From assembly GCF_029027405.1 (NCBI RefSeq), contig NZ_CP093396.1:992001-1056000 (forward strand): 64,000 nt of DNA, given 5' to 3'. The position numbers and the translations under genes were made by a program. Positions 1 to 64,000 of this stretch are shown piece after piece. Below the pieces are notes generated by a model that made no database searches, was not told where the DNA came from, and worked only from the letters and a program-made list of their open reading frames with translations. Each line of letters starts with the position of its first letter. Position 1 is the first letter of the stretch. The stretch comes from Sulfurimonas sp. (GTDB taxonomy: Bacteria > Campylobacterota > Campylobacteria > Campylobacterales > Sulfurimonadaceae).

Positions 1-1756
1 ACTTTATACACTTCCAAATAGTATCTGCATCTTCACTAAACATTGAAATACCAATGCTCAGAGTTTTTTGAATTGTTTTTCCAGGAGCAACATCAAAAAT
101 CAAGTTACCAAAAGCACTATGAATTTTTTTAGCAACTCCTAAAGTTCCTTCTACTGTTGCATTATCTAAGATAACTACAAATTCTTCCCCACCATAGCGT
201 ATAGCTAGGTCTGATTCACGAATATTATTTTTAAGAACTTTAGCAATTTCTACAATTACCATATCACCTATATCATGTCCATAAGTGTCATTTATTCTTT
301 TAAAGAAGTCTATATCCAACATCATTATTGAGTAAATTTCTTTTTTTCTGCCTACTTGACTCATAATTCGTTCTATTATTTCTTCCAAGAATCTTCTATT
401 ATTAAGACCAGTCATGGGGTCTCTACGAGAAGTATCTTTCAGTTTTTCCATCAAGATATGGCTACTTATAACAGGTTTTGCCGCTTCAAGATAATGTTTA
501 ATTCTTGAGATATAAGTTCGTTTATCATTTATGTCTTCTTTAGAGTTGCCAATTATTGAGATTATTAAAGAAACTTCACTATTTATAGAGAATGCGAAAC
601 ACAAGTAGTTTTCATCTGTTTTTATACATGACTGGCATAGGTCTTGAAATTCGCTTGAGAGAATAATACTTTTTGTTCTAAAGGCTCTACATAGTAAAGC
701 ATCATTTTGTATCTCTTTTTTACAAATTAGAACATTATCATTACTAGAATAATTAAGTGTTCTTGTATTTGTGATAGTATTTACTTCATACAATGAAAAG
801 TTATTTATATTATATTTTAGTTTTAAAATTTGTACTAATCTCATATAAACATCAGATTTTGTTGCATCTAGTTCTATAGTTTTTTTAAATTTATATACAT
901 CTGAAAGTTCATTTATAACTATTTTAGATTGTTCTAATGGATTGTCACTTGACATATTCATTAGCGGAATAATAGTCCCTAGATTTTCTTTTATATTTCC
1001 AAAAGTTTCTTGCATTTTTGAAAATAGTGTATTCATATGGTTGACAATATCTTTTGCTTCTCCATTTACACTAGTTTCAAATATATGTGTAAAATCTCCA
1101 ACATAAGCTTTTTTAATCCCATTTTGAAGATTTGAAAATAGTTTCATATATGGAGAAATATAATAGTTTAAAAGAAAAAGTACAATTAGTAAAAAAAGTA
1201 TATTTATACCAAGTATTTTTAAGATTGTAAACATACCACTTGTTCTCATATTGCTTATATCAAACTCCATGCTAATAACACCTAGCGTATCCCCGATTTT
1301 CACATTATGGCAACTTAAGCAGTTTGTATCTCCATTGTTTATAGTCGCTTTATATGGTATGGAAACTCTAAGTAATATTTTATTTGCATCTTCAATAATC
1401 TTTTCTACACTATTTCCGGTAGTTAAAACTTCTTGATCTATTGCATCCCTTATTGTCTCATAGTTCATGCCTTTACCATATTGTTTTATAACATTACTAC
1501 TTCTAGCAAGCCACAAAGAACTTACTTCATCACCTGTTGAAATCTGATTTAAAAAGTAGTGTCGGCTATCCATTGTTCCATTGACCATATGAGCAGTCAG
1601 TCCATTTTTTACAATTGTAGCGGCAAGTTTTGATTTTTCTGTTGCACTTTTTATACTAAAATCTCGAAAATTTAAAGAAGTATTTATAATAGTTGCAGTT
1701 GTCAGAGCAAGTAGCATCATGGCAACAATTAGAAGAAGTTTTGACTTTGTTTGCAT
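1..1756 (-). CDS. Membrane diguanylate cyclase with periplasmic c-type heme motif (partial, 3' end outside window)
   Basis: A frame of 585 codons starts at an ATG at 1756 and runs off the left edge, so the C-terminus is missing. Seen: an N-terminal membrane segment (about residues 5-25), a periplasmic region containing CLSCH near residues 145-149, a second membrane segment near 180-200, and a GGDEF-type domain from about 430. The active-site loop is GGEEF near residue 520, and an RESD inhibitory site sits five residues before it. Known: GGDEF enzymes make cyclic di-GMP, and CxxCH binds covalent heme in periplasmic sensors (Tll0287/DUF3365-like). Inferred: a heme-based redox or gas sensor controlling c-di-GMP at the inner membrane. 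It lies downstream of glmS on the same strand after a 94-base gap in which I see no convincing signal. Confidence 0.85.
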   Translation of the reverse strand, partial: MQTKSKLLLIVAMMLLALTTATIINTSLNFRDFSIKSATEKSKLAATIVKNGLTAHMVNGTMDSRHYFLNQISTGDEVSSLWLARSSNVIKQYGKGMNYETIRDAIDQEVLTTGNSVEKIIEDANKILLRVSIPYKATINNGDTNCLSCHNVKIGDTLGVISMEFDISNMRTSGMFTILKILGINILFLLIVLFLLNYYISPYMKLFSNLQNGIKKAYVGDFTHIFETSVNGEAKDIVNHMNTLFSKMQETFGNIKENLGTIIPLMNMSSDNPLEQSKIVINELSDVYKFKKTIELDATKSDVYMRLVQILKLKYNINNFSLYEVNTITNTRTLNYSSNDNVLICKKEIQNDALLCRAFRTKSIILSSEFQDLCQSCIKTDENYLCFAFSINSEVSLIISIIGNSKEDINDKRTYISRIKHYLEAAKPVISSHILMEKLKDTSRRDPMTGLNNRRFLEEIIERIMSQVGRKKEIYSIMMLDIDFFKRINDTYGHDIGDMVIVEIAKVLKNNIRESDLAIRYGGEEFVVILDNATVEGTLGVAKKIHSAFGNLIFDVAPGKTIQKTLSIGISMFSEDADTIWKCIK

Positions 1757-1850
1757 ATAAATATCACTTATTTTAGATTAATTAATCATAACAAAGAATA
1801 AATAAAGTCTTTATAAAGTCTGTGAAAAGTTTTTGAAAAGTTTTAAAACC

Positions 1851-3665
1851 TTATTCAACAGTAACGCTTTTTGCCAGATTTCGTGGCATATCAACATCAT
1901 TACCAAGTCTAATGGAAATCTCTAAAGATAAAAGCTGAACAACAACCATCATCTCAAAAAACTCTAACATATAGTCTGTACACTTTGAAATAGAAATAAA
2001 GTCATCAGCCTTATCAAACTCTTTTGAGCTAATTGCACAGATGGTAGAATCTCTTGCACTCAACTCTTCAACATTACTTTTTGATTTCTCGTAGTGTAAA
2101 TGTTCAGGAAGTAGGGCAATAGTAAAAAGTTCAGGGTCTGCGAGTGCGATAGGACCATGTTTCATCTCTCCAGATGGATAACCCTCAGCATGAAGGTATG
2201 AAATTTCTTTTAGTTTTAATGCCCCTTCAAGTGCTAGTGGATAAAATATATCTCGACCAATAAAGAAAAAACCATGTCCGTGAAGGTATCGTTTTGAAAG
2301 TCTTTTTAGTTTTTCATGCATCTCATTACTTACTTTTAGAGATGCAGGAATTTCTCTTAAAAGTGATATTTGTCTTGTTATTTCTTCAGATTTAAGAGAA
2401 TTCTTTATTTTTGCAATATAAAGACTCATCATCCAAAATATTGTAACTTGAGTTGCAAAAGCTTTTGTAGATGCCACACCCTTTTCAATCCCCGCGCGAG
2501 TTAAAATAGTGGCATCAGCGAGTCTAACCATTGAAGAATTATCAACATTACAAATTACTAAAGTTTTTAAACCAGCATTTTTTGCCATTTTTAAGGTTTC
2601 TAAAGTGTCTGCTGTTTCTCCACTTTGTGATATTACAATAAAAAGAGTGTCTTTCTCCATTATCGGTTCTCTATATCTAAACTCACTTGCGATTTCAACG
2701 GAAGTTCTGATTTTTGCGTATCTTTCAAAAAGATATGAAGCACTCAAAGCTGAATGGTAAGAAGTTCCACAAGCACAAAGTTTTATCTCATTTATCCCTT
2801 CAAAAATATTGTTATCAAGCTCATCAAAAATGATTTCATCATCACTAAGTCGTCCCATTAATGTATCTAAAATAACAGCACTTTGCTCATAAATCTCTTT
2901 TTCCATGAAAAATCTATACCCATCTTTTTGCGCAGAAAGTTTGTTTTTAGAAAGTTCGATATAAATAGGTTTTATTTGCTTTGAATTTTTATCTAAAATA
3001 ACAATTTCATTTTTACTAACATAACCGTAGTCGCCATCTTCAAAATAGTTCACTTCTTTTGCGTGACCAATAAGAGGAGTATCAGAAGATGCAAAATATT
3101 TTTCACCTTCATTGTTAACACCAAATAGCATTGGAGAACCACGCTTTGCAAAAAAGATAGTTTGTGGTTCTGATTTAGTTGTAAGTAAAATAGCGTAAGC
3201 ACCATCTAGCTCATTTATTGTTTTATTGAAAGCTTCAAAAGCATTAGTGCTAAATTTTAGATTTTTTTCAAATTGATGAACTATAACTTCTGTATCAGTT
3301 TGACTTAAAAAGCAAACATCATCTGCAATAAGCTCTTTTTTTAACTCTGCATAATTTTCTATAATACCATTATGAACAACATAAGAACTCTCTCCAAGAT
3401 GGGGATGTGCGTTAAGTTCAGTTGGTTTTCCATGTGTTGCCCATCTAGTGTGTCCTATCCCAACTGCAAAACCTTTTGTAATAAAATCTTTTGTTTTTTC
3501 TTCAAGGTTTACAAGTTTTCCTATGGCTTTATAGTTTGAAAATTCTCCATTTTGTAAAACTGCAATTCCTGCTGAATCATAACCTCTATATTCTAATTCT
3601 TTAAGTCCATCAAGTAAAATTTCTTTAGTATTTTTTTCGCCTAGGTATCCAACAATTCCGCACAT
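1851..3665 (-). CDS. glmS: Glutamine--fructose-6-phosphate aminotransferase (isomerizing)
   Basis: Makes glucosamine-6-phosphate from fructose-6-phosphate and glutamine, the first step to UDP-GlcNAc for peptidoglycan, LPS and the UDP-sugar branches of the polysaccharide locus. The 604-residue protein begins MCGIVGYLG, giving the N-terminal nucleophile Cys2 after Met removal. A class II glutamine amidotransferase domain covers about residues 2-215. Two SIS domains follow, with SQSGET in the first and the LEGALKLKE and EGYPSGEMKHGP segments in the second. It ends NLAKSVTVE, the usual GlmS tail. Length is normal. Its ATG overlaps the glnD stop as TAATG, so the two are probably co-transcribed and translationally coupled. 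Confidence 0.98.
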   Translation of the reverse strand: MCGIVGYLGEKNTKEILLDGLKELEYRGYDSAGIAVLQNGEFSNYKAIGKLVNLEEKTKDFITKGFAVGIGHTRWATHGKPTELNAHPHLGESSYVVHNGIIENYAELKKELIADDVCFLSQTDTEVIVHQFEKNLKFSTNAFEAFNKTINELDGAYAILLTTKSEPQTIFFAKRGSPMLFGVNNEGEKYFASSDTPLIGHAKEVNYFEDGDYGYVSKNEIVILDKNSKQIKPIYIELSKNKLSAQKDGYRFFMEKEIYEQSAVILDTLMGRLSDDEIIFDELDNNIFEGINEIKLCACGTSYHSALSASYLFERYAKIRTSVEIASEFRYREPIMEKDTLFIVISQSGETADTLETLKMAKNAGLKTLVICNVDNSSMVRLADATILTRAGIEKGVASTKAFATQVTIFWMMSLYIAKIKNSLKSEEITRQISLLREIPASLKVSNEMHEKLKRLSKRYLHGHGFFFIGRDIFYPLALEGALKLKEISYLHAEGYPSGEMKHGPIALADPELFTIALLPEHLHYEKSKSNVEELSARDSTICAISSKEFDKADDFISISKCTDYMLEFFEMMVVVQLLSLEISIRLGNDVDMPRNLAKSVTVE

Positions 3666-6178
3666 TATTTTGAGTCCTTAGTTAGTAGTTCATATATTTT
3701 ATCGACATTATTGCATATATCATTTTGTTTTTCCATTAAAAAGCTATCTCGAACTTTATGTTTAGTTGAGTGAATCTTTGCTGTTACAATATTTATGTCA
3801 AGTTTCTCAAATGTGTCCATGATGTATGCCAAAAGACCGATTTGATTTTTAGTATTTACTTTTACTTCTGCATGTGTTAGTGAATGTTCACAATCAACAA
3901 TAATTTCTTCTCTTTTGATAGTTATCTCTTTTAGTTTGACTATCCTTTTCATGTCAAAAACTTTTTTAACTAACTCTTGAACTTCTCTCAGTTCATCTCC
4001 ATCTACATTTTTAATAAACTCTATTTTAAAATATTTTAAATCATCAAAAAGTGTAAAAATTTCCATAGATGCAACATCAAGATGACTGAGTGTTGCTAAA
4101 AGATAACCAACATTTAAAGGAACTCTTCTATATATCTCAATACTTAAAGAGTTTTCTCTATGAATAAGGTAAGAATAATCCGAAGTGTCTTTTGCTTTTT
4201 TTGCAATTCTTACAAGGTCAAGTATAGTGTGTTTAAAGAAAAACAGATTTGATTCAACACGAAGCAGTTTTGTTTGTAAAGATTTTGGAAGCTCTTTAAA
4301 TTCTTTAGAATTTTTCACTCTTTTCTCAATAGTATTTCTTTTAGAAGCATCTGTAATACGATCGCTATTTTGTGAAATTTCTAAAGCACTTGTATACAAA
4401 TCATGAAGTAACTTAGAATTAAATGAGTTATAAGTAGCTTCACTAACGCCATTTATATCTGCATAAGTTAAAATGTAAAGTAGTTTTAGATTTTTTATAT
4501 CTTTAACACTTGACATAAATTTATATAGAGTTTTTTCGTTGTGAATATTTTCTTTAAAAGCAATATTGCTCATAAGAACATGATTTTTAACTAGTAAAAC
4601 TGCTCGTTCAATTAGGTCTGCCCTTAGATGCAACTTTGTTGTAAATGGTAGTATGAGTTTTGCACCAACTTCACTATGGTCTTGTTTTCTACCTTTTCCT
4701 GTATCATGAAGAAGTATAACTATTTTTAGTAATAGTTTTTCATCGATAGATAGTTCATTGTGTAACTCTTTGATAAAAGGCTCTTTTATATTTTCTAAGG
4801 ATTCTACTGACTTAATAGAATGAATATCAACAGGATAGTGATGATAGCCGTCAAATTGCGGAAGATGAAGAACTTTTCTAAAACTTGAAAAAAGTAGATG
4901 CAAGATACCAGCGTCCCAAAAAAGTTTTAAAAAACAGTAAATATGCTCTTTTTTTAGTAGTTCTTTTATTAGGCTATATGTTTTATTTGAAAGTGGATAT
5001 GGAATCTTTGTGTATGTTAGTTGATTTAAAAATCCTGCGTCAAAATGGTAAGGTTCGTCAGGAAGGGCAATTAGAAGTTCTAAAATATCATTAATAGGTT
5101 GTATTTGAAGATTGAAAGAAGCATAAAGTCTATTATCAAGAAGGTATAAGCCTTTACTTAGCCTGTTTTTTTTAAATTTTTTAACATAACTCATATCTGC
5201 TATGTAGGGATGTATCATTTTTTTAACAAATATTTGTGTAAAATTACTTATTCGCCACTGTGCTTGTAAAACTTTTGTGAGCATTTTAAGCTCAGTTTTA
5301 AAGCCTAGCATCTTAGAAACTTGAGGCATGAGTTCCAATATAAGTTTATCTTCTTGTTTATGTGCAATTAGGTGAAGCGCACTTCTAACTCGATATAAAA
5401 GTTCTAATGCTATTCTATACTCTTTATACTCTTCATCAGAAAAAAGTGTTTGACTTAAATCTCGTAAATTTTCAACGCCGTATATAGTTTGAGCTACCCA
5501 AATTAAAAGCTGAGTGTCTCTAAGTCCTCCAACACTTTCTTTTATATTTGGCTGCATAGATGTTGGGTATTTCTTGCGTCTTATTTGAGCCTCTTCTACC
5601 TTTGCTAAAATGAACTCTTTTTGTTTAAAAAGTCTGATTTTTGTGAGTTCTTTTTGCGTTGCGTGCCAAGTAAATGGTGAGCCTGTGATTAAACGGGACT
5701 CCATTAGAGATGTTCTTATAGTTATATCTTCATTAGAGGCTTTAAATAAATCGCTTGTAAGATGGACTCTATGTCCTAATTTTAAACCAGAATCAAGAGC
5801 GAGATAAAAAAGTTTTTCTATGATGAGTTGAGTGTTAAAGCCTTCAACATCTTCATAAACTATAAGAAGGTCTATATCGCTATGAACACAGAGTTGCTCT
5901 CTTCCATAACTTCCAAGAGCCACAATTGCTATGGGGATAGAACTTCTCATAGGTAAGTAGTTCCCAAAAACTCTTCTTAAAATAGTTTTATACATTAAAG
6001 AAATAATAGAGTCTAGTTTTTTTGTATGTTTAACTAGGAAATCTTTACCTTGAGAATTTTCAAAAAGCTCAGGCAAAGAATTTTTATACTCTTTTATATA
6101 AGCTTTAAAGAGTTTTGAAAGTTCAAAATCTGAACCATTTTTTTCGATGATATCTTCTATTTGTAGTAATATATCCAA
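3665..6178 (-). CDS. glnD: [Protein-PII] uridylyltransferase/uridylyl-removing enzyme
   Basis: Nitrogen sensor that adds or removes UMP on PII proteins according to glutamine level. The 837-residue protein has a nucleotidyltransferase motif GSYGRE near residues 89-94 followed by SDIDL (Asp101 and Asp103 as metal ligands). An HD hydrolase domain has LLHDTGKG near residue 490, and an ACT-like glutamine-binding region lies at the C-terminus (about 770-830). It is slightly shorter than the enterobacterial enzyme, and only one ACT domain is clear by eye. The start is a TTG at 6178; a TAGG about 10 bases upstream is a modest ribosome site and no better start is near. Pairing with glmS links nitrogen status to amino-sugar synthesis. 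Confidence 0.93.
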   Translation of the reverse strand: MDILLQIEDIIEKNGSDFELSKLFKAYIKEYKNSLPELFENSQGKDFLVKHTKKLDSIISLMYKTILRRVFGNYLPMRSSIPIAIVALGSYGREQLCVHSDIDLLIVYEDVEGFNTQLIIEKLFYLALDSGLKLGHRVHLTSDLFKASNEDITIRTSLMESRLITGSPFTWHATQKELTKIRLFKQKEFILAKVEEAQIRRKKYPTSMQPNIKESVGGLRDTQLLIWVAQTIYGVENLRDLSQTLFSDEEYKEYRIALELLYRVRSALHLIAHKQEDKLILELMPQVSKMLGFKTELKMLTKVLQAQWRISNFTQIFVKKMIHPYIADMSYVKKFKKNRLSKGLYLLDNRLYASFNLQIQPINDILELLIALPDEPYHFDAGFLNQLTYTKIPYPLSNKTYSLIKELLKKEHIYCFLKLFWDAGILHLLFSSFRKVLHLPQFDGYHHYPVDIHSIKSVESLENIKEPFIKELHNELSIDEKLLLKIVILLHDTGKGRKQDHSEVGAKLILPFTTKLHLRADLIERAVLLVKNHVLMSNIAFKENIHNEKTLYKFMSSVKDIKNLKLLYILTYADINGVSEATYNSFNSKLLHDLYTSALEISQNSDRITDASKRNTIEKRVKNSKEFKELPKSLQTKLLRVESNLFFFKHTILDLVRIAKKAKDTSDYSYLIHRENSLSIEIYRRVPLNVGYLLATLSHLDVASMEIFTLFDDLKYFKIEFIKNVDGDELREVQELVKKVFDMKRIVKLKEITIKREEIIVDCEHSLTHAEVKVNTKNQIGLLAYIMDTFEKLDINIVTAKIHSTKHKVRDSFLMEKQNDICNNVDKIYELLTKDSK

Positions 6179-6204
6179 AGGTTTATGCCTAATAATTTTT
6201 TATG

Positions 6205-6231
6205 ATTATAAGTATTCTATACTAAAAACAA
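6205..6231 (-). promoter_or_regulatory. Candidate sigma-70 promoter for glnD-glmS
   Basis: On the minus strand a perfect TATAAT (6210-6205) follows TTGTTT (6231-6226) with a 15-base spacer, shorter than the 17-base optimum. Transcription would begin near 6198, about 20 bases before the glnD TTG start. Assigned by inspection only. Confidence 0.45.
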
Positions 6232-6285
6232 GAAAAATGTAATAAATTGACTTATTAAGGCTACTGCTTGACACTTTTTTAATAT

Positions 6286-6620
6286 TAGACTTCTTTCAAA
6301 AGTCACTTATTATCCTTCAACTTTAACTCAAAGTTATAAATACCAGCAATCAAGTTAAATCGTAAGCCAAATCTTTTTCTTCTATTTCGATATACTTCAG
6401 AGAGAATACGAAATTGTTTTAGTACACCTATAACATGTTCTACAAATATACGCTTTGAGGCGAATATTTTATTATCTTTTTTATCTTCATGACTTAATGG
6501 GTTTAACTTACTTTTTTTCTTTGGAATAAGGGTATTATTGTGTATCTTTTTTATTCCCAAATATCTTGTATCAACATTAATTTGAATATTGGGATGCAGT
6601 GGTAATTTACTTTTTTTATC
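6286..6620 (-). mobile_element. IS5-like transposase remnant (C-terminal third plus one element end)
   Basis: On the minus strand, from a junction near 6620 to a TGA at 6303-6305, the frame encodes the C-terminal part of a DDE transposase: DKKSKLPLHPNIQ, then NKIFASKRIFVEHVIGVLK, then FGLRFNLIAGIYNFELK. This matches the end of IS5-family (DDE_Tnp) transposases. The N-terminal two thirds are absent. Upstream the sequence switches abruptly into a copy of the neighbouring 1357-residue gene. The outer boundary TAGACTTCTTTCAA (6286-6299) recurs at 60050 and is probably the element end. The element is dead and may have mediated the deletion next to it. Confidence 0.8.
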
Positions 6621-6621
6621 T

Positions 6622-6791
6622 TTTTATAATCATTAATTTGTTTAGATAAATCAATACTTCTATCAACACTATACATATCAAGATAGTTTGTACCTCCTAA
6701 ATCATCTACAATTTTATCTTTGCTTCTTCTTTACTTGTCATAATACTATTGGCAAAATAGACATCATTAATACACTCGTTTACTTTTTCAT
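6622..6791 (-). pseudogene. Gutted copy of the large secreted hydrolase/propeller gene
   Basis: On the minus strand an ATG at 6791 reads MKKVNECINDVYFANSIMTS, matching the start of the 1357-residue protein encoded at 7521-11594 but lacking its signal peptide. After the equivalent of residue 44 the sequence jumps to the equivalent of residue 139 (DKIVDDLGGTNYLDIYS), out of frame, with an immediate stop. It continues as similarity through the equivalent of QINDYKK and ends at the IS remnant near 6620. So there are at least three lesions: signal-peptide loss, a frameshifting internal deletion and truncation by the IS. It keeps the same position relative to the upstream lipoprotein copy as in the intact pair. 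Confidence 0.85.
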
Positions 6792-7300
6792 TAGTTGCCT
6801 CCAAGTAAAGATGCAACATCGAAGTTACACTTTTCTTTAAGCTTATCATACTTAGTAGACTCATACACTCCACCGCTAAGTTATGCATCATATTCTAGAT
6901 AAGCTTTAACTCTTGATTTTCTGTTTAGTTGTAGATTCTTAAAGTCTTTACTTATATAGCGGTCTATCAAAACTGGGTCACCAAAAGTTTTAGCACTTCT
7001 TTTAAAATACTTATTACAATCATAAGCAGCATCAAGAGCGGCATGATTAGCTTCAGTATCCAAAGGATTATCTAAAATCTTCTGATCTATTGCATATTTT
7101 TTTACTATAAATATCTCCACATCATCCCTAACACCATTATCATTAGAGTCTATCCCGAGAAGTGTTGAGTTGTTTAAAGTTTCATCTGGCTGGGGAGGAA
7201 GTTTATATCCGTTTATATTTTTATATACTGTTGCTTCCATACATCCAGTTATAAAAAGAACTAAAAACAGACCTAAAATTACTTTTTTTATACTACTCAT
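6791..7300 (-). pseudogene. Decayed paralogue of the GxDSNDNGxRDDVE lipoprotein (premature stop)
   Basis: The open part (7300 to 6881, 139 codons) starts MSSIKKVILGLFLVLFITGC, a lipoprotein signal with lipobox ITGC (Cys20), and keeps the calcium-loop-like GIDSNDNGVRDDVE segment. Compared with the intact paralogue at 11594-12148 it has lost about 15 residues in frame after KKYA, and a codon equivalent to GAG has become TAA at 6881-6883. Beyond the stop the frame stays similar to the paralogue down to the LLGGN end at 6791. A shortened lipoprotein could still be made, but the gene looks eroded. It heads the decayed duplicate of the lipoprotein/large-protein pair. Confidence 0.8.
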
Positions 7301-7375
7301 GATTATTTCCTTTTTTGTGCATTAAGATATAGATGTTTATGTTCTATGATTATAAGCTCTGTAAGTTGTGGAGGC

Positions 7376-7393
7376 ATGGAAGATATCTTCCAT
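7376..7393. repeat. 18-base perfect palindrome
   Basis: ATGGAAGATATCTTCCAT reads identically on both strands. It lies between the decayed lipoprotein copy and the large gene. The equivalent sequence near 12370-12385 has only the right half, so this palindrome may have arisen at a deletion junction rather than as a conserved operator. Confidence 0.5.
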
Positions 7394-7441
7394 ACCTTCT
7401 TGGAGGGTAAAAATATGATTAGTTTACATCGTGGATTGAGT

Positions 7442-7472
7442 AAAAGGTCGTATTTATAATAAATACCTGACC
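7442..7472 (-). terminator. Probable Rho-independent terminator of the large secreted-protein gene
   Basis: Read on the minus strand downstream of the stop at 7521: GGTC, a 2-base bulge, GTATTTA, loop TTA, TAAATAC, GACC, then TTTTA. The 11-pair interrupted stem followed by four T residues fits an AT-rich intrinsic terminator. A second inverted repeat (TTTACATG/CATGTAAA, 7482-7489 and 7505-7512) lies just upstream without a T run. Confidence 0.55.
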
Positions 7473-7520
7473 CTGCTAATCTTTACATGCAAGGAACATC
7501 CCTACATGTAAAAGACTCTA

Positions 7521-10500
7521 TCATTTAATCGAAAATGAAACATCTATGATTTGTAAACTATCCCCATCTGCCACAAACGCTACAGTTCCATCTTTTGAGA
7601 GGGTTACATTCCAAGCATGACCAGGAGTATCGTAACTACCTAAGAGTGAAGGAGAACTTGTGTTTGAAACATCTATGATTTGTAAACCACTAGGGCCATC
7701 TACCACAAATGCTACAGTTCCATCTTTTGAGAGGGTTACACCTCGTGCCTCACCAGGAGTATCGTAACTACCTAAGAGTGCAGGAGAACTTGGTTTTGAA
7801 ACATCTATGATTTGTAAACTATTATAATCTGCCACAAACGCTACAGTTCCATCTTTTGAGAGGGTTACACCTAAAGCATGACCAGGAGTATCGTAACTAC
7901 CTAAGAGTGAAGGAGACCTTGGGTTTGAAACATCTATGATTTGTAAACCACGAGAGCCTGCTACCACAAACGCTGCAGTTCCATCTTTTGAGAGGGTTAC
8001 ATCTGTAACATAATAAGGAATATCGTAACTACCTAAGAGTAAAGGAGAACTTGGGTTTGTAACATCTATGATTTGTAAACCATATCCGCCATCTGCCACA
8101 AACGCTACAGTTCCATCTTTTGAGAGGGTTACACCTCGTGCCTCACCAGGAGTATCGTAACGAACTAAGTAAAAAGGAGACCTTGGGTTTGAAACATCTA
8201 TGATTTCTAAACCAGTACTCTCATCTAGCACAAACGCTACTGTTCCATCTTTTGAGAGAGTTACACCTTGAGTCCTACCAGGAGTACGGTAACGAACTAA
8301 GCGTAAAGGAGACCTTGGGTTTGAAACATCTATAATTTGTAAACCATACCCGCCATCTGTCACAAACGCTACAGTTCCATCTTTTGAGAGGGTTACACCA
8401 TTAGCATAACTAGAAGTGTAACTACCAAGTAAAAAAGGTTTAATAGTACCTATTATTTTTATAGATACACTAACACTTTTACTACTTCCATAAGCATTTG
8501 TTGCAACAGCTTGTAAAGCATAGTTACTTTTTGTTGAGTAATTTAATGTTTTTGCTACGCTAATAGTACCATTTAGATCTACACTAAAGTCTTCATTTCC
8601 TTCTCCACTTAAACTTATGGACTCTATATCTCCCTCACTAGTCATGCTTAAAGTTCCAATTTGTGTACCTATTGAGCTATTTTCTTTTGTTTTTAAACTT
8701 ATAGGTTGAAGCGTTGGGGCATCTAAAAGATTATTAAGATACACATACACACTTGTAGGTAGACTTTTTCCTTGCTCATTGCTTGCTACTACTTTAAAGT
8801 CATAAACTCTTTTACTCTCATAATCAAGAAGGGCATCTTTAGTTACTGAGATGACTCCTATGTTATTTATTTTAAAGTTTTCATTTCCATCTCCTTGGAG
8901 TTCTATTGTTATTATTTCACTTAGTCCTTTGTTTACATGTAGTTTTCCTACATAAGTGTCTTCTTCACTATTTTCATCTATGTAACTTGCAGAGCCTGAG
9001 AGTTCTGGTGCATCTAATTCATTGTCTATTTTTATTCTCAATGTTACTGAAAGTGTTTGGGTATCTGTTGTAACACTTAGGTTAAAATCATATATATTTT
9101 TACTCTCATAATCTAAAACTACTCCCTTTTCTACTCTTACAACACCTTCATCATCTATGCTAAACTTATTACTTCCATCTCCTTGTATACTAAAAGTTGC
9201 ATTATTTTCAAGGAGGGCTACATGTATTTCTCCTACGATGGTATCTTTGATTGAGTTTTCTTTTACATGTAAAGTTTGTGGGTTTAGGAATATTTCATAA
9301 GCTATTGCATATACATCATCATATATATCTTCATCTTTATATATCTTTTGGACTACTGGTTCATAGTTTGAATTATAATCTTTGAGTAGTTTATTTTTAT
9401 TGTACATAGGTAACCAATAGAGTATATCTTCATAATTTATTATATTGTTACCATCTATATCTTTAAGAAGAAGTCTTTTTGTGAGATTTTCTATTCTTTG
9501 AGATATGCTTGTTGTATCTTGATTTAAAATATCTTTTGAAAGTTGGTATATGGCTTCACTTAGGATATTTACTTTAAAGTTATCTCTTTTTAGTTTGTTA
9601 CCTTTTATGATAGCTCTTATAGTTCCACCATTTGGAGTAGAGCTTGCATCTACCACTCCATCATCATTAACATCTATATCATCTCCTCCAAATATAGATA
9701 CTACATAATACTTATCATCTTTTAGGGTATTTAGTACATCACTTGGAAAGTGGATAACTCCTGCGGTTAGTGCACTATTTCCTCCTGTGGTTCTTGTGGT
9801 ATACAGAGAGTCATCTGTATTGTTAGCATCATATATATTTACTTCTGCATTACTTAAAGGTCCTAGTAATCCTTGTTTTAGTCTTGAGATTATTTTGTAC
9901 ACATATTGTTGGATATAAGTAGTGTAACTTCTACTACTTCCATCATCTCTTGCATAGTGAGTTACTTTAGGAGGGTTGCTTGTTCTTTTTGAAACAAATG
10001 TAACCTCTTTTTTTTCAGAAATTACTATATCTGCCACATGTCCTAGGTTTAACATATCTACTGCAGTAATATTAAAATCAAATGTTACTGCACTAGATGG
10101 TGTATCTATAGCTAAGTGAACTTCTTGTGGGATTGTACTTGGGGTAAAACCTTGAGTGTTTCTTACAAATACTTTATATACTCCTACTTCTACATCTTCT
10201 TGCTTAAGCACACTAAAGTGTTCTATAGGAAGGCATACATTTTCTATATCTTTGCTTCCAAAGGGCATATCTACTTCCAGGTTCATATCTGTATTACTAT
10301 CACTCCAAGTTAGTTGGACATTTACTACTCCTCTTTTGGGAGTTGGTATTTGTGATATATCACAATCAGATTCTATATACTCTACAGGGTCAGTTCCTTC
10401 TAGTTTATAAAATTCATTCTCTGTTTTATCTGTCCAATCATCAAAAACTTCACTACCTCCACAACTAGCTTTTACCCAACCGTTTCCACCTGTGTTGTCT

Positions 10501-11594
10501 GTAACATGATAGAGTTTTTTAGCTACTGCAAATGGATAGACATCTTCACTCATAACTACATTAGGATCATGTAAATGTTTTACAGTTATACGATAATTTT
10601 TTGTACCTTTTTCTATTTCTTGGTCTGTTGCCCATTGTGAGGATGCATTTTTATGTTTTTTAATAGAACTACTTAAAAAGTCCATAATCACTTTTTTACC
10701 TATATCTGTAGATATGTCTCTTCGTCCGTATCCATCTTCAAATGATATATTTTGACCCATATAATAATCAAATGCATGAAACTGCATATCAGAACTATTT
10801 TCAGTATATTCATTAACAGCATTAAGCATGTATGATCTATTTGGATTTGTTGTTGCATCTAATGTACCTTGATCTGCCACTTTATCATTATCAAAATTTA
10901 TATATGGGTGGAACCCTCTAGCTTCTCTTGTTGGCGAGCCTACACTCATCCAACTTATATAATCTTCTAACCATGCATTATCTCTATTTCCTTCTGGCTT
11001 TAACATATCTTCATATGCTTTAGCCGTAAAGATATCACCTTTCCCATGTGCAACGATTATAATACCATGCCCTAGTCTAATACTCTTTTTGTAATCATTA
11101 ATTTGTTTAGATAAATCAATACTTCTATCAACACTATATATATCAAGATAGTTTGTACCTCCTAAATCATCTACAATTTTATCAAATAGTTCTTTTTCTT
11201 TTTTTGATAATTTTGCTATTTTTCCAGCAAGATTAGTTGCTTTACTAAGTCCTCTTGTTAGAACTAACTTCATAATTGTTGTATAAGTATCCCAGCCATC
11301 TTCTTCAAGAGACAGAAGCATATATGTATCATATATATCTCCATAATATCCATGAGTTTGGTTGTATGATGTTTTAAAGTTTAGTTCTTTTTTCATCTTT
11401 GTTACATTACCATCATATTTTTCTAAGAGAATATTTTTTTCAATCAATCTTAATTTATATTTTGCATCTTCTTCACTTGTCATAATGCTATTAGCAAAAT
11501 ATATATCATTAATACACTCATTTATCTTGGGTGTATTCGCTTGAAGAGACAATGAAACAAACAATAAAAAGATTAAAATCATATACTTTTTCAT
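7521..11594 (-). CDS. Large secreted protein: hydrolase-like head, cadherin-like repeats, LVIVD beta-propeller
   Basis: The 1357-residue protein has a Sec signal (MKKYMILIFLLFVSLSLQA). Residues 140-330 resemble secreted alpha/beta-hydrolase-like proteins: GHGIIIVAHGKGD at 176-187, then SVGSPT and HAFDYYMG. The serine expected in the nucleophile elbow (usually HSxG) is replaced by Gly, HGKG. A middle region carries calcium-loop-like stretches (DIDVNDDGVVD, DIDGNNIINYED). Three cadherin-like repeats with LDYESK motifs follow (about 780-1070). The C-terminus has seven repeats containing VTLSKDGTVAFV and LQIIDVSNP, the LVIVD type, fitting a seven-bladed propeller. Its ATG overlaps the stop of the upstream lipoprotein gene as TAATG, so they form a unit. 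The role is unknown; adhesion or matrix binding is a guess. It is probably not an active serine hydrolase. Confidence 0.8.
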   Translation of the reverse strand: MKKYMILIFLLFVSLSLQANTPKINECINDIYFANSIMTSEEDAKYKLRLIEKNILLEKYDGNVTKMKKELNFKTSYNQTHGYYGDIYDTYMLLSLEEDGWDTYTTIMKLVLTRGLSKATNLAGKIAKLSKKEKELFDKIVDDLGGTNYLDIYSVDRSIDLSKQINDYKKSIRLGHGIIIVAHGKGDIFTAKAYEDMLKPEGNRDNAWLEDYISWMSVGSPTREARGFHPYINFDNDKVADQGTLDATTNPNRSYMLNAVNEYTENSSDMQFHAFDYYMGQNISFEDGYGRRDISTDIGKKVIMDFLSSSIKKHKNASSQWATDQEIEKGTKNYRITVKHLHDPNVVMSEDVYPFAVAKKLYHVTDNTGGNGWVKASCGGSEVFDDWTDKTENEFYKLEGTDPVEYIESDCDISQIPTPKRGVVNVQLTWSDSNTDMNLEVDMPFGSKDIENVCLPIEHFSVLKQEDVEVGVYKVFVRNTQGFTPSTIPQEVHLAIDTPSSAVTFDFNITAVDMLNLGHVADIVISEKKEVTFVSKRTSNPPKVTHYARDDGSSRSYTTYIQQYVYKIISRLKQGLLGPLSNAEVNIYDANNTDDSLYTTRTTGGNSALTAGVIHFPSDVLNTLKDDKYYVVSIFGGDDIDVNDDGVVDASSTPNGGTIRAIIKGNKLKRDNFKVNILSEAIYQLSKDILNQDTTSISQRIENLTKRLLLKDIDGNNIINYEDILYWLPMYNKNKLLKDYNSNYEPVVQKIYKDEDIYDDVYAIAYEIFLNPQTLHVKENSIKDTIVGEIHVALLENNATFSIQGDGSNKFSIDDEGVVRVEKGVVLDYESKNIYDFNLSVTTDTQTLSVTLRIKIDNELDAPELSGSASYIDENSEEDTYVGKLHVNKGLSEIITIELQGDGNENFKINNIGVISVTKDALLDYESKRVYDFKVVASNEQGKSLPTSVYVYLNNLLDAPTLQPISLKTKENSSIGTQIGTLSMTSEGDIESISLSGEGNEDFSVDLNGTISVAKTLNYSTKSNYALQAVATNAYGSSKSVSVSIKIIGTIKPFLLGSYTSSYANGVTLSKDGTVAFVTDGGYGLQIIDVSNPRSPLRLVRYRTPGRTQGVTLSKDGTVAFVLDESTGLEIIDVSNPRSPFYLVRYDTPGEARGVTLSKDGTVAFVADGGYGLQIIDVTNPSSPLLLGSYDIPYYVTDVTLSKDGTAAFVVAGSRGLQIIDVSNPRSPSLLGSYDTPGHALGVTLSKDGTVAFVADYNSLQIIDVSKPSSPALLGSYDTPGEARGVTLSKDGTVAFVVDGPSGLQIIDVSNTSSPSLLGSYDTPGHAWNVTLSKDGTVAFVADGDSLQIIDVSFSIK
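7527..8440 (-). repeat. Seven tandem ~129-base repeats encoding LVIVD propeller blades
   Basis: The blocks CATCTATGATTTGTAAAC and TTCCATCTTTTGAGAGGGTT recur about every 129 bases across the 3' end of the large gene, with near-identical stretches and short variable parts. They encode seven copies of a roughly 43-residue blade. Such identity at DNA level implies recent duplication or ongoing gene conversion, and copy number could vary between strains. Confidence 0.9.
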
Positions 11595-12148
11595 TAGTTG
11601 CCTCCAAGTAAAGATGCAACATCGAAGTTACACTTTTCTTTAAGCTTATCTGACTTAGTAGACTCATACACTCCACCGCTAAGCTCTGCGTCATATTCTA
11701 GATAAGCTTTAACTCTTGACTTTCTATTTAATTGTAAATTCTTAAAGTCTTTACCTAGATAGCTATCTAGCAAAACTGGATCACCATAATATTTAGCATA
11801 AAAATTAAAATAAAAATTACAATCAGAAGCAGCATCAAGAGCGGCATGATTAGCTTCAGTATCCAAAGGATTATCTAAAATCTGCTGATATGCACTAGCA
11901 AGCTGAAAACCTATCTCAGTTACAATCTTATGATCTGTTGCATATTTTTTTACTATAAATATCTCCACATCATCTCTAACACCATTATCATTAGAGTCTA
12001 TTCCAAGCAGTGTAGAGTTATTAAGAGCTTCATCTGGTTGGGGAGGAAGTTTATATCCGTTTATAGTTTCATCTTCTGTTGCGTCCATACATCCAGTTAT
12101 AAAAAGAACTAAAAACAGACCTAAAATTACTTTTTTTATACTACTCAT
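11594..12148 (-). CDS. Lipoprotein with calcium-loop-like GIDSNDNGVRDDVE motif (paralogue 2, intact)
   Basis: A 184-residue protein with a type II signal, LFITGC (Cys20), so it should be lipid-anchored. The mature start GYKLPPQPDEALNNSTLLGIDSNDNGVRDDVE contains a DxNxNGxxDDxE stretch typical of EF-hand/thrombospondin-like calcium loops. The rest is predicted helical (KKYATDHKIV, AYQQILDNPLD, HAALDAASDC). No catalytic family is recognised. It overlaps the start of the large secreted-protein gene (TAATG), and the same pairing is preserved in the decayed copy at 6622-7300, so the two products probably act together. It could be a chaperone, anchor or protective partner. Confidence 0.8.
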   Translation of the reverse strand: MSSIKKVILGLFLVLFITGCMDATEDETINGYKLPPQPDEALNNSTLLGIDSNDNGVRDDVEIFIVKKYATDHKIVTEIGFQLASAYQQILDNPLDTEANHAALDAASDCNFYFNFYAKYYGDPVLLDSYLGKDFKNLQLNRKSRVKAYLEYDAELSGGVYESTKSDKLKEKCNFDVASLLGGN

Positions 12149-12418
12149 GATTATTTCCTTTTTTTTGCAATAATTGATAATAGTATCTTTTAGTTTTATT
12201 TAGTGCATTAAGATATAAATGTTTATCTTATATTATTAACAGAGTAACAAGTGGTAACACTCTACACTAGATATGTCAATGAGGTTTTTCTAAACCTGTC
12301 ATATGCTCGATGATTATAAGCTCTGTAAGCTGTGAAGGTATAGATGCTATCATCTTTATCATCTTGTCGTAGATATCTTCCATACCTTCAGTGTTGTAAA
12401 AAATAATTTTTTCATCTT
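12149..12418. repeat. Duplicated intergenic block between lipoprotein paralogues
   Basis: This 270-base gap holds no gene. Its first part (12149-12265) repeats the sequence upstream of the third lipoprotein gene (12977-13093), including a degraded form of the AACAAGTG palindrome. Its later part (about 12307-12392, GATTATAAGCTCTGTAAG through ATATCTTCCATACCTTC) repeats in shortened form at about 7345-7400. The pattern shows that duplication included both flanks of the lipoprotein gene. Confidence 0.75.
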
Positions 12419-12976
12419 CTACTCTTTAATCGCATCTATATCAAAATCACATTTTGAAGGGTGACTCATAGTAGCTCCATACATATGACCTGCTAAATTT
12501 GCATTAAAAAGATAATATGCTTTTATACGCTCTTTTGTATTAAATACTTTATCTACATATTCCTCATTAAAAATATCGTTATCTATACTGTAATGACCAA
12601 CTTTTTTCAATTTTTGATAATAAGCATAACTTTCACAATCCTGAGCACGATTTATAAGCATATACTTTTTATCTGCATAAGCAGTTTGCGGGTTTTGTAT
12701 AACCTGTTGTGCAGTTGCTCCCCATTGCATTGCAATTCCTGTTTTGATTTTAGGGTAATCTGCTTTTGCATATTTTTTTATAACCCATATCTCCACATCA
12801 TCCCTAACCCCATTGTTATTACTGTCTATTCCAAGAAGTGTAGAGTTGTTTAAAGTTTCATCTGGTTGGGGAGGAAGTTTATATCCGTTTATAGTTTCAT
12901 CTTCTGTTGCTTCCATACATCCAGTTATGAAAAGAACTAAAAACAGACCTAAAATTACTTTTTTTATACTACTCAT
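12419..12976 (-). CDS. Lipoprotein with calcium-loop-like motif (paralogue 3, diverged C-terminus)
   Basis: A 185-residue protein. Its first 60 or so residues are nearly identical to the other two paralogues: MSSIKKVILGLFLVLFITGC, lipobox Cys20, then GIDSNNNGVRDDVEIWVIKKYAK. The remainder diverges strongly (MQWGATAQQVIQ, RAQDCESYAYYQK, RIKAYYLFNANLAGHMYG), so the family has a conserved head and a variable body. It stands alone, without a large secreted partner. It is divergent from the lsrG-like gene across a 175-base region that carries a strong plus-strand promoter and a palindrome. Confidence 0.8.
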   Translation of the reverse strand: MSSIKKVILGLFLVLFITGCMEATEDETINGYKLPPQPDETLNNSTLLGIDSNNNGVRDDVEIWVIKKYAKADYPKIKTGIAMQWGATAQQVIQNPQTAYADKKYMLINRAQDCESYAYYQKLKKVGHYSIDNDIFNEEYVDKVFNTKERIKAYYLFNANLAGHMYGATMSHPSKCDFDIDAIKE

Positions 12977-13073
12977 TATTATTTCCTTTTTTTGTAATAA
13001 TCAATATTAGTATATTTTAGTTTTATTTAGTGCATGGTAAGATATAGATGTTTATTTTATATTATTAAAGAGT

Positions 13074-13093
13074 AACAAGTGGTAACACTTGTT
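13074..13093. promoter_or_regulatory. Palindromic operator candidate overlapping the -35 box
   Basis: AACAAGTG, GTAA, CACTTGTT: perfect 8-base arms around a 4-base centre. The last two bases are the first two of the -35 hexamer at 13092, a position typical of a regulator site. No T run follows, so it is not a terminator. A degraded copy is at about 12246-12262. The regulator is not encoded in the window as far as I can see. Confidence 0.55.
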
Positions 13094-13121
13094 GACTTAA
13101 TTGCATTATAAGAGATATAAT
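13092..13121 (+). promoter_or_regulatory. Sigma-70 promoter of the lsrG/lsrK-metK-mtn operon
   Basis: TTGACT (13092-13097) and TATAAT (13116-13121) are separated by 18 bases, the best promoter match seen in the window. Transcription would start near 13128, about 24 bases before the first ATG at 13152. Confidence 0.7.
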
Positions 13122-13151
13122 ATCTAAAAATATAATTAAGGAATTTAAAGA

Positions 13152-13442
13152 ATGTCAACAATAACAAAAAGAGTAACATTTATAGCAAAAGAAGGTAGTG
13201 AATCTAAGATGAAGGAGCTTTTAACAGCGATGGTAGCACCCAGTAAAGTAGAAGATGGATGTATTTTTTACGATATTTTTGTATATGAAAATAATCCTAA
13301 AAAATTTATGGCTGTTGAGTCATGGAGAGATGAAGCTGCTCTTGATGGACATAAAAGTACAGAGCATTATGCGACTTACAAATCTTCTTTTGAGCCATAT
13401 TGTGATAAAAAATATAGTGATGAACTAGAAATATTAGGATAA
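13152..13442 (+). CDS. Antibiotic-biosynthesis-monooxygenase-fold protein, LsrG-like
   Basis: A 96-residue single-domain ABM/dimeric alpha-beta barrel protein: KRVTFIAKEGSESKMKELL, then CIFYDIFVYENNPKKFMAVE and ESWRDEAALDGHKSTEHY. The last segment matches the ExWxDxxAxxxHxxTxHY pattern shared by LsrG and quinol monooxygenases such as YgiN. Known: LsrG isomerises phospho-AI-2. Because the next gene, 3 bases downstream, resembles the AI-2 kinase LsrK, an LsrG-like role is the best guess, but ABM proteins are hard to assign by sequence. It is the first gene of the operon, with promoter and palindrome directly upstream. Confidence 0.7.
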   Translation: MSTITKRVTFIAKEGSESKMKELLTAMVAPSKVEDGCIFYDIFVYENNPKKFMAVESWRDEAALDGHKSTEHYATYKSSFEPYCDKKYSDELEILG

Positions 13443-13445
13443 GTT

Positions 13446-15008
13446 TTGAGCTACTTAATGGCAATAGATGCTGGAACAGGAAGTGTTCGAGCAGTTATCT
13501 TTGATACAGTGGGAAATCAAATTAGTGTAGCTCAAAAAGAGTGGACTCACTTAGAAGAAGAGGGCGTGCCAAACTCTATGAGTTTTGATTTTGATAAAAA
13601 CTTTGAATTAGTAGTTTGGTGTATAAAAAATGCAATTTTAGATGCCAAGATAAAAAGTGAAGATATAGTTGCCCTAAGTGCCACAAGTATGCGAGAAGGT
13701 ATTGTTCTTTATGATGAAAATGGAAATGAGCTTTGGGCAGTTGCAAATGTAGATGCAAGAGCTGACAAAGAAGTTAAATATTTAAAAGAGACATTTTCTG
13801 GCGTAGAACAAGAGTTTTACAATTTATCAGGACAAACTTTTGCTCTAGGTGCTTTACCTAGAATTATGTGGCTTAAAAATAATAAACCTAAAGTTTATGA
13901 AAAAGTAGCAAATATCTCTATGATTGGAGATTGGATTTTAGCAAAGTTAAGCGGAGTTATTGCAACTGATCCAAGTAATGGTGGAACGACAGGAATTTTT
14001 TCTCTAGAAAACCGTGACTGGGTAAGTGATATGGCTACAAAAGTTGGAATAAAAAATGATATCTTTCCTCCAGTTTTAGAAGTTGGAACTTTGATGGGAA
14101 GTGTGAGTGAACAAGCTTCTAAATTAACAGGATTATCAAGAAAAACTAAAGTAGTTATGGGTGGTGGAGATGTTCAACTTGGAAGTGCTGGACTAGGCGT
14201 TGTCGAGTTAGGTCAAGTAGCAGTTTTAGGTGGTTCATTTTGGCAACAAGTTGTAAATATTCCTAGCTCTACTCCTCCTCCATCAGATATGGGTATAAGA
14301 GTAAACCCTCATGTTGTAAAAAATCAATCACAAGCAGAAGGTATAACTTTTTTTAGTGGTTTAGTTATGAGATGGTTTAGAGATGCTTTTTGTGAGATGG
14401 AAAAACAAGAAGCGCAAGAACGAGGCATAGATGCTTACTCTGTTTTGGAAGAAAAAGCAGCAAAAGTTCCTGTTGGGTCTTATGGAATTTTACCAATATT
14501 TTCAGATGCTATGAAGTATGGAAAATGGTATCACGCAGCTCCAAGTTTTTTAAACCTTAGTCTAGATGCTAGCATCTGTAATCGTGCTTCAATGTTTAGA
14601 AGTTTACAAGAAAATGCTTGTATTGTAAGTGCAATAAATTTAGAAAAAATTAAAGAATTTACAAATATAGAGATAGAGAAAATAGTTTTTGCCGGAGGGG
14701 CATCTAAAGGTGCTTTATGGTCGCAAATACTGGCAGATGTAACAGGCTGTCAAGTTCAAATACCTAAAGTAACAGAAGCAACTGCACTAGGAGCTGCAAT
14801 GGCGGCAGGTGTGGGTGCAGGCATATATGAGTCAATAACACAAGCCGCCAAAGACTTGGTTGTTTGGGATAAAACTTATGAACCAAATAAAGAAAATAAA
14901 AAACTGTATGATGAGATAAAAAAAAAGTTTAGTAAAGCTTATGAAGCGCAACTAAAGTTAGTTGATGATAATATCACGACTTCAATGTGGAAGGCACCTG
15001 GCTTATAG
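13446..15008 (+). CDS. lsrK: Autoinducer-2 kinase homologue (FGGY family)
   Basis: A 520-residue FGGY sugar kinase. Many stretches resemble enterobacterial LsrK: LMAIDAGTGSVRAVIFD at the start, SMREGIVLYDENG, ANVDARA, DPSNGGTTG, GGGDVQLG, GGSFWQQVVN, RWFRDAFC, YHAAPSFLNLS, and the ending TTSMWKAPGL. LsrK phosphorylates the AI-2 precursor DPD in the cytoplasm. Start: TTG at 13446 with AGGAT 6-7 bases upstream; an ATG at 13458 is the alternative and loses only four residues. No Lsr transporter, LsrR or LsrF gene is in the window. The sequence match is strong for the family and good for LsrK itself. The substrate could also be a related pentulose from the neighbouring salvage pathway. Confidence 0.85.
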   Translation: MSYLMAIDAGTGSVRAVIFDTVGNQISVAQKEWTHLEEEGVPNSMSFDFDKNFELVVWCIKNAILDAKIKSEDIVALSATSMREGIVLYDENGNELWAVANVDARADKEVKYLKETFSGVEQEFYNLSGQTFALGALPRIMWLKNNKPKVYEKVANISMIGDWILAKLSGVIATDPSNGGTTGIFSLENRDWVSDMATKVGIKNDIFPPVLEVGTLMGSVSEQASKLTGLSRKTKVVMGGGDVQLGSAGLGVVELGQVAVLGGSFWQQVVNIPSSTPPPSDMGIRVNPHVVKNQSQAEGITFFSGLVMRWFRDAFCEMEKQEAQERGIDAYSVLEEKAAKVPVGSYGILPIFSDAMKYGKWYHAAPSFLNLSLDASICNRASMFRSLQENACIVSAINLEKIKEFTNIEIEKIVFAGGASKGALWSQILADVTGCQVQIPKVTEATALGAAMAAGVGAGIYESITQAAKDLVVWDKTYEPNKENKKLYDEIKKKFSKAYEAQLKLVDDNITTSMWKAPGL

Positions 15009-15084
15009 TCAAAATTAAAGGTAGTTTTTCAAACTAGTTTTAAGAGAGACATCTCTTTTAACTGATAACAATTTAGGAAAAAAA

Positions 15085-16284
15085 ATGTATTTATTCACAA
15101 GTGAAGTAGTAGCCCCAGGTCACCCAGATAAGTGTGCAGATATCATATCTGACAGCATAGTCGATGCACTAATTATTAAAGATTCTAAAAGTAGAGTTGC
15201 TAGTGAAGTTTTTGTAGCTGGAAAACATGTAATAGTTGGTGGAGAAGTTACTTCAAAAGCTAATTTTAGTGATGCAGATTATGAGCAAATCGTTAAAGAT
15301 GCTCTTATAAACATTGGTTATGATGGAAAAAGTGCTTTTACAAGAGAGCAATGTCTTTACCCTGAGGATGTAAAAGTTCAAATCTTACTTAACTCTCAAT
15401 CTCCAGATATTAACCAAGGTGTTGACCAAGAAGACGGCGAAACTGGTGCAGGCGATCAAGGAATCATGTTCGGTTATGCTTCAAATGAAACGGCTGATTA
15501 TATGCCAGCGGCTATTACTTATGCAAGAATTTTATCTGATAAAGTTTATCACTACGCACTAAAACATAATCATAAACTTGGAGTTGACATAAAAACACAA
15601 GTTACACTTGACTATGGGAATAAAGAAAATTTTGAAAATTGTAAACCGCAATCAATACACACTATTGTTGTTTCTGCTCCTTCAAATGAAAATATGGATA
15701 TAGCAGAGGTTAGAGAACTTCTTCAAGGTCTCATAGATGACTCTGGGCTTCCAACAGAACTTTATGATCCTAAAACAACAATAGTTCACTTGAATCCAAC
15801 TGGAAGATATGTAAGTCACTCTCCACTTCATGATAGTGGATTAACTGGTAGAAAACTTATAGTTGATAGTTTTGGTGGTTACTCTCCAATAGGTGGCGGA
15901 GCTCAATCTTCAAAAGATTATACAAAAGTTGATAGAAGTGGACTTTATGCAGCTAGATGGGTTGCCAAACATATTGTTGCTTCTGGATTTGCTAAAAAGT
16001 GTTCAGTTCAACTTTCTTATGCGATAGGTGTTGCTAAACCTACTTCTGTTTCTGTTGATACTTACGGAACAGTTTGTGAAGGCATAGACGATGATAAATT
16101 ATCAACTTTTGTAAGTGAAAATTTTTCATTAACTCCAAACTGGATTACAGAAAAATTTGCTCTTGATAAACCAAGCAAAGAAACTTTTCTTTATGCAGAT
16201 GTAGCTGCTCGTGGTCAAGTTGGTCAAAGTGATTATCCTTGGGAAAAGCTAGATTCTTTGGAGTTATTTAAAAAACTAAAGTAA
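15085..16284 (+). CDS. metK: S-adenosylmethionine synthetase
   Basis: Makes S-adenosylmethionine from methionine and ATP. The 399-residue protein shows the family signatures: EVVAPGHPDKCAD near the N-terminus, GAGDQGIMFGYA in the loop over the active site, and the phosphate-binding stretch GGGAQSSKDYTKVDRSG. Length is normal. The ATG at 15085 has AGGAAA close upstream. It sits between the AI-2 kinase gene and the methylthioribose kinase gene. The 76-base gap before it contains a small hairpin (AAGAGA-GACA-TCTCTT) too weak and short to call a SAM riboswitch. Confidence 0.98.
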   Translation: MYLFTSEVVAPGHPDKCADIISDSIVDALIIKDSKSRVASEVFVAGKHVIVGGEVTSKANFSDADYEQIVKDALINIGYDGKSAFTREQCLYPEDVKVQILLNSQSPDINQGVDQEDGETGAGDQGIMFGYASNETADYMPAAITYARILSDKVYHYALKHNHKLGVDIKTQVTLDYGNKENFENCKPQSIHTIVVSAPSNENMDIAEVRELLQGLIDDSGLPTELYDPKTTIVHLNPTGRYVSHSPLHDSGLTGRKLIVDSFGGYSPIGGGAQSSKDYTKVDRSGLYAARWVAKHIVASGFAKKCSVQLSYAIGVAKPTSVSVDTYGTVCEGIDDDKLSTFVSENFSLTPNWITEKFALDKPSKETFLYADVAARGQVGQSDYPWEKLDSLELFKKLK

Positions 16285-16300
16285 TTCTTGGGAGATAGAG

Positions 16301-17524
16301 ATGGAGTATAAAGAGTTAGATGTAAAAAGTGTTATATCGTATCTAAAAGATGTTGATGAGGTTATGGACTACTTTTGTGGTGATGATTTAGAAGCAAAAG
16401 AGATAGGAAATGGCAACTTAAATTATGTCTATCTCGTTAGTTCAATCTCAAACCCAAAAAAAGCACTTATAGTTAAACAGGCTGTTCCTTACCTTAGATG
16501 CGTAGGTGAAGAGTTTGCTCTTTCACGCCAAAGAATGACTTTTGAAATAAGAGCACTTTTAAAATTTAAAAATATTGTAACTAGTGTTATTCCTAAAATT
16601 TACCATGCAAGTGAAGATATGTCCATCGTAGTGATGGAGTTTCTTGATTCTCATAGCATCTTAAGAGATGGACTTACATCAAGAGTTAAATATCCAAATT
16701 TTAGTGAGCATATTTCTACCTACTTAGCAAACACACTTTTTAAAACTTCATCTCTTTGTTTAGACTCAACGCAAAAAAGAGAACTTGTATATGAGTTTAA
16801 TGCAAACAGTGAGCTTTGCAAACTTACAGAAGATTTTGTATTTACTTTTGCTTTTATGCAAAATGAAACTAATGATGAAGAGAATGTAAAAAACAATCCA
16901 CTAGCAAAAAAACTTTTTTTAGACATGGAGTTTAAGGTAAAAGTATTAGATTTAAAGTACAAGTTTATGACAGCTTCAGATGCTTTGATTCATGGAGATT
17001 TACATACTGGTTCGGTGATGTTAAATGATAAAGAAACATTTGTAATAGACCCAGAGTTTGCTTTTGTTGGACCTTTTGGTTTTGATATTGGTGCACTTTT
17101 GGCAAATCTTGTAAATAACTATATTCGTCATAGTGTTGTAACAAAAGATGAGGATTTTAAAAAATACCTTCTTCAAATGATAAAAGAAGTTTTAGAACTT
17201 TTTAATAAGAAATTTTTGAAACTATGGGAAGTTCAGAGTGATTCTGCTTTACTTATAGATGGATACATAGATGCTAATACAGCCTCAAAATATAGAGAAA
17301 AGTTTTTAAAAGAGATACTAAGAGATAGCGTAGGCTTTGCAGGTTGTAAGATGGCAAGACGAGTTTTTGGTGTTGCTGGTGTTGCTGAGATTCGAGGTAT
17401 AGAAAATCAAAAATTACGCTTAGATGCTGAGGCTTTAGTTTTAAAAATAGCTAGAGAATTTGTTATCAAATATGAAAAAATAGATAGTATTGAAGATATA
17501 TTGGAGATAATAATTGCAGGGTAA
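16301..17524 (+). CDS. mtnK: S-methyl-5-thioribose kinase
   Basis: Phosphorylates methylthioribose released from methylthioadenosine by nucleosidase (MTAN). The 407-residue protein has the aminoglycoside-phosphotransferase-like fold: glycine-rich loop GNGNLNYVY, then IVKQAVPYLR typical of MtnK, catalytic HGDLHTGSVM near residue 230, metal site DPEFAFVGPFGFDIG, and the arginine-rich C-terminal segment CKMARRVFGVAGVAEIRGIE. Its end overlaps mtnA by 11 bases. Family members may also accept 5-deoxyribose derived from the 5'-deoxyadenosine left by radical SAM enzymes, which would suit the mqnE neighbour. Confidence 0.92.
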   Translation: MEYKELDVKSVISYLKDVDEVMDYFCGDDLEAKEIGNGNLNYVYLVSSISNPKKALIVKQAVPYLRCVGEEFALSRQRMTFEIRALLKFKNIVTSVIPKIYHASEDMSIVVMEFLDSHSILRDGLTSRVKYPNFSEHISTYLANTLFKTSSLCLDSTQKRELVYEFNANSELCKLTEDFVFTFAFMQNETNDEENVKNNPLAKKLFLDMEFKVKVLDLKYKFMTASDALIHGDLHTGSVMLNDKETFVIDPEFAFVGPFGFDIGALLANLVNNYIRHSVVTKDEDFKKYLLQMIKEVLELFNKKFLKLWEVQSDSALLIDGYIDANTASKYREKFLKEILRDSVGFAGCKMARRVFGVAGVAEIRGIENQKLRLDAEALVLKIAREFVIKYEKIDSIEDILEIIIAG

Positions 17525-18590
17525 ATATAGAGCCTTATGGCTAAATGATGATAACTTTTTAGAAGTTATCGACCAGAGAAAACTTCCCTTTGAATATGTA
17601 ACAAAAGTTTTAAAAACTACTGATGGAATTGTTGAAGCGATAAAAAATATGACAGTTCGTGGTGCTGGGGTTATAGGAAGTGTTGCAGCTTTTGGCATCT
17701 ATACTGCATCTATGGAAGTGGAAAATTTGGGCTATGAAAAGTTAAAAGAAAAAGCAAAACTCATTAGAGATTCTCGACCAACGGCAGTAAACCTTATGTG
17801 GGCAGTTGATAAGATGATGGAGCTTTTAAAAAATTCAACTAACTTAGTTGCAGATGCTAAAAAATATGCCATAGAACTCAATGATGAAGAAGCAAAAGAA
17901 AGTCAAAATATCGCAAAACATGGTGCTGACATAATTGAAGAAATTTTAAAGAAAAAAAGTAAAACTAAGATAAATATTTTGACTCACTGCAATGCTGGTT
18001 GGTTAGCAGTCATAGATGAAGGAACTGCTTTAGCTCCAATATATGAAGCACAAAAAAGAGGGATAGATGTTCATGTTTGGGTAGATGAAACAAGACCTAG
18101 AAATCAAGGAGCATCTTTAACTGCTTGGGAGCTAACTCAAAGTAAAGTTAATCATACAATTATTGCAGATAATACAGGTGGACATCTTATGCAAATAGGT
18201 GAAGTTGATATGGTTATCACAGGTGCTGATAGAGTAAGTGCAAATGGCGATGTGGCAAATAAAATAGGAACATATTTAAAGGCACTTGCTGCAAAAGATA
18301 ATGGCGTTCCTTTTTATGTAGCTATCCCAGCATCTACCTTTGACTTTGATATAAGAGATGGAATGAAAGAGATTCCTATAGAGCTAAGAAGTGAAGATGA
18401 AGTTAAGTATATGAAAGGTATAGATGCTTCTGGAGTTGTAAGAGAAGTTTTAATCACTCCAAAAGATTCACCTGCAATAAATTATGGGTTTGATGTTACA
18501 CCAGCAAGACTTATAACTGGACTTATAACGGACAAAGGAGTTTGTAAAGCAAACTTTAGTGAGATAAATAAAAAATTTAAGAAGGCATAA
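17514..18590 (+). CDS. mtnA: S-methyl-5-thioribose-1-phosphate isomerase
   Basis: Converts methylthioribose-1-phosphate to methylthioribulose-1-phosphate. The 358-residue protein shows TVRGAGVIG, the cysteine of THCNAGWLA, the VDETRPRNQGA stretch and the aspartate of ITGADRVSANGDVANKIGTY, all MtnA/eIF2B-like signatures. The start is a TTG at 17514 within the end of mtnK, with GGAG about 8 bases before it, so translation is coupled. None of mtnB, mtnC or mtnD follows; an aldolase fusion does instead, pointing to the DHAP shunt rather than the full methionine salvage cycle. Confidence 0.95.
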   Translation: MQGKYRALWLNDDNFLEVIDQRKLPFEYVTKVLKTTDGIVEAIKNMTVRGAGVIGSVAAFGIYTASMEVENLGYEKLKEKAKLIRDSRPTAVNLMWAVDKMMELLKNSTNLVADAKKYAIELNDEEAKESQNIAKHGADIIEEILKKKSKTKINILTHCNAGWLAVIDEGTALAPIYEAQKRGIDVHVWVDETRPRNQGASLTAWELTQSKVNHTIIADNTGGHLMQIGEVDMVITGADRVSANGDVANKIGTYLKALAAKDNGVPFYVAIPASTFDFDIRDGMKEIPIELRSEDEVKYMKGIDASGVVREVLITPKDSPAINYGFDVTPARLITGLITDKGVCKANFSEINKKFKKA

Positions 18591-18592
18591 TT

Positions 18593-20554
18593 ATGAAAAG
18601 TTTATGGAATAATAACGAAGCAAAAAAGTACAAAACAGATTTAGATTTAAGAGTTTATACATCAAGACTTTTAGGACAAGATAGCTCTTTAGTTTTACAT
18701 GGTGGTGGAAATACTTCTGTGAAATCGACTGCTATAAATCTTTTTGGTGATGAAGAAGAGATACTTTATGTAAAGGGAAGTGGTTGGGATTTAGCAACTA
18801 TTGAAGCTGAAGGTTTTGCTCCTGTTAAGATGGAAATGTTACTTAAAATGGCGAAATTAGAAGAGTTAAACGACCCAGATATGGTTAAGTATCAAAGACT
18901 TGCTATGACAAACCCATCTGCTCCAAACCCTTCTGTTGAAGCTATTCTTCATGCTATTATCCCTTTTAAATTTGTTGACCATACTCATACAGACGCTGTT
19001 GTGACTATTACAAATACAAAAGGTGGCGAAGATAAAATAAAAGAACTTTATGGAGATAAAGTTCTAATTATTCCTTATATTATGCCAGGGTTCGTTCTTG
19101 CAAAATTGATTTATGATATGACTAGAGATGTTGATTGGTCTCAGTTAGAAGGTATGGTTCTTATGAATCATGGTCTTTTTACTTTTAACGATAACGCACA
19201 AAAGTCTTATGAAAAAACCATAGAGTTAGTTGATAAGGCTGAGAAATATTTGGCTCAAAATGGTGCAGTTATAAATGTAACTGATGATAAAACTACTATT
19301 GGGATTTTAGAATTAGCAAATATAAGACGAGAAGTATCAAAACTTAAAAAACATGCAACTATTTCTATATTAAACGATTCAAATGAAGCGATAAACTTCT
19401 CGAAACAAGATATAGAAAAAATAGCAACGCAGGGTCCTTTAACTCCTGATCATGTTATAAGAACAAAAAGAATTCCAGTAATATTAAGAGATGGTGCTAA
19501 GATTGATTTAGCTTATTTCGTTGAGGATTATAAAAAGTATTTTGAAGAAAATAAAACTGATGAAACTCTTTTAAATCCAGCTCCAAATTTTGCAATATTA
19601 AAAAACAATGGAAGCCTCTCTTTTGGTAAAAATGCAAAAGAAGCAAATATTATTAAAGATATAAATGAGCATTCGTTTGAAGCAATTTTAAAGGCTGAGA
19701 AATTAGGTGGATATAAAGCTTTAAGTGCGGCAAAAATATTTGAAGTTGAGTATTGGAGCTTAGAACAAGCTAAACTAAAAAAGAGTGGAAATTCTCTTGA
19801 ATTTGGGGGAAAAGTTGCACTTGTAACTGGTGGAGCTAGTGGTATTGGTCGCTCTATTGCACAGATGCTAAATGCTAAAGGTGCGGCAGTAGTTGTTCTT
19901 GATATAAATCCTGAGGTAGAGCAGATATTTAATAAGGCTGATGCTAAAGGTGTGAAGTGCGATTTAACTTCAAGTTCTGATATAAAAAATGCTATAGAAG
20001 TTGCTGTTAAAAGTTTTGGAGGGATTGATATAGTTGTAAGTAATGCAGGTATTTTTACTCCAAGTGAAAACCTTGATACATTAAGTGATGAAAATTGGGA
20101 AAAAAGTATGAATATAAATCTAACTTCCCATCAAAAACTTATAAAACAAACAGCACCATTTTTAAAACTTGGTATAGATGCTAGCATCATTATGGTCGCA
20201 TCTAAAAACTTCCCAGCACCAGGAAAAGGAGCGGCTGCTTACTCTGTTGCAAAAGCAGGTCAAACTCAACTAGCAAGAATTGCGGCACTTGAATTTGGTG
20301 AATATGGTGTTAGAGTAAATACTCTGCATCCTCATGCTGTTTTTGATACTGCAATTTGGACAGATGAAGTTTTAGCCAATCGTGCAAAAGCTTATGGAAT
20401 GAGTGTCCAAGAATATAAAACAAATAATGTTTTAAAGACTGAAATTCGTTCTAATGATGTAGCAGAGTTAGTTTGTGCAATGGCTGGAAAGGCATTTGCT
20501 AAAACAACAGGTGCTCAAGTTGCCATAGATGGCGGAAGTGACAGGATTATATAA
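18593..20554 (+). CDS. Bifunctional class II aldolase / short-chain dehydrogenase, probable methylthioribulose-1-phosphate aldolase
   Basis: A 653-residue fusion. The N-terminal half is a class II (zinc) aldolase: LHGGGNTSVK, EAILHAIIPF, the HTHTDAV histidines and MNHGLF. The C-terminal half (from about residue 400) is an SDR: KVALVTGGASGIGRSIAQ for NAD(P), NAG, and YSVAKAG (Tyr-x3-Lys). Related fusions act on rhamnulose-1-phosphate. Right after mtnK-mtnA the likely substrate is methylthioribulose-1-phosphate (or the 5-deoxy analogue), cleaved to dihydroxyacetone phosphate plus an aldehyde that the SDR domain could oxidise or reduce. The 2-base gap to mtnA and the direct TAA-ATG junction to mqnE support one operon. 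Confidence 0.85.
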   Translation: MKSLWNNNEAKKYKTDLDLRVYTSRLLGQDSSLVLHGGGNTSVKSTAINLFGDEEEILYVKGSGWDLATIEAEGFAPVKMEMLLKMAKLEELNDPDMVKYQRLAMTNPSAPNPSVEAILHAIIPFKFVDHTHTDAVVTITNTKGGEDKIKELYGDKVLIIPYIMPGFVLAKLIYDMTRDVDWSQLEGMVLMNHGLFTFNDNAQKSYEKTIELVDKAEKYLAQNGAVINVTDDKTTIGILELANIRREVSKLKKHATISILNDSNEAINFSKQDIEKIATQGPLTPDHVIRTKRIPVILRDGAKIDLAYFVEDYKKYFEENKTDETLLNPAPNFAILKNNGSLSFGKNAKEANIIKDINEHSFEAILKAEKLGGYKALSAAKIFEVEYWSLEQAKLKKSGNSLEFGGKVALVTGGASGIGRSIAQMLNAKGAAVVVLDINPEVEQIFNKADAKGVKCDLTSSSDIKNAIEVAVKSFGGIDIVVSNAGIFTPSENLDTLSDENWEKSMNINLTSHQKLIKQTAPFLKLGIDASIIMVASKNFPAPGKGAAAYSVAKAGQTQLARIAALEFGEYGVRVNTLHPHAVFDTAIWTDEVLANRAKAYGMSVQEYKTNNVLKTEIRSNDVAELVCAMAGKAFAKTTGAQVAIDGGSDRII

Positions 20555-21589
20555 ATGAATCGTTTAAACTTTGAGCAATCTCTTGAGCTATATGAGATGG
20601 ATTTTTTTACTCTTGGAGTTATGGCAGATGAAAGACGAAAAGAACTTCATGGTAAAAAAACTTACTTTAATATAAATCGTCATATAAATCCTACAAATGT
20701 TTGTGCTGATGTTTGTAAGTTTTGTGCGTATTCGGCAACTAGAAAAAACCCGAACCAATACACAATGACTCATGATGAGATTATGGAGATTGTCAAAGAT
20801 GTTGCGAGTCGTGGAGCAAAAGAAGTTCACATAGTTTCTGCTCATAATCCAAATACTGGACTTGAGTGGTACTTAGAGATTTTTAAAAAGATAAAAACCG
20901 CTTATCCGCATCTTCATGTTAAAGCGCTTACAGCAGCTGAAGTTGATTTTTTAGCAAGAGAATATGACAAAAGTTATGATGAAATACTAGACCTTATGGT
21001 TGAAAACGGTGTTGACTCTATGCCTGGTGGTGGTGCTGAAATCTTTGATGAGAAGGTTCGTGATTTTATATGTAAGGGTAAAGTGACTTCGGCTCAATGG
21101 TTGGAGATACATGAAAAATGGCATGCTAGAGGCAAAATGTCAAATGTAACTATGCTTTTTGGTCATGTTGAAAGTCGAGAAAATAGAATTGACCATATGA
21201 TGAGAATACGAGAACTTCAAGATAAAACAGGTGGTTTTAATGCTTTTATACCTCTAGTTTATCAAAGAGAAAACAACTATTTAAAAGTTAAAGATTTTAT
21301 GAGTGCAAATGAAATCTTAAAAACTATGGCAGTGAGCCGTTTAGTTTTAGATAATGTACCTAATATAAAAGCGTATTGGGTTACAAGTACAGTAAATCTT
21401 GCTCTTTTAGCACAAGAATTTGGAGCAAATGACCTAGATGGAACGATAGAAAAAGAGTCTATAAACTCAGCGGCTGGAGCGGCTAGTGCTAATGGTGTAA
21501 ACTTAGAAGATTTTGTAGCACAGATAAAAAATAGTGGTTTTATGCCTGTTGAAAGAGATAGTTTATATAATGAAATTAAAGAGTGGTAA
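20555..21589 (+). CDS. mqnE: Aminodeoxyfutalosine synthase (radical SAM, menaquinone pathway)
   Basis: A 344-residue radical SAM enzyme with the cluster motif CADVCKFC (Cx3Cx2C), followed by ASRGAKEVHIVSAHNP, ALTAAEV and MPGGGAEIF, as in MqnE. It joins the adenosyl part of SAM to 3-(1-carboxyvinyloxy)benzoate, giving aminodeoxyfutalosine. MqnC is the closest alternative. Known: in Campylobacterota the same nucleosidase (MTAN/MqnB) cleaves aminodeoxyfutalosine and methylthioadenosine, which ties this gene to the mtn genes before it. Start and stop abut both neighbours without gaps. Confidence 0.9.
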   Translation: MNRLNFEQSLELYEMDFFTLGVMADERRKELHGKKTYFNINRHINPTNVCADVCKFCAYSATRKNPNQYTMTHDEIMEIVKDVASRGAKEVHIVSAHNPNTGLEWYLEIFKKIKTAYPHLHVKALTAAEVDFLAREYDKSYDEILDLMVENGVDSMPGGGAEIFDEKVRDFICKGKVTSAQWLEIHEKWHARGKMSNVTMLFGHVESRENRIDHMMRIRELQDKTGGFNAFIPLVYQRENNYLKVKDFMSANEILKTMAVSRLVLDNVPNIKAYWVTSTVNLALLAQEFGANDLDGTIEKESINSAAGAASANGVNLEDFVAQIKNSGFMPVERDSLYNEIKEW

Positions 21590-22381
21590 ATGAATGTAAC
21601 GGTTATCATTCCAACCTATAACCGCTATGAAGTTTTAAAAAGAGCGTTAGCATCTATATATGCTCAAACTCATCAGCCAAAAGAAGTTATAGTTATTGAT
21701 GATGGTTCAACAGATGCAACTTCACAAATAACACAAGATTTTCCAAATATAAAATATATTTATCAAAAAAATACAGGAGTTTCAAGTGCTAGAAACTTGG
21801 GTATTAAAAATGCAAAATATGAATGGTTGGCATTTTTGGATTCTGATGATGAGTGGCATGAAAATAAACTACAAGAGCATCTATACTTTCACAAAAATAA
21901 TCAAAATATTTTTATGAGTTATACAGATGAAAAATGGATAAGAAATAATAAAGAAGTAAAAATCCCAATAAAATATCATAAACATGGAGGAAAGATTTTT
22001 AAAGAGTGTCTTTCTCATTGTGTCATAGCTCCTTCTGCTACACTAATTCATAAGGATGTATTAAATGATGTTGGAGAGTTTGATGAAGACTTAGAAGTTT
22101 GTGAAGATTATGATTTATGGTTACGAGTTTCTATTAAATATGAAATAGGTCTTATTGACAAGAAACTTATTACAAAATATGGTGGAGATGAAGACCAGCT
22201 TAGCATAAAGTTTTGGGGTATGGATAGGTTTAGAGTTAAAGCACTTGAAAAATTATTACCAAATATTCAAGTAAAAAAAGAGTTATTAAAAAAATATGAC
22301 TTACTTTTAAAAGGTGCCATAAAACATGATAAAATACAAGAAATTAATATTTACGAAAAAAGATTAGAGGATTTAGATTGA
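21590..22381 (+). CDS. Family 2 glycosyltransferase
   Basis: A 263-residue GT-A protein: VTVIIPTYNRYEVLKRAL, DDGSTDAT, NTGVSSARNLG and LDSDDEW with the metal-binding DxD-like site, then a VCEDYDLWLRVS acceptor segment. It transfers a sugar from a nucleotide donor, probably on the cytoplasmic face to a lipid-linked glycan. It begins directly at the mqnE stop and overlaps the oligosaccharyltransferase gene by 4 bases, so it probably builds the glycan that PglB transfers (inferred). Confidence 0.85.
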   Translation: MNVTVIIPTYNRYEVLKRALASIYAQTHQPKEVIVIDDGSTDATSQITQDFPNIKYIYQKNTGVSSARNLGIKNAKYEWLAFLDSDDEWHENKLQEHLYFHKNNQNIFMSYTDEKWIRNNKEVKIPIKYHKHGGKIFKECLSHCVIAPSATLIHKDVLNDVGEFDEDLEVCEDYDLWLRVSIKYEIGLIDKKLITKYGGDEDQLSIKFWGMDRFRVKALEKLLPNIQVKKELLKKYDLLLKGAIKHDKIQEINIYEKRLEDLD

Positions 22382-24507
22382 ATAATATATCATCACAAAC
22401 AAAATTAACAGTAGGTTATATACTTATTGCATTAGCATTCTCAGTAGCGATGCGCCTTATTTGGGTTTACCAGTTTAGTGGATATGAACCATATATGTTT
22501 AATGGTCAGTTTATGATAAATACAAATGATGGATATTATTGGGCGGAGGGGGCTAGAGACATACTTAGTGGAGTTTCTCAAGATAATGACCTTTCACCAA
22601 TTATTACTGCTACTTCTATTCTCACAGCATTCTTTGCATATATATTTCCATTTTCTTTTGAGACTATTATGTTTTACATGCCAGTGGTTTTGGGTTCATT
22701 AGTTGTAATTCCAATTGTCTTAATTGCCAAAAGTATAGATAATTTAGAGTTAGGTTTTATAGCTGCTCTTTTAGCATCTATTGCTTGGAGTTATTATAAT
22801 CGTACAATGGTTGGTTATTATGATACGGACATGTTAAACGTAGTCCTTCCAATGTTTTTACTTTGGTCTATCATTTTGGCAATTCAAACAAATGAAAATA
22901 AATATCTTCTTATTACAGCATTAGATATTTTAGTATATAGATGGTGGTATCCACAAAGTTATGCTCTAGAATTCTCATTTTTTGGCTTGATACTACTTTA
23001 TACTTTGGTATGGGATAGAAAAAATCTTTATAATTATAAACTATTGGCAATTATGATGTTTGCTATGTTAAATATAGATGGTTTTATACGCTTTCCTATT
23101 GTCATTGGTTTATTTTATGCTTTTAAACAAGAAAAATTTCAAAAATATATTTATCCTATTTTTGCTATCTCAGTAGTGGCATTTTTTACTACGGGTGGTT
23201 TTAATCCTATTTGGAGTAAGTTAAAAGCTTATGTATTTAAAGATGCTATTGTAGCTACGAAAGATGGACTAAATCTTCATTTTTACTCTGTTATGCAGAC
23301 GGTTAGAGAAGCAGGACAAATCTCTTTTGAAAGATTTGCTAATCGCATAAGTGGGCATATTATTACACTCCTTTTATCTGTTGTTGGTTATATATACTTG
23401 GTTTATAAACATAGAATTATGATTTTAGGACTTCCTATGATAGGGCTTGGTTTTTTAGCTTTAACAGGTGGTCTTAGATTTACTATATATGCTGTTCCTT
23501 TAATGGCTTTTGGAGTAGCTTTTTTAATCACAGAACTCTCAGTAAAAATGCCAACAAAAAAGTTAAAATACTTAAGTATTATTGCTTTTACTTTAGCAAT
23601 TTTGTATCCGAATTATAAGCATATTGATGCGTATAAAGTTCCAACAGTTTTTAATGTTGATGAGGTGAAAGTGTTAAATAAGTTAAAAATCATAGCCGAT
23701 AGAGAAGACTATGTAGTTTCTTGGTGGGATTATGGTTTCCCTATACGATATTACGCTGATGTGAAAACTTTAATAGATGGAGGGAAGCATAGTGGAAGTG
23801 TGAATTTCCCTGTTAGTTATGTTTTAACTAATCCTTCGCATAAAGCTGCAAAAATGGCTAGACTAGATGTTGAATATACAGAGAAAGCTTTTGATATTAG
23901 AGAAAAAAATAAACACCTAGAAGAATCAAAACGAGTAAGATTAAAAACAAATATAGAAGAGATGACAAAAGACTATGGCTTTAAAGATACAAATGATTTC
24001 TTAGCCTCTTTATCAACAGAGATAAAATTACCTAAAAAAACAAGAGATATTTATTTGTTTTTGCCTTTTAAGATGCTTGGCATCTATCCAACTGTAAAGG
24101 TATTCTCAAATTTAAATCTGATGAACGGAAAACAAAAGAGAGAGCCATTTTTCTATATGAGTAGAAATTTTAATGAAACTCAAAACACTATCGAACTTGG
24201 GAGTGGAGTTTCATTAAGTAAAGCACAAGGTATTATAAATATAGGAGGAGAAAAGGTTGGAGTTAAAAGAATTGTAACAACTTACTATGACAAAAGGGGT
24301 ACGTTACAAAAAAATATAACAATGACAAACTACAATGCACCAGTAAGCTTAATTTATATGTCGACATATAAAACTTTTTTAGTTGTAGATGAGCAAACAT
24401 ATAATTCACTTTATATTCAACTTATGGTTTTAGAAGAGTATGACAGAAATCTTTTTGAGCAAGTTCTTACAAATCCACATGTAAAAGTTTATAAGCTTAA
24501 GATATAA
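22378..24507 (+). CDS. pglB: STT3/PglB-type oligosaccharyltransferase
   Basis: A 709-residue multi-spanning membrane protein. The N-terminal two thirds consist of hydrophobic helices with an early loop containing NTNDGYYWAEGARD, an STT3-like acidic site. The C-terminal domain carries the signature WWDYG near residues 449-453 (SWWDYGFPIRYYADV), as in Campylobacter PglB. It transfers lipid-linked glycan to Asn in D/E-x-N-x-S/T sequons in the periplasm. TTG start at 22378 overlapping the previous TGA. The gene is outside a classical pgl cluster, paired only with one glycosyltransferase. Confidence 0.93.
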   Translation: MNNISSQTKLTVGYILIALAFSVAMRLIWVYQFSGYEPYMFNGQFMINTNDGYYWAEGARDILSGVSQDNDLSPIITATSILTAFFAYIFPFSFETIMFYMPVVLGSLVVIPIVLIAKSIDNLELGFIAALLASIAWSYYNRTMVGYYDTDMLNVVLPMFLLWSIILAIQTNENKYLLITALDILVYRWWYPQSYALEFSFFGLILLYTLVWDRKNLYNYKLLAIMMFAMLNIDGFIRFPIVIGLFYAFKQEKFQKYIYPIFAISVVAFFTTGGFNPIWSKLKAYVFKDAIVATKDGLNLHFYSVMQTVREAGQISFERFANRISGHIITLLLSVVGYIYLVYKHRIMILGLPMIGLGFLALTGGLRFTIYAVPLMAFGVAFLITELSVKMPTKKLKYLSIIAFTLAILYPNYKHIDAYKVPTVFNVDEVKVLNKLKIIADREDYVVSWWDYGFPIRYYADVKTLIDGGKHSGSVNFPVSYVLTNPSHKAAKMARLDVEYTEKAFDIREKNKHLEESKRVRLKTNIEEMTKDYGFKDTNDFLASLSTEIKLPKKTRDIYLFLPFKMLGIYPTVKVFSNLNLMNGKQKREPFFYMSRNFNETQNTIELGSGVSLSKAQGIINIGGEKVGVKRIVTTYYDKRGTLQKNITMTNYNAPVSLIYMSTYKTFLVVDEQTYNSLYIQLMVLEEYDRNLFEQVLTNPHVKVYKLKI

Positions 24508-24512
24508 AGAAT

Positions 24513-25304
24513 ATGAAGAAATTTTTGCTTATTTTTCTGTTTTCATCTCTTTTTGCACAGAAACCTGAACTATTTCTTTTAAATAAATATAGCACAGATA
24601 TAGATGTGACTTCTTGGTATATGAGTGAAAAACTTGATGGCGTTAGAGCCTATTGGGATGGAGAGAAACTAATATCTCGAAACGGAAAAGTTTTTTCTGC
24701 TCCTGCTTTTTTTATAAAAGATTTCCCTAAAAATAAACTAGATGGTGAACTTTGGAGTAAGAGAGGTGACTTTTCAAATGTATCTTCGATAGTAAATAGA
24801 AAAAAAGCCAATGAGGCTTGGAAAAATTTAACTTACAATATTTTTGAAGTCCCAGATGCTAAAGGCAATCTTTTAGAACGACTAAAAATAGTTAGAACTA
24901 ATAAATACATTAAAGTAATAAAACAAATAAAAGTAAAAGATAAGAAGCATCTAGACTCTTTTTTAAAAACTATTGAAGAGAAGGGCGGAGAAGGAGTTGT
25001 CGTTCGTGATGGGAGTTTAAACTACTATGCTAAAAGGAATAATGACGCACTAAAAGTAAAGAGTTATATAGATGAAGAGTGTGTTGTTGTAGGATATAAT
25101 GAAGGTCATGGAAAGTATAAAGGCTTAGTTGGTTCAATCTCTTGTAAAATGAATAATAAACAAGTCATAAAGATAGGAAGTGGACTGAAAAATTATCAAA
25201 GAAAAAATCCTCCAAAAATTGGTGCTATAATAACCTTTAAATATTATGGTTTAACCTCAAAAGGAAATCCTAGGTTTCCAGTTTTTTTACATGAGAGAAA
25301 CTAA
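24513..25304 (+). CDS. ligE: Exported ATP-dependent DNA ligase (LigE type)
   Basis: A 263-residue protein with a signal peptide (MKKFLLIFLFSSLFA). Ligase motifs in order: KLDGVRA (motif I with the adenylated Lys), SRNGK, LDGELW (III), GGEGVVVR (IV) and LKVKSY (V), then a small OB-fold ending in FKYYGLTSKGNPRFPVF. LigE enzymes are minimal ATP-dependent ligases thought to act in the periplasm, possibly on incoming or extracellular DNA. A ComEA-like DNA-binding protein is encoded at 26591, which fits that link. Five bases after pglB and 11 before pgi, so co-transcribed. Confidence 0.9.
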   Translation: MKKFLLIFLFSSLFAQKPELFLLNKYSTDIDVTSWYMSEKLDGVRAYWDGEKLISRNGKVFSAPAFFIKDFPKNKLDGELWSKRGDFSNVSSIVNRKKANEAWKNLTYNIFEVPDAKGNLLERLKIVRTNKYIKVIKQIKVKDKKHLDSFLKTIEEKGGEGVVVRDGSLNYYAKRNNDALKVKSYIDEECVVVGYNEGHGKYKGLVGSISCKMNNKQVIKIGSGLKNYQRKNPPKIGAIITFKYYGLTSKGNPRFPVFLHERN

Positions 25305-25315
25305 AAAGAAGAGAT

Positions 25316-26518
25316 ATGAAATATACAAATAATTTTAACCCAACCATTTCAGATACAAAGCTGTTTAACGAGATAGAAAAAGAGAAAAAAGATATTGGTT
25401 ATTACAACTTAGTATATCAAGATACTTCCTCATTTAAAGAGTATGCCGCGTCAGTAAAGCAAAAAAACATTATGGTTATTGGCATCGGTGGAAGTACGCT
25501 TGGAACTTATGCCATTTACAAGTTTTTAAAACATTCTAAAACACTTAGTAAAAAACTTTACTTTTTAGAGACAACTGATCCTATAGATATACGCTCAAAA
25601 ATAGAAGCAGTTGATTTAAAAGATACACTTTTTGTAGTTATTTCGAAATCTGGGACTACAATAGAGACTATCTCTATATTTAAGTATATAAATTCACTCG
25701 TTAAATGTGATAAAAATAATACTTTAATTATTACAGAAAACGATTCTAAACTTAAATCTTACGCAGATAAAAATAGTATAAAAACTTTTGATATTCCAAA
25801 AAATGTTGGTGGAAGATTTTCTGTATTTAGTGCTGTTGGATTACTTCCTTTAGCTATGGTAGGTTTAGATATAGATAAACTTTTAAGTGGAGTAAAGAGT
25901 ACACATAACTCATTTTTTAATAAAAAAGATGTTTTTCATAGACTCTTAAAAAAAGCAAGATTTTTTACAGAGTATAAAAATAGATTTAATATAAATGTAG
26001 TCTTTTCTTACTCTTCAAGGCTTGAAGGTTTTAACAAATGGTATATTCAACTTTGGGGGGAGAGTTTAGGTAAAATAGATATAAATGAAACTCCCCAAGG
26101 TCTTACACCTATAGGAATTATTGGACCAATAGACCAGCACTCCTTTTTGCAACTTATAGTAGAAGGAAAAAGGGATAAAACAGTAACTGTGATAAAAGTG
26201 GATGATTTTTATAGTAATTTGAAAATACCACACATAAAACTTGAAGGATTAGAAGAGTTAGACTATATAGATGGCTTAGAATTTTCTTCTCTTATAAATA
26301 GCCAAGCAGATGCAACTATAGAGTCCATAAATAACTTAAATGATATACCATGCGATGTTATAACCATAGATGCTGTTAATGAAGAAGCAATAGCAGGGTT
26401 AATGTATGAGTATGAACTTCTTACTTCTATTTGTGCTAAGTTTATGTACATAGATGCATATAATCAACCTGGGGTTGAGAGCGGGAAAATCATACTTAAA
26501 GAGAAGCTAAAAAAATAA
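25316..26518 (+). CDS. pgi: Glucose-6-phosphate isomerase (short form)
   Basis: Interconverts glucose-6-phosphate and fructose-6-phosphate, the substrate of GlmS and the source of mannose and glucose nucleotides. The 400-residue protein is shorter than the 550-residue enterobacterial enzyme, as in other Campylobacterota. Seen: VIGIGGSTLGTYAIYKFL, VISKSGTTIETI, NVGGRFSVFSAVGLLPL, LWGESLGK, DQHSFLQL and a C-terminal AYNQPGVESGK with the catalytic lysine. It is the last gene of the long plus-strand run from 13152. Confidence 0.95.
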   Translation: MKYTNNFNPTISDTKLFNEIEKEKKDIGYYNLVYQDTSSFKEYAASVKQKNIMVIGIGGSTLGTYAIYKFLKHSKTLSKKLYFLETTDPIDIRSKIEAVDLKDTLFVVISKSGTTIETISIFKYINSLVKCDKNNTLIITENDSKLKSYADKNSIKTFDIPKNVGGRFSVFSAVGLLPLAMVGLDIDKLLSGVKSTHNSFFNKKDVFHRLLKKARFFTEYKNRFNINVVFSYSSRLEGFNKWYIQLWGESLGKIDINETPQGLTPIGIIGPIDQHSFLQLIVEGKRDKTVTVIKVDDFYSNLKIPHIKLEGLEELDYIDGLEFSSLINSQADATIESINNLNDIPCDVITIDAVNEEAIAGLMYEYELLTSICAKFMYIDAYNQPGVESGKIILKEKLKK

Positions 26519-26534
26519 TATTGCTTTGTTAGAC

Positions 26535-26563
26535 TTGTCTTTTTATAATCATTTTGATATACT
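26535..26563 (+). promoter_or_regulatory. Candidate sigma-70 promoter before the ComEA-like gene
   Basis: TTGTCT (26535-26540) and TATACT (26558-26563) with a 17-base spacer, in the 72-base gap between pgi and the helix-hairpin-helix gene. Transcription would begin about 20 bases before the ATG and could continue into manC. Confidence 0.5.
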
Positions 26564-26590
26564 ACTCGAAATAAAAATTAAGGTTGTTAA

Positions 26591-26836
26591 ATGAAGTTAT
26601 TTGTGATGATTATTTTAGGGTTTAGTTTATTGTTTGGAAGTGTTGATATTAACACCGCTTCAAAGAAAGAGTTAAGTAGTTTAAATGGCATCGGAACTAT
26701 AAAAGCAGAGGCAATTATTGCTTATAGAAAAACAAATTGTTTTAAAAATGTAAAAGAACTTGCAAAAGTAAAAGGCATTGGTAATAAAACTGTTGAAAAA
26801 AATAAAAGTGATTTAACTGCAAGTCCTTGTAAATAG
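26591..26836 (+). CDS. ComEA-like helix-hairpin-helix DNA-binding protein
   Basis: An 81-residue protein: signal peptide (MKLFVMIILGFSLLFG), then VDINTASKKELSSLNGIGTIKAEAI and the second hairpin LAKVKGIGNKTVEK, the paired HhH motif of ComEA. Such proteins bind incoming double-stranded DNA in the periplasm during transformation. Like other Campylobacterota versions it lacks the membrane anchor seen in Gram-positive ComEA. The exported LigE ligase lies 1.3 kb upstream. Confidence 0.88.
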   Translation: MKLFVMIILGFSLLFGSVDINTASKKELSSLNGIGTIKAEAIIAYRKTNCFKNVKELAKVKGIGNKTVEKNKSDLTASPCK

Positions 26837-26891
26837 TTAGTCCTAAAAAAAAACAATTGGTGAAAATGAAGATATTGGTAAATTATAATTT

Positions 26892-28259
26892 ATGACGAAT
26901 ATAATCTTATGTGGGGGAAGTGGTACTAGACTATGGCCTATTAGTCGTACATTAATGCCAAAACAATTTGTAAAACTTTTTGATGAAAAATCATTGTTTC
27001 AGTTGACAGTTGAGAGAAATTCTAAAATATGTGATAGTCAATATATAGTTTCAAATACGGAACAATATTTTTTAGCACTTGATCAACTTGAAGAGTTGAA
27101 TAAAACTAATAATAAATATTTATTGGAACCAATTGGAAGGAATACAGCACCTGCAATTGCCTTAGCTTGTATGGCTCTTAGTCCTGATGAAGTAGTATTG
27201 GTCACACCATCAGATCATCTTATAAAAGATGAGATTGAATATGAGAAAGTATTAAACAAAGCTCAAAAATTAGCGAATGACGGTTTTCTTATAACATTTG
27301 GCATTACTCCAACATTTGTAGAAATAGGGTTTGGATATATTGAGAGCGAAGGCTTGAATGTAAAAGCTTTTCACGAAAAACCAGATTTTAAAACAGCTGA
27401 GCGATATTTACAGGCAGGAAACTATTATTGGAATTCTGGAATGTTCTGTTTTAAAGCAGGAGTATTTTTAGATGAACTTAAAAAATACTCTCCAAATATT
27501 TACAAGTCTTCAGTAAAAGCCTTTAACAATGCAAAAAAAGAAGACACTATTAGAATTAAACATGATGATATGCTAGATATTCCAGAAGATAGTATTGACT
27601 ATGCCGTTATGGAAAAATCAAGTATTGTTAAAGTTGTAGCCTCGGATATAAAATGGTCTGATGTTGGAAGCTTTGACGCACTCTTTGAAGAACTTCCAAA
27701 AGATGAAAATAATAATACTAAGAATGATAAACATATTTCAATTGACTCAAAAAACAATCTTATATACGGTCAAAATAAATATATAGCTACAATAGATATT
27801 GAAAATATGATTATTGTTGATACTGGGGATGCTATACTTATCAGCAAAAGGGGAAGTTCTCAAAAAGTAAAAAAAGTTATAGCAGAGATTAAAAAAACAA
27901 CTAACTTGCATAATATTCATTTAACAGGTCATAGACCATGGGGAACATATACTATACTTGAAGATTCCATAGGTTACAAGATAAAAAGAATCGAAGTTAA
28001 ACCTAAAAAAAGATTATCTTTACAAAGACATAAGTATAGGAATGAGCATTGGGTAGTTGTAAGTGGTTGTGCGACTGTAACGATAAATGAAGATACATTT
28101 GTACTAAATCAAAATGAATCAACATACATCAAAGCAGGCGATGTTCACAGACTTTTAAATGATACTAACAAACCATTAGTTATAATAGAAGCACAAGTAG
28201 GTAGTTATACAGGCGAAGATGATATCCAAAGATTAGAAGATGATTATAAAAGGAACTAG
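26892..28259 (+). CDS. manC: Mannose-1-phosphate guanylyltransferase / mannose-6-phosphate isomerase
   Basis: Makes GDP-mannose. The 455-residue protein has an N-terminal nucleotidyltransferase domain (LCGGSGTRLWPISR, PKQF) and a C-terminal cupin isomerase domain (RPWGTY, then SLQRHKYRNEHWVVV and YIKAGDVHRL). It is the first gene of the polysaccharide locus and is followed 4 bases later by gmd, giving the GDP-mannose to GDP-fucose route. Mannose-1-phosphate can come from the phosphomannomutase encoded at 60241. Confidence 0.96.
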   Translation: MTNIILCGGSGTRLWPISRTLMPKQFVKLFDEKSLFQLTVERNSKICDSQYIVSNTEQYFLALDQLEELNKTNNKYLLEPIGRNTAPAIALACMALSPDEVVLVTPSDHLIKDEIEYEKVLNKAQKLANDGFLITFGITPTFVEIGFGYIESEGLNVKAFHEKPDFKTAERYLQAGNYYWNSGMFCFKAGVFLDELKKYSPNIYKSSVKAFNNAKKEDTIRIKHDDMLDIPEDSIDYAVMEKSSIVKVVASDIKWSDVGSFDALFEELPKDENNNTKNDKHISIDSKNNLIYGQNKYIATIDIENMIIVDTGDAILISKRGSSQKVKKVIAEIKKTTNLHNIHLTGHRPWGTYTILEDSIGYKIKRIEVKPKKRLSLQRHKYRNEHWVVVSGCATVTINEDTFVLNQNESTYIKAGDVHRLLNDTNKPLVIIEAQVGSYTGEDDIQRLEDDYKRN

Positions 28260-28263
28260 ATAG

Positions 28264-29382
28264 ATGAGGGAAAAAGTAGCATTAATAACAGGAATAACAG
28301 GACAGGATGGAAGTTATTTAGCTGAGTTCTTGTTAAAAAAAGCTTATATAGTTCATGGCATAAAAAGAAGAAGTTCACTTTTTAATACTGACCGCATAGA
28401 CCACCTCTATCAAGATCCACATGTAGAAAATAGAAACTTAATCTTACACTACGGTGATATGACGGATAGTATGAACTTAACTCGTATTATTCAAGAAGTT
28501 CAACCAGATGAAATATATAACTTAGCGGCTATGAGTCATGTCGCTGTATCTTTTGAAACTCCTGAGTATGTTGCCAATGCAGATGGTACAGGAACGCTTA
28601 GAATTCTTGAAGCTGTTAAACTTTTAGGGCTTACAAAAAAAACAAAAATATATCAAGCTTCTACTTCTGAGCTATATGGGAAAGTGCAAGAAACTCCTCA
28701 AAGTGAAACAACACCATTTTATCCAAGAAGTCCTTATGCAGTAGCAAAAATGTACGCATACTGGATAACTGTGAACTATAGGGAAGCTTATGGTATGTTT
28801 GCTTGTAATGGAATTTTGTTTAATCATGAGTCTCCAGTAAGAGGTGAGACTTTTGTAACGAGAAAGATTACAAGAGCAGCATCTAAAATAGCATTAGGAT
28901 TACAAGATAAATTGTACCTTGGCAACTTAGATGCTAAAAGGGATTGGGGTCATGCAAAAGACTATGTAAGAATGATGTGGTTAATTCTTCAAGCTGATGA
29001 AGCACAAGACTGGGTTATAGCAACTGGCGAGACTACAACAGTAAGAGATTTTGTAAAAATGAGTTTTGCTTATGCAGGAATAGAGTTAGAATTTAAAGGC
29101 GAAGGTGTAGATGAAAAAGCATTTGTAATATCTTGTTCAAATCCAGATTATCAAGTTGAAATAGGAAAAGAAGTTGTTTCAGTGGATCCTAAATATTTTA
29201 GACCTACAGAAGTTGACTTACTTTTAGGTGACCCTACTAAAGCAGAAACAAAACTTGGATGGAAAAGAGAGTATAAATTAGATGAACTTGTAAATGACAT
29301 GATGAAATCAGACCTAAAACTTATGACAAAAGATGTATATCTACAAGAGGGTGGATATAAAACTATGAGTTATTTTGAATAA
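28264..29382 (+). CDS. gmd: GDP-mannose 4,6-dehydratase
   Basis: A 372-residue SDR enzyme converting GDP-mannose to GDP-4-keto-6-deoxymannose. Seen: [19 protein letters not shown] nucleotide-binding start, [31 protein letters not shown] (Tyr-x3-Lys), and [20 protein letters not shown], all characteristic of Gmd. Normal length. Two bases before fcl. Confidence 0.97.
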
Positions 29383-29384
29383 TA

Positions 29385-30344
29385 ATGAATAAAAATAGCA
29401 AAATATATATTGCAGGGCATAAAGGACTAGTAGGTTCAGCAATAGTAAAAAACTTAAAATCTAAAGGCTATACAAATTTAATATATAAAACTCATAAAGA
29501 GTTGGATTTATTAGACCAAATGGCAGTAGAAAACTTCTTTGAAAAAGAAAAACCAGAGTATGTTGTCTTGGCTGCTGCAAAAGTTGGTGGAATAGTTGCT
29601 AACAATACTTACAGAGCTGACTTCATTTATGAGAACCTACAAATTCAAAATAATGTAATCCACCAGAGCTATAAACATAATGTAAAAAAATTACTTTTTT
29701 TAGGAAGTACTTGCATCTACCCAAAAAATGCACCACAGCCCATGACTGAAGACAGTTTACTTACTAGTCCTTTAGAGTATACAAACGAACCTTATGCCAT
29801 AGCAAAAATAGCAGGTATCAAAATGTGTGAGTCTTACAATATTCAGTATGACACAAATTTTATATCTGTAATGCCTACAAATCTATATGGACCAAACGAT
29901 AATTTCGATTTAGAAACTTCTCATGTACTTCCCGCACTACTTAGAAAAATGCATGAAGCAAAACTTAACAATATCCCTCAAGTAGAGATATGGGGAAGTG
30001 GAAAACCAAGAAGAGAATTTTTATATAGTGAAGATATGGCTGATGCTTGCGTATTTTTACTTGAATGTAGAGATGCTAACGTTACATATACAAAAGATTT
30101 AAAAGAAATAAGAAATACACATATAAATATAGGTACAGGTGTAGATATATCTATAAAACAGTTGGCATTGAGTATTAAAAAAATAGTTGGATATGATGGT
30201 GAATTGTATTTTAATGATACTAAACCAGATGGTACTATGGTAAAGCTGACTAACCCATCTAAACTTAATGAGTTAGGGTGGAAATATAAGATTGAGCTTG
30301 AAGATGGTATCAAAATGATGTATGAGTGGTATTTAAAAAGATGA
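29385..30344 (+). CDS. fcl: GDP-L-fucose synthase
   Basis: A 319-residue SDR epimerase/reductase completing GDP-L-fucose. Motifs: [50 protein letters not shown] (Tyr-x3-Lys), and [17 protein letters not shown], the Fcl signature. It ends ATGA-coupled to an AlbA_2-domain gene that is not a sugar enzyme, which suggests later insertion into the operon. Confidence 0.97.
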
Positions 30345-31696
30345 TAGTAACACCAAAAGAACTTTTACTAGCTATAGCTGATGGAGAAAGTGAAACATTA
30401 GAATTTAAAATATCTTTTCAAAAAGAAGTTATTGAATCTATCGTGGCTTTTTCCAATGCTAGAGGTGGAAAAGTTTTTGTAGGAGTTGATGACCTTGGTA
30501 AAATAGTTGGTGTTGAACTTACTAAAGAAAGTTTACAAAACTGGATAAATCAAATTAAACAAAATAGTTCACCTTCAATTATTCCTAATATAAATATTAT
30601 TGAAATATACAAAAAAAATGTAGTAATTATAGAAGTAAAAGAGTACCCTATTAAACCAGTAAGTTACAAAAACAGGTATCTTCTAAGAAGAAAAAACTCA
30701 AACCATGTTATGAGTATGGAAGAGATTGCAAATGAATACTTGAAAACTAAAAATAGTTCTTGGGATTATTATATAGATACATCTCAAGACTTTAACGATA
30801 TAAGTTTGGAGAAAATAGAAAGATTTATTAAAAGAGTTGAGAAAACTTTTAATAAATCTTTTGCAGATACTCCTATGAAAATACTGCAAAAGTACAGCTT
30901 AGTGCAAGATGATAAAATAACTTTTGGAGCATATTTATTATTTGTCAAAGATTTCTGCCTTATCAGTGGCATACAAGCAGGACGATTTAAAACTTCAACA
31001 GATATTATAGACAGTATCTCTTTAAATTGTGATATTTTAAATGAAGTTGATGAATTGATAATATTTATACGAAAACATCTTATGGTTGAATACATTATTA
31101 CAGGTAGCCCCCAAAGAGAAGAAAGGTATGACTATCCATTAGATGCTATAAGAGAGATAGTTTTAAATATGATTGTTCATAGAGACTATAGAGATAGCAG
31201 TGATTCTGTTATTAAGATATTTGATGACAGAATAGAATTTTTTAATCCTGGAAATTTATATGATGGATTAACTATCGAACAACTTATTTCAAATAATTAT
31301 GAATCAAAAACAAGAAATAAGCTGATTTCTCTTATGTTTAAAGAGTGTGGTCTTATAGAAAAGTATGGTTCAGGAATAAGTAGGATTAAAAAGTTTTGTA
31401 TAGAGCATAATATTGTAGCACCTAAATTTGAAGAGATACAAAAAGGTTTTAGAGTTACGCTATATAAAGAAAAACTAGCTGAGGGAATAAATGAGGGAAT
31501 AAATGAGGGAATAAATGAGGGAATAAAATCTCTTTTTAGTTTTATAAAAAACAATCCATCGCAAAGAATATCTCATATATCAGATAATTTAAATATTCCT
31601 TCTAAAACACTAGAAAGGTGGATAAAACAACTCAGAGATGAAAAAAAAATAATATACAAAGGAAGTAAAAAAACTGGTGGGTATTTTTGTTTATGA
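30341..31696 (+). CDS. AlbA_2/Schlafen-type putative transcriptional regulator
   Basis: About 451 residues from the ATG at 30341, which overlaps the fcl TGA and is preferred over one 15 bases upstream. The N-terminus is an AlbA_2 domain ([31 protein letters not shown]). The middle holds a GHKL-like ATPase segment ([39 protein letters not shown]). The C-terminus is a winged-helix region after a four-residue tandem repeat, EGIN x3 plus EGIK. Such proteins are accessory, often near defence or mobile genes. The target is unknown; it may control the locus or be a passenger. Confidence 0.85.
31481..31528 (+). repeat. Four tandem 12-base units in the AlbA_2 gene
   Basis: GAGGGAATAAAT repeated three times plus a near-identical fourth unit, encoding EGIN/EGIK. 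A multiple of three, so slippage would change linker length between the ATPase and winged-helix parts without a frameshift. Confidence 0.9.
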
Positions 31697-33024
31697 TTGC
31701 TAAACTAAAATCCCTAAAAAATCATCAAGGCTTTATGAAATATTTTAAAAACACTTCATGGCTTTTTGGTGAAAAAATACTCCGTATGGTGGTAGGTTTA
31801 TTTGTAGGGATTTGGGTAGCCAGATATTTAGGTCCTGAACAGTTTGGACTTTTTTCTTATGCACAAAGTTTTGTAGGACTTTTTGCAGCTATTGCTACTC
31901 TTGGACTTGATGGTATAGTTGTAAGAGAGCTTGTTAAAGATGAAAGCAAAAGAGATGAGCTTATAGGTACAGCTTTTTGGCTTAAAGCAGTGGGGGCGTT
32001 TGTTGTTTTGCTTATATTGGCTATTGCTATTAATTTTACATCCAATGATACCTATACAAATACATTAGTATTTATCATAGCGTCTGCTACTATATTTCAA
32101 AGCTTCAATGTAGTAGATTTTTATTTTCAAAGTAAAGTAATGAGTAAATATGCAGTGTATGCAAATATTATAAGTTTATTTATGAGTAGTATAGTAAAAG
32201 TCGCACTACTTTTAAATGAAGCCCCACTTATAGCTTTTGCATGGGTAATACTTTTCGATAGTTTTGTTCTAGCTATGGGATTTATCTATTTTTATATTAA
32301 AAATAACTCATCAGTTTTCAAGTGGAAATTTGATAAAATTGTTGCTGTTAGTTTATTGAAAGATTCTTGGCCACTTATGTTTACTGTTGTCATGGTTATG
32401 GTATATTTAAATGTAATTCCTATATTATTAAAATACTATCTTCATGATTTAACTTTGATTGGTCATTATCAAGTTGCTTTACGTATTACAATATTAATAG
32501 ATTTTATTCCAGTTATTTTAGTTAATTCTATTTTCCCATACTTGGTACAATCATCTTCAGATACTAAAAGGTATTTAAAAAATTTACAAATTATTTCGAA
32601 TTATTTTAATGTAATAGTCTTATTGTATTCCATTATGCTTATATTATTTTCAAAAGAAATTATTCTTTTATTATATGGAAAAGATTATTTATATTCTGCT
32701 GAACTATTTAAATATATGGTACTATTAAATTTCTTTTCTTTTCATGGTTATTTGAGTGGAAGGTATTATATTATTGCTAAACTTGAGAAACAGTATCTTT
32801 TACGAGTTATATTAGGCTTATTAGTTTTATTGATGTCCTCAGCATATCTGATTCCGAAATATCAAGTAGAAGGTGCAATAATATCTTTATTACTTTCAGA
32901 ATTAATGGTAGTATTTATATCAGATATTTTTTATTTAAATAAAACAAAAGATATTTTAATGATAAAATTAAAAAGTTTATATTTATTTGTAAATTATAAA
33001 TCATATGTAAGGAATAATAAATGA
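31693..33024 (+). CDS. Wzx-like polysaccharide flippase (MOP superfamily) 1
   Basis: About 443 residues from the ATG at 31693, ATGA-overlapped with the previous stop (a TTG at 31687 is the alternative). Twelve or so hydrophobic segments. The N-terminal WLFGEKILRMVVGLFVGIWV followed by ARYLGPEQFGLFSYAQS is typical of PST/Wzx O-unit flippases. It flips undecaprenyl-linked repeat units across the inner membrane. A second, unrelated-looking flippase is encoded at 52759, so the locus may merge two export systems. Confidence 0.88.
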   Translation: MIAKLKSLKNHQGFMKYFKNTSWLFGEKILRMVVGLFVGIWVARYLGPEQFGLFSYAQSFVGLFAAIATLGLDGIVVRELVKDESKRDELIGTAFWLKAVGAFVVLLILAIAINFTSNDTYTNTLVFIIASATIFQSFNVVDFYFQSKVMSKYAVYANIISLFMSSIVKVALLLNEAPLIAFAWVILFDSFVLAMGFIYFYIKNNSSVFKWKFDKIVAVSLLKDSWPLMFTVVMVMVYLNVIPILLKYYLHDLTLIGHYQVALRITILIDFIPVILVNSIFPYLVQSSSDTKRYLKNLQIISNYFNVIVLLYSIMLILFSKEIILLLYGKDYLYSAELFKYMVLLNFFSFHGYLSGRYYIIAKLEKQYLLRVILGLLVLLMSSAYLIPKYQVEGAIISLLLSELMVVFISDIFYLNKTKDILMIKLKSLYLFVNYKSYVRNNK

Positions 33025-33752
33025 AGAATGTAGTTTTTTTAGACTTTGATGGAGTGTTATTTAATACCGTTAAAGAAGCGTATATAGTATCTATGATAGC
33101 TTTAAATAATGAAAATACAATCAATAATTTAAGTTTTAATTCTAATGAATATAAATTATTTTCAAAATTTAGATATTTAGTTTCTCCTGCTTGGAATTAT
33201 AAATATATATTAAAATTAATAATAGAAGATAAAATTAATAATTTTGAATTAAATTATCGATGCTTAAAGAATAAAGCGAATAAAAATGAGTATATAAAAT
33301 TTGAGGAATCGTATTTTAATACAAGAAAAAAGTTAAAAAATCTGTATTTTAAAAAATGGCTTAAATTAAATGAACCTTATAAATTTTTTGAATTGATAAA
33401 ATCTTTTTTGATAAATTTGGCTGATAATTTTATCATTGTTACTACAAAAGATAAAGCAACAGTTTTAAAGTTATTAGAGTTAAATGGTATATATTTTAAT
33501 TCAAAACACATATACGATAATAAAGATTTTGAAATTTTTAAGGATAAAGCTAATATAATAAAGGATATTATGAATATAGAAAATATAACAAAAGCTATTT
33601 TTGTAGATGATAATTTAGATCATTTATTGCTTTGTAAAAATATAAATAATTTAGATGTATATCAAGCTAACTGGGGTTATATTTCAGAAAAAGATTCTAA
33701 TGCCGTTGATGAAAAAACCATTATAAGTAAAATTGAAAAATTAATAGGATAA
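33021..33752 (+). CDS. HAD-family hydrolase
   Basis: A 243-residue, very AT-rich gene product. HAD motif I is VVFLDFDGVLFNT (DxDG). The helical cap is rich in Lys and Asn. Motif II is FIIVTTKDK, and motif IV is FVDDNLDH. Probably a sugar-phosphate phosphatase. It overlaps the flippase stop by 4 bases and is 2 bases ahead of the aldolase gene. With the aldolase and two cytidylyltransferase-like genes it may make a CMP-activated acidic sugar, dephosphorylating the intermediate (inferred). Confidence 0.75.
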   Translation: MKNVVFLDFDGVLFNTVKEAYIVSMIALNNENTINNLSFNSNEYKLFSKFRYLVSPAWNYKYILKLIIEDKINNFELNYRCLKNKANKNEYIKFEESYFNTRKKLKNLYFKKWLKLNEPYKFFELIKSFLINLADNFIIVTTKDKATVLKLLELNGIYFNSKHIYDNKDFEIFKDKANIIKDIMNIENITKAIFVDDNLDHLLLCKNINNLDVYQANWGYISEKDSNAVDEKTIISKIEKLIG

Positions 33753-33754
33753 AT

Positions 33755-34525
33755 ATGTTTAGTATTGAAAAAAGACTGTACGAACAGCTTTGCATTCTTA
33801 GAGATGAATATAAATTAGAAGGCATTAAAGCGGAGTTCGAAGCAGAGGGTTCTTCTTTTAGGGACTTAATGCGACTTAGAAGACTTACTTCTAAAGCTAA
33901 TGTAAAGTTGTTTATAAAAATAGGTGGAGTAGAAGCAATTCGAGATATTAAAGATGCCTTAGAAATAGATGTGGATGGACTAATTGCTCCCATGGTAGAG
34001 AGTAAATTTGGAGCTAAAAAATTTTTTGATAGTTTAGAAAAAATATATGGTTCTCATAAAATTCATACAACGCTAAATCTTGAAACTAAAAATGCTATGA
34101 ATCAGTTAGATGAAATTTTAGAATTTGCAAATGGGAAGTTTGATAATATCACAATTGGTCGTTCTGATTTAACTGCATCCTATTTTGATGATAATATAAA
34201 ACCAGATAGTGAATTTACATTCAAACTTTTAAATGAAATTGGACAAAAAATTAAGGATAAACATTTAACTTTTACAGTAGGAGGAAGTGTTTCTTCCAAA
34301 ACAATTAAAAAAATAGAGAATCAATATAAAGGTTTAATAGAACTAATATATAAATTAGAAACAAGAAAAGTAATTTTACCTATGAAGTCTTTTATTGAAA
34401 ATAAAGAAGCAATTAAGGAAGCAATAAAATTTGAAGAATTGTATATTCTATCAAAAAAAGAGTTTTCCGATCTCCACATGGCTTCTGAAATAGCAAGATT
34501 AACTGAATTAAAGAGGAGAATGTAA
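33755..34525 (+). CDS. HpcH/HpaI-type aldolase (citrate lyase family)
   Basis: A 256-residue class II pyruvate aldolase-like TIM barrel: GIKAEFEAEGSSFRDLMRLR, KIGGVEAIRDI, PMVESKFGA, NLETKNAM (metal-binding Glu) and ITIGRSDLTASYFDD (metal-binding Asp). Such enzymes make or break bonds between pyruvate or acetyl units and aldehydes. In this setting it could build a 3-deoxy-2-ulosonic acid from pyruvate and an aldose, in place of the PEP-using NeuB or KdsA type synthases that are absent here. Substrate unknown. Confidence 0.75.
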   Translation: MFSIEKRLYEQLCILRDEYKLEGIKAEFEAEGSSFRDLMRLRRLTSKANVKLFIKIGGVEAIRDIKDALEIDVDGLIAPMVESKFGAKKFFDSLEKIYGSHKIHTTLNLETKNAMNQLDEILEFANGKFDNITIGRSDLTASYFDDNIKPDSEFTFKLLNEIGQKIKDKHLTFTVGGSVSSKTIKKIENQYKGLIELIYKLETRKVILPMKSFIENKEAIKEAIKFEELYILSKKEFSDLHMASEIARLTELKRRM

Positions 34526-35172
34526 TGAATTTTGCACTAATAATACCTGCACAAGAAACAAATAAATATCATAAATTTGGTGACTTAGCTCCCTTTGGCG
34601 ACACGACACTTTTAGAATGGAAAATATCTCAGTGCAAAGAGTTTGCTAAATCAAGTCAAATATATATTAGTTCTAGTAGTTCTATTATTAAAGATATTGC
34701 ACTAAAGGAAGAAGTCAATTTTATAAAACGGCATATAAATTTAAAATATGAAGATATGATTAGTGAAACTATAAAAAATTTAAATGTTGAACATATAATA
34801 TGGATTCACACTACATCTCCTTTTATGTGTTCTCAAATTTATTCAAAAATGTATGATAACTATCAAGATGAAAATTTAAATTCATTAGTATCTGTAGAAA
34901 TAAAAAAAGAATATGTATTTTATAAAAATAAAAAGTTGAATTTTAAAGATAATTTTATATCCAGAAAAAGTATTGATCCTATATATATCGTGACAAATGG
35001 TTGTTTTATTATAAATAAAAATATTTTACAAGAGAATAAGAATTTAATTACAGTAGATACAACTTTTTTTGAAGTTGACTCTTTTGTTGCTACTGAAATA
35101 AAAGAACCAAGTGATTACATGATTGCTAAAGATATGATTTCAATTTATTTTAGGAAGGAATTGAATGTATAA
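34525..35172 (+). CDS. Cytidylyltransferase-like protein (NeuA/KdsB fold), atypical
   Basis: A 215-residue protein with a nucleotidyltransferase-like layout: start FALIIPAQ, then LEWKISQCKEF, HIIWIHTTSPFM (like the LQPTSP stretch of CMP-sugar synthetases) and FFEVDSFVATEI near the end. The usual RxGSKxxP loop is missing; the corresponding region reads ETNKYHKFGDLAPFG. So it is either a diverged CMP-sugar synthetase or has another activity. Overlaps the aldolase stop by one base and the epimerase start by 8. Confidence 0.6.
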   Translation: MNFALIIPAQETNKYHKFGDLAPFGDTTLLEWKISQCKEFAKSSQIYISSSSSIIKDIALKEEVNFIKRHINLKYEDMISETIKNLNVEHIIWIHTTSPFMCSQIYSKMYDNYQDENLNSLVSVEIKKEYVFYKNKKLNFKDNFISRKSIDPIYIVTNGCFIINKNILQENKNLITVDTTFFEVDSFVATEIKEPSDYMIAKDMISIYFRKELNV

Positions 35173-36088
35173 TATCCTTATTTCAGGAGGAGCTGGATTT
35201 ATAGGCACAGCTTTAGCAAAAAAACTGTTGACTTTAAATTATAAAATAACAATTATTGATTTGGAAAATAAATTTTCTTCAATTCACAATGAATTTGATT
35301 CATATATTTTAGATATTATTGACTATAAAAATTTTGAGATATTAAAAGGCAAGAATTATGATATTATATTTCATCTTGCAGCTCAAACATCTAGTGTAAT
35401 TTCCCAAGAAGAACCAACGCTAGATGTTGATACGAATGTAAAAGGAACATTAAATATTTGCAATTTTGCAAGAGAATGTAATGCAAAGAAAATAGTATTT
35501 GCTTCTTCTATGGCAACTTACGGTAATGTAGAAGGTAAAATTACAGAACAAAGCAAACAAATACCTTTGTCTAATTATGGTGTTTCAAAAGTTTCAGGAG
35601 AATATTATATAAATATGTATAACCAATTTGGCATTAAAAATACAATTTTTAGATTGTTTAATGTGTATGGTCCTGGTCAAGACATGTCAAATCTTAGGCA
35701 AGGTATGGCAAGTATTTTTATGGCTCAATCAATTACTTCGAATGAAATAAAAGTCACAGGCTCTTTTGATAGATATCGAGATTTTGTATATATAGATGAT
35801 GTTGTTGAGGCAATAATCCTCGGTATAGATGAAAAAACAGATTCGTCAATTTACAATGTTGGTTCAGAAAAAGCTACAACAGTTGCAGAATTATTAGATT
35901 TAATTTTAGAAATAAACGATAAGCCAAAAGGTGATTTTAAAGTTATAAATATTGGTTCTCATGACGGAGATCAATTTGGGTCTATTTCTGATTCTAGTAA
36001 ATTATTAGAATTAGGTTGGAAAGCAGACGTATCTTTATTGGTAGGTATGAAGAACATGTATATGTATGCAAAAAAAGTGCTACTATGA
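35165..36088 (+). CDS. NAD-dependent sugar epimerase/dehydratase
   Basis: A 307-residue extended SDR: ISGGAGFIGTALAKKLL, FHLAAQTSSV, FASSMATYG, YGVSKVSGEYY (Tyr-x3-Lys), RLFNVYGPGQD, and RDFVYIDDVVEA. Resembles UDP-glucose 4-epimerase-like enzymes of polysaccharide loci; the substrate cannot be read. Coupled to both neighbours (8-base overlap upstream, ATGA downstream). Confidence 0.82.
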   Translation: MYNILISGGAGFIGTALAKKLLTLNYKITIIDLENKFSSIHNEFDSYILDIIDYKNFEILKGKNYDIIFHLAAQTSSVISQEEPTLDVDTNVKGTLNICNFARECNAKKIVFASSMATYGNVEGKITEQSKQIPLSNYGVSKVSGEYYINMYNQFGIKNTIFRLFNVYGPGQDMSNLRQGMASIFMAQSITSNEIKVTGSFDRYRDFVYIDDVVEAIILGIDEKTDSSIYNVGSEKATTVAELLDLILEINDKPKGDFKVINIGSHDGDQFGSISDSSKLLELGWKADVSLLVGMKNMYMYAKKVLL

Positions 36089-36804
36089 ATATAGTGGCTT
36101 TATTAACAGGTAGAGGAAATAATACTTTAGCCAATAAAAATATTTTGCCAGTTTTAGGAAAACCACTTATTAGTTATCCTGCAAATGCAGCAAAAAAAGT
36201 AGATAAAATCAATCACTTTTATATAAGTAGTGATGATGAAAAAATTTTAAATGTTGCGGTTAATTTAGGGTATAAAAAAATATTGAGACCTAAATCACTT
36301 GCTTCAGCTTCTTCAAAACATATTGATGCAATTTTACATGCCGTAGAATATATGAAAATAAATGACAATATTATACCAGATATTCTAATAGTTTTTTTAG
36401 CAAATTCTGCTACAGTAAAAAGTGAATGGATAGAACAAGGAATTAATTATATTTTAAAAGATAATTCTATATCTGCAGTAGTTCCTGTTTATCAAGAACA
36501 AGATCATCATCCTTATCGTGCAAAACGATTAAATAAAGATGGAAGTTTAGATGCTTTTTTTGATTTTACAGATATTGAAGTATCTACAAACAGACAAGAG
36601 CTTGAGCCATGCTATTTTTTAGGACATAATTTTTGGGTATTGAATATGAAAAATTCTCTATATTCAAAAAATGGACAAAAACCATGGATTTTTTTAGGAA
36701 ATAATATAAAACCAATTATTGTAAATGAATGTTTTGATGTGCATACATTAGAGGATATTAAAAAAAGTGAAATATGGTTAAAAAATATAAATGAAATATA
36801 TTAA
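36085..36804 (+). CDS. Acylneuraminate cytidylyltransferase family protein
   Basis: About 239 residues from the ATG at 36085, chosen because it forms ATGA with the upstream stop; the frame is open further upstream. IVALLTGRGNNTLANKNI with LGKPLISYPANAAKKV fits the CMP-NeuAc synthetase start (GRGGSKxxxxKN) with changes. Later FLANSATVKSEWI and EVSTNRQELEP occur at positions where NeuA proteins recognise substrate. Would activate an acidic sugar with CTP. Second cytidylyltransferase-like gene within 2.3 kb. Confidence 0.75.
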   Translation: MNIVALLTGRGNNTLANKNILPVLGKPLISYPANAAKKVDKINHFYISSDDEKILNVAVNLGYKKILRPKSLASASSKHIDAILHAVEYMKINDNIIPDILIVFLANSATVKSEWIEQGINYILKDNSISAVVPVYQEQDHHPYRAKRLNKDGSLDAFFDFTDIEVSTNRQELEPCYFLGHNFWVLNMKNSLYSKNGQKPWIFLGNNIKPIIVNECFDVHTLEDIKKSEIWLKNINEIY

Positions 36805-38230
36805 TATATTATATGTCATAAATCAAAATGTAAGTTTATTTAATTTGTGTAGTAGTATTAATTCTAATATAAGAAAAAATTTTTTAATTTTATCTACAAA
36901 TTTATTGTTTCATAATGAGATAGAATATATAAAAAAGAATACAACTGATAAGAATCTAAATTTTCAAATATTTTCTGATTATTTAAATGATGAAGAGATG
37001 GAGCTATGTGATATTAAGGCTAGTAGCACTTTTAACAAATATAATTTTAATAATTCAGTTTTTATGAAGACGAGTACATTAAATAAAAATATGATTGTGA
37101 AAGAAAAATTATTGAAAAAATATGATATTTCTCATATGTTTCATATTACGGGATTAGGAATATCAGAAAAAATATGGGGAGTAGAATTATCGAATTTATT
37201 AGATATTAATAATAAGGAGATTAAATTTAGATTTCAAATAATAAATTTTTTTTTGCTTAAAATAAAAAAAAATATTCATACAGAATATATTATGTTTGAC
37301 AATAAAAAATACTTTTTTTTAGGAAATACAAATCGCTTAAATTTTGAAAAAAATATTGTAATTGTAGAAAAAAATTATAATTATATATTGTTCGTTTTTT
37401 TACTTAAAATTGGTCTCATAAAATCAGATTATTTTATAAGTACTATTCATAATTATAATGCTGGATTAGCAGATATTATATTAAAGAATAACAGTGGTAA
37501 ATACTGCATTTGTATTGATGGTTTTAATCCAAGTAATATGCCAAAAACGTACCTAGATATGTTTCGTAGAAATAGTATATTTATAATAAGAGATTTTATA
37601 GATAAAAAATGGTTTGATAAATTTAGAAAGATATCATTAAAACCATTTTCTTTTTTCAAAAAAGAACTATTTCTTAAAACTTCTACACCTCAAATTAAAA
37701 ATATTTTATTAATGTTGAATCATTCAGCTGATTGGAGTGCTCTTATTAATAGAAGTGATACTGATATTTTGATTGAGAGTTTCGTAATGCTATCAAAGAA
37801 TTTTCCTAATTTGAAATTTGTAATTAGGACTCATCCGACAATGACTCATCCGCATCATGAAGGTGTAAATTCGATAAAAAGAATTAAAGAATATATAAAA
37901 TATATAAATTTAAAAAATTTAACTGTTTCAAATAATACACTAGAAAAAGATATTAAGAAAAATGATTTATTTTTAAGTGAATATTCTAATGCTTTTGTTG
38001 ATTGTTTAAAGCAAGGAAAACTAGGATTGATATTAAATTTTACGAATCGCAGAAATTTTATGAATGATTATCAAAAATTGGGCTTTTCGTATTTAGATGA
38101 TTCTAATTGTTTAACAAGTAAAATTAGTGATTATATTAATAATATTCAAAAATATGTAATAAATCAAAATAAGGCAGTGTCAAATTATAATGAAAAGCAG
38201 ATTATACTTCTTGAAGGAATAAAACAATGA
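36791..38230 (+). CDS. Uncharacterised protein of the polysaccharide locus, possible capsule-type glycosyltransferase
   Basis: A 479-residue protein from one of the most AT-rich stretches of the window. No clear motif in the N-terminal half. The C-terminal half has ILLMLNHSADWS, FPNLKFVIRTHPTMTHP and FLSEYSNAFVDCLKQGKLG. This is the pattern of surface-carbohydrate GT-B transferases (CDP-glycerol or polysialyltransferase-like), where an RxHP loop and an SxxxxxxxE/D-like segment bind the nucleotide. Following directly after a CMP-sugar synthetase gene (14-base overlap), it could use the CMP-sugar. Function not established. Confidence 0.5.
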   Translation: MKYINILYVINQNVSLFNLCSSINSNIRKNFLILSTNLLFHNEIEYIKKNTTDKNLNFQIFSDYLNDEEMELCDIKASSTFNKYNFNNSVFMKTSTLNKNMIVKEKLLKKYDISHMFHITGLGISEKIWGVELSNLLDINNKEIKFRFQIINFFLLKIKKNIHTEYIMFDNKKYFFLGNTNRLNFEKNIVIVEKNYNYILFVFLLKIGLIKSDYFISTIHNYNAGLADIILKNNSGKYCICIDGFNPSNMPKTYLDMFRRNSIFIIRDFIDKKWFDKFRKISLKPFSFFKKELFLKTSTPQIKNILLMLNHSADWSALINRSDTDILIESFVMLSKNFPNLKFVIRTHPTMTHPHHEGVNSIKRIKEYIKYINLKNLTVSNNTLEKDIKKNDLFLSEYSNAFVDCLKQGKLGLILNFTNRRNFMNDYQKLGFSYLDDSNCLTSKISDYINNIQKYVINQNKAVSNYNEKQIILLEGIKQ

Positions 38231-39033
38231 AACAATTTATAAAATCATTAATACCACCAATTTTATTAAATACTGTACAAAAGATGAGAAACAATAAGTA
38301 CGGCTGGAAAGGTAACTATATCACTTGGCAAGAAGCTCAAAATGATTCTACTGGCTATGATACAGATAAAATCTTACAGACTGTTAAAAACTCACTTTTA
38401 AAAGTGAAAAATGGTGATGCTGTTTATGAAAGAGATAGTGTGATATTTGATGAGATTCAATACTCTTGGCAACTTTTAACAGGACTTATGTTTTGTGCCG
38501 CTAAAATGGAGGGAGGGGGATTAAAGGTGCTTGATTTTGGTGGAAGTTTAGGAAGTACATATTACCAAAATAAAAAGTTTTTAGATAAGTTAGATGATGT
38601 TTCATGGGGAATTGTAGAGCAAAAACATTTTGTAGATATTGGTAAAAAAGAATTTGAAGATGAAAGATTAAAATTTTTTTATGATGTAAATGAATGTGTG
38701 AAAAAAGAAAAATCAAATATTTTGTTACTCTCTAGTGTACTACAGTATATAGAAAAACCTTATGAATTATTAGATGATATTTTAAAAAATGATTTTGAAT
38801 ATATATTGATAGATAGGACACCATTTACTAAATACATTGAAAAAATAAAACTTCAAATTGTACCAGAAACTATATATGAGGCTAGTTATCCTTGTAGGTT
38901 TTTTGATGAGTCTAAGTTTGTCAAATATTTTTCAGATGCTGGATATAATCTATTTGAAGAGTTTAATGCTTTAGATGGTGAAACAGATGAATATAAATTT
39001 AAAGGGATGATATTGGAAAAAGCAAGTGTTTAA
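38227..39033 (+). CDS. SAM-dependent methyltransferase, TIGR04325-like
   Basis: A 268-residue protein. The motif LKVLDFGGSLGSTYYQN is the SAM-binding loop of the TIGR04325 group found in O-antigen loci; then WGIVEQKHFVDIG, LLLSSVLQYIEKPYELL and IDRTPFT. Probably methylates a sugar or terminates chains. Overlaps the upstream stop by 4 bases and the next gene by 8. Confidence 0.8.
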   Translation: MKQFIKSLIPPILLNTVQKMRNNKYGWKGNYITWQEAQNDSTGYDTDKILQTVKNSLLKVKNGDAVYERDSVIFDEIQYSWQLLTGLMFCAAKMEGGGLKVLDFGGSLGSTYYQNKKFLDKLDDVSWGIVEQKHFVDIGKKEFEDERLKFFYDVNECVKKEKSNILLLSSVLQYIEKPYELLDDILKNDFEYILIDRTPFTKYIEKIKLQIVPETIYEASYPCRFFDESKFVKYFSDAGYNLFEEFNALDGETDEYKFKGMILEKASV

Positions 39034-39757
39034 AAAACTAAAACAATTATATATAAACGAACAATTTAATCCAAAAATAATAGGGCTGTTTATAAATCCA
39101 TTTTATTTTGCTAGAAAAGGATTGTATCAAAATGTATCTAGCTTAGTTTCTAAACTAAATGGAAGGCTACTAGATGTTGGGTGTGGTACAAAACCTTATG
39201 AAAATATATGTGATAATGTAAATGAATATATTGGATTAGAAATAGATGATGAGGGGAATAGACAACATAAATTTGCTGATATTTTTTATGATGGAGAAAC
39301 TATTCCTTTTGAAAATAAATATTTTGATAGTATTCTTTCAAATCAAGTTTTTGAGCATGTATTTAATCCAAATAAGTTCTTACGAGAGATAAATAGGGTT
39401 ACAAAAATGGGAGGAGTATTTCTTATGACAGTTCCATTTGTTTGGGATGAACATGAACAGCCTTATGATTATGCTAGATATTCTTCTTTTGGTTTGAAGT
39501 ATATTTTGAGTGAGAATGGATTTGAAATAGTTGAGCATAGAAAAAGTAATAATGGATTGGAAGTTATATTTCAACTTATCAATGATTATATATTTAAAGT
39601 TACAATGACTAAAAGTTTGTATATAAATATACTTTTAATGTTAATTTTAATGGCACCTGTAAATATAATAGGATTAATTTTATCAAAGATATTACCAAAA
39701 AATGATGACTTATATCTTGATAATATAGTATTGGTAAAAAAAATAAAAGATCTATAA
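39026..39757 (+). CDS. Class I SAM-dependent methyltransferase
   Basis: A 243-residue protein starting at a GTG at 39026 within the previous gene. Motif I LLDVGCGTKPYENI, acidic loop GLEIDDEG, DSILSNQVFEHV and FLMTVPFVWDEHEQPYDYARY are a common set in polysaccharide-locus methyltransferases. A hydrophobic segment near the C-terminus (NILLMLILMAPVNIIGLIL) suggests membrane contact. The last codons run into a leftover glycosyltransferase fragment. Confidence 0.85.
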   Translation: MFKKLKQLYINEQFNPKIIGLFINPFYFARKGLYQNVSSLVSKLNGRLLDVGCGTKPYENICDNVNEYIGLEIDDEGNRQHKFADIFYDGETIPFENKYFDSILSNQVFEHVFNPNKFLREINRVTKMGGVFLMTVPFVWDEHEQPYDYARYSSFGLKYILSENGFEIVEHRKSNNGLEVIFQLINDYIFKVTMTKSLYINILLMLILMAPVNIIGLILSKILPKNDDLYLDNIVLVKKIKDL

Positions 39758-39800
39758 CTACTGTACTTTATTTGATAGAAACTACCTAACTCGTGGTTTA
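39753..39800 (+). pseudogene. Leftover 16-codon start of a glycosyltransferase gene
   Basis: The frame from 39753 reads YNYCTLFDRNYLTRGL. The complete glycosyltransferase at 40748 begins MIYNYCTLFDSSYLTRGL, and the DNA is closely similar over about 45 bases. After 39800 the match stops. The remnant and the intact gene flank the HepT/MntA cassette. The rest of the gap to 39928 holds only a promoter-like site. Confidence 0.85.
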
Positions 39801-39877
39801 AAGAGAGACAAAATTAAAATGTTCCGAAAACTAAAAATAGTAATCAAATAATACTATATGCTACTGGAGAAATAGAA

Positions 39878-39907
39878 TTGCAAGTAAAGGTAAGCCTAAA
39901 GTATGAT
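39878..39907 (+). promoter_or_regulatory. Candidate promoter of the toxin-antitoxin pair
   Basis: TTGCAA (39878-39883), 18 bases, TATGAT (39902-39907). Followed by AGGAG about 8 bases before the ATG at 39929. The pair therefore seems to have its own promoter. Confidence 0.45.
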
Positions 39908-39928
39908 AAAATCTAATAGGAGCTTAAA

Positions 39929-40225
39929 ATGCGACTCTCAAAGTATGAAATAATATCTATAAAAAAATCCTTTAAGTCAGTATTTGAAGATGGAGAAATA
40001 TATCTTTTTGGTTCTCGTGTAGATGATAGTTTAAAGGGTGGGGATATAGATTTGTATATTGATTTAAATTATCCTATAAATATAAAAGAAAGATTAGATA
40101 AAAAAAGTAAATTTAGAATGAAATTAGAAGATAAAATAGGTGAACAAAAGATAGATATAATTATCTCAAAAGATAAATCAAGACTAATCGAACAAGAAGC
40201 ATCACAAAAAGGTATAAAACTATGA
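39929..40225 (+). CDS. mntA: MntA-type nucleotidyltransferase antitoxin
   Basis: A 98-residue minimal nucleotidyltransferase: YLFGSRVDDS, then KGGDIDLYIDL, i.e. GS followed by DxD, and a further acidic segment KIDIIISKD. Known: MntA antitoxins AMPylate a tyrosine of the partner HEPN toxin HepT. The next gene is that partner, overlapping by 4 bases (ATGA). The cassette has its own promoter and sits between a glycosyltransferase remnant and the intact gene. Confidence 0.88.
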   Translation: MRLSKYEIISIKKSFKSVFEDGEIYLFGSRVDDSLKGGDIDLYIDLNYPINIKERLDKKSKFRMKLEDKIGEQKIDIIISKDKSRLIEQEASQKGIKL

Positions 40226-40701
40226 ATTTATATGAAGAAAAACTCATAAAAATTTTTAATGAATGCGACAAGCATATTATTAGAATAACTAGTTCATCTG
40301 GCAAGATGAAGTCAAATATTCCTTTAAATAAAGATAAATATTTAAATTTATTGGATGATGAAGTTGAGTATATTGACCAGTTTTTATTTAGATTTTCTAA
40401 GCTCCAAGATTCTATCGGAGAAAAGTTGTTTAAGACAATCTTATTATACCTTGATGAAAAGATAGAAAATAAACCATTTATTGATATATTAAATAGGCTA
40501 GAAAAATTAGAATTGCTAGATGATGTTAATGTATGGCGAGAACTAAGAGATGATAGAAACAATCTAGCTCATAACTATGATGATGACCCAGAAGAAACAT
40601 CTGAAGTTATAAATAAATTATATAGTAAAAAAGAGATGTTGATAAATATATATCAACACATAAAAGATTTTTATAACAAAAGGCAGGAAAGTAATCAATG
40701 A
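40222..40701 (+). CDS. hepT: HepT-type HEPN ribonuclease toxin
   Basis: A 159-residue helical protein with RNNLAHNY near residue 112, the R-x4-H-x-Y motif of HepT toxins. The Arg and His form the RNase site, and the Tyr is the residue modified by MntA. The preceding DVNVWRELRDD is also typical. It would cleave RNA when unmodified. A 17-codon open frame (40698-40751, MIDIEALMLLKPVKFVL) starts at an ATGA overlap with this stop and ends overlapping the glycosyltransferase ATG; it is probably a leftover. Confidence 0.87.
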   Translation: MNLYEEKLIKIFNECDKHIIRITSSSGKMKSNIPLNKDKYLNLLDDEVEYIDQFLFRFSKLQDSIGEKLFKTILLYLDEKIENKPFIDILNRLEKLELLDDVNVWRELRDDRNNLAHNYDDDPEETSEVINKLYSKKEMLINIYQHIKDFYNKRQESNQ

Positions 40702-40747
40702 TAGATATAGAAGCACTTATGCTACTCAAACCTGTTAAATTTGTCTT

Positions 40748-41701
40748 ATGATATATAATTACTGTACCTTATTTGATAGCAGTTATCTCACTCGTGGTTT
40801 GGCTATGTATGAATCACTTAAAAAATATAGTGATAAGTTTCATCTTTATATTTTCGCTTTTGATGATAAAAGTTATGAGTTACTTAAAAGATTAGATTTA
40901 GAATTTGTAACTATTATATCTTTAAAAGAGTTTGAAGATGAAGTGTTATTAAAGCTTAAAAGTAGTAGAAGTACAGGGGAATATTGTTGGACTTGTACTC
41001 CATCTACTATAAAATATTGTATAGAAACTTATAGTTTATCTTCTTGTACTTATCTTGATGCAGATTTGTATTTCTTCTCTAATCCCTCGGTATTAATAGA
41101 TGAAATGAAAGATAAGTCTGTTTTGATAACAGAGCATAGATATACTCCTATGTATGAGCAAAGTGCTACAAGTGGGATATATTGTGTACAGTTTATGACA
41201 TTTAAAAATGATAAAAATGGCATGAAAGTGTTAAATTGGTGGATAGATGCTTGTAATGACTGGTGTTATGCGAGAAATGAAGATGGCAAATTTGGGGATC
41301 AAAAATATCTTGATGATTGGACGAACAGATTTGAGGGTGTGCATGTGTTAAAAAACTTAGGGGGAGGGGTTGCCCCATGGAATATTCAACAATATGATTT
41401 ATCTGATAATAAATTTAAATTAATTTTTTATCATTTTCACAATTATAAAATACTTGAAGATGATAAAATTGAATTTGGGACGTATAAGTTAAATAACAAT
41501 GATATAAAGATATTATACATACCATATACTAAACATCTTAAAAAAATTACAAAAGAGTTAAAATTAATAGATAAGATTAATGATTATAATGGGATAGTCG
41601 AAAAGAAACCTTTTCATTGGAAAGATTCATTAAGAGTATTAAAAAGAAAAACTAAAGGTACTTATAATGTATTTACTAGAAAAGAATTATTAGGACAATA
41701 G
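40748..41701 (+). CDS. Glycosyltransferase (GT8/GT-A-like)
   Basis: A 317-residue protein beginning NYCTLFDSSYLTRGLAMYESL, as in nucleotide-diphospho-sugar transferases of polysaccharide loci. CTYLDADLYFFSNP carries the DxD metal site, and GKFGDQKYLDDW a typical acceptor or catalytic segment. Probably adds one sugar of the repeat unit on the cytoplasmic side. Its first 18 residues are duplicated as a remnant at 39753. It abuts the fdtA-like gene. Confidence 0.78.
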   Translation: MIYNYCTLFDSSYLTRGLAMYESLKKYSDKFHLYIFAFDDKSYELLKRLDLEFVTIISLKEFEDEVLLKLKSSRSTGEYCWTCTPSTIKYCIETYSLSSCTYLDADLYFFSNPSVLIDEMKDKSVLITEHRYTPMYEQSATSGIYCVQFMTFKNDKNGMKVLNWWIDACNDWCYARNEDGKFGDQKYLDDWTNRFEGVHVLKNLGGGVAPWNIQQYDLSDNKFKLIFYHFHNYKILEDDKIEFGTYKLNNNDIKILYIPYTKHLKKITKELKLIDKINDYNGIVEKKPFHWKDSLRVLKRKTKGTYNVFTRKELLGQ

Positions 41702-42061
41702 ATGGCATATATACTAGACTTACCAACATTTACAGATGAGCGTGGAAATTTAACTGTGGTTGAAAAGATTTTACCTTTTGAGATAAAAAGATTTTATTAT
41801 ATTTATGATGTTACAGATAAAAGAGGTGGTCATAGACATAAAAAAACTATACAAGCACTTATATCTTTGGGTGGCTCTTGTGAGGTTTATGTAAATAATG
41901 GAAAAGAATCTAATAAATATATTCTTGATACTGCAAATAAATGCTTAATCTTAAACCCAGAAGATTGGCATACAATGGATAAGTTCTCTAAAAATAGTAC
42001 ATTATTAGTATTTGCATCAGAATTTTATGATAAAAATGATTATATAGATGAGAAATATTAG
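41702..42061 (+). CDS. fdtA: dTDP-4-keto-6-deoxyglucose 3,4-ketoisomerase (FdtA/QdtA-like)
   Basis: A 119-residue cupin of the WxcM/FdtA group: LPTFTDERGNLTVVE, RFYYIYDVTDKRGGHRHK with the HxH pair, and LNPEDWHTMDKFS. It moves the keto group from C4 to C3 before transamination. FdtA and QdtA differ in the C4 stereochemistry of the product, which I cannot decide by eye. Directly followed by the aminotransferase gene, giving dTDP-Fuc3N or dTDP-Qui3N. Confidence 0.85.
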   Translation: MAYILDLPTFTDERGNLTVVEKILPFEIKRFYYIYDVTDKRGGHRHKKTIQALISLGGSCEVYVNNGKESNKYILDTANKCLILNPEDWHTMDKFSKNSTLLVFASEFYDKNDYIDEKY

Positions 42062-43147
42062 ATGATAGAGTATGAGAATTTACAAAAAGTAAATGAAATA
42101 CTTTTCGATAAATATAAAGAAAATTTTGATAAATTTATAAGAAGTGGTTGGTATATACTAGGAAACCAAGTTAATAAATTTGAAGAAGAATTTGCTGATT
42201 TTTGTAGTACAAAGTATTGTGTAGGGGTAGCATCTGGGCTTGATGCTTTGATTCTTACTATAGATGCTTTTGATTTTCCAAAAAATAGTGAAATCATAGT
42301 ACCCTCAAATACATATATTGCAACAATATTAGCAATACTAAGAAATGGATTTATACCTATACTAGTCGAACCAAATATAGATACTTACAATATAGACCCA
42401 GATAAAATAGAAGATAAAATTACACAAAATACAAAAGCTATTTTAATAGTTCATCTTTATGGAAAATCATGTGAGATGAATAAGATTTCATCTATAGTGC
42501 ATAAATATAATTTAGAACTAATAGAAGATTGTGCTCAGGCTCATGGTGCTAAATTTAAAGGTCAAAAAGTTGGTAGTTTTGGTATCGGATGTTTTAGTTT
42601 CTATCCTACTAAAAATTTAGGTGCTTTAGGTGATGGAGGAGCTATAACTTGTGATGATGAAAATTATAAAGATAAAATAAAATCACTTAGAAACTATGGT
42701 AGTAGTAAAAAATATTATAATGATGATTTGGGGTACAATTCAAGACTTGATGAAATTCAAGCAGGTTTTTTATCTATAAAACTTAAGATTTTAGATGATA
42801 TAACCAATCATAAAAGAGAATTAGCTAAACTTTATTTGGATAAATTAGATAATAGATTTGTTAAACCTGTTGTAGATAAAGATTATTTCGATGTCTATCA
42901 TATCTTTAATATAAGACATAAAAAAAGAAATGAATTAAAAAGATATTTATTAGATAATGGTATAAAAACAGAGATACACTATCCTCTTTCTCCCAATAAG
43001 CAAAAGTCAATGATTGACTATATTAATGGTGAATATCCAATTAGTGAAGAGATACACAACACAACCCTTAGTTTGCCAATTTCTTATTTTCATACTAAAG
43101 ATGATGTGATGAAAGTAATAAATATAATGAATGGATGGTTAAAATGA
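42062..43147 (+). CDS. fdtB: DegT/DnrJ/EryC1 sugar aminotransferase (FdtB/QdtB-like)
   Basis: A 361-residue PLP enzyme: [48 protein letters not shown] (Schiff-base Lys in TKN), [13 protein letters not shown]. It would aminate C3 of the 3-keto sugar made by the preceding cupin. No acetyl- or formyltransferase for the amine is obvious next door. Overlaps rmlA by 13 bases. Confidence 0.88.
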
Positions 43148-44013
43148 AAGGTATAATATTAGCAGGTGGAAGTGGTACACGACTTTATCCAATAACAAAA
43201 TCAATTAGTAAACAACTATTACCAATATATGACAAGCCTATGATTTATTATCCATTATCAGTATTAATGTTGGCGGGTATACAAGAGATATTAATCATCT
43301 CAACTCCTCATGATCTTTCTAAATTTGAAGAACTTTTAGGTGATGGTAGTGATTGGGGTATACAATTGGAATACAAAGTGCAACCCAGTCCAGATGGTTT
43401 AGCCCAAGCATTTATCTTAGGTGAAGAATTTATTGGTGATGAGAATGTTGCTCTAGTTTTAGGGGATAATATATTTTATGGGCATGGATTCACTCCTTTA
43501 CTTCAAGACGCAGCAGCTTTAAAAGAAGGTGCTAAAGTCTTTGGGTATCAAGTTAAAGACCCTGAAAGATTTGGAGTAGTTGAGTTTGATAAAAATATGA
43601 ATGCCATGAGTATTGAAGAAAAACCTAAAAAACCTAAATCAAATTTTGCAGTAACAGGACTATATTTTTATGATAATAATGTAATCGAAATTGCAAAAAA
43701 TGTTAAACCATCTTCTCGTGGAGAACTTGAGATAACTTCTATAAATGAAGAATATTTAAAAAGAGGTAAACTTAAAGTAGAGCTTTTAGGTCGTGGATTT
43801 GCTTGGTTAGATACTGGTACTCATGATAGCTTAATAGAAGCAGGACAATTTGTACAAACAATTGAACATAGGCAAGGATACAAAATAGCTTGTCTTGAAG
43901 AGATAGCGTATAATAACGGTTGGATTAATAAACAAAAAGTATTGGAGATAGCAAAACCACTTTTAAAAAATGGATACGGAAAGTATTTAGAAGAATTGGT
44001 AGAAAATGATTGA
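43135..44013 (+). CDS. rmlA: Glucose-1-phosphate thymidylyltransferase
   Basis: A 292-residue enzyme forming dTDP-glucose. [55 protein letters not shown] and [12 protein letters not shown] are textbook RmlA signatures, and length is normal. It may start at the Met four codons into the frame ([12 protein letters not shown] at 43144). First enzyme of the dTDP-sugar branch; no rmlC or rmlD of the rhamnose pathway follows. Confidence 0.97.
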
Positions 44014-45508
44014 TAAATTTAATACTTGGAATGAATTAAAACAAAAATTAGAAAATAAAAGTTTAATGCCATATAAACAAGGTGAAATTTATTTTATGTC
44101 GGTTGGACAAAATATAGGGCATGAAGTATATGGTAAAGATGAACTGTTTCTAAGACCAGTATTGGTTTATAGAAAATTATCAAAACAAACTTTTATTGGT
44201 ATTCCTCTTAGTTCTAAAGAAAAAATTGGAAGTTATTTTTTTAATTTTAAGTATACGAAAAAAACTAATAGTACAGCTTTGCTAAATCAGATAAGAGTAT
44301 TTGACATAAAAAGGGCAGAATATTATCATGGACATATAAACAAACATTATTTTGGAAATTTAAAAAGTAAGCTTATTGACTTAATAGATGTTACCCCAAA
44401 CCCAAAAGGGAAAGGGAGCGGGCATTCTTCAAAGAAGTTGCCGAAATGTGAAAAAAGTATAACATATAAAAATACTTTTGTCAAGAAAAATAATAAAAGT
44501 ATACTAGTCACAGGGTGCGCAGGATTTATAGGTAGTAACTTTGTACCATATTTTTTAGATAAATATGAAAATTACAATATTATCAATCTTGATTTATTAA
44601 CTTATGCTGGAGATTTAAGAAATCTAAAAGAGTGCGAAGATAATGTGAGATATAAATTTATCAAAGGTGATATCTGCAATAGAGAATTAGTAGAATTGAT
44701 ATTTAAAAAATATGATATAAAAGGCGTCATACATTTTGCAGCAGAATCTCATGTCGATAACTCTATTGAAAATCCTGGTGTATTCATCGAAACAAATGTG
44801 AATGGTACTTTTACTTTAGTTGATGTTGCTAAAAATCATTGGATGGAGAAACCTTTTAATTATAAACCTGAATATAAAGACTGTAGATTTCATCATATAT
44901 CTACTGATGAAGTATATGGTACATTAAATGAAACAGATTTATTCACTGAAGACACACCTTATGCTCCAAACTCTCCTTACAGTGCTTCAAAAGCATCCTC
45001 AGATATGATAATAAGATCTTATCAAGAAACTTATGGGTTAAATACAGTTATAACAAATTGTAGTAATAATTATGGACCAAAACAACATGATGAAAAACTA
45101 ATTCCTACTATTATAAGAAAAGCATTAGCAGATGAAGCTATACCAATTTATGGTGATGGTAAGAATATAAGAGATTGGTTATATGTACTTGACCATTGTA
45201 AAGGTATTGATTTAGTTTATCATACAGGAAAGCAATCCAATGTATATAATATTGGTGGAAGAAATGAAAGAACTAACCTACAAATAGTAGATGCTATTTG
45301 TACAATTCTTGATAAAAAAGTATCTTCAAAAACTTTATCTTCTTATAAAGATTTAATTACTTTCGTAGAAGATAGAGCAGGACATGATAGAAGATATGCA
45401 ATAGATGCTACAAAAATTGAAGATACTCTTGGATGGAAAGCTGATAACAATTTTAACACTGGTATTGTGAAGACTATTGAGTGGTACTTGGAAAAATATG
45501 AATCATAA
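44006..45508 (+). CDS. rmlB: PemK/MazF-like domain fused to dTDP-glucose 4,6-dehydratase (RmlB)
   Basis: One open frame of 500 codons. Residues 1-130 look like a PemK/MazF-family protein: [58 protein letters not shown] and a C-terminal [10 protein letters not shown] helix. A linker of about 35 residues ([19 protein letters not shown]) follows. From residue 165 a complete RmlB begins: [39 protein letters not shown] (Tyr-x3-Lys), [13 protein letters not shown]. No ATG or GTG precedes the RmlB part; a TTG near 44435 could start it separately but lacks a good ribosome site. RmlB makes dTDP-4-keto-6-deoxyglucose. Whether the toxin-like part is active is unknown. Confidence 0.85.
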
Positions 45509-45614
45509 ACCAAAAATATCAATCATAACAGTAGTCTATAACGGTGAAAAATTCTTAGAAGAAACTATGAAAAGTGTCATAAATCAAAATTATGAAAACA
45601 TAGAATATATTTAA
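45498..45614 (+). pseudogene. Truncated family 2 glycosyltransferase start
   Basis: From an ATG at 45498 overlapping the rmlB stop the frame reads [20 protein letters not shown] and continues to YENIEYI before TAA at 45612. This matches the N-terminus of the complete GT2 at 46701 (PLVSIVTVVFNGEKYLEET through VEYIIIDGG) and stops just before its IDGGST loop. The acyltransferase gene lies between remnant and intact gene. Confidence 0.88.
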
Positions 45615-45630
45615 AATAATGGATAAATAG

Positions 45631-46704
45631 TTGAACATTAAAAGAGAAATTTCAGATAAATTAAAAATTGTATCATTAATCTCAATCATATTGGTTATTT
45701 ACATTCATTCTTATAACTTGAAGTCTTCAGATGGGAGTATACTATTTAGTCTTGATACATCTTTTTCTTATTTAAACAGTTTTATACAAAATATTATATC
45801 TCAAGGTTTTTCAAGAATTTCAGTGCCTATATTTTTTATGATTTCAGGCTACCTATTTTTTACTAACTTTAATATTTTGTCGTATAAAAGTAAAGTTTTA
45901 AAAAGGGTATATACACTATTAATCCCTTATTTATCTTGGTCAATGATTGTAGTTTTAATATTTTTTATATTACAGGCGATCCCATTTGCATCCAGTTTTT
46001 TCAACAGTATGCTTATAAAAGATTTATCACTAAATGAATTATTTTATAAAACATGGATTGATCCTATTAATTATCCTTTATGGTTTCTTAGAGACTTGAT
46101 TGTTTTGGTGGTTCTTTCACCAATCATATTCTATTTTATAAAAAATTTCAAAAGTTTATTTTTTTTAATAATTGGCTTTATATGGTTATTTGGAATTGAA
46201 ATCCCTTTATATAAATCAGAATCGGTGTTATTTTTTGCAATTGGAGGATACCTTTCAATAGTGAATGAAAAACTATTGTTAATAAAGTTATCAAATAAAA
46301 TATTTCTTTTACTGATTATAGCTTATGTATTATTACTGAGTTACAGTGCCATAATTAATATATTAAAAATAGATATAAATTTAAGTATGAGTGACATAAT
46401 CCATAAAATTTCTATTTTAATCGGAGTTATCACATTGTGGTATTTATTAGACAGGATTAATATAAAAACTCAAATAATTCTGTATATATCTGATTTTACA
46501 TTTTTATTTTATGTTTTTCATGAACCATTATTAACCATTATTAAAAAGAGTATGTTTTTTCTTTTTGGATTTTCATCTGTCATTAGTTTAGTTACATATT
46601 TATTAACGCCAATAATTGTAGTGTTTTGTTTATTTATTTTTGGAAAAGTAATTAAAAAGAACCTACCAAAAACAACAGCCGTTATAACTGGGAATAGAAT
46701 TTGA
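45631..46704 (+). CDS. Acyltransferase family 3 membrane protein (O-acetyltransferase)
   Basis: A 357-residue protein with about ten hydrophobic helices. It opens with KLKIVSLISIILVIYIHSY, where the His is the conserved residue of helix 1 in OafA/WecH-type acyltransferases. RISVPIFFMISGYLFF and YPLWFLRDLIVLVVLSP are further family signatures. It probably O-acylates a sugar of the repeat unit. TTG start at 45631; overlaps the next gene by 4 bases. It lies between a GT2 remnant and the intact GT2. Confidence 0.85.
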   Translation: MNIKREISDKLKIVSLISIILVIYIHSYNLKSSDGSILFSLDTSFSYLNSFIQNIISQGFSRISVPIFFMISGYLFFTNFNILSYKSKVLKRVYTLLIPYLSWSMIVVLIFFILQAIPFASSFFNSMLIKDLSLNELFYKTWIDPINYPLWFLRDLIVLVVLSPIIFYFIKNFKSLFFLIIGFIWLFGIEIPLYKSESVLFFAIGGYLSIVNEKLLLIKLSNKIFLLLIIAYVLLLSYSAIINILKIDINLSMSDIIHKISILIGVITLWYLLDRINIKTQIILYISDFTFLFYVFHEPLLTIIKKSMFFLFGFSSVISLVTYLLTPIIVVFCLFIFGKVIKKNLPKTTAVITGNRI

Positions 46705-47513
46705 AAAATATAAGCAACTACGAAAAAAAAAAAATTATAGAAAATAAACCATTGGTCAGTATTGTTACAGTTGTGTTTAATGGTGAAAAATACCTTGAAG
46801 AGACGATACTTAGCGTAATAAATCAGACTTATATGAATGTTGAGTATATCATCATTGATGGTGGTTCTACTGATGAAACTGTTGACATTATTAAAAAATA
46901 TGAAAATAAAATTGATTATTGGGTAAGTGAAAAAGATGCTGGAATTTATGACGCCATGAATAAGGGAATAGATTTAGTTAATGGAGATTGGATAAACTTT
47001 ATGAATGCTGGAGATGTTTTTTATGATATAACTACTATAAAAAAAATATTTCAAAATAACCTACATGCAAATATAAATTTTATTTATGGTAATTTAGATA
47101 TTAACTATGAAAGTTTTAATAAAACTAAAAAAGCTTTGTCGCTAGAATATTTTTGGAAAGGAATGCCGTTTTCTCATCAAAGCGTGTTTATAAATTCTTC
47201 TTTTCATAAGTTAAATAAATATAATCTAGATTATAAAATAGCTTCAGATTTTCATTTATTTTATAATTCTTATCAAAAAAAAAATAAATTTTATTATATA
47301 AATAAAACTATATCAGTCGTATTATTTGGCGGACTGAGTGATAATAACCATCTACAAGTTCTTGAAGAGAATTATCAGATTATAAAGGACAATAATTTCA
47401 AAACTAAATATTATATTTATTATCATTATATGCACATTATTGTAAGATTGAAAAATTTCATAAAACTTATTTTAGGTAATAAGCTTAGTTCTTTGGTTAA
47501 AAAAATAAAATGA
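46701..47513 (+). CDS. Family 2 glycosyltransferase
   Basis: A 270-residue GT-A enzyme: PLVSIVTVVFNGEKYLEETI, IDGGSTDETVDI, SEKDAGIYDAMNKGI, FMNAGDVFYD and GMPFSHQSVFI. This is the WcaA/WcaE-like type common in O-antigen loci that transfers GlcNAc- or Gal-type residues. TTG start at 46701. The first 40 residues are duplicated as a remnant at 45498. Confidence 0.88.
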   Translation: MKNISNYEKKKIIENKPLVSIVTVVFNGEKYLEETILSVINQTYMNVEYIIIDGGSTDETVDIIKKYENKIDYWVSEKDAGIYDAMNKGIDLVNGDWINFMNAGDVFYDITTIKKIFQNNLHANINFIYGNLDINYESFNKTKKALSLEYFWKGMPFSHQSVFINSSFHKLNKYNLDYKIASDFHLFYNSYQKKNKFYYINKTISVVLFGGLSDNNHLQVLEENYQIIKDNNFKTKYYIYYHYMHIIVRLKNFIKLILGNKLSSLVKKIK

Positions 47514-47546
47514 CTTTATCAAAATATACAATAAAAGGATTCCATT

Positions 47547-48587
47547 GTGATTAGGTTTAATATCAATATTGTAGCTCCAAACATAAAAAGTGGTGGTGGT
47601 AAAGAATTGCTAGAATATCTTTTAGAATATTTAGAAGAGAATTATAAGCATATTCATGTAACTGTTTACCTAGATACTTCTATGCAGCACATAAAGGCAT
47701 CTTCAAATATGAAGGTTGTTTTTTTAAGTAATTATTTTAAGAAGATACAACTTTTTTGCAAAAAGCTGGAACATGCTTTATACTTTGGCAATCTTCCTCC
47801 TTTGAGAAAATCATACAATTCTATTGTATATTTTCACAATCCGTATTTATTAATGAATATAAAAAAATTATTTTCCTCCTCGGTGCCTTTTTTTATAAAA
47901 TATAGTTTACAACAGTTATACATAATGAATTTTATAAAAAATGTAAATTCCGTTGCATGCCAAAATAAGTTAATAAAAGAAAATTTTATAAATAAATATA
48001 AATATAATAATGTTGAAATCTTGCCTTTTTTCAGGTTGTGTAAAAAAAGTTTAGATGATTATCATATAAAAAAGTATGATTTTTGTTACGTGTCCTTAGC
48101 TCATCCTCATAAAAATCATGCAGTATTATTAGACGCTATGAAAATTTTGTCTGACAGTGGGACTGTTAGTAGTTTGGCAGTTACAATTGAAAATGACAAA
48201 ATAGAATTGATAAATAAAATAAATATGATTAATAGTTTAGGTGTAGTAAATATAAAGAACTTAGGAGTAATTCCTAAAAGTGAAGTTTGCATGCTGTATG
48301 CCGATAGTAAATGTATGGTTTTTCCTTCAAAAGAAGAAACCTTTGGTTTAGGCTTAATAGAAGCTGTTGATATGAAACTAGATGTTATTGCCGCTGATTT
48401 GGACTATGTATATCAAGTTATAAGTCCATCAATGGTATTTAATTCAGATAGCGCTAAAATATGCGCTAAAGTTATGCAAAAATATATTACTAGTATGAAA
48501 AATAAGAAAAGTATAGGTCTAGTGCATAATGAGATAGATAAATTAATAGATAAATTAATTAGAGGTAATAATTATGTTCAAAAATAA
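47547..48587 (+). CDS. Family 4-like glycosyltransferase
   Basis: A 346-residue GT-B protein. NIVAPNIKSGGGKELLEYLL is the N-terminal donor-side loop, YVSLAHPHKNHAVLLDAM the middle motif, and MVFPSKEETFGLGLIEAVDM the E-x7-E motif of GT4 enzymes. GTG start at 47547 with AAAAGGA upstream. Overlaps the CapE-like gene by 14 bases. Confidence 0.85.
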   Translation: MIRFNINIVAPNIKSGGGKELLEYLLEYLEENYKHIHVTVYLDTSMQHIKASSNMKVVFLSNYFKKIQLFCKKLEHALYFGNLPPLRKSYNSIVYFHNPYLLMNIKKLFSSSVPFFIKYSLQQLYIMNFIKNVNSVACQNKLIKENFINKYKYNNVEILPFFRLCKKSLDDYHIKKYDFCYVSLAHPHKNHAVLLDAMKILSDSGTVSSLAVTIENDKIELINKINMINSLGVVNIKNLGVIPKSEVCMLYADSKCMVFPSKEETFGLGLIEAVDMKLDVIAADLDYVYQVISPSMVFNSDSAKICAKVMQKYITSMKNKKSIGLVHNEIDKLIDKLIRGNNYVQK

Positions 48588-49596
48588 AATTCTATTAATC
48601 ACAGGTGGAACAGGCTCATTTGGGAATGCTGTTCTTCGTAATTTTTTAGATACTGATATAAAAGAAATAAGAATTTTTTCTCGTGATGAGTTAAAGCAAG
48701 ATGATATGCGAAAAAAATATAATAATGAAAAGCTAAAATTTTACATTGGTGATGTAAGAGATACTAATTCTTTAGACGATGCCATAAAGAATGTTGATTT
48801 TATTTTCCATGCAGCTGCACTTAAGCAAGTACCATCTTGTGAGTTTTACCCTATGCAAGCAGTACAAACAAATGTAATTGGAACTGAAAATCTTCTAAAT
48901 ACTGCTATAAAATACAAGGTAAAAAAAGTTATAGTTTTAAGTACAGATAAAGCTGTATACCCTATTAATGCTATGGGAATAAGTAAAGCAATGATGGAAA
49001 AAGTTGCAATAGCAAAATCAAGAAATCTTGGAAAAGAAACTACTATATGCTGTACTAGATATGGTAATGTAATGGCTAGTCGAGGTTCTGTGATACCATT
49101 GTTTATAAATCAGATTAGAGAAGGGAAAGAGATAACTATTACAGACCCAAATATGACTAGATTTATGATGAGTTTAGATGATGCAGTTGATTTAGTTATG
49201 TTTGCTTTTAAAAATGGGGTCAATGGTGATATATTTGTTCAAAAAGCACCAGCAGCTACTATTGAACTTTTAGCATATACATTAAAAAACTTATTAAACC
49301 GTTCAGAACATATTATAAGAGTTATTGGTACTAGACATGGGGAAAAACTTTATGAAACACTTTTGACTAGAGAAGAGATGGTTACAGCTGTTGACATGAA
49401 TAACTACTATAGAATACCATCTGACAGTAGAGATTTAAACTATAATCAATATTTTGAAGATGGTGTAATTATCACAGAGGCGAAAGATTATCACTCGCAT
49501 AATACTAAGAGATTAAATGAAAGTGAGATGAAAGATATGTTGATTGGACTAAAAGAGATAAAAAATGATCTAGAAGATTTTGGAGTTTCTTTATGA
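48574..49596 (+). CDS. UDP-GlcNAc 4,6-dehydratase/5-epimerase (CapE/FnlA/WbvB-like)
   Basis: A 340-residue SDR: LLITGGTGSFGNAVL, FSRDELKQDDMR, HAAALKQVPSCEFYPM, LSTDKAVYPINAMGISKAMM with Met-x3-Lys in place of Tyr-x3-Lys as in this family, CTRYGNVMASRGSVIP. It starts the route from UDP-GlcNAc to UDP-2-acetamido-2,6-dideoxy-L-sugars. Followed by a 2-epimerase and an RmlD-like reductase, the full three-gene set. Confidence 0.9.
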   Translation: MFKNKILLITGGTGSFGNAVLRNFLDTDIKEIRIFSRDELKQDDMRKKYNNEKLKFYIGDVRDTNSLDDAIKNVDFIFHAAALKQVPSCEFYPMQAVQTNVIGTENLLNTAIKYKVKKVIVLSTDKAVYPINAMGISKAMMEKVAIAKSRNLGKETTICCTRYGNVMASRGSVIPLFINQIREGKEITITDPNMTRFMMSLDDAVDLVMFAFKNGVNGDIFVQKAPAATIELLAYTLKNLLNRSEHIIRVIGTRHGEKLYETLLTREEMVTAVDMNNYYRIPSDSRDLNYNQYFEDGVIITEAKDYHSHNTKRLNESEMKDMLIGLKEIKNDLEDFGVSL

Positions 49597-50714
49597 AAAA
49601 GGTAATGACTATAGTAGGGACTCGTCCAGAGATTATAAAATTAAGTAGAGTTTTTGCAGAACTTGAAAAATTCACTGAACATATTTTGGTACATAGTGGA
49701 CAAAATTATGATTACGAATTAAATGAAGTCTTCTTTAATGAGATGGGAATAAAAAAACCAGATCATTTTTTAAATGCAGCAGCAGATAATCCAGCTGAAA
49801 CGATTGCTAATGTAATTAGCAAGTCTGATAAGTTATTAGAAAAAGTTAATCCTGATGCAATTTTACTTTACGGTGACACAAATAGTTGCTTATCTGTAAT
49901 ATCTGCAAAAAGAAGAAAAATACCAATATTTCATATGGAAGCAGGAAATAGGTGTTTTGATCAAAGAGTACCTGAAGAAATAAATAGAAAAATTATTGAT
50001 CATTTAAGTGACATTAACATGACTTTGACTGAGCATGCTAGAAGGTACCTTATCGATGAAGGTATTAGACCTGAAACAGTAATAAAAATAGGTTCATCAA
50101 TGTTAGAAGTTCTAGAATATTACAAAGAAGATATAGAAAACTCTAAAGTTTTAGAAACATTATCTCTAAAAGAAAAAGATTTTTTTATCGTTAGTGCACA
50201 TAGAGAAGAAAATATTGATAGTGAGCAAAATTTCAATGACTTGTTAGAGTCATTAAATGTAGTTGCAAAAGCATATAACAAAAGGGTGATTGTTTCAACT
50301 CATCCTAGAACAAGAAAAAAACTTGAATTATTAGGTAACAAAAAGTTTAATCCTTTAATCGAGTTTATGAAGCCATTAGGATTCTTTGACTACATCGCAC
50401 TACAGAAGAATGCATTTTGCGCCATCTCTGATAGTGGAACTATCACTGAGGAGTCTTCATTGCTAGGTTTTCCAGCGATTACAATAAGACAAGCTCATGA
50501 AAGACCAGAAGGAATGGATGAAGGTACTTTAATAATGTCTGGACTCACTAGTAATAATATATTAAACTCTATAGACATAGTAACTAGTCAAAATCTGGAT
50601 GGATCCATGGAAGTAGTTAAAGATTATGATACAAATAATGTTTCAAAAAAAGTAGTACGAATAATTGTGAGTTATATTGACTATATAAATAGAACTGTAT
50701 GGAAAAAATATTAA
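49593..50714 (+). CDS. WecB-like UDP-N-acetyl sugar 2-epimerase (CapG/FnlC/WbvD-like)
   Basis: A 373-residue GT-B-fold epimerase: VMTIVGTRPEIIKLSRV, ILVHSGQNYDYELNEVF, YGDTNSCL, FHMEAGNRCFDQRVPEEINRKI, VSAHREENID and SDSGTITEESSLLGFPAITIR. The CapG/FnlC-type version epimerises C2 of UDP-6-deoxy-L-amino sugars. Overlaps the preceding stop by 4 bases and is 1 base from the reductase gene. Confidence 0.9.
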   Translation: MKKVMTIVGTRPEIIKLSRVFAELEKFTEHILVHSGQNYDYELNEVFFNEMGIKKPDHFLNAAADNPAETIANVISKSDKLLEKVNPDAILLYGDTNSCLSVISAKRRKIPIFHMEAGNRCFDQRVPEEINRKIIDHLSDINMTLTEHARRYLIDEGIRPETVIKIGSSMLEVLEYYKEDIENSKVLETLSLKEKDFFIVSAHREENIDSEQNFNDLLESLNVVAKAYNKRVIVSTHPRTRKKLELLGNKKFNPLIEFMKPLGFFDYIALQKNAFCAISDSGTITEESSLLGFPAITIRQAHERPEGMDEGTLIMSGLTSNNILNSIDIVTSQNLDGSMEVVKDYDTNNVSKKVVRIIVSYIDYINRTVWKKY

Positions 50715-50715
50715 T

Positions 50716-51570
50716 ATGAAAAAAAAACTTTTAGTTCTTGGCTCTACTGGAATGCTAGGTCATCAAGTTGTGAATTATTTTTTACAATTTAGTGAATATG
50801 AAGTCATTGATATTTCATTTAGAAACAAACTTAGAGAAGAAACAATTATTCTTGATGTTACAAATCAAACTTTACTTTGTGATAGATTAATTAAAGTTAA
50901 TCCAGATTTTATTATTAATTGTATTGGTGTATTAATTGGTGGTGCAAATAGTAATCTTACTAATGCAATTTATATAAATGCTTACTTCCCGCATCAATTG
51001 AAAGACATTGCAAAAAATATAGGTGCAAAATTAATTCATATATCAACGGACTGTGTGTTTTCTGGTAAAAAAGGCAGATATATTGAAACAGATGAGCGAG
51101 ATGGAACAGATACTTATGCCAAAACCAAAGCACTTGGTGAAGTAATAGATAATACAAATGTTACTCTAAGAACATCAATTATCGGACTTGAATTAAAAAC
51201 TAATGGTGAAGGCTTATTCCATTGGTTTATGAGTCAAGATGGAACTATAAATGGATTTACTAGGGCTATTTGGTCAGGAGTAACAACAATAGAACTTGCC
51301 AAGGCTATAAAATGGGCTATTGAAAATGAAATTACAGGTTTGTATCATGTAACAAATAACAAATCCATAAATAAAAATGACTTATTAAACTTATTTAAAA
51401 AATATATTAAAAAGAATATTGAAATAGTTGCTGTAGATGGCAAGGAAGTTAATAAGAATTTTATAGATACTAGAAAAGAGATTAACTATGATATTCCTGA
51501 TTATGATGATATGATTAGAGAGATGGTAGCGAAAATATTTAAAAATAATTTATATAACCAGTATCAATGA
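50716..51570 (+). CDS. RmlD-like reductase (WbvR-like or CapF-like)
   Basis: A 284-residue SDR: KLLVLGSTGMLGHQVVNYF, NCIGVL, INAYFPHQL, LIHISTDCVFSGKKGRY and YAKTKALGE (Tyr-x3-Lys). It would reduce the 4-keto intermediate. CapF/FnlB enzymes for UDP-L-FucNAc carry an extra C-terminal cupin domain, making about 370 residues. That domain is absent here, which favours the WbvR-like enzyme of the UDP-L-rhamnosamine/UDP-L-QuiNAc route (inferred). Confidence 0.82.
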   Translation: MKKKLLVLGSTGMLGHQVVNYFLQFSEYEVIDISFRNKLREETIILDVTNQTLLCDRLIKVNPDFIINCIGVLIGGANSNLTNAIYINAYFPHQLKDIAKNIGAKLIHISTDCVFSGKKGRYIETDERDGTDTYAKTKALGEVIDNTNVTLRTSIIGLELKTNGEGLFHWFMSQDGTINGFTRAIWSGVTTIELAKAIKWAIENEITGLYHVTNNKSINKNDLLNLFKKYIKKNIEIVAVDGKEVNKNFIDTRKEINYDIPDYDDMIREMVAKIFKNNLYNQYQ

Positions 51571-52772
51571 CAGTTGACATGAGAAAAATATCAAATAGTT
51601 GGAAAAAATATGGTCCATATTTTATTTTCTTTCTTATATTTAGTCCTATATTTATAAGTCTAGATTTTTCAAATGGTATAAAATTTGATGCGTGGATTGG
51701 TAATCTGTACTCTAGACCATCAATTCCTATTTCATCCTTAGTTGTAGCCTTTTTTAGTATGTTTTATTCGAGATGGATAGTGAAAAATAAGCAACTTATT
51801 ATTTTATTTATTCTGCTATCTTCTTATCTTGCATTTAATTTATATTTTGGAATAACAAGGGCAATTATAGTAGGGTTAGGTATGTTATTACCTATAATTT
51901 CTTTTTATGTTTTTAAAAATATTTTTAAAAATATGAACAATACATTTAAAAAAATGTATCTTATATTATTTAGTATAATTGTTTTAAAGTTTATTTTTGA
52001 TGTTTATTTCATATACATACAAAATCTTGATACTGAACTAATATTAAGTCATATGTTCACAAATATAAGATTTAGTACTACATATTATTTTTTAGATTCA
52101 ATTAGGATTTATAACTATTTTGATTATTTTTCATTTATATATTATGTAGCTGTTGTGCTGTCTTTACACAATATAACTAATAATATTATGCTAAAAAGGT
52201 CTCTATTATTAATTGTTATATCAGGTATTGTAGTATTAAATCCTAATTCTAGATTATTTATATATGGTGTTTATTTAATACCTGCTTTATATTTATTTTA
52301 TGTAACTACAAGATTAAGATTAGAAACATACTTTTACTTATTTATGACAGCGAGTATATCTATTACTTTTCTGATAGGTTTTGTTGACTTTAATCTGAGT
52401 GATATATCTTTATCAACAAGAAATAATCATGCATATAATTATTTCTCTGATTTCAACTTTGTAAATATAGTATTACCCTTTGATAATCAATATAGAATGA
52501 AAACAACAGGTTCATTTCATAATGAGTTATTAGAAATATTTAGCTTTTTTGGTGTTGTAATTATTTATTACTATTATTTAGTAATGAAGATATATTCCGA
52601 AATTAATAAAAAATATAAATTAGTCTCATTTTTATTAATGTTTATTATTGTAATAGGAGCCTTGGTTCAGATAAATATTTCAAATCCTTATATTGGTATT
52701 ATGCTCGGAATGATATTGGCTGTGTTGTCATTAGATAGTGAAAATATGGAACAAAAATATGCCAAGCAATAA
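51567..52772 (+). CDS. Wzy-like O-antigen polymerase
   Basis: A 401-residue protein with about ten hydrophobic segments and a large polar loop (RNNHAYNYFSDFNFVNIVLP, then NQYRMKTTGSFHNELLEIF). The latter resembles the H-N-x-x-L/E end of the periplasmic loop in O-antigen polymerases. No other family fits. It would polymerise repeat units in the periplasm. Four-base overlap with the reductase gene and about 14 bases with the second flippase gene. Confidence 0.7.
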   Translation: MTVDMRKISNSWKKYGPYFIFFLIFSPIFISLDFSNGIKFDAWIGNLYSRPSIPISSLVVAFFSMFYSRWIVKNKQLIILFILLSSYLAFNLYFGITRAIIVGLGMLLPIISFYVFKNIFKNMNNTFKKMYLILFSIIVLKFIFDVYFIYIQNLDTELILSHMFTNIRFSTTYYFLDSIRIYNYFDYFSFIYYVAVVLSLHNITNNIMLKRSLLLIVISGIVVLNPNSRLFIYGVYLIPALYLFYVTTRLRLETYFYLFMTASISITFLIGFVDFNLSDISLSTRNNHAYNYFSDFNFVNIVLPFDNQYRMKTTGSFHNELLEIFSFFGVVIIYYYYLVMKIYSEINKKYKLVSFLLMFIIVIGALVQINISNPYIGIMLGMILAVLSLDSENMEQKYAKQ

Positions 52773-54267
52773 AAAAGTATTTTTTAAAGGTATATCATTT
52801 GGTTATTTGTATATATCTGTATATTTATTAACAGGTATATTTACAACTCCTATGTTATTAAATCACTTCGGAGCAGATTACTTTGCTTTGTTGATGTTAG
52901 TCTATGGAATTATTACATATTTAAATAATATTCGTTTTGGTTTACCTGAATCACTTGCAGTTCTTTTAGCAAAAAGTAAAAATACTATATATAATATTAA
53001 TCTTGTAAAAAAGAATTTTTACATTTTAGCATCTATAGTATTACTTGTTTGTGTGATTTTTTTCTTAACAAATAATTTTGTAAGTGATTGGCGTATATTG
53101 TTAGGGGATGTATATGCACTTAACAAAGAAGAAGTGATTAATGTGTTTTTCATTCTAATAATATTTGCATTAATTAAAATTCCTTTTGAGTTGTCATTAT
53201 CAGTATTTATTGGTTTTCATGAAGTTTTTTTAGAAAAATTATATAAAATATTTAACCTATTAGTAAATTTTTCTTTAGTAGTTTTTGTGGTATATAATAA
53301 TGAAAATATAATCTTTTTTGTCATATCGGCAGGTATATTGGATTTGATGGTTAGTTTAGTAGCTTTCTCTCACATGTTACTAAGATATAAGATATTTAAA
53401 ATAAAAACTTCTAGTCAAAATATAGTGTCTAAAGAGTTGATGAAAAATGCTTTATTATTTTTTCAATTATCTATAACTCAAACTGTGATTTGGGGAGCAG
53501 GCATATTAATTGTTAGCCATCTACTGTCACTTGAAGATGTTACAGTATATAGTTTAACAATGAAAATATATATATATTTATTTTATGCTTTTATAATTGT
53601 AAATAGTGTCATCGCCCCTTTATATGGAAAATATTACTCTGAAGATTCTTGGGAAGCAATTAAAAAAGTTTTTGATTTAATGATACTCTTGTTTCCATTT
53701 TTAGGTGGAATTATTTGGATTGGAACTCTCTTCTTTATGTCTGATGTTATATATCTTTGGACAGGTTCTAAGGAGTTTTTTATTGGGAATACTTTTATTT
53801 TTTTTATGGGGTTCTTTTTTTATTTTACAGGATATGTAAGCTCTTATGTAACTCTTTTGTATAGTATTGGAGAAGTGAAAAGTATTATTCATTTGAGATG
53901 GATAGAACTAATTGTTAATTTTATTATTTCAATTATTGCAACTTATTTTATTGGATTAGTTGGTATTGCTTTAGGTATGGTCTTTCCCATAGCTTTAATC
54001 TCTACAAGATATTTGCCAAAATATATTAGTGAGAAAACTAATAATAAAATAATATTAGATTTTTCAATACAAAAAAAACATTTTCTAATAATTATATTGC
54101 CAAGTATTGTAGTCGCTTATATTGTTATATTCTTTATAAATTTTTTGATGATAAAGCTTGTTATTTTTATAGTAATATGTTTTTTATATACTTTTTTATC
54201 TTGGAATTTACTAGCATCTAAAGATAAAGTATATATAATCTCATTATTAAAAAGAAGAAGGGCATAG
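52759..54267 (+). CDS. Wzx-like polysaccharide flippase 2
   Basis: About 502 residues from the ATG at 52759, which has GGA about 8 bases upstream; a GTG at 52738 is possible but has no ribosome site. Twelve to fourteen hydrophobic helices. The start KGISFGYLYISVYLLTGIF followed by LNHFGADYFALLMLVYGI is typical of Wzx/PST exporters. Adjacent to the Wzy-like polymerase, so this pair probably serves the same glycan. Confidence 0.85.
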   Translation: MPSNKKVFFKGISFGYLYISVYLLTGIFTTPMLLNHFGADYFALLMLVYGIITYLNNIRFGLPESLAVLLAKSKNTIYNINLVKKNFYILASIVLLVCVIFFLTNNFVSDWRILLGDVYALNKEEVINVFFILIIFALIKIPFELSLSVFIGFHEVFLEKLYKIFNLLVNFSLVVFVVYNNENIIFFVISAGILDLMVSLVAFSHMLLRYKIFKIKTSSQNIVSKELMKNALLFFQLSITQTVIWGAGILIVSHLLSLEDVTVYSLTMKIYIYLFYAFIIVNSVIAPLYGKYYSEDSWEAIKKVFDLMILLFPFLGGIIWIGTLFFMSDVIYLWTGSKEFFIGNTFIFFMGFFFYFTGYVSSYVTLLYSIGEVKSIIHLRWIELIVNFIISIIATYFIGLVGIALGMVFPIALISTRYLPKYISEKTNNKIILDFSIQKKHFLIIILPSIVVAYIVIFFINFLMIKLVIFIVICFLYTFLSWNLLASKDKVYIISLLKRRRA

Positions 54268-55473
54268 TTGAAAAATAAAAAGATTTTAATTGTAACAGAA
54301 TATTTTTATCCTGAAGAATTTAAAATCAATGACATTGCTTTAGAGTGGAAAAATAAAGGCTATGATGTTGATATATTAACATCAGTTCCTACCTATCCAC
54401 AAGGTAAAATATATAAGAATTATAAGAATAAATTTTATCAAAAAGACAACTACAATGGTATAAATATATATAGAGTAAAAGCAGTTACAGGATATAGACA
54501 TAGCATATTTAAAAAGATACTAAAATATTTTACTTTTATGATTTTAGGAAGTCTTATTAGTCTTAGAGTTGGAAGAAAACATGATTATGTTTTTGGCTTT
54601 GATGTTGGTGCATTAACGGGCATGCTTCCAGCTGTATTATTAAAAAAGTTTTATAATAAAAAAGTTACTTTATGGATACAAGATGTTTGGCCAGATAGTA
54701 TTTATGCTTATGGATTTAAAAAAACAAAGTTTTTAGAGATTATCTTAGATGGTTTTGTAAAATTTATTTATAGAAATACTTCCAATTTCGCAGTTTCTGG
54801 AAAAGGATTTGTAGATAAAATTAAGCCATATATAGAAAATAATAAAGAGGTAGTATATTTACCAAATTGGGCTGATAAATTTAACAAAGAGTTAGAAGCT
54901 TTTATATTTAGTGAAGATAAAAAAATTCATTTTACTTTTGCAGGAAATGTGGGAAAAGTACAAAACCTTGATAATGTTATAAAGGCATTTGGTAATTTAG
55001 CAGATAAGTATATAGAAAAAGCACAATTAAATATTATTGGAGATGGTTCACAATTAGAGTCTTTAAAAAACTTAGTTGATAAAAATAGTTATAAAAATAT
55101 AATTTTTTGGGGAAGAAAATCAAGAGACGAAATGTATAGATATTTTAGTGCAAGTGACTTTTTAATAGTTTCACTGATTGATAAACCGATATTTTCACTA
55201 ACTGTACCAGCCAAGGTTCAAACATATATAGCAGCAAATAAACCAATTTTAGCTATTATTAATGGAGATGCAGCGGATATTATTAAAGATAATAATTTGG
55301 GCTACTATGCAAAACCTGAGGATATTTTTGAAATAACAGAAGCTTTTATAAAATGTATAAAAGCGGATGAAAAAGAGATTAAAGAATTTACAAAAAACTG
55401 TGAAAACCTCACAGAGAGCATATTTAATAAAGACAATATAATTAACTCTTTACTTGAGTTATTGAAAAGATAA
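54268..55473 (+). CDS. wbuB: WbuB-like family 4 glycosyltransferase (probable L-FucNAc/L-QuiNAc transferase)
   Basis: A 401-residue GT-B enzyme: ILIVTEYFYPEEFKINDIAL, VLTSVPTYPQG-like ILTSVPTYPQGKIY, LWIQDVWPDSIYA, FAGNVGKVQNLDNVI and SLTVPAKVQTYIAANKPIL. This pattern is found in WbuB, the L-FucNAc transferase of E. coli O-antigens, which suits the upstream genes for UDP-L-amino-sugar synthesis. TTG start right after the flippase stop. Confidence 0.85.
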   Translation: MKNKKILIVTEYFYPEEFKINDIALEWKNKGYDVDILTSVPTYPQGKIYKNYKNKFYQKDNYNGINIYRVKAVTGYRHSIFKKILKYFTFMILGSLISLRVGRKHDYVFGFDVGALTGMLPAVLLKKFYNKKVTLWIQDVWPDSIYAYGFKKTKFLEIILDGFVKFIYRNTSNFAVSGKGFVDKIKPYIENNKEVVYLPNWADKFNKELEAFIFSEDKKIHFTFAGNVGKVQNLDNVIKAFGNLADKYIEKAQLNIIGDGSQLESLKNLVDKNSYKNIIFWGRKSRDEMYRYFSASDFLIVSLIDKPIFSLTVPAKVQTYIAANKPILAIINGDAADIIKDNNLGYYAKPEDIFEITEAFIKCIKADEKEIKEFTKNCENLTESIFNKDNIINSLLELLKR

Positions 55474-55477
55474 TCTA

Positions 55478-56335
55478 ATGAAAATTTTATTTACCGGAGC
55501 AACAGGATTTATCGGAAATTATTTTATTAATAAATATAAAAATAAATATAATATAAAAACTTTTTCATTTTTGAATGATAATTTTGAAAAATTAGAATTG
55601 TTTCATATAGATACTGTTATTCATCTCTCAGCATTAGTTCATCAAATGGGTGGGGCAAGTGAAGAAGAGTATGAACAAATAAATGTAACTCAAACTGTAG
55701 CCTTAGCGAGCAAATCTAAAAATAGTGGTGTTAAGCATTTTATATTTATGAGTACAGTTAAAGTTTATGGTGAAGAGACAAAGAAAGCTTATACTGAAAA
55801 GACAATATGTAAACCACAAGATGACTATGGGAAAACTAAACTTAAAGCAGAACTACAACTGCAAAAATTACAAGACAATGATTTTAAGGTTTCCATTATA
55901 AGAACCCCAATAGTTTATGGATATGGGGTAAAGGCAAATATAAAAAATCTTGTAAACTTAGTAAATAAAGTTCCTATTTTACCTTTTGGAAAAATAAAAA
56001 ATAAAAGAAGTATGGTATATGTAGGTAATCTTTGTTATTTAATAGATGAAATAATTACTCAAGAAAAGGCAGGTATATTTTTAGCTTGTGATGAAGAGCC
56101 ATTGAGTACTACAAGATTATGTGAACTTATATCAAACAATCTTAATAAAAAAGTATATTATATAAAAATACCTTTCTTTACATTCCTCTTGAAGATGATT
56201 AAACCATCATTTCATAAAAGATTGTATGAGAGTTTAGAAGTAGATAATACTCAGACTAAAGAGATATTGAATCTGAATAATATTTATAGTGTGGAAGATG
56301 GGATACGATTGATGATAAAAGGTGAAGTAAAATGA
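55478..56335 (+). CDS. NAD-dependent epimerase/reductase, WbpV-like
   Basis: A 285-residue SDR: ILFTGATGFIGNYFINKY, HLSALVHQMGGASEEEY, FIFMSTVKVYGEET, YGKTKLKAELQLQ (Tyr-x3-Lys), RTPIVYGYGVKANIKNL and KNKRSMVYVGNLCYLI. Resembles the 4-reductases that make UDP-D-QuiNAc or UDP-D-FucNAc from the PglF/WbpM product. Encoded directly before the matching phosphoglycosyltransferase (4-base overlap). Confidence 0.82.
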   Translation: MKILFTGATGFIGNYFINKYKNKYNIKTFSFLNDNFEKLELFHIDTVIHLSALVHQMGGASEEEYEQINVTQTVALASKSKNSGVKHFIFMSTVKVYGEETKKAYTEKTICKPQDDYGKTKLKAELQLQKLQDNDFKVSIIRTPIVYGYGVKANIKNLVNLVNKVPILPFGKIKNKRSMVYVGNLCYLIDEIITQEKAGIFLACDEEPLSTTRLCELISNNLNKKVYYIKIPFFTFLLKMIKPSFHKRLYESLEVDNTQTKEILNLNNIYSVEDGIRLMIKGEVK

Positions 56336-57291
56336 TATATATTATTTTATTCATTATATCTTTTGTACTTACCTATTTTATTAAAAATTATTATATAAAA
56401 AATGCTTTATTTGATGAGGTTAATGAAAGGAGTAGCCATGCTGTTCCAACACCTCATGGTGGAGGTATCGCTATTTCTATAGCTTGGTTCTTAGGTATTT
56501 CATACTTTTATTTTATAGATGCCATGGATAGTTCTTTGTACTTCGCTTTATTAGTTGGTCTGATAATTTCAGTAGTTTCTTTTTTTGATGATTTACATGA
56601 GCTTAGTGCAAAAGTAAGGTTATTCACTCAAGCTTTAGTTTCATTTTTAGCTTTGTATCTTTTAGGTGGATTAGAAAGTCTAGACTTTTACTTTTTCTCT
56701 TTACAAAACCAAATTATTACAAATATCTTTGCATTTTTCATGATAGTATGGTTTATAAATTTATATAATTTTTTAGATGGTATAGATGGCTATGCTGGAA
56801 GTGAGGCTATATTTTTAGCTTTAGCAGGTTACTTCATTTTTGGTGGAAATCATTTTTTAGTTTTAGTTTTTGTAGTTCTTGGTTTTTTAGTTTGGAATTG
56901 GCATAAAGCTAAAATATTTATGGGAGATGTCAGTAGCACTTTACTTGGTTACAATGTAGCAATATTTAGCATCTACTATGCAAATCAAGAAGCAACAAAT
57001 CTTTGGATATGGATAACTCTTTTTGGAGTCTTTTGGTTTGATGCTACCTTGACTTTGTATAGAAGATATAAAAATCGTGAACAATTAAGTCAAGCACATA
57101 AAAAGCATGCATACCAAAGGCTAAACCAAAGCGGTTGGGCACATGATAAGGTTGTTATATATTCTATCTTTGTAAATATTGTTCTGTTTTGTTTAGTTTG
57201 TTTTATATCTAATATTTTTGTAGCATTTATTATGTCGCTTATATTTCTTTATGCTATTATAAAGTTTGTAGATAAAAAGAAGGTCTTTTAG
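56332..57291 (+). CDS. WbpL/WecA-like undecaprenyl-phosphate sugar-1-phosphate transferase
   Basis: A 319-residue polytopic membrane protein of the MraY/WecA family: SSHAVPTPHGGGIAIS, SFFDDLHELSAKVRL, FINLYNFLDGIDGYAG, KIFMGDVSSTLLGYN and AHKKHAYQRL with the His-rich cytoplasmic loop. It starts repeat-unit synthesis by moving a UDP-sugar phosphate (here probably D-QuiNAc or D-FucNAc) onto undecaprenyl phosphate. Neighbours WbpV-like and WbpM-like supply that donor. Confidence 0.93.
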   Translation: MIYIILFIISFVLTYFIKNYYIKNALFDEVNERSSHAVPTPHGGGIAISIAWFLGISYFYFIDAMDSSLYFALLVGLIISVVSFFDDLHELSAKVRLFTQALVSFLALYLLGGLESLDFYFFSLQNQIITNIFAFFMIVWFINLYNFLDGIDGYAGSEAIFLALAGYFIFGGNHFLVLVFVVLGFLVWNWHKAKIFMGDVSSTLLGYNVAIFSIYYANQEATNLWIWITLFGVFWFDATLTLYRRYKNREQLSQAHKKHAYQRLNQSGWAHDKVVIYSIFVNIVLFCLVCFISNIFVAFIMSLIFLYAIIKFVDKKKVF

Positions 57292-59024
57292 TGTTTAGTT
57301 TAGATAAAAAAATATTAAATTTTTTAGTAATTATTAGTTTTACTTTTATCACATTTTGGTGGACATTTTTTATATTTCATCAATCTTTTGATATTTATAT
57401 TGTTATCAGTGTAATTATAATCCGTATGATAGCATCTAGATTTATATATAATGATTATTCTCTCTCATGGTCAAAGGCCTCTCAAAAATCTTTTCTAATA
57501 AAAAGTGTAGTAAATATAGTGGCTTTTTTGATTTATTTACCAATTTTTTATGGAAAAATTCGTTTTTCTTTTATGATGTCTGAGCTTTTTATATATCTTT
57601 TTACTATAAACTTTACGATGTATGTATATTATTATTTTATAAACAAAAGTAGAGTTCGAAAGACAAAATCTGTTGTTATTTATGGTGCAGGTAAGGCTGG
57701 TATAAAATTAGAATCAGAATTTCATCATAGCGAATACAGAGTTAAATTTTTTATTGATGATGATAAAATCATTCAGAACCGTTCTATAGATGCTATCAAG
57801 GTTATTTCAAAAGATAAATTAAAACAGAGTATAGGAACTAGTAAACTAGACCTTTTAGTTATAGCAATGCCTTCTGTACAAAAAGATACAACAAAAGATA
57901 TATACAATGACTTAAGTGAATACTTTAACGAGATAAAGATTCTTCCTTCAATAGATGAAATACTAGATTCTAAAGATTTCTCTACTCAACTTAAAGATAT
58001 ATCAGTGGAAGATTTACTTGCGCGTCATCCAAAAGATTTAGATAAAAAAACAATCAAAAAATTTTTAGAAAATAAAACTATTTTAGTTACTGGTGCTGGT
58101 GGAAGCATCGGTAGTGAAATATGTAGGCAGTGTGAAAAATTTGGTGCAAAAAAGCTTATTTTACTTGATCATAGTGAGTATAATCTTTATACAATAGAAC
58201 AAGAACTTAAAGATATACAAAGTGTTTGCGTTATGCAGAGTGTAGTAAATTTAAATACTCTTGACGCTACATTTAAAACGCATAAACCTGAAATAGTAAT
58301 CCATGCAGCAGCATATAAGCATGTTCCTTTAGTTGAGGCTAATATACATGAAGGTATTTTAAACAATATAAAAGGCACTAAGAATGTTATAGATGTATCT
58401 ATAAAGCATGGCGTACAAAAGTTTGTTATGATTTCTACGGATAAGGCTGTTAGACCTACTAATGTTATGGGAACAACAAAACGCATCTGTGAGTTATATG
58501 CACAAAATTCTAATGGAAACGGAATAGATATAGTTGCTGTTAGGTTTGGTAATGTTCTAGGGTCTAGTGGTAGTGTGATTCCTAAGTTTAAAAGCCAGAT
58601 AGAAAAAAGGCAAAATATTACTGTAACTCATAAAGATATTACAAGATATTTTATGCTTATTCCTGAAGCTTGTGAGTTAGTTCTTCAAGCTGGAGCAATT
58701 GGAAGTGGTGGAGAGATTTTTATACTTGACATGGGTAAGCCTATAAAGATAGTGGATTTAGCACAGAAAATGATAGATTTAAGTGGTTTAAGTGATATCC
58801 ATATTGAGTTTACAGGTCTTCGTCCTGGCGAAAAGCTTTATGAAGAATTACTTATAGATGATAGTGATTGTAAAACAGATTACGAGTCCATAACAGTAGC
58901 TAAGCCAACACCATATGAGATAAATAAGTTAAATAGAGATATAGAAGAACTCATAAAATGTGAAGATAAGTTGGCAAAACTAAAAGATATTGTTCCAGAG
59001 TTTAATCATCAGACAAATATATAA
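57291..59024 (+). CDS. PglF/WbpM-type membrane UDP-GlcNAc 4,6-dehydratase
   Basis: A 577-residue protein with four N-terminal membrane helices, a first Rossmann-like domain (VVIYGAGKAGIKLESEF), then the catalytic SDR domain (ILVTGAGGSIGSEICRQ, HAAAYKHVPLVE, STDKAVRPTNVMGTTKRICE with Met-x3-Lys, RFGNVLGSSGSVIP). It makes UDP-4-keto-6-deoxy-GlcNAc for the WbpV-like reductase. GTG start at 57291 within the previous stop. Last gene of the polysaccharide locus. The 139 bases after it show nothing recognisable. Confidence 0.94.
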   Translation: MFSLDKKILNFLVIISFTFITFWWTFFIFHQSFDIYIVISVIIIRMIASRFIYNDYSLSWSKASQKSFLIKSVVNIVAFLIYLPIFYGKIRFSFMMSELFIYLFTINFTMYVYYYFINKSRVRKTKSVVIYGAGKAGIKLESEFHHSEYRVKFFIDDDKIIQNRSIDAIKVISKDKLKQSIGTSKLDLLVIAMPSVQKDTTKDIYNDLSEYFNEIKILPSIDEILDSKDFSTQLKDISVEDLLARHPKDLDKKTIKKFLENKTILVTGAGGSIGSEICRQCEKFGAKKLILLDHSEYNLYTIEQELKDIQSVCVMQSVVNLNTLDATFKTHKPEIVIHAAAYKHVPLVEANIHEGILNNIKGTKNVIDVSIKHGVQKFVMISTDKAVRPTNVMGTTKRICELYAQNSNGNGIDIVAVRFGNVLGSSGSVIPKFKSQIEKRQNITVTHKDITRYFMLIPEACELVLQAGAIGSGGEIFILDMGKPIKIVDLAQKMIDLSGLSDIHIEFTGLRPGEKLYEELLIDDSDCKTDYESITVAKPTPYEINKLNRDIEELIKCEDKLAKLKDIVPEFNHQTNI

Positions 59025-59163
59025 TAAAGCAACAAGGAGAGGTGGATATTAACTAAACAGAAAAGTTGTCTTGATTTTTCAGTCCATTATAGCTACAAAT
59101 GGAAACAGTTGTTTAGAAATGTATTATAAATAGTATGAATTTAGTTACCACTCCATTAATTAG

Positions 59164-59622
59164 CTACTGCTCTTTTAATGCTTGATATATTTCTTTCTCA
59201 CTAAGCACTCTAGAAGAACGCATAAGAATTTTTCCCTTATTATCCAACACTGTTACCCTAAAGCCTTTATGTTTTCCTGCAAGTTTTTCTGCTTCCTCCA
59301 CTGGAACATAATAATAGTATTGCGGCTCATGATTAGTTAAAGATAGCACCGTCACTATACCTACCCCTAGTTCAGCCAATCTTCCTTCTTGTAGAATATG
59401 AAGAACCTCATCTTGTCTTTGTATGATTTTATCTTCTACTACATCTGATTCAATTAAAATAATTCCTATTACATCATAACTCTCCCCAAATAGGCGTTTA
59501 AAGTCTTCCTTGATTGTAGTTGAATGAACAACATTACAGTCCTTTATACCCATAATGTGAAAATCTAATATTTCAGCTTGAACTGATACGAATAAAGCAA
59601 ATAAAATAAATAAATATTTCAT
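59164..59622 (-). CDS. Secreted DUF4174-like protein, partner of the transpeptidase-like gene
   Basis: A 152-residue protein with a signal peptide (MKYLFILFALFVSVQA). The C-terminal GFRVTVLDNKGKILMRSSRV followed by a short helix resembles the end of DUF4174 (thioredoxin-like) proteins; the N-terminal half has single Cys28 and no CxxC. Function unknown. Its ATG overlaps the upstream stop as TAATG, so it is co-translated with the L,D-transpeptidase-like gene. A periplasmic protein paired with a non-exported cell-wall-type enzyme is the arrangement of effector-immunity pairs, but nothing here proves that. Confidence 0.7.
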   Translation of the reverse strand: MKYLFILFALFVSVQAEILDFHIMGIKDCNVVHSTTIKEDFKRLFGESYDVIGIILIESDVVEDKIIQRQDEVLHILQEGRLAELGVGIVTVLSLTNHEPQYYYYVPVEEAEKLAGKHKGFRVTVLDNKGKILMRSSRVLSEKEIYQALKEQ

Positions 59623-59996
59623 TAACTGCCACTTACCAATAATGTTATATTAGCACTTACTGCAGTTGAAGCTATAGAATTATAAAATCCAAATGAATTA
59701 TTAATTAAGCCAATACAACCATGGGTTCCGTCTGGACTCCCATCAGGATGAATACCAAAACCATGACGACCATGTAAATCAAAATGAGCGGTCAAGGGAA
59801 CAAAGAAACCCTTGCCTGTTTTATTGTCTAAAAATCCTTTTTTCATTTTACTAGAGATAGGAGTTATTTTTCTGCGTTCAACTGTATATAATCCATTTGG
59901 TAAAGGTTTGCTCCAGTTTCCACTTCGAGCTGTCCATGTACCAAAATTCAACCAACTTAACACCCCTGTTGTTTTATTAAATTCCATAGTTGCCAT
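59622..59996 (-). CDS. Small L,D-transpeptidase-like (YkuD/DUF2778-type) protein
   Basis: A 124-residue single-domain protein: LPNGLYTVERRKI, then HFDLHGRHGFGIHPDGSPDG, and THGCIGL. The spacing of the His in GIHP and the HGC triad matches the L,D-transpeptidase active site (H...S/T-H-G-C), with Cys as nucleophile. There is no signal peptide, although such enzymes act on peptidoglycan in the periplasm, so it may be delivered by another route (for example type VI secretion, as for the DUF2778 effector Tlde1) or be a phage-like or housekeeping protein. Isolated between the polysaccharide locus and an IS remnant. Confidence 0.75.
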   Translation of the reverse strand: MATMEFNKTTGVLSWLNFGTWTARSGNWSKPLPNGLYTVERRKITPISSKMKKGFLDNKTGKGFFVPLTAHFDLHGRHGFGIHPDGSPDGTHGCIGLINNSFGFYNSIASTAVSANITLLVSGS

Positions 59997-60049
59997 AATA
60001 AACCTTGTATTTTTTTAACTATTATATCAAAAAAACTTTATTTATCTAA

Positions 60050-60112
60050 TAGACTTCTTTCAATCTCAACTCAAAGTTATAAATACTTGCAATCAAGTTA
60101 AACCGTAAGCTG
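60050..60112 (-). mobile_element. Short IS remnant matching the one at 6286
   Basis: TAGACTTCTTTCAA (60050-60063) is identical to 6286-6299. CTCAAAGTTATAAATAC through CAATCAAGTTAAACCGTAAGC matches the transposase 3' end (RFNLIA.IYNFEL on the minus strand), with about 20 bases around the stop codon deleted. Only about 63 bases remain. Confidence 0.8.
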
Positions 60113-60200
60113 AATATAATATAATGGTTCTTTTATTTAATGTTTTTAACTGTATCATTTATATTAAGGACTAAAACTATATTACAAAAAGCCAAAAACC

Positions 60201-60226
60201 ACCTTGTCTACAAGATTAGACAAGGT
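60201..60226 (+). promoter_or_regulatory. Stem-loop in the leader of the phosphomannomutase gene
   Basis: ACCTTGTCT, loop ACAAGATT, AGACAAGGT: a perfect 9-pair stem ending 4 bases before the AAGGAG ribosome site of the gene at 60241. It could tune translation, protect the mRNA 5' end or be a weak terminator of incoming transcription (only three T follow). Confidence 0.55.
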
Positions 60227-60240
60227 TTAAGGAGATTTAA

Positions 60241-61599
60241 ATGAGCATCTACAGAGAGTACGACATCCGTGGCATCTATGAAAAAGAATTAAATGAGCAG
60301 AGTGTTGTTCGTATTGGTTTTGCTTTGGCATCTAAGATAGATGGAGAGTATGTGGCAGTTGGTTATGATGCTAGAAGTCACTCCCCAATACTTTTTGAGT
60401 ATTTAGTTCATGGACTAAATGCAGGTGGGAAAAAAGTTCTTGATATGGGAATGGTTCCTACTCCTGTAAACTACTTTACAAACTACCAAGAATGGGATGG
60501 AGTTACTCCAAGTGCCTCTATCATGATAACAGGTTCACATAATCCAAGTGAGTACAATGGTTTTAAAATCACAATAGACAAAACACCATTTTTTAGTGAT
60601 GATATTTATGCTCTTGGAGATGAGTGTTCTAAGATGGCATTCCCTGCAAAAGTTAAAAGAGAAGTAACTAAGATAGATGCTGTAACTCGTTATATTGATT
60701 TTTTAGTATCTGAATTCCAACATTTAAAAGCGATGGATACAAAGATAGTTTATGATTGTGGGAACGGTGTTGCTGGAATCGTAACAGAAGATATTTTTTC
60801 TCGCTTAGAGTTAAAAACAAAAGGTTTATATATTGAACCAGATGGAGAGTTTCCAAATCATCATCCAGACCCTTCTGAAGAGAAAAATTTAGCAGATGTT
60901 AAAAAGCTTTTGGCATCTGATGGTGATATTGCATTTGCTTATGATGGAGATGCTGACCGTATAGCAGTTTTAACGCATAAGAACAATATTAAGGGCGATA
61001 TGATGGCTCTTTTGTACTCTATGAAAATGGACAAACCAACAGTTGTTGGTGAAGTTAAATGTTCGCAAGTTATGTATGATGAACTTAGAAGACGAGGGTG
61101 CAAAGCAGTAATGTATAAAACAGGACACTCAAACCTCAAAGTAAAAATGAAAGAGATAGATGCAGATTTGGCTTGTGAAGTAAGTGGACATATCTTTTTC
61201 AAAAATCGTTACTTTGGTTATGATGACGCAATCTACGCAACATTAAGAATGTTAGAGTTAGTTTATGATGGCATAGACCTAGATGCCGAGCTAGATAAAC
61301 TACCAAAAGTTTTCTCGACTGAGGAGATTAAAGTAAAAACTAGCGAAGAAGAAAAATTTAAAATCATAGATGCTGTTAAAATTTTACTAAAAAACCCTCC
61401 TTTATCTTTTCCAACTATTAAAGATATTATTGATGTAGATGGTGTTAGAATTAACTTTGAAAAAGGATGGGGTTTAGTAAGAGCAAGTAACACAACTCCT
61501 GTTTTAGTAACTCGTTTTGAGTCGACTTCACAACAAGAGGCTTTAGTTTATGAAAAAGCCATAAATGATTTGATAGCACAAGCACAAAAATCAATTTAG
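60241..61599 (+). CDS. manB: Phosphomannomutase/phosphoglucomutase
   Basis: A 452-residue alpha-D-phosphohexomutase: EYDIRGIYEKELNE, YDARSHSP, MITGSHNPSEYNGFK (phosphoserine loop), YDGDADRIAV (metal site), EVSGHIFFKNRYFGYDDAI (sugar loop) and RASNTTPVLVTRFE (phosphate-binding). It converts mannose-6-phosphate and probably glucose-6-phosphate to the 1-phosphates used by ManC and RmlA. The ATG at 60241 has a strong AAGGAG. Separate transcription unit beyond the polysaccharide locus. Confidence 0.95.
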   Translation: MSIYREYDIRGIYEKELNEQSVVRIGFALASKIDGEYVAVGYDARSHSPILFEYLVHGLNAGGKKVLDMGMVPTPVNYFTNYQEWDGVTPSASIMITGSHNPSEYNGFKITIDKTPFFSDDIYALGDECSKMAFPAKVKREVTKIDAVTRYIDFLVSEFQHLKAMDTKIVYDCGNGVAGIVTEDIFSRLELKTKGLYIEPDGEFPNHHPDPSEEKNLADVKKLLASDGDIAFAYDGDADRIAVLTHKNNIKGDMMALLYSMKMDKPTVVGEVKCSQVMYDELRRRGCKAVMYKTGHSNLKVKMKEIDADLACEVSGHIFFKNRYFGYDDAIYATLRMLELVYDGIDLDAELDKLPKVFSTEEIKVKTSEEEKFKIIDAVKILLKNPPLSFPTIKDIIDVDGVRINFEKGWGLVRASNTTPVLVTRFESTSQQEALVYEKAINDLIAQAQKSI

Positions 61600-61603
61600 A
61601 TTT

Positions 61604-61612
61604 TGGTATAAT
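61604..61612 (+). promoter_or_regulatory. Extended -10 promoter candidate for pyrC
   Basis: TGGTATAAT (TG-N-TATAAT) just after the manB stop, 25 bases before the pyrC ATG. No good -35 hexamer, as expected for extended -10 promoters. Confidence 0.5.
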
Positions 61613-61637
61613 TTCTTAATTATTATTAAGGAAAAAA

Positions 61638-62645
61638 ATGCAAACCCATACTCTTTTAATGCCACTTGATATGCATCTGCATCTTCGAGATGGTGTGATG
61701 CTTGAAAATGTTGCACCTCTTAGTGCGTATAGCTTTAGCGGTGCTATTGTAATGCCAAATCTTGTTCCTCCAGTTTCTTCTTTACAAGATATACAAGATT
61801 ATAAAGCACGAATCATGGCATCTGTACCAAATGATTTTTTTGAACCATATATGACACTTTTTTATAAAAACTATGACAAAGCATTTCTTGAGAGTGTTGT
61901 AGATGAAATCACTGCTATAAAACTTTACCCTGCTGGGATTACTACAAATTCAGAAGGTGGGGTTTCATCGTTTGATATAGAAGAGATGCGAGAAACTTTA
62001 GAAGCTATGAGTGAGTTAGAAATTCCTCTTTGTGTTCATGGTGAGACTGATGGTTTTGTAATGGATAGAGAAGCAGAATTTATGAGCATCTATGAATTAC
62101 TTGCAACATCTTTTCCGAATTTAAAAATAATTATGGAGCATATTACAACAAAAGCTGCAGTAGAAATGCTTGATAAATTTGACAATTTATATGCAACTAT
62201 TACAGTCCATCATCTTCTTTTAACTCTCGATGATGTAGTTGGAGGAATGATGATGCCTCATAACTTTTGTAAACCTATCGCTAAACGACCAGAAGATTTA
62301 GACGCTCTTCTTGGCGCGGCACTTAATGCCCATCCAAAAGTAATGTTTGGTTCAGATTCAGCACCACATCCTCAACATAAAAAAGAGAGTTGTGGTTGTG
62401 CAGCTGGAGTCTTTACAGCACCAATAGCGCTTCAGCTTTTATGTGAAATATTTGAACAGTATGACCGTCTTGATAATTTACAAGCTTTTGTTAGTGATAA
62501 TGCACAAAGCATCTATGGCATCTGTCCAGAGTTTAAAGAAATTGTTTTAGAAAGAAGAACATTTGTTATACCTGAAACATATGGTACGGTTGTTCCTATG
62601 TACGCTGGTCAAGCAATTAACTGGGCAATAGAGAGCGTTGAGTAA
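61638..62645 (+). CDS. pyrC: Dihydroorotase
   Basis: A 335-residue class II dihydroorotase of pyrimidine synthesis: MPLDMHLHLRDG (zinc His pair), KLYPAG (lysine that is carboxylated), CVHGET, MEHITT and FGSDSAPHPQHKKE, in the expected order. Normal length for PyrC. The response-regulator gene begins inside its last codons. Confidence 0.96.
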   Translation: MQTHTLLMPLDMHLHLRDGVMLENVAPLSAYSFSGAIVMPNLVPPVSSLQDIQDYKARIMASVPNDFFEPYMTLFYKNYDKAFLESVVDEITAIKLYPAGITTNSEGGVSSFDIEEMRETLEAMSELEIPLCVHGETDGFVMDREAEFMSIYELLATSFPNLKIIMEHITTKAAVEMLDKFDNLYATITVHHLLLTLDDVVGGMMMPHNFCKPIAKRPEDLDALLGAALNAHPKVMFGSDSAPHPQHKKESCGCAAGVFTAPIALQLLCEIFEQYDRLDNLQAFVSDNAQSIYGICPEFKEIVLERRTFVIPETYGTVVPMYAGQAINWAIESVE

Positions 62646-63291
62646 GATTTTATTTTTAGAAGATGATCTCCTCTTTGGAGAGAGTCTTATAGATTTACTT
62701 GAAGAAAGTAATTTCGAAGTTCTGCATCTAAGAAATGGGCAAGACGCTTTAGACGCTTCATTTGAGCAAAGATTTGACCTTTACTTATTAGATATAAATG
62801 TACCACTTATAGATGGTGTTACACTTTTAAAAGAGTTAAGAGAAGCAGATGATAAAACACCAGCAATTTTTTTAACTTCTCACAAAGACAAAGAGATGCT
62901 TCGCAATGGTTTTGAGAGTGGAGCAGATGATTATATAAGTAAACCCTTTGACAATGATGAACTGCTGTTACGAATAAATGCTGTGCTAAAAAGAAGTCTA
63001 TGCTCTAGTGCAAAATGTGTAAAACTGTTATGTCATGATGAATTGCATAAACGCATTTTATATGATGAAGTAGAACTTGATTTATCAAAAAAAGAGTACC
63101 AACTTTTAGTTCTTTTAATGAATCATGCAGATAATATAGTACCAAAAGAGTTAATAAACGATGAGTTATGGAGTGCTTCACAAATGGGAAGTGATGGAGC
63201 AATACGAGTTTATATCAATCGTATAAAACAGATGCTTCCTCAGATGCCAATAGAAAATATACGCGGTATTGGATACAGACTTGTTTCGTAA
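62638..63291 (+). CDS. OmpR-family response regulator
   Basis: A 217-residue two-domain regulator. Receiver: KILFLEDDLLFGESL (acidic pair), DLYLLDINVPLIDG with the phospho-accepting Asp near residue 54, FLTSHK, and YISKPFDNDEL with the conserved Lys. Winged helix: DLSKKEYQLLVLLMNH, SDGAIRVYINRIKQML and IRGIGYRLV. TTG start at 62638 overlapping pyrC by 8 bases. Partner kinase overlaps by 11 bases. Targets unknown. Confidence 0.92.
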   Translation: MSKILFLEDDLLFGESLIDLLEESNFEVLHLRNGQDALDASFEQRFDLYLLDINVPLIDGVTLLKELREADDKTPAIFLTSHKDKEMLRNGFESGADDYISKPFDNDELLLRINAVLKRSLCSSAKCVKLLCHDELHKRILYDEVELDLSKKEYQLLVLLMNHADNIVPKELINDELWSASQMGSDGAIRVYINRIKQMLPQMPIENIRGIGYRLVS

Positions 63292-64000
63292 TTTTCGTAT
63301 AAATATATTTATATATTATTTTTTTACTGTAAATACTTTTTTAGCAATTTTACACTATTTTTTAGTTATTGTAGAAGTTAATAATATTTTTATTTTAGCG
63401 ATTATAATGATTTGCTTTAGTATTATTGGTGGAATTATGATTTCAAAACTTGCTATTGATCCATTACAAGAACATATTGTATCTTTACAAAATTTATCAA
63501 AAGAAACACTGCATGAATTAAACCTGCCAATCTCTACTATAATAACTAATTTGGGGATGCTTAAAAAAAATATAGACAATGAAAAAGATTTAAAAAGATT
63601 ATCTAGGATTGAGAGTGCTTGTGGCATGTTGCAAGAACGCTATAATGAACTTGACTATATGATAAAAAAACAGACTATTTCTAAAATAAAAGAAAAGTTT
63701 TCATTAGATGAGTTAGTAATAAAAAGAGTAGAGTTTTTGAAAAATATTTACCCTCAAGTAGAGTTTATTTTAGAACTTGAAAAAGTAGATATTTTTAGTG
63801 ATATTACAGGTTTGTCCAAAGTCATTGACAATATAATAGATAATGGTGTAAAATACGCACCAAATAGTAATAAATATGATATAAAATTAAAAGATAAAAC
63901 TCTTTATTTCCAAGATTATGGTTGTGGAATGGATGAGGTAGAACTTATACAAATTTTTGACAATTATTACCAAACAGATAAAAATATGCAAGGTTTTGGC
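63281..64000 (+). CDS. Sensor histidine kinase (partial, 3' end outside window)
   Basis: The frame from a TTG at 63281 (inside the regulator gene) is open for 240 codons to the window end. Two membrane helices (about residues 7-32 and 35-55) with almost no periplasmic loop, then KETLHELNLPISTI containing the phospho-accepting His, VIDNIIDNGVKYAP (N box) and FQDYGCGMDE (G1 box), ending at QGFG, the second glycine box. The lack of an extracellular sensor domain suggests sensing within the membrane or cytoplasm. Start inferred from overlap; the next in-frame ATG lies well inside the second helix. Confidence 0.88.
   Translation, partial: MFRNFRINIFIYYFFTVNTFLAILHYFLVIVEVNNIFILAIIMICFSIIGGIMISKLAIDPLQEHIVSLQNLSKETLHELNLPISTIITNLGMLKKNIDNEKDLKRLSRIESACGMLQERYNELDYMIKKQTISKIKEKFSLDELVIKRVEFLKNIYPQVEFILELEKVDIFSDITGLSKVIDNIIDNGVKYAPNSNKYDIKLKDKTLYFQDYGCGMDEVELIQIFDNYYQTDKNMQGFG

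Follow-up and report, generated by a model that had tools for sequence, protein, structure and literature searches.

A true LsrK-type kinase in a Sulfurimonas gene run for recycling S-adenosylmethionine by-products, and a proposed uptake-free salvage of self-made autoinducer-2

The window, by which we mean the whole stretch of 64,000 nucleotides of Sulfurimonas DNA that was analysed, contains an open reading frame for LsrK, the kinase of autoinducer-2 (AI-2, DPD). It has long been argued whether AI-2 serves mainly as a signal or is a by-product of metabolism, and the genes among which this kinase lies bear on that question. The kinase gene stands second in a closely spaced series on the plus strand, which is preceded by a promoter-like site and contains the following features.

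13092–13121, plus strand: promoter-like site, TTGACT-18-TATAAT, 11 of 12 consensus matches, just upstream of the ABM gene
13152–13442, plus strand: 96-aa ABM-domain protein, proposed P-DPD isomerase (LsrG-like), from PF03992, a weak NF007791 match, a structural model and linkage
13446–15008, plus strand: LsrK, autoinducer-2 (DPD) kinase, from NF008187, 5ya0, the tree and active-site residues
15085–16284, plus strand: MetK, methionine adenosyltransferase (TIGR01034, 368.8 bits, cut-off 309.4)
16301–17524, plus strand: MtnK, methylthioribose kinase (TIGR01767, 477 bits, cut-off 275)
17514–18590, plus strand: MtnA, methylthioribose-1-phosphate isomerase (TIGR00512, 417 bits, cut-off 279)
18593–20554, plus strand: class II aldolase fused to a short-chain dehydrogenase (SDR), RhaEW-like (NF006196, 1019 bits, cut-off 831)
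20555–21589, plus strand: MqnE, aminofutalosine synthase, radical SAM (NF006276, 646 bits, cut-off 560)

The kinase is encoded by a single open frame of 520 amino acids with a TTG start at 13446, a stop at 15008 and the C-terminus ITTSMWKAPGL. The original prediction described an LsrK homologue over the full length, including the TTSMWKAPGL tail, and this description held at each level of comparison. The NCBIfam equivalog for autoinducer-2 kinase, NF008187, matched residues 1–520 with 872.5 bits against a cut-off of 528, while xylulokinase, the second-best family, reached 194 bits, far under its own cut-off. The best solved relative is E. coli LsrK (PDB 5ya0; 640 bits over residues 3–520), which is 56% identical to the window's protein, and the runner-up structure scored 99 bits. 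Phylogeny had been named as a way in which the assignment could fail; a maximum-likelihood tree placed the ORF inside one group (support 100/99) with the LsrK proteins of E. coli, Ensifer, Sinorhizobium and Campylobacterota, separate from xylulokinases, glycerol kinases and unnamed FGGY kinases, although long outgroup branches make the branching order within the LsrK group unsure. The residues proposed to form the DPD site of E. coli LsrK are T21, S91, M92, R93, D253, V254, F276, Q278, E308 and I310 (PMC8016206). All ten are kept in the window's protein, and all are kept in 62 Campylobacterota sequences with a single exception at V254; at six of these sites, at most one of the seven FGGY kinases used for comparison has the same residue. 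On this sequence evidence, the identification of the ORF as a true LsrK is strong. No other FGGY kinase is encoded in the genome (2.83 Mb). Residues of E. coli LsrK that contact HPr are not kept (E122 is replaced by Y and A155 by K), and control by HPr as in E. coli was rejected on the loss of these interface residues.

Downstream of lsrK, the genes metK, mtnK, mtnA, the aldolase-SDR fusion and mqnE follow with gaps of at most 76 bp; mtnA and mtnK overlap by 11 bp, and mqnE starts without a gap after the fusion gene. The lsrK gene belongs to a run that recycles by-products of S-adenosylmethionine (SAM), not to a signal-uptake system, and the run from the ABM gene through lsrK to mqnE is presumably transcribed as one unit. 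The surroundings of the kinase had initially been described as holding no lsrACDB, lsrR or lsrF. They do lack proteins of the LsrB, LsrR and LsrF families, but that description overlooked the ABM gene at 13152–13442 and the SAM-salvage run. Upstream of the ABM gene, the motif GATATAAT or GCTATAAT, with a similar −10 element, is found again in many relatives; promoter-like sites across the region total no more than in shuffled sequence. A search of the region for regulatory RNA gave nothing at Rfam gathering scores.

Two further observations concern the DNA upstream. A perfect inverted repeat, AACAAGTG-gtaa-CACTTGTT, occupies positions 13074–13093, upstream of and touching the −35 element of the promoter-like site. 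It is not kept in relatives and was rejected as a conserved operator, being unique to this genome among the sequences compared. On the minus strand, positions 6881–12976 hold three near-identical lipoprotein-like ORFs beginning MSSIKKVILGLFLVLFITGC together with a repeat protein of 1357 aa; two of the three lipoprotein-like ORFs were scanned against Pfam and gave no match. These ORFs separate a glnD-like gene from the ABM-lsrK run and look like an insertion, since the glnD-like gene and the run are direct neighbours in most of the same-genus relatives read.

Elsewhere in the genome, the search for luxS that the original prediction had called for found the gene at C1:340309–340761 (S-ribosylhomocysteine lyase match, 303 bits), 665 kb from lsrK, and an MTAN-family protein is also encoded. 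The companion search for receptors of the lsrB/rbsB type and for lsrF returned no protein of either family in the whole genome (PF13407 and PF01791), and none of the LsrR family (PF04198) was found, so that the absence of lsrB, lsrR and lsrF first noted for the surroundings holds genome-wide for these three families. Among the papers available to the search, none mentioned LsrK together with Sulfurimonas.

The distribution of the kinase was surveyed in 228 genomes of the same family, 163 of which encode LsrK, and co-occurrence was counted in the 114 that were at least 95% complete. LuxS is present in 113 of these 114. A class II aldolase domain is found in all 93 LsrK-positive genomes and in one of 21 LsrK-negative genomes (93 and 0 against 1 and 20; p = 2e-21, a value that overstates the case, as do all p-values here, because the counts are uncorrected for shared ancestry). 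In the sole exception (G053), the aldolase lies beside luxS at a contig end. An orthologue of the ABM protein is present in 90 of the 93 LsrK-positive genomes and in none of the 21 others (90 and 3 against 0 and 21). The LsrK-negative genomes are distributed over several genera. The suggestion that the kinase stands without processing enzymes is thus contradicted, both by the ABM protein encoded directly upstream and by the almost perfect co-occurrence of the aldolase with LsrK.

Gene order adds a connection to LuxS. The distance between lsrK and luxS is 1.6–8.1 kb in 23 genomes from four other genera; most of these regions that were read have, between the two genes, the ABM gene and one for a stand-alone aldolase (about 390 aa). 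In the window's own genus, lsrK is part of the region around glnD and mqnE, and luxS is still flanked by the same genes but lsrK is not among them (locus L052), a pattern that suggests a relocation. The trio of lsrK, ABM gene and aldolase gene recurs in other Campylobacterota families. All three are present in 52 of 80 named loci listed, in Sulfurimonas, Sulfurovum, Sulfurospirillum and Arcobacter, and many of the other loci are cut by contig ends; the 80 matches listed from the scan of named genomes are all Campylobacterota as judged by their titles, and beyond the phylum the trio was followed in plasmid records.

The ABM gene lies 3 bp upstream of lsrK and adjoins it in most loci. Its product matches PF03992 with 51.7 bits, and its only NCBIfam match is to LsrG (NF007791), at 28.4 bits, which fails the cut-off of 135. 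An AlphaFold2 model of the protein (pLDDT 92) superposes on E. coli LsrG (3qmq) with a TM-score of 0.91; this comparison ranks 12th, several other ABM proteins being equal or better, and in sequence the protein is nearer to PA3566 and Rv0793 than to LsrG. Taken with its linkage to lsrK, these features make it a candidate P-DPD isomerase that is distantly LsrG-like.

The product of the fusion gene (653 aa) combines a PF00596 aldolase domain with an SDR domain and contains the SDR motif YxxxK and the aldolase motif H-x-H...H; the aldolase residues E116, H130, H132 and H193 are invariant. Among LsrK-positive genomes, the intact fusion is present in 20 of 22 that encode MtnK and in none of the 71 that do not (20 and 2 against 0 and 71). 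Nine MtnK-negative genomes carry a fusion-type aldolase from which the SDR YxxxK has been lost, the aldolase half still being 72–83% identical, and the majority of relatives have a stand-alone aldolase without an SDR. Since the SDR is intact only together with MtnK and decayed in these nine genomes, the two halves would appear to divide the labor: the aldolase half would serve the LsrK branch, in which it probably takes the place of LsrF, and the SDR half would be needed only for the aldehyde from the MtnK/MtnA branch. Cleavage of P-HPD should require no dehydrogenase, because P-HPD is more oxidised than 5-deoxyribulose-1-phosphate and would yield a product at the level of acetate. An earlier idea that the SDR reduces P-HPD before cleavage was dropped, as most LsrK-positive genomes have the aldolase without an SDR and nine have a decayed one. 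In five MtnK-positive genomes without the fusion, a third gene of roughly 200 aa follows mtnA; the two examples examined match methylthioribulose-1-phosphate dehydratase weakly, under the cut-off.

In the literature examined, RhaEW proteins are the only relatives of the fusion with tested biochemistry; they cleave L-rhamnulose-1-phosphate, and their aldolase activity needed NAD+ in vitro (PMC3870299), a requirement that calls for caution about the stand-alone forms. Rhamnose catabolism was rejected as the function of the fusion here, as LsrK is the sole FGGY kinase of the genome and there is no rhamnulokinase. No record of retro-Claisen cleavage by a class II sugar-phosphate aldolase was found in the literature examined. 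Variant arrangements of the gene were also seen. Genome G217, which lacks mtnK, has a single frame of 908 aa (L071:10340-13063) that unites an aldolase and a decayed SDR with a complete MqnE and is possibly a three-part fusion. In two other genomes without mtnK (G106 and G206, loci L120 and L124), an mtnA gene whose product is 59% identical to the window's adjoins the aldolase with decayed SDR.

Sinorhizobium meliloti and Ensifer canadensis provide an independent case: their lsr operons contain lsrACDB, lsrK and genes for a sugar-binding regulator, an ABM protein and a class II aldolase, with no lsrF in the stretch examined. The aldolase is 40–41% identical to the window's aldolase half over its full length, and the S. 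meliloti ABM protein matches LsrG with 109 bits. The aldolase gene adjoins lsrB in both species (L226:1915-3165, on S. meliloti pSymB, and L218:1900-3156, in E. canadensis). A second and distant lineage without LsrF in these operons therefore has an aldolase of the same family, and the Sinorhizobium/Ensifer aldolase is likely an unrecognised AI-2 processing enzyme.

These findings can be assembled into a pathway, for which the enteric steps as far as P-TPO, and the products of LsrF, are taken from the literature (PMC8016206). MetK would make SAM, methyl transfer from which would leave SAH, and MTAN and LuxS would convert SAH to homocysteine and DPD. LsrK would phosphorylate DPD to P-DPD, which would be trapped in the cell, and the ABM protein would convert this to P-HPD (hydrated P-TPO), the product of LsrG. 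DHAP and a two-carbon unit, most likely acetate, would then be released from P-HPD/P-TPO by the class II aldolase, a metal-type enzyme acting in the role of LsrF. What the ABM protein and the aldolase act on and produce is assigned from genomic context. In the window, a parallel shunt would lead from methylthioribose or 5-deoxyribose through MtnK and MtnA to a pentulose-1-phosphate, which the same aldolase could split into DHAP and an aldehyde, and the fused SDR would oxidise the aldehyde released in this branch to an acid.

We consider it likely that LsrK acts in such an uptake-free salvage of self-made DPD, running from LuxS through LsrK, the ABM isomerase and the class II aldolase to DHAP and acetate. 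Handling of self-made AI-2 inside the cell, which the original prediction had raised, is the reading to be preferred, as the genome encodes LuxS and an MTAN-family protein and lsrK neighbours luxS in four related genera; of the terms then offered (trapping, quenching, recycling), the intracellular setting stands, and trapping and quenching are better called salvage. The broader proposition is held with somewhat less assurance, though on balance it is favoured: that many Campylobacterota have a receptor-free AI-2 pathway in which the ABM enzyme is divergent and a class II aldolase stands in for LsrF, and that in some Sulfurimonas a single fusion of aldolase and dehydrogenase completes two branches of SAM by-product recycling, that of LuxS and that of MTA/5-deoxyadenosine.

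Other readings of the same genes were weighed against this one. The kinase might handle external AI-2, taken up by a transporter other than LsrACDB, and so interfere with the signalling of other species. Sinorhizobium, which has the same kinase-ABM-aldolase trio, possesses an Lsr importer and responds to foreign AI-2 (Pereira 2008, cited in PMC2728841); the Sulfurimonas genome, however, has no binding protein of the LsrB/RbsB family (PF13407), and luxS is present, often beside lsrK in relatives, which renders import unlikely. That the kinase acts instead on a SAM-derived pentulose (5-deoxyribulose or methylthioribulose) as part of the MtnK/MtnA shunt, a variant of the related pentulose substrate suggested at the outset, would fit the finding that, in the window and in a few relatives, the same gene run holds lsrK together with mtnK, mtnA and the fusion gene. 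Across the 114 genomes, however, MtnK is associated neither with LsrK (p = 0.56) nor with the aldolase (p = 0.56); mtnK is missing from 71 of the 93 LsrK-positive genomes and lsrK from three of the 25 MtnK-positive ones. MtnK, moreover, already phosphorylates that branch, and LsrK keeps the DPD-site residues. A role as another pentulose kinase was rejected on the tree, the active site and this lack of association, and the shunt substrate is accordingly quite unlikely.

P-DPD could also be an intracellular signal for some regulator, with the ABM protein and aldolase merely terminating it. In enteric bacteria, P-DPD is the ligand of LsrR (PMC8016206, PMC2728841), and the window-specific inverted repeat overlaps the −35 element; against this, the genome encodes no LsrR-family protein and the repeat is not kept in relatives, and we regard a signalling role for P-DPD as very improbable. 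Salvage remains the preferred reading, under which AI-2 of the cell's own making is probably consumed as waste carbon. The former epsilonproteobacteria remain an example of bacteria that have LuxS but for which no receptor is known (PMC2561040). A kinase, a candidate isomerase and an aldolase that travel together, often beside luxS, offer a concrete answer, namely that these bacteria consume AI-2. The finding of a genuine LsrK in a new setting makes the question of signal or waste testable in a large luxS-bearing group. From it, a role can also be predicted for the class II aldolase of Sinorhizobium, whose lsr operons have no lsrF.

Comparison with characterized systems places the locus between several of them. 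The kinase is orthologous to E. coli LsrK (5ya0), with the same length, C-terminus and DPD-site residues, whereas the enterobacterial lsr system as a whole differs in possessing the LsrB, LsrR and LsrF families, none of which is matched in this genome, and in the HPr contacts that are not kept here. The lsr operon of Sinorhizobium/Ensifer resembles the window in its lsrK, in an ABM gene that is LsrG-like, in an aldolase from the same class II family and in the lack of lsrF; it differs in having an importer and a repressor, and Sinorhizobium is without LuxS (PMC2561040), while the Sulfurimonas genome has LuxS and no importer component of the LsrB family was found in it. RhaEW, an L-rhamnulose-1-phosphate aldolase/lactaldehyde dehydrogenase (PMC3870299), has the same two-domain architecture as the fusion, but this genome lacks a rhamnulokinase, and most relatives have the aldolase half alone. 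The DHAP shunt, in which MtnK, MtnA and Ald2 convert SAM-derived 5-deoxypentoses to DHAP (PMC10986504), likewise sets a kinase, an isomerase and a class II aldolase in a row, and MtnK and MtnA are present here. Unlike Ald2, the aldolase of the window is a fusion of the RhaEW type, its annotation naming another aldolase family, and among relatives it tracks LsrK rather than MtnK.
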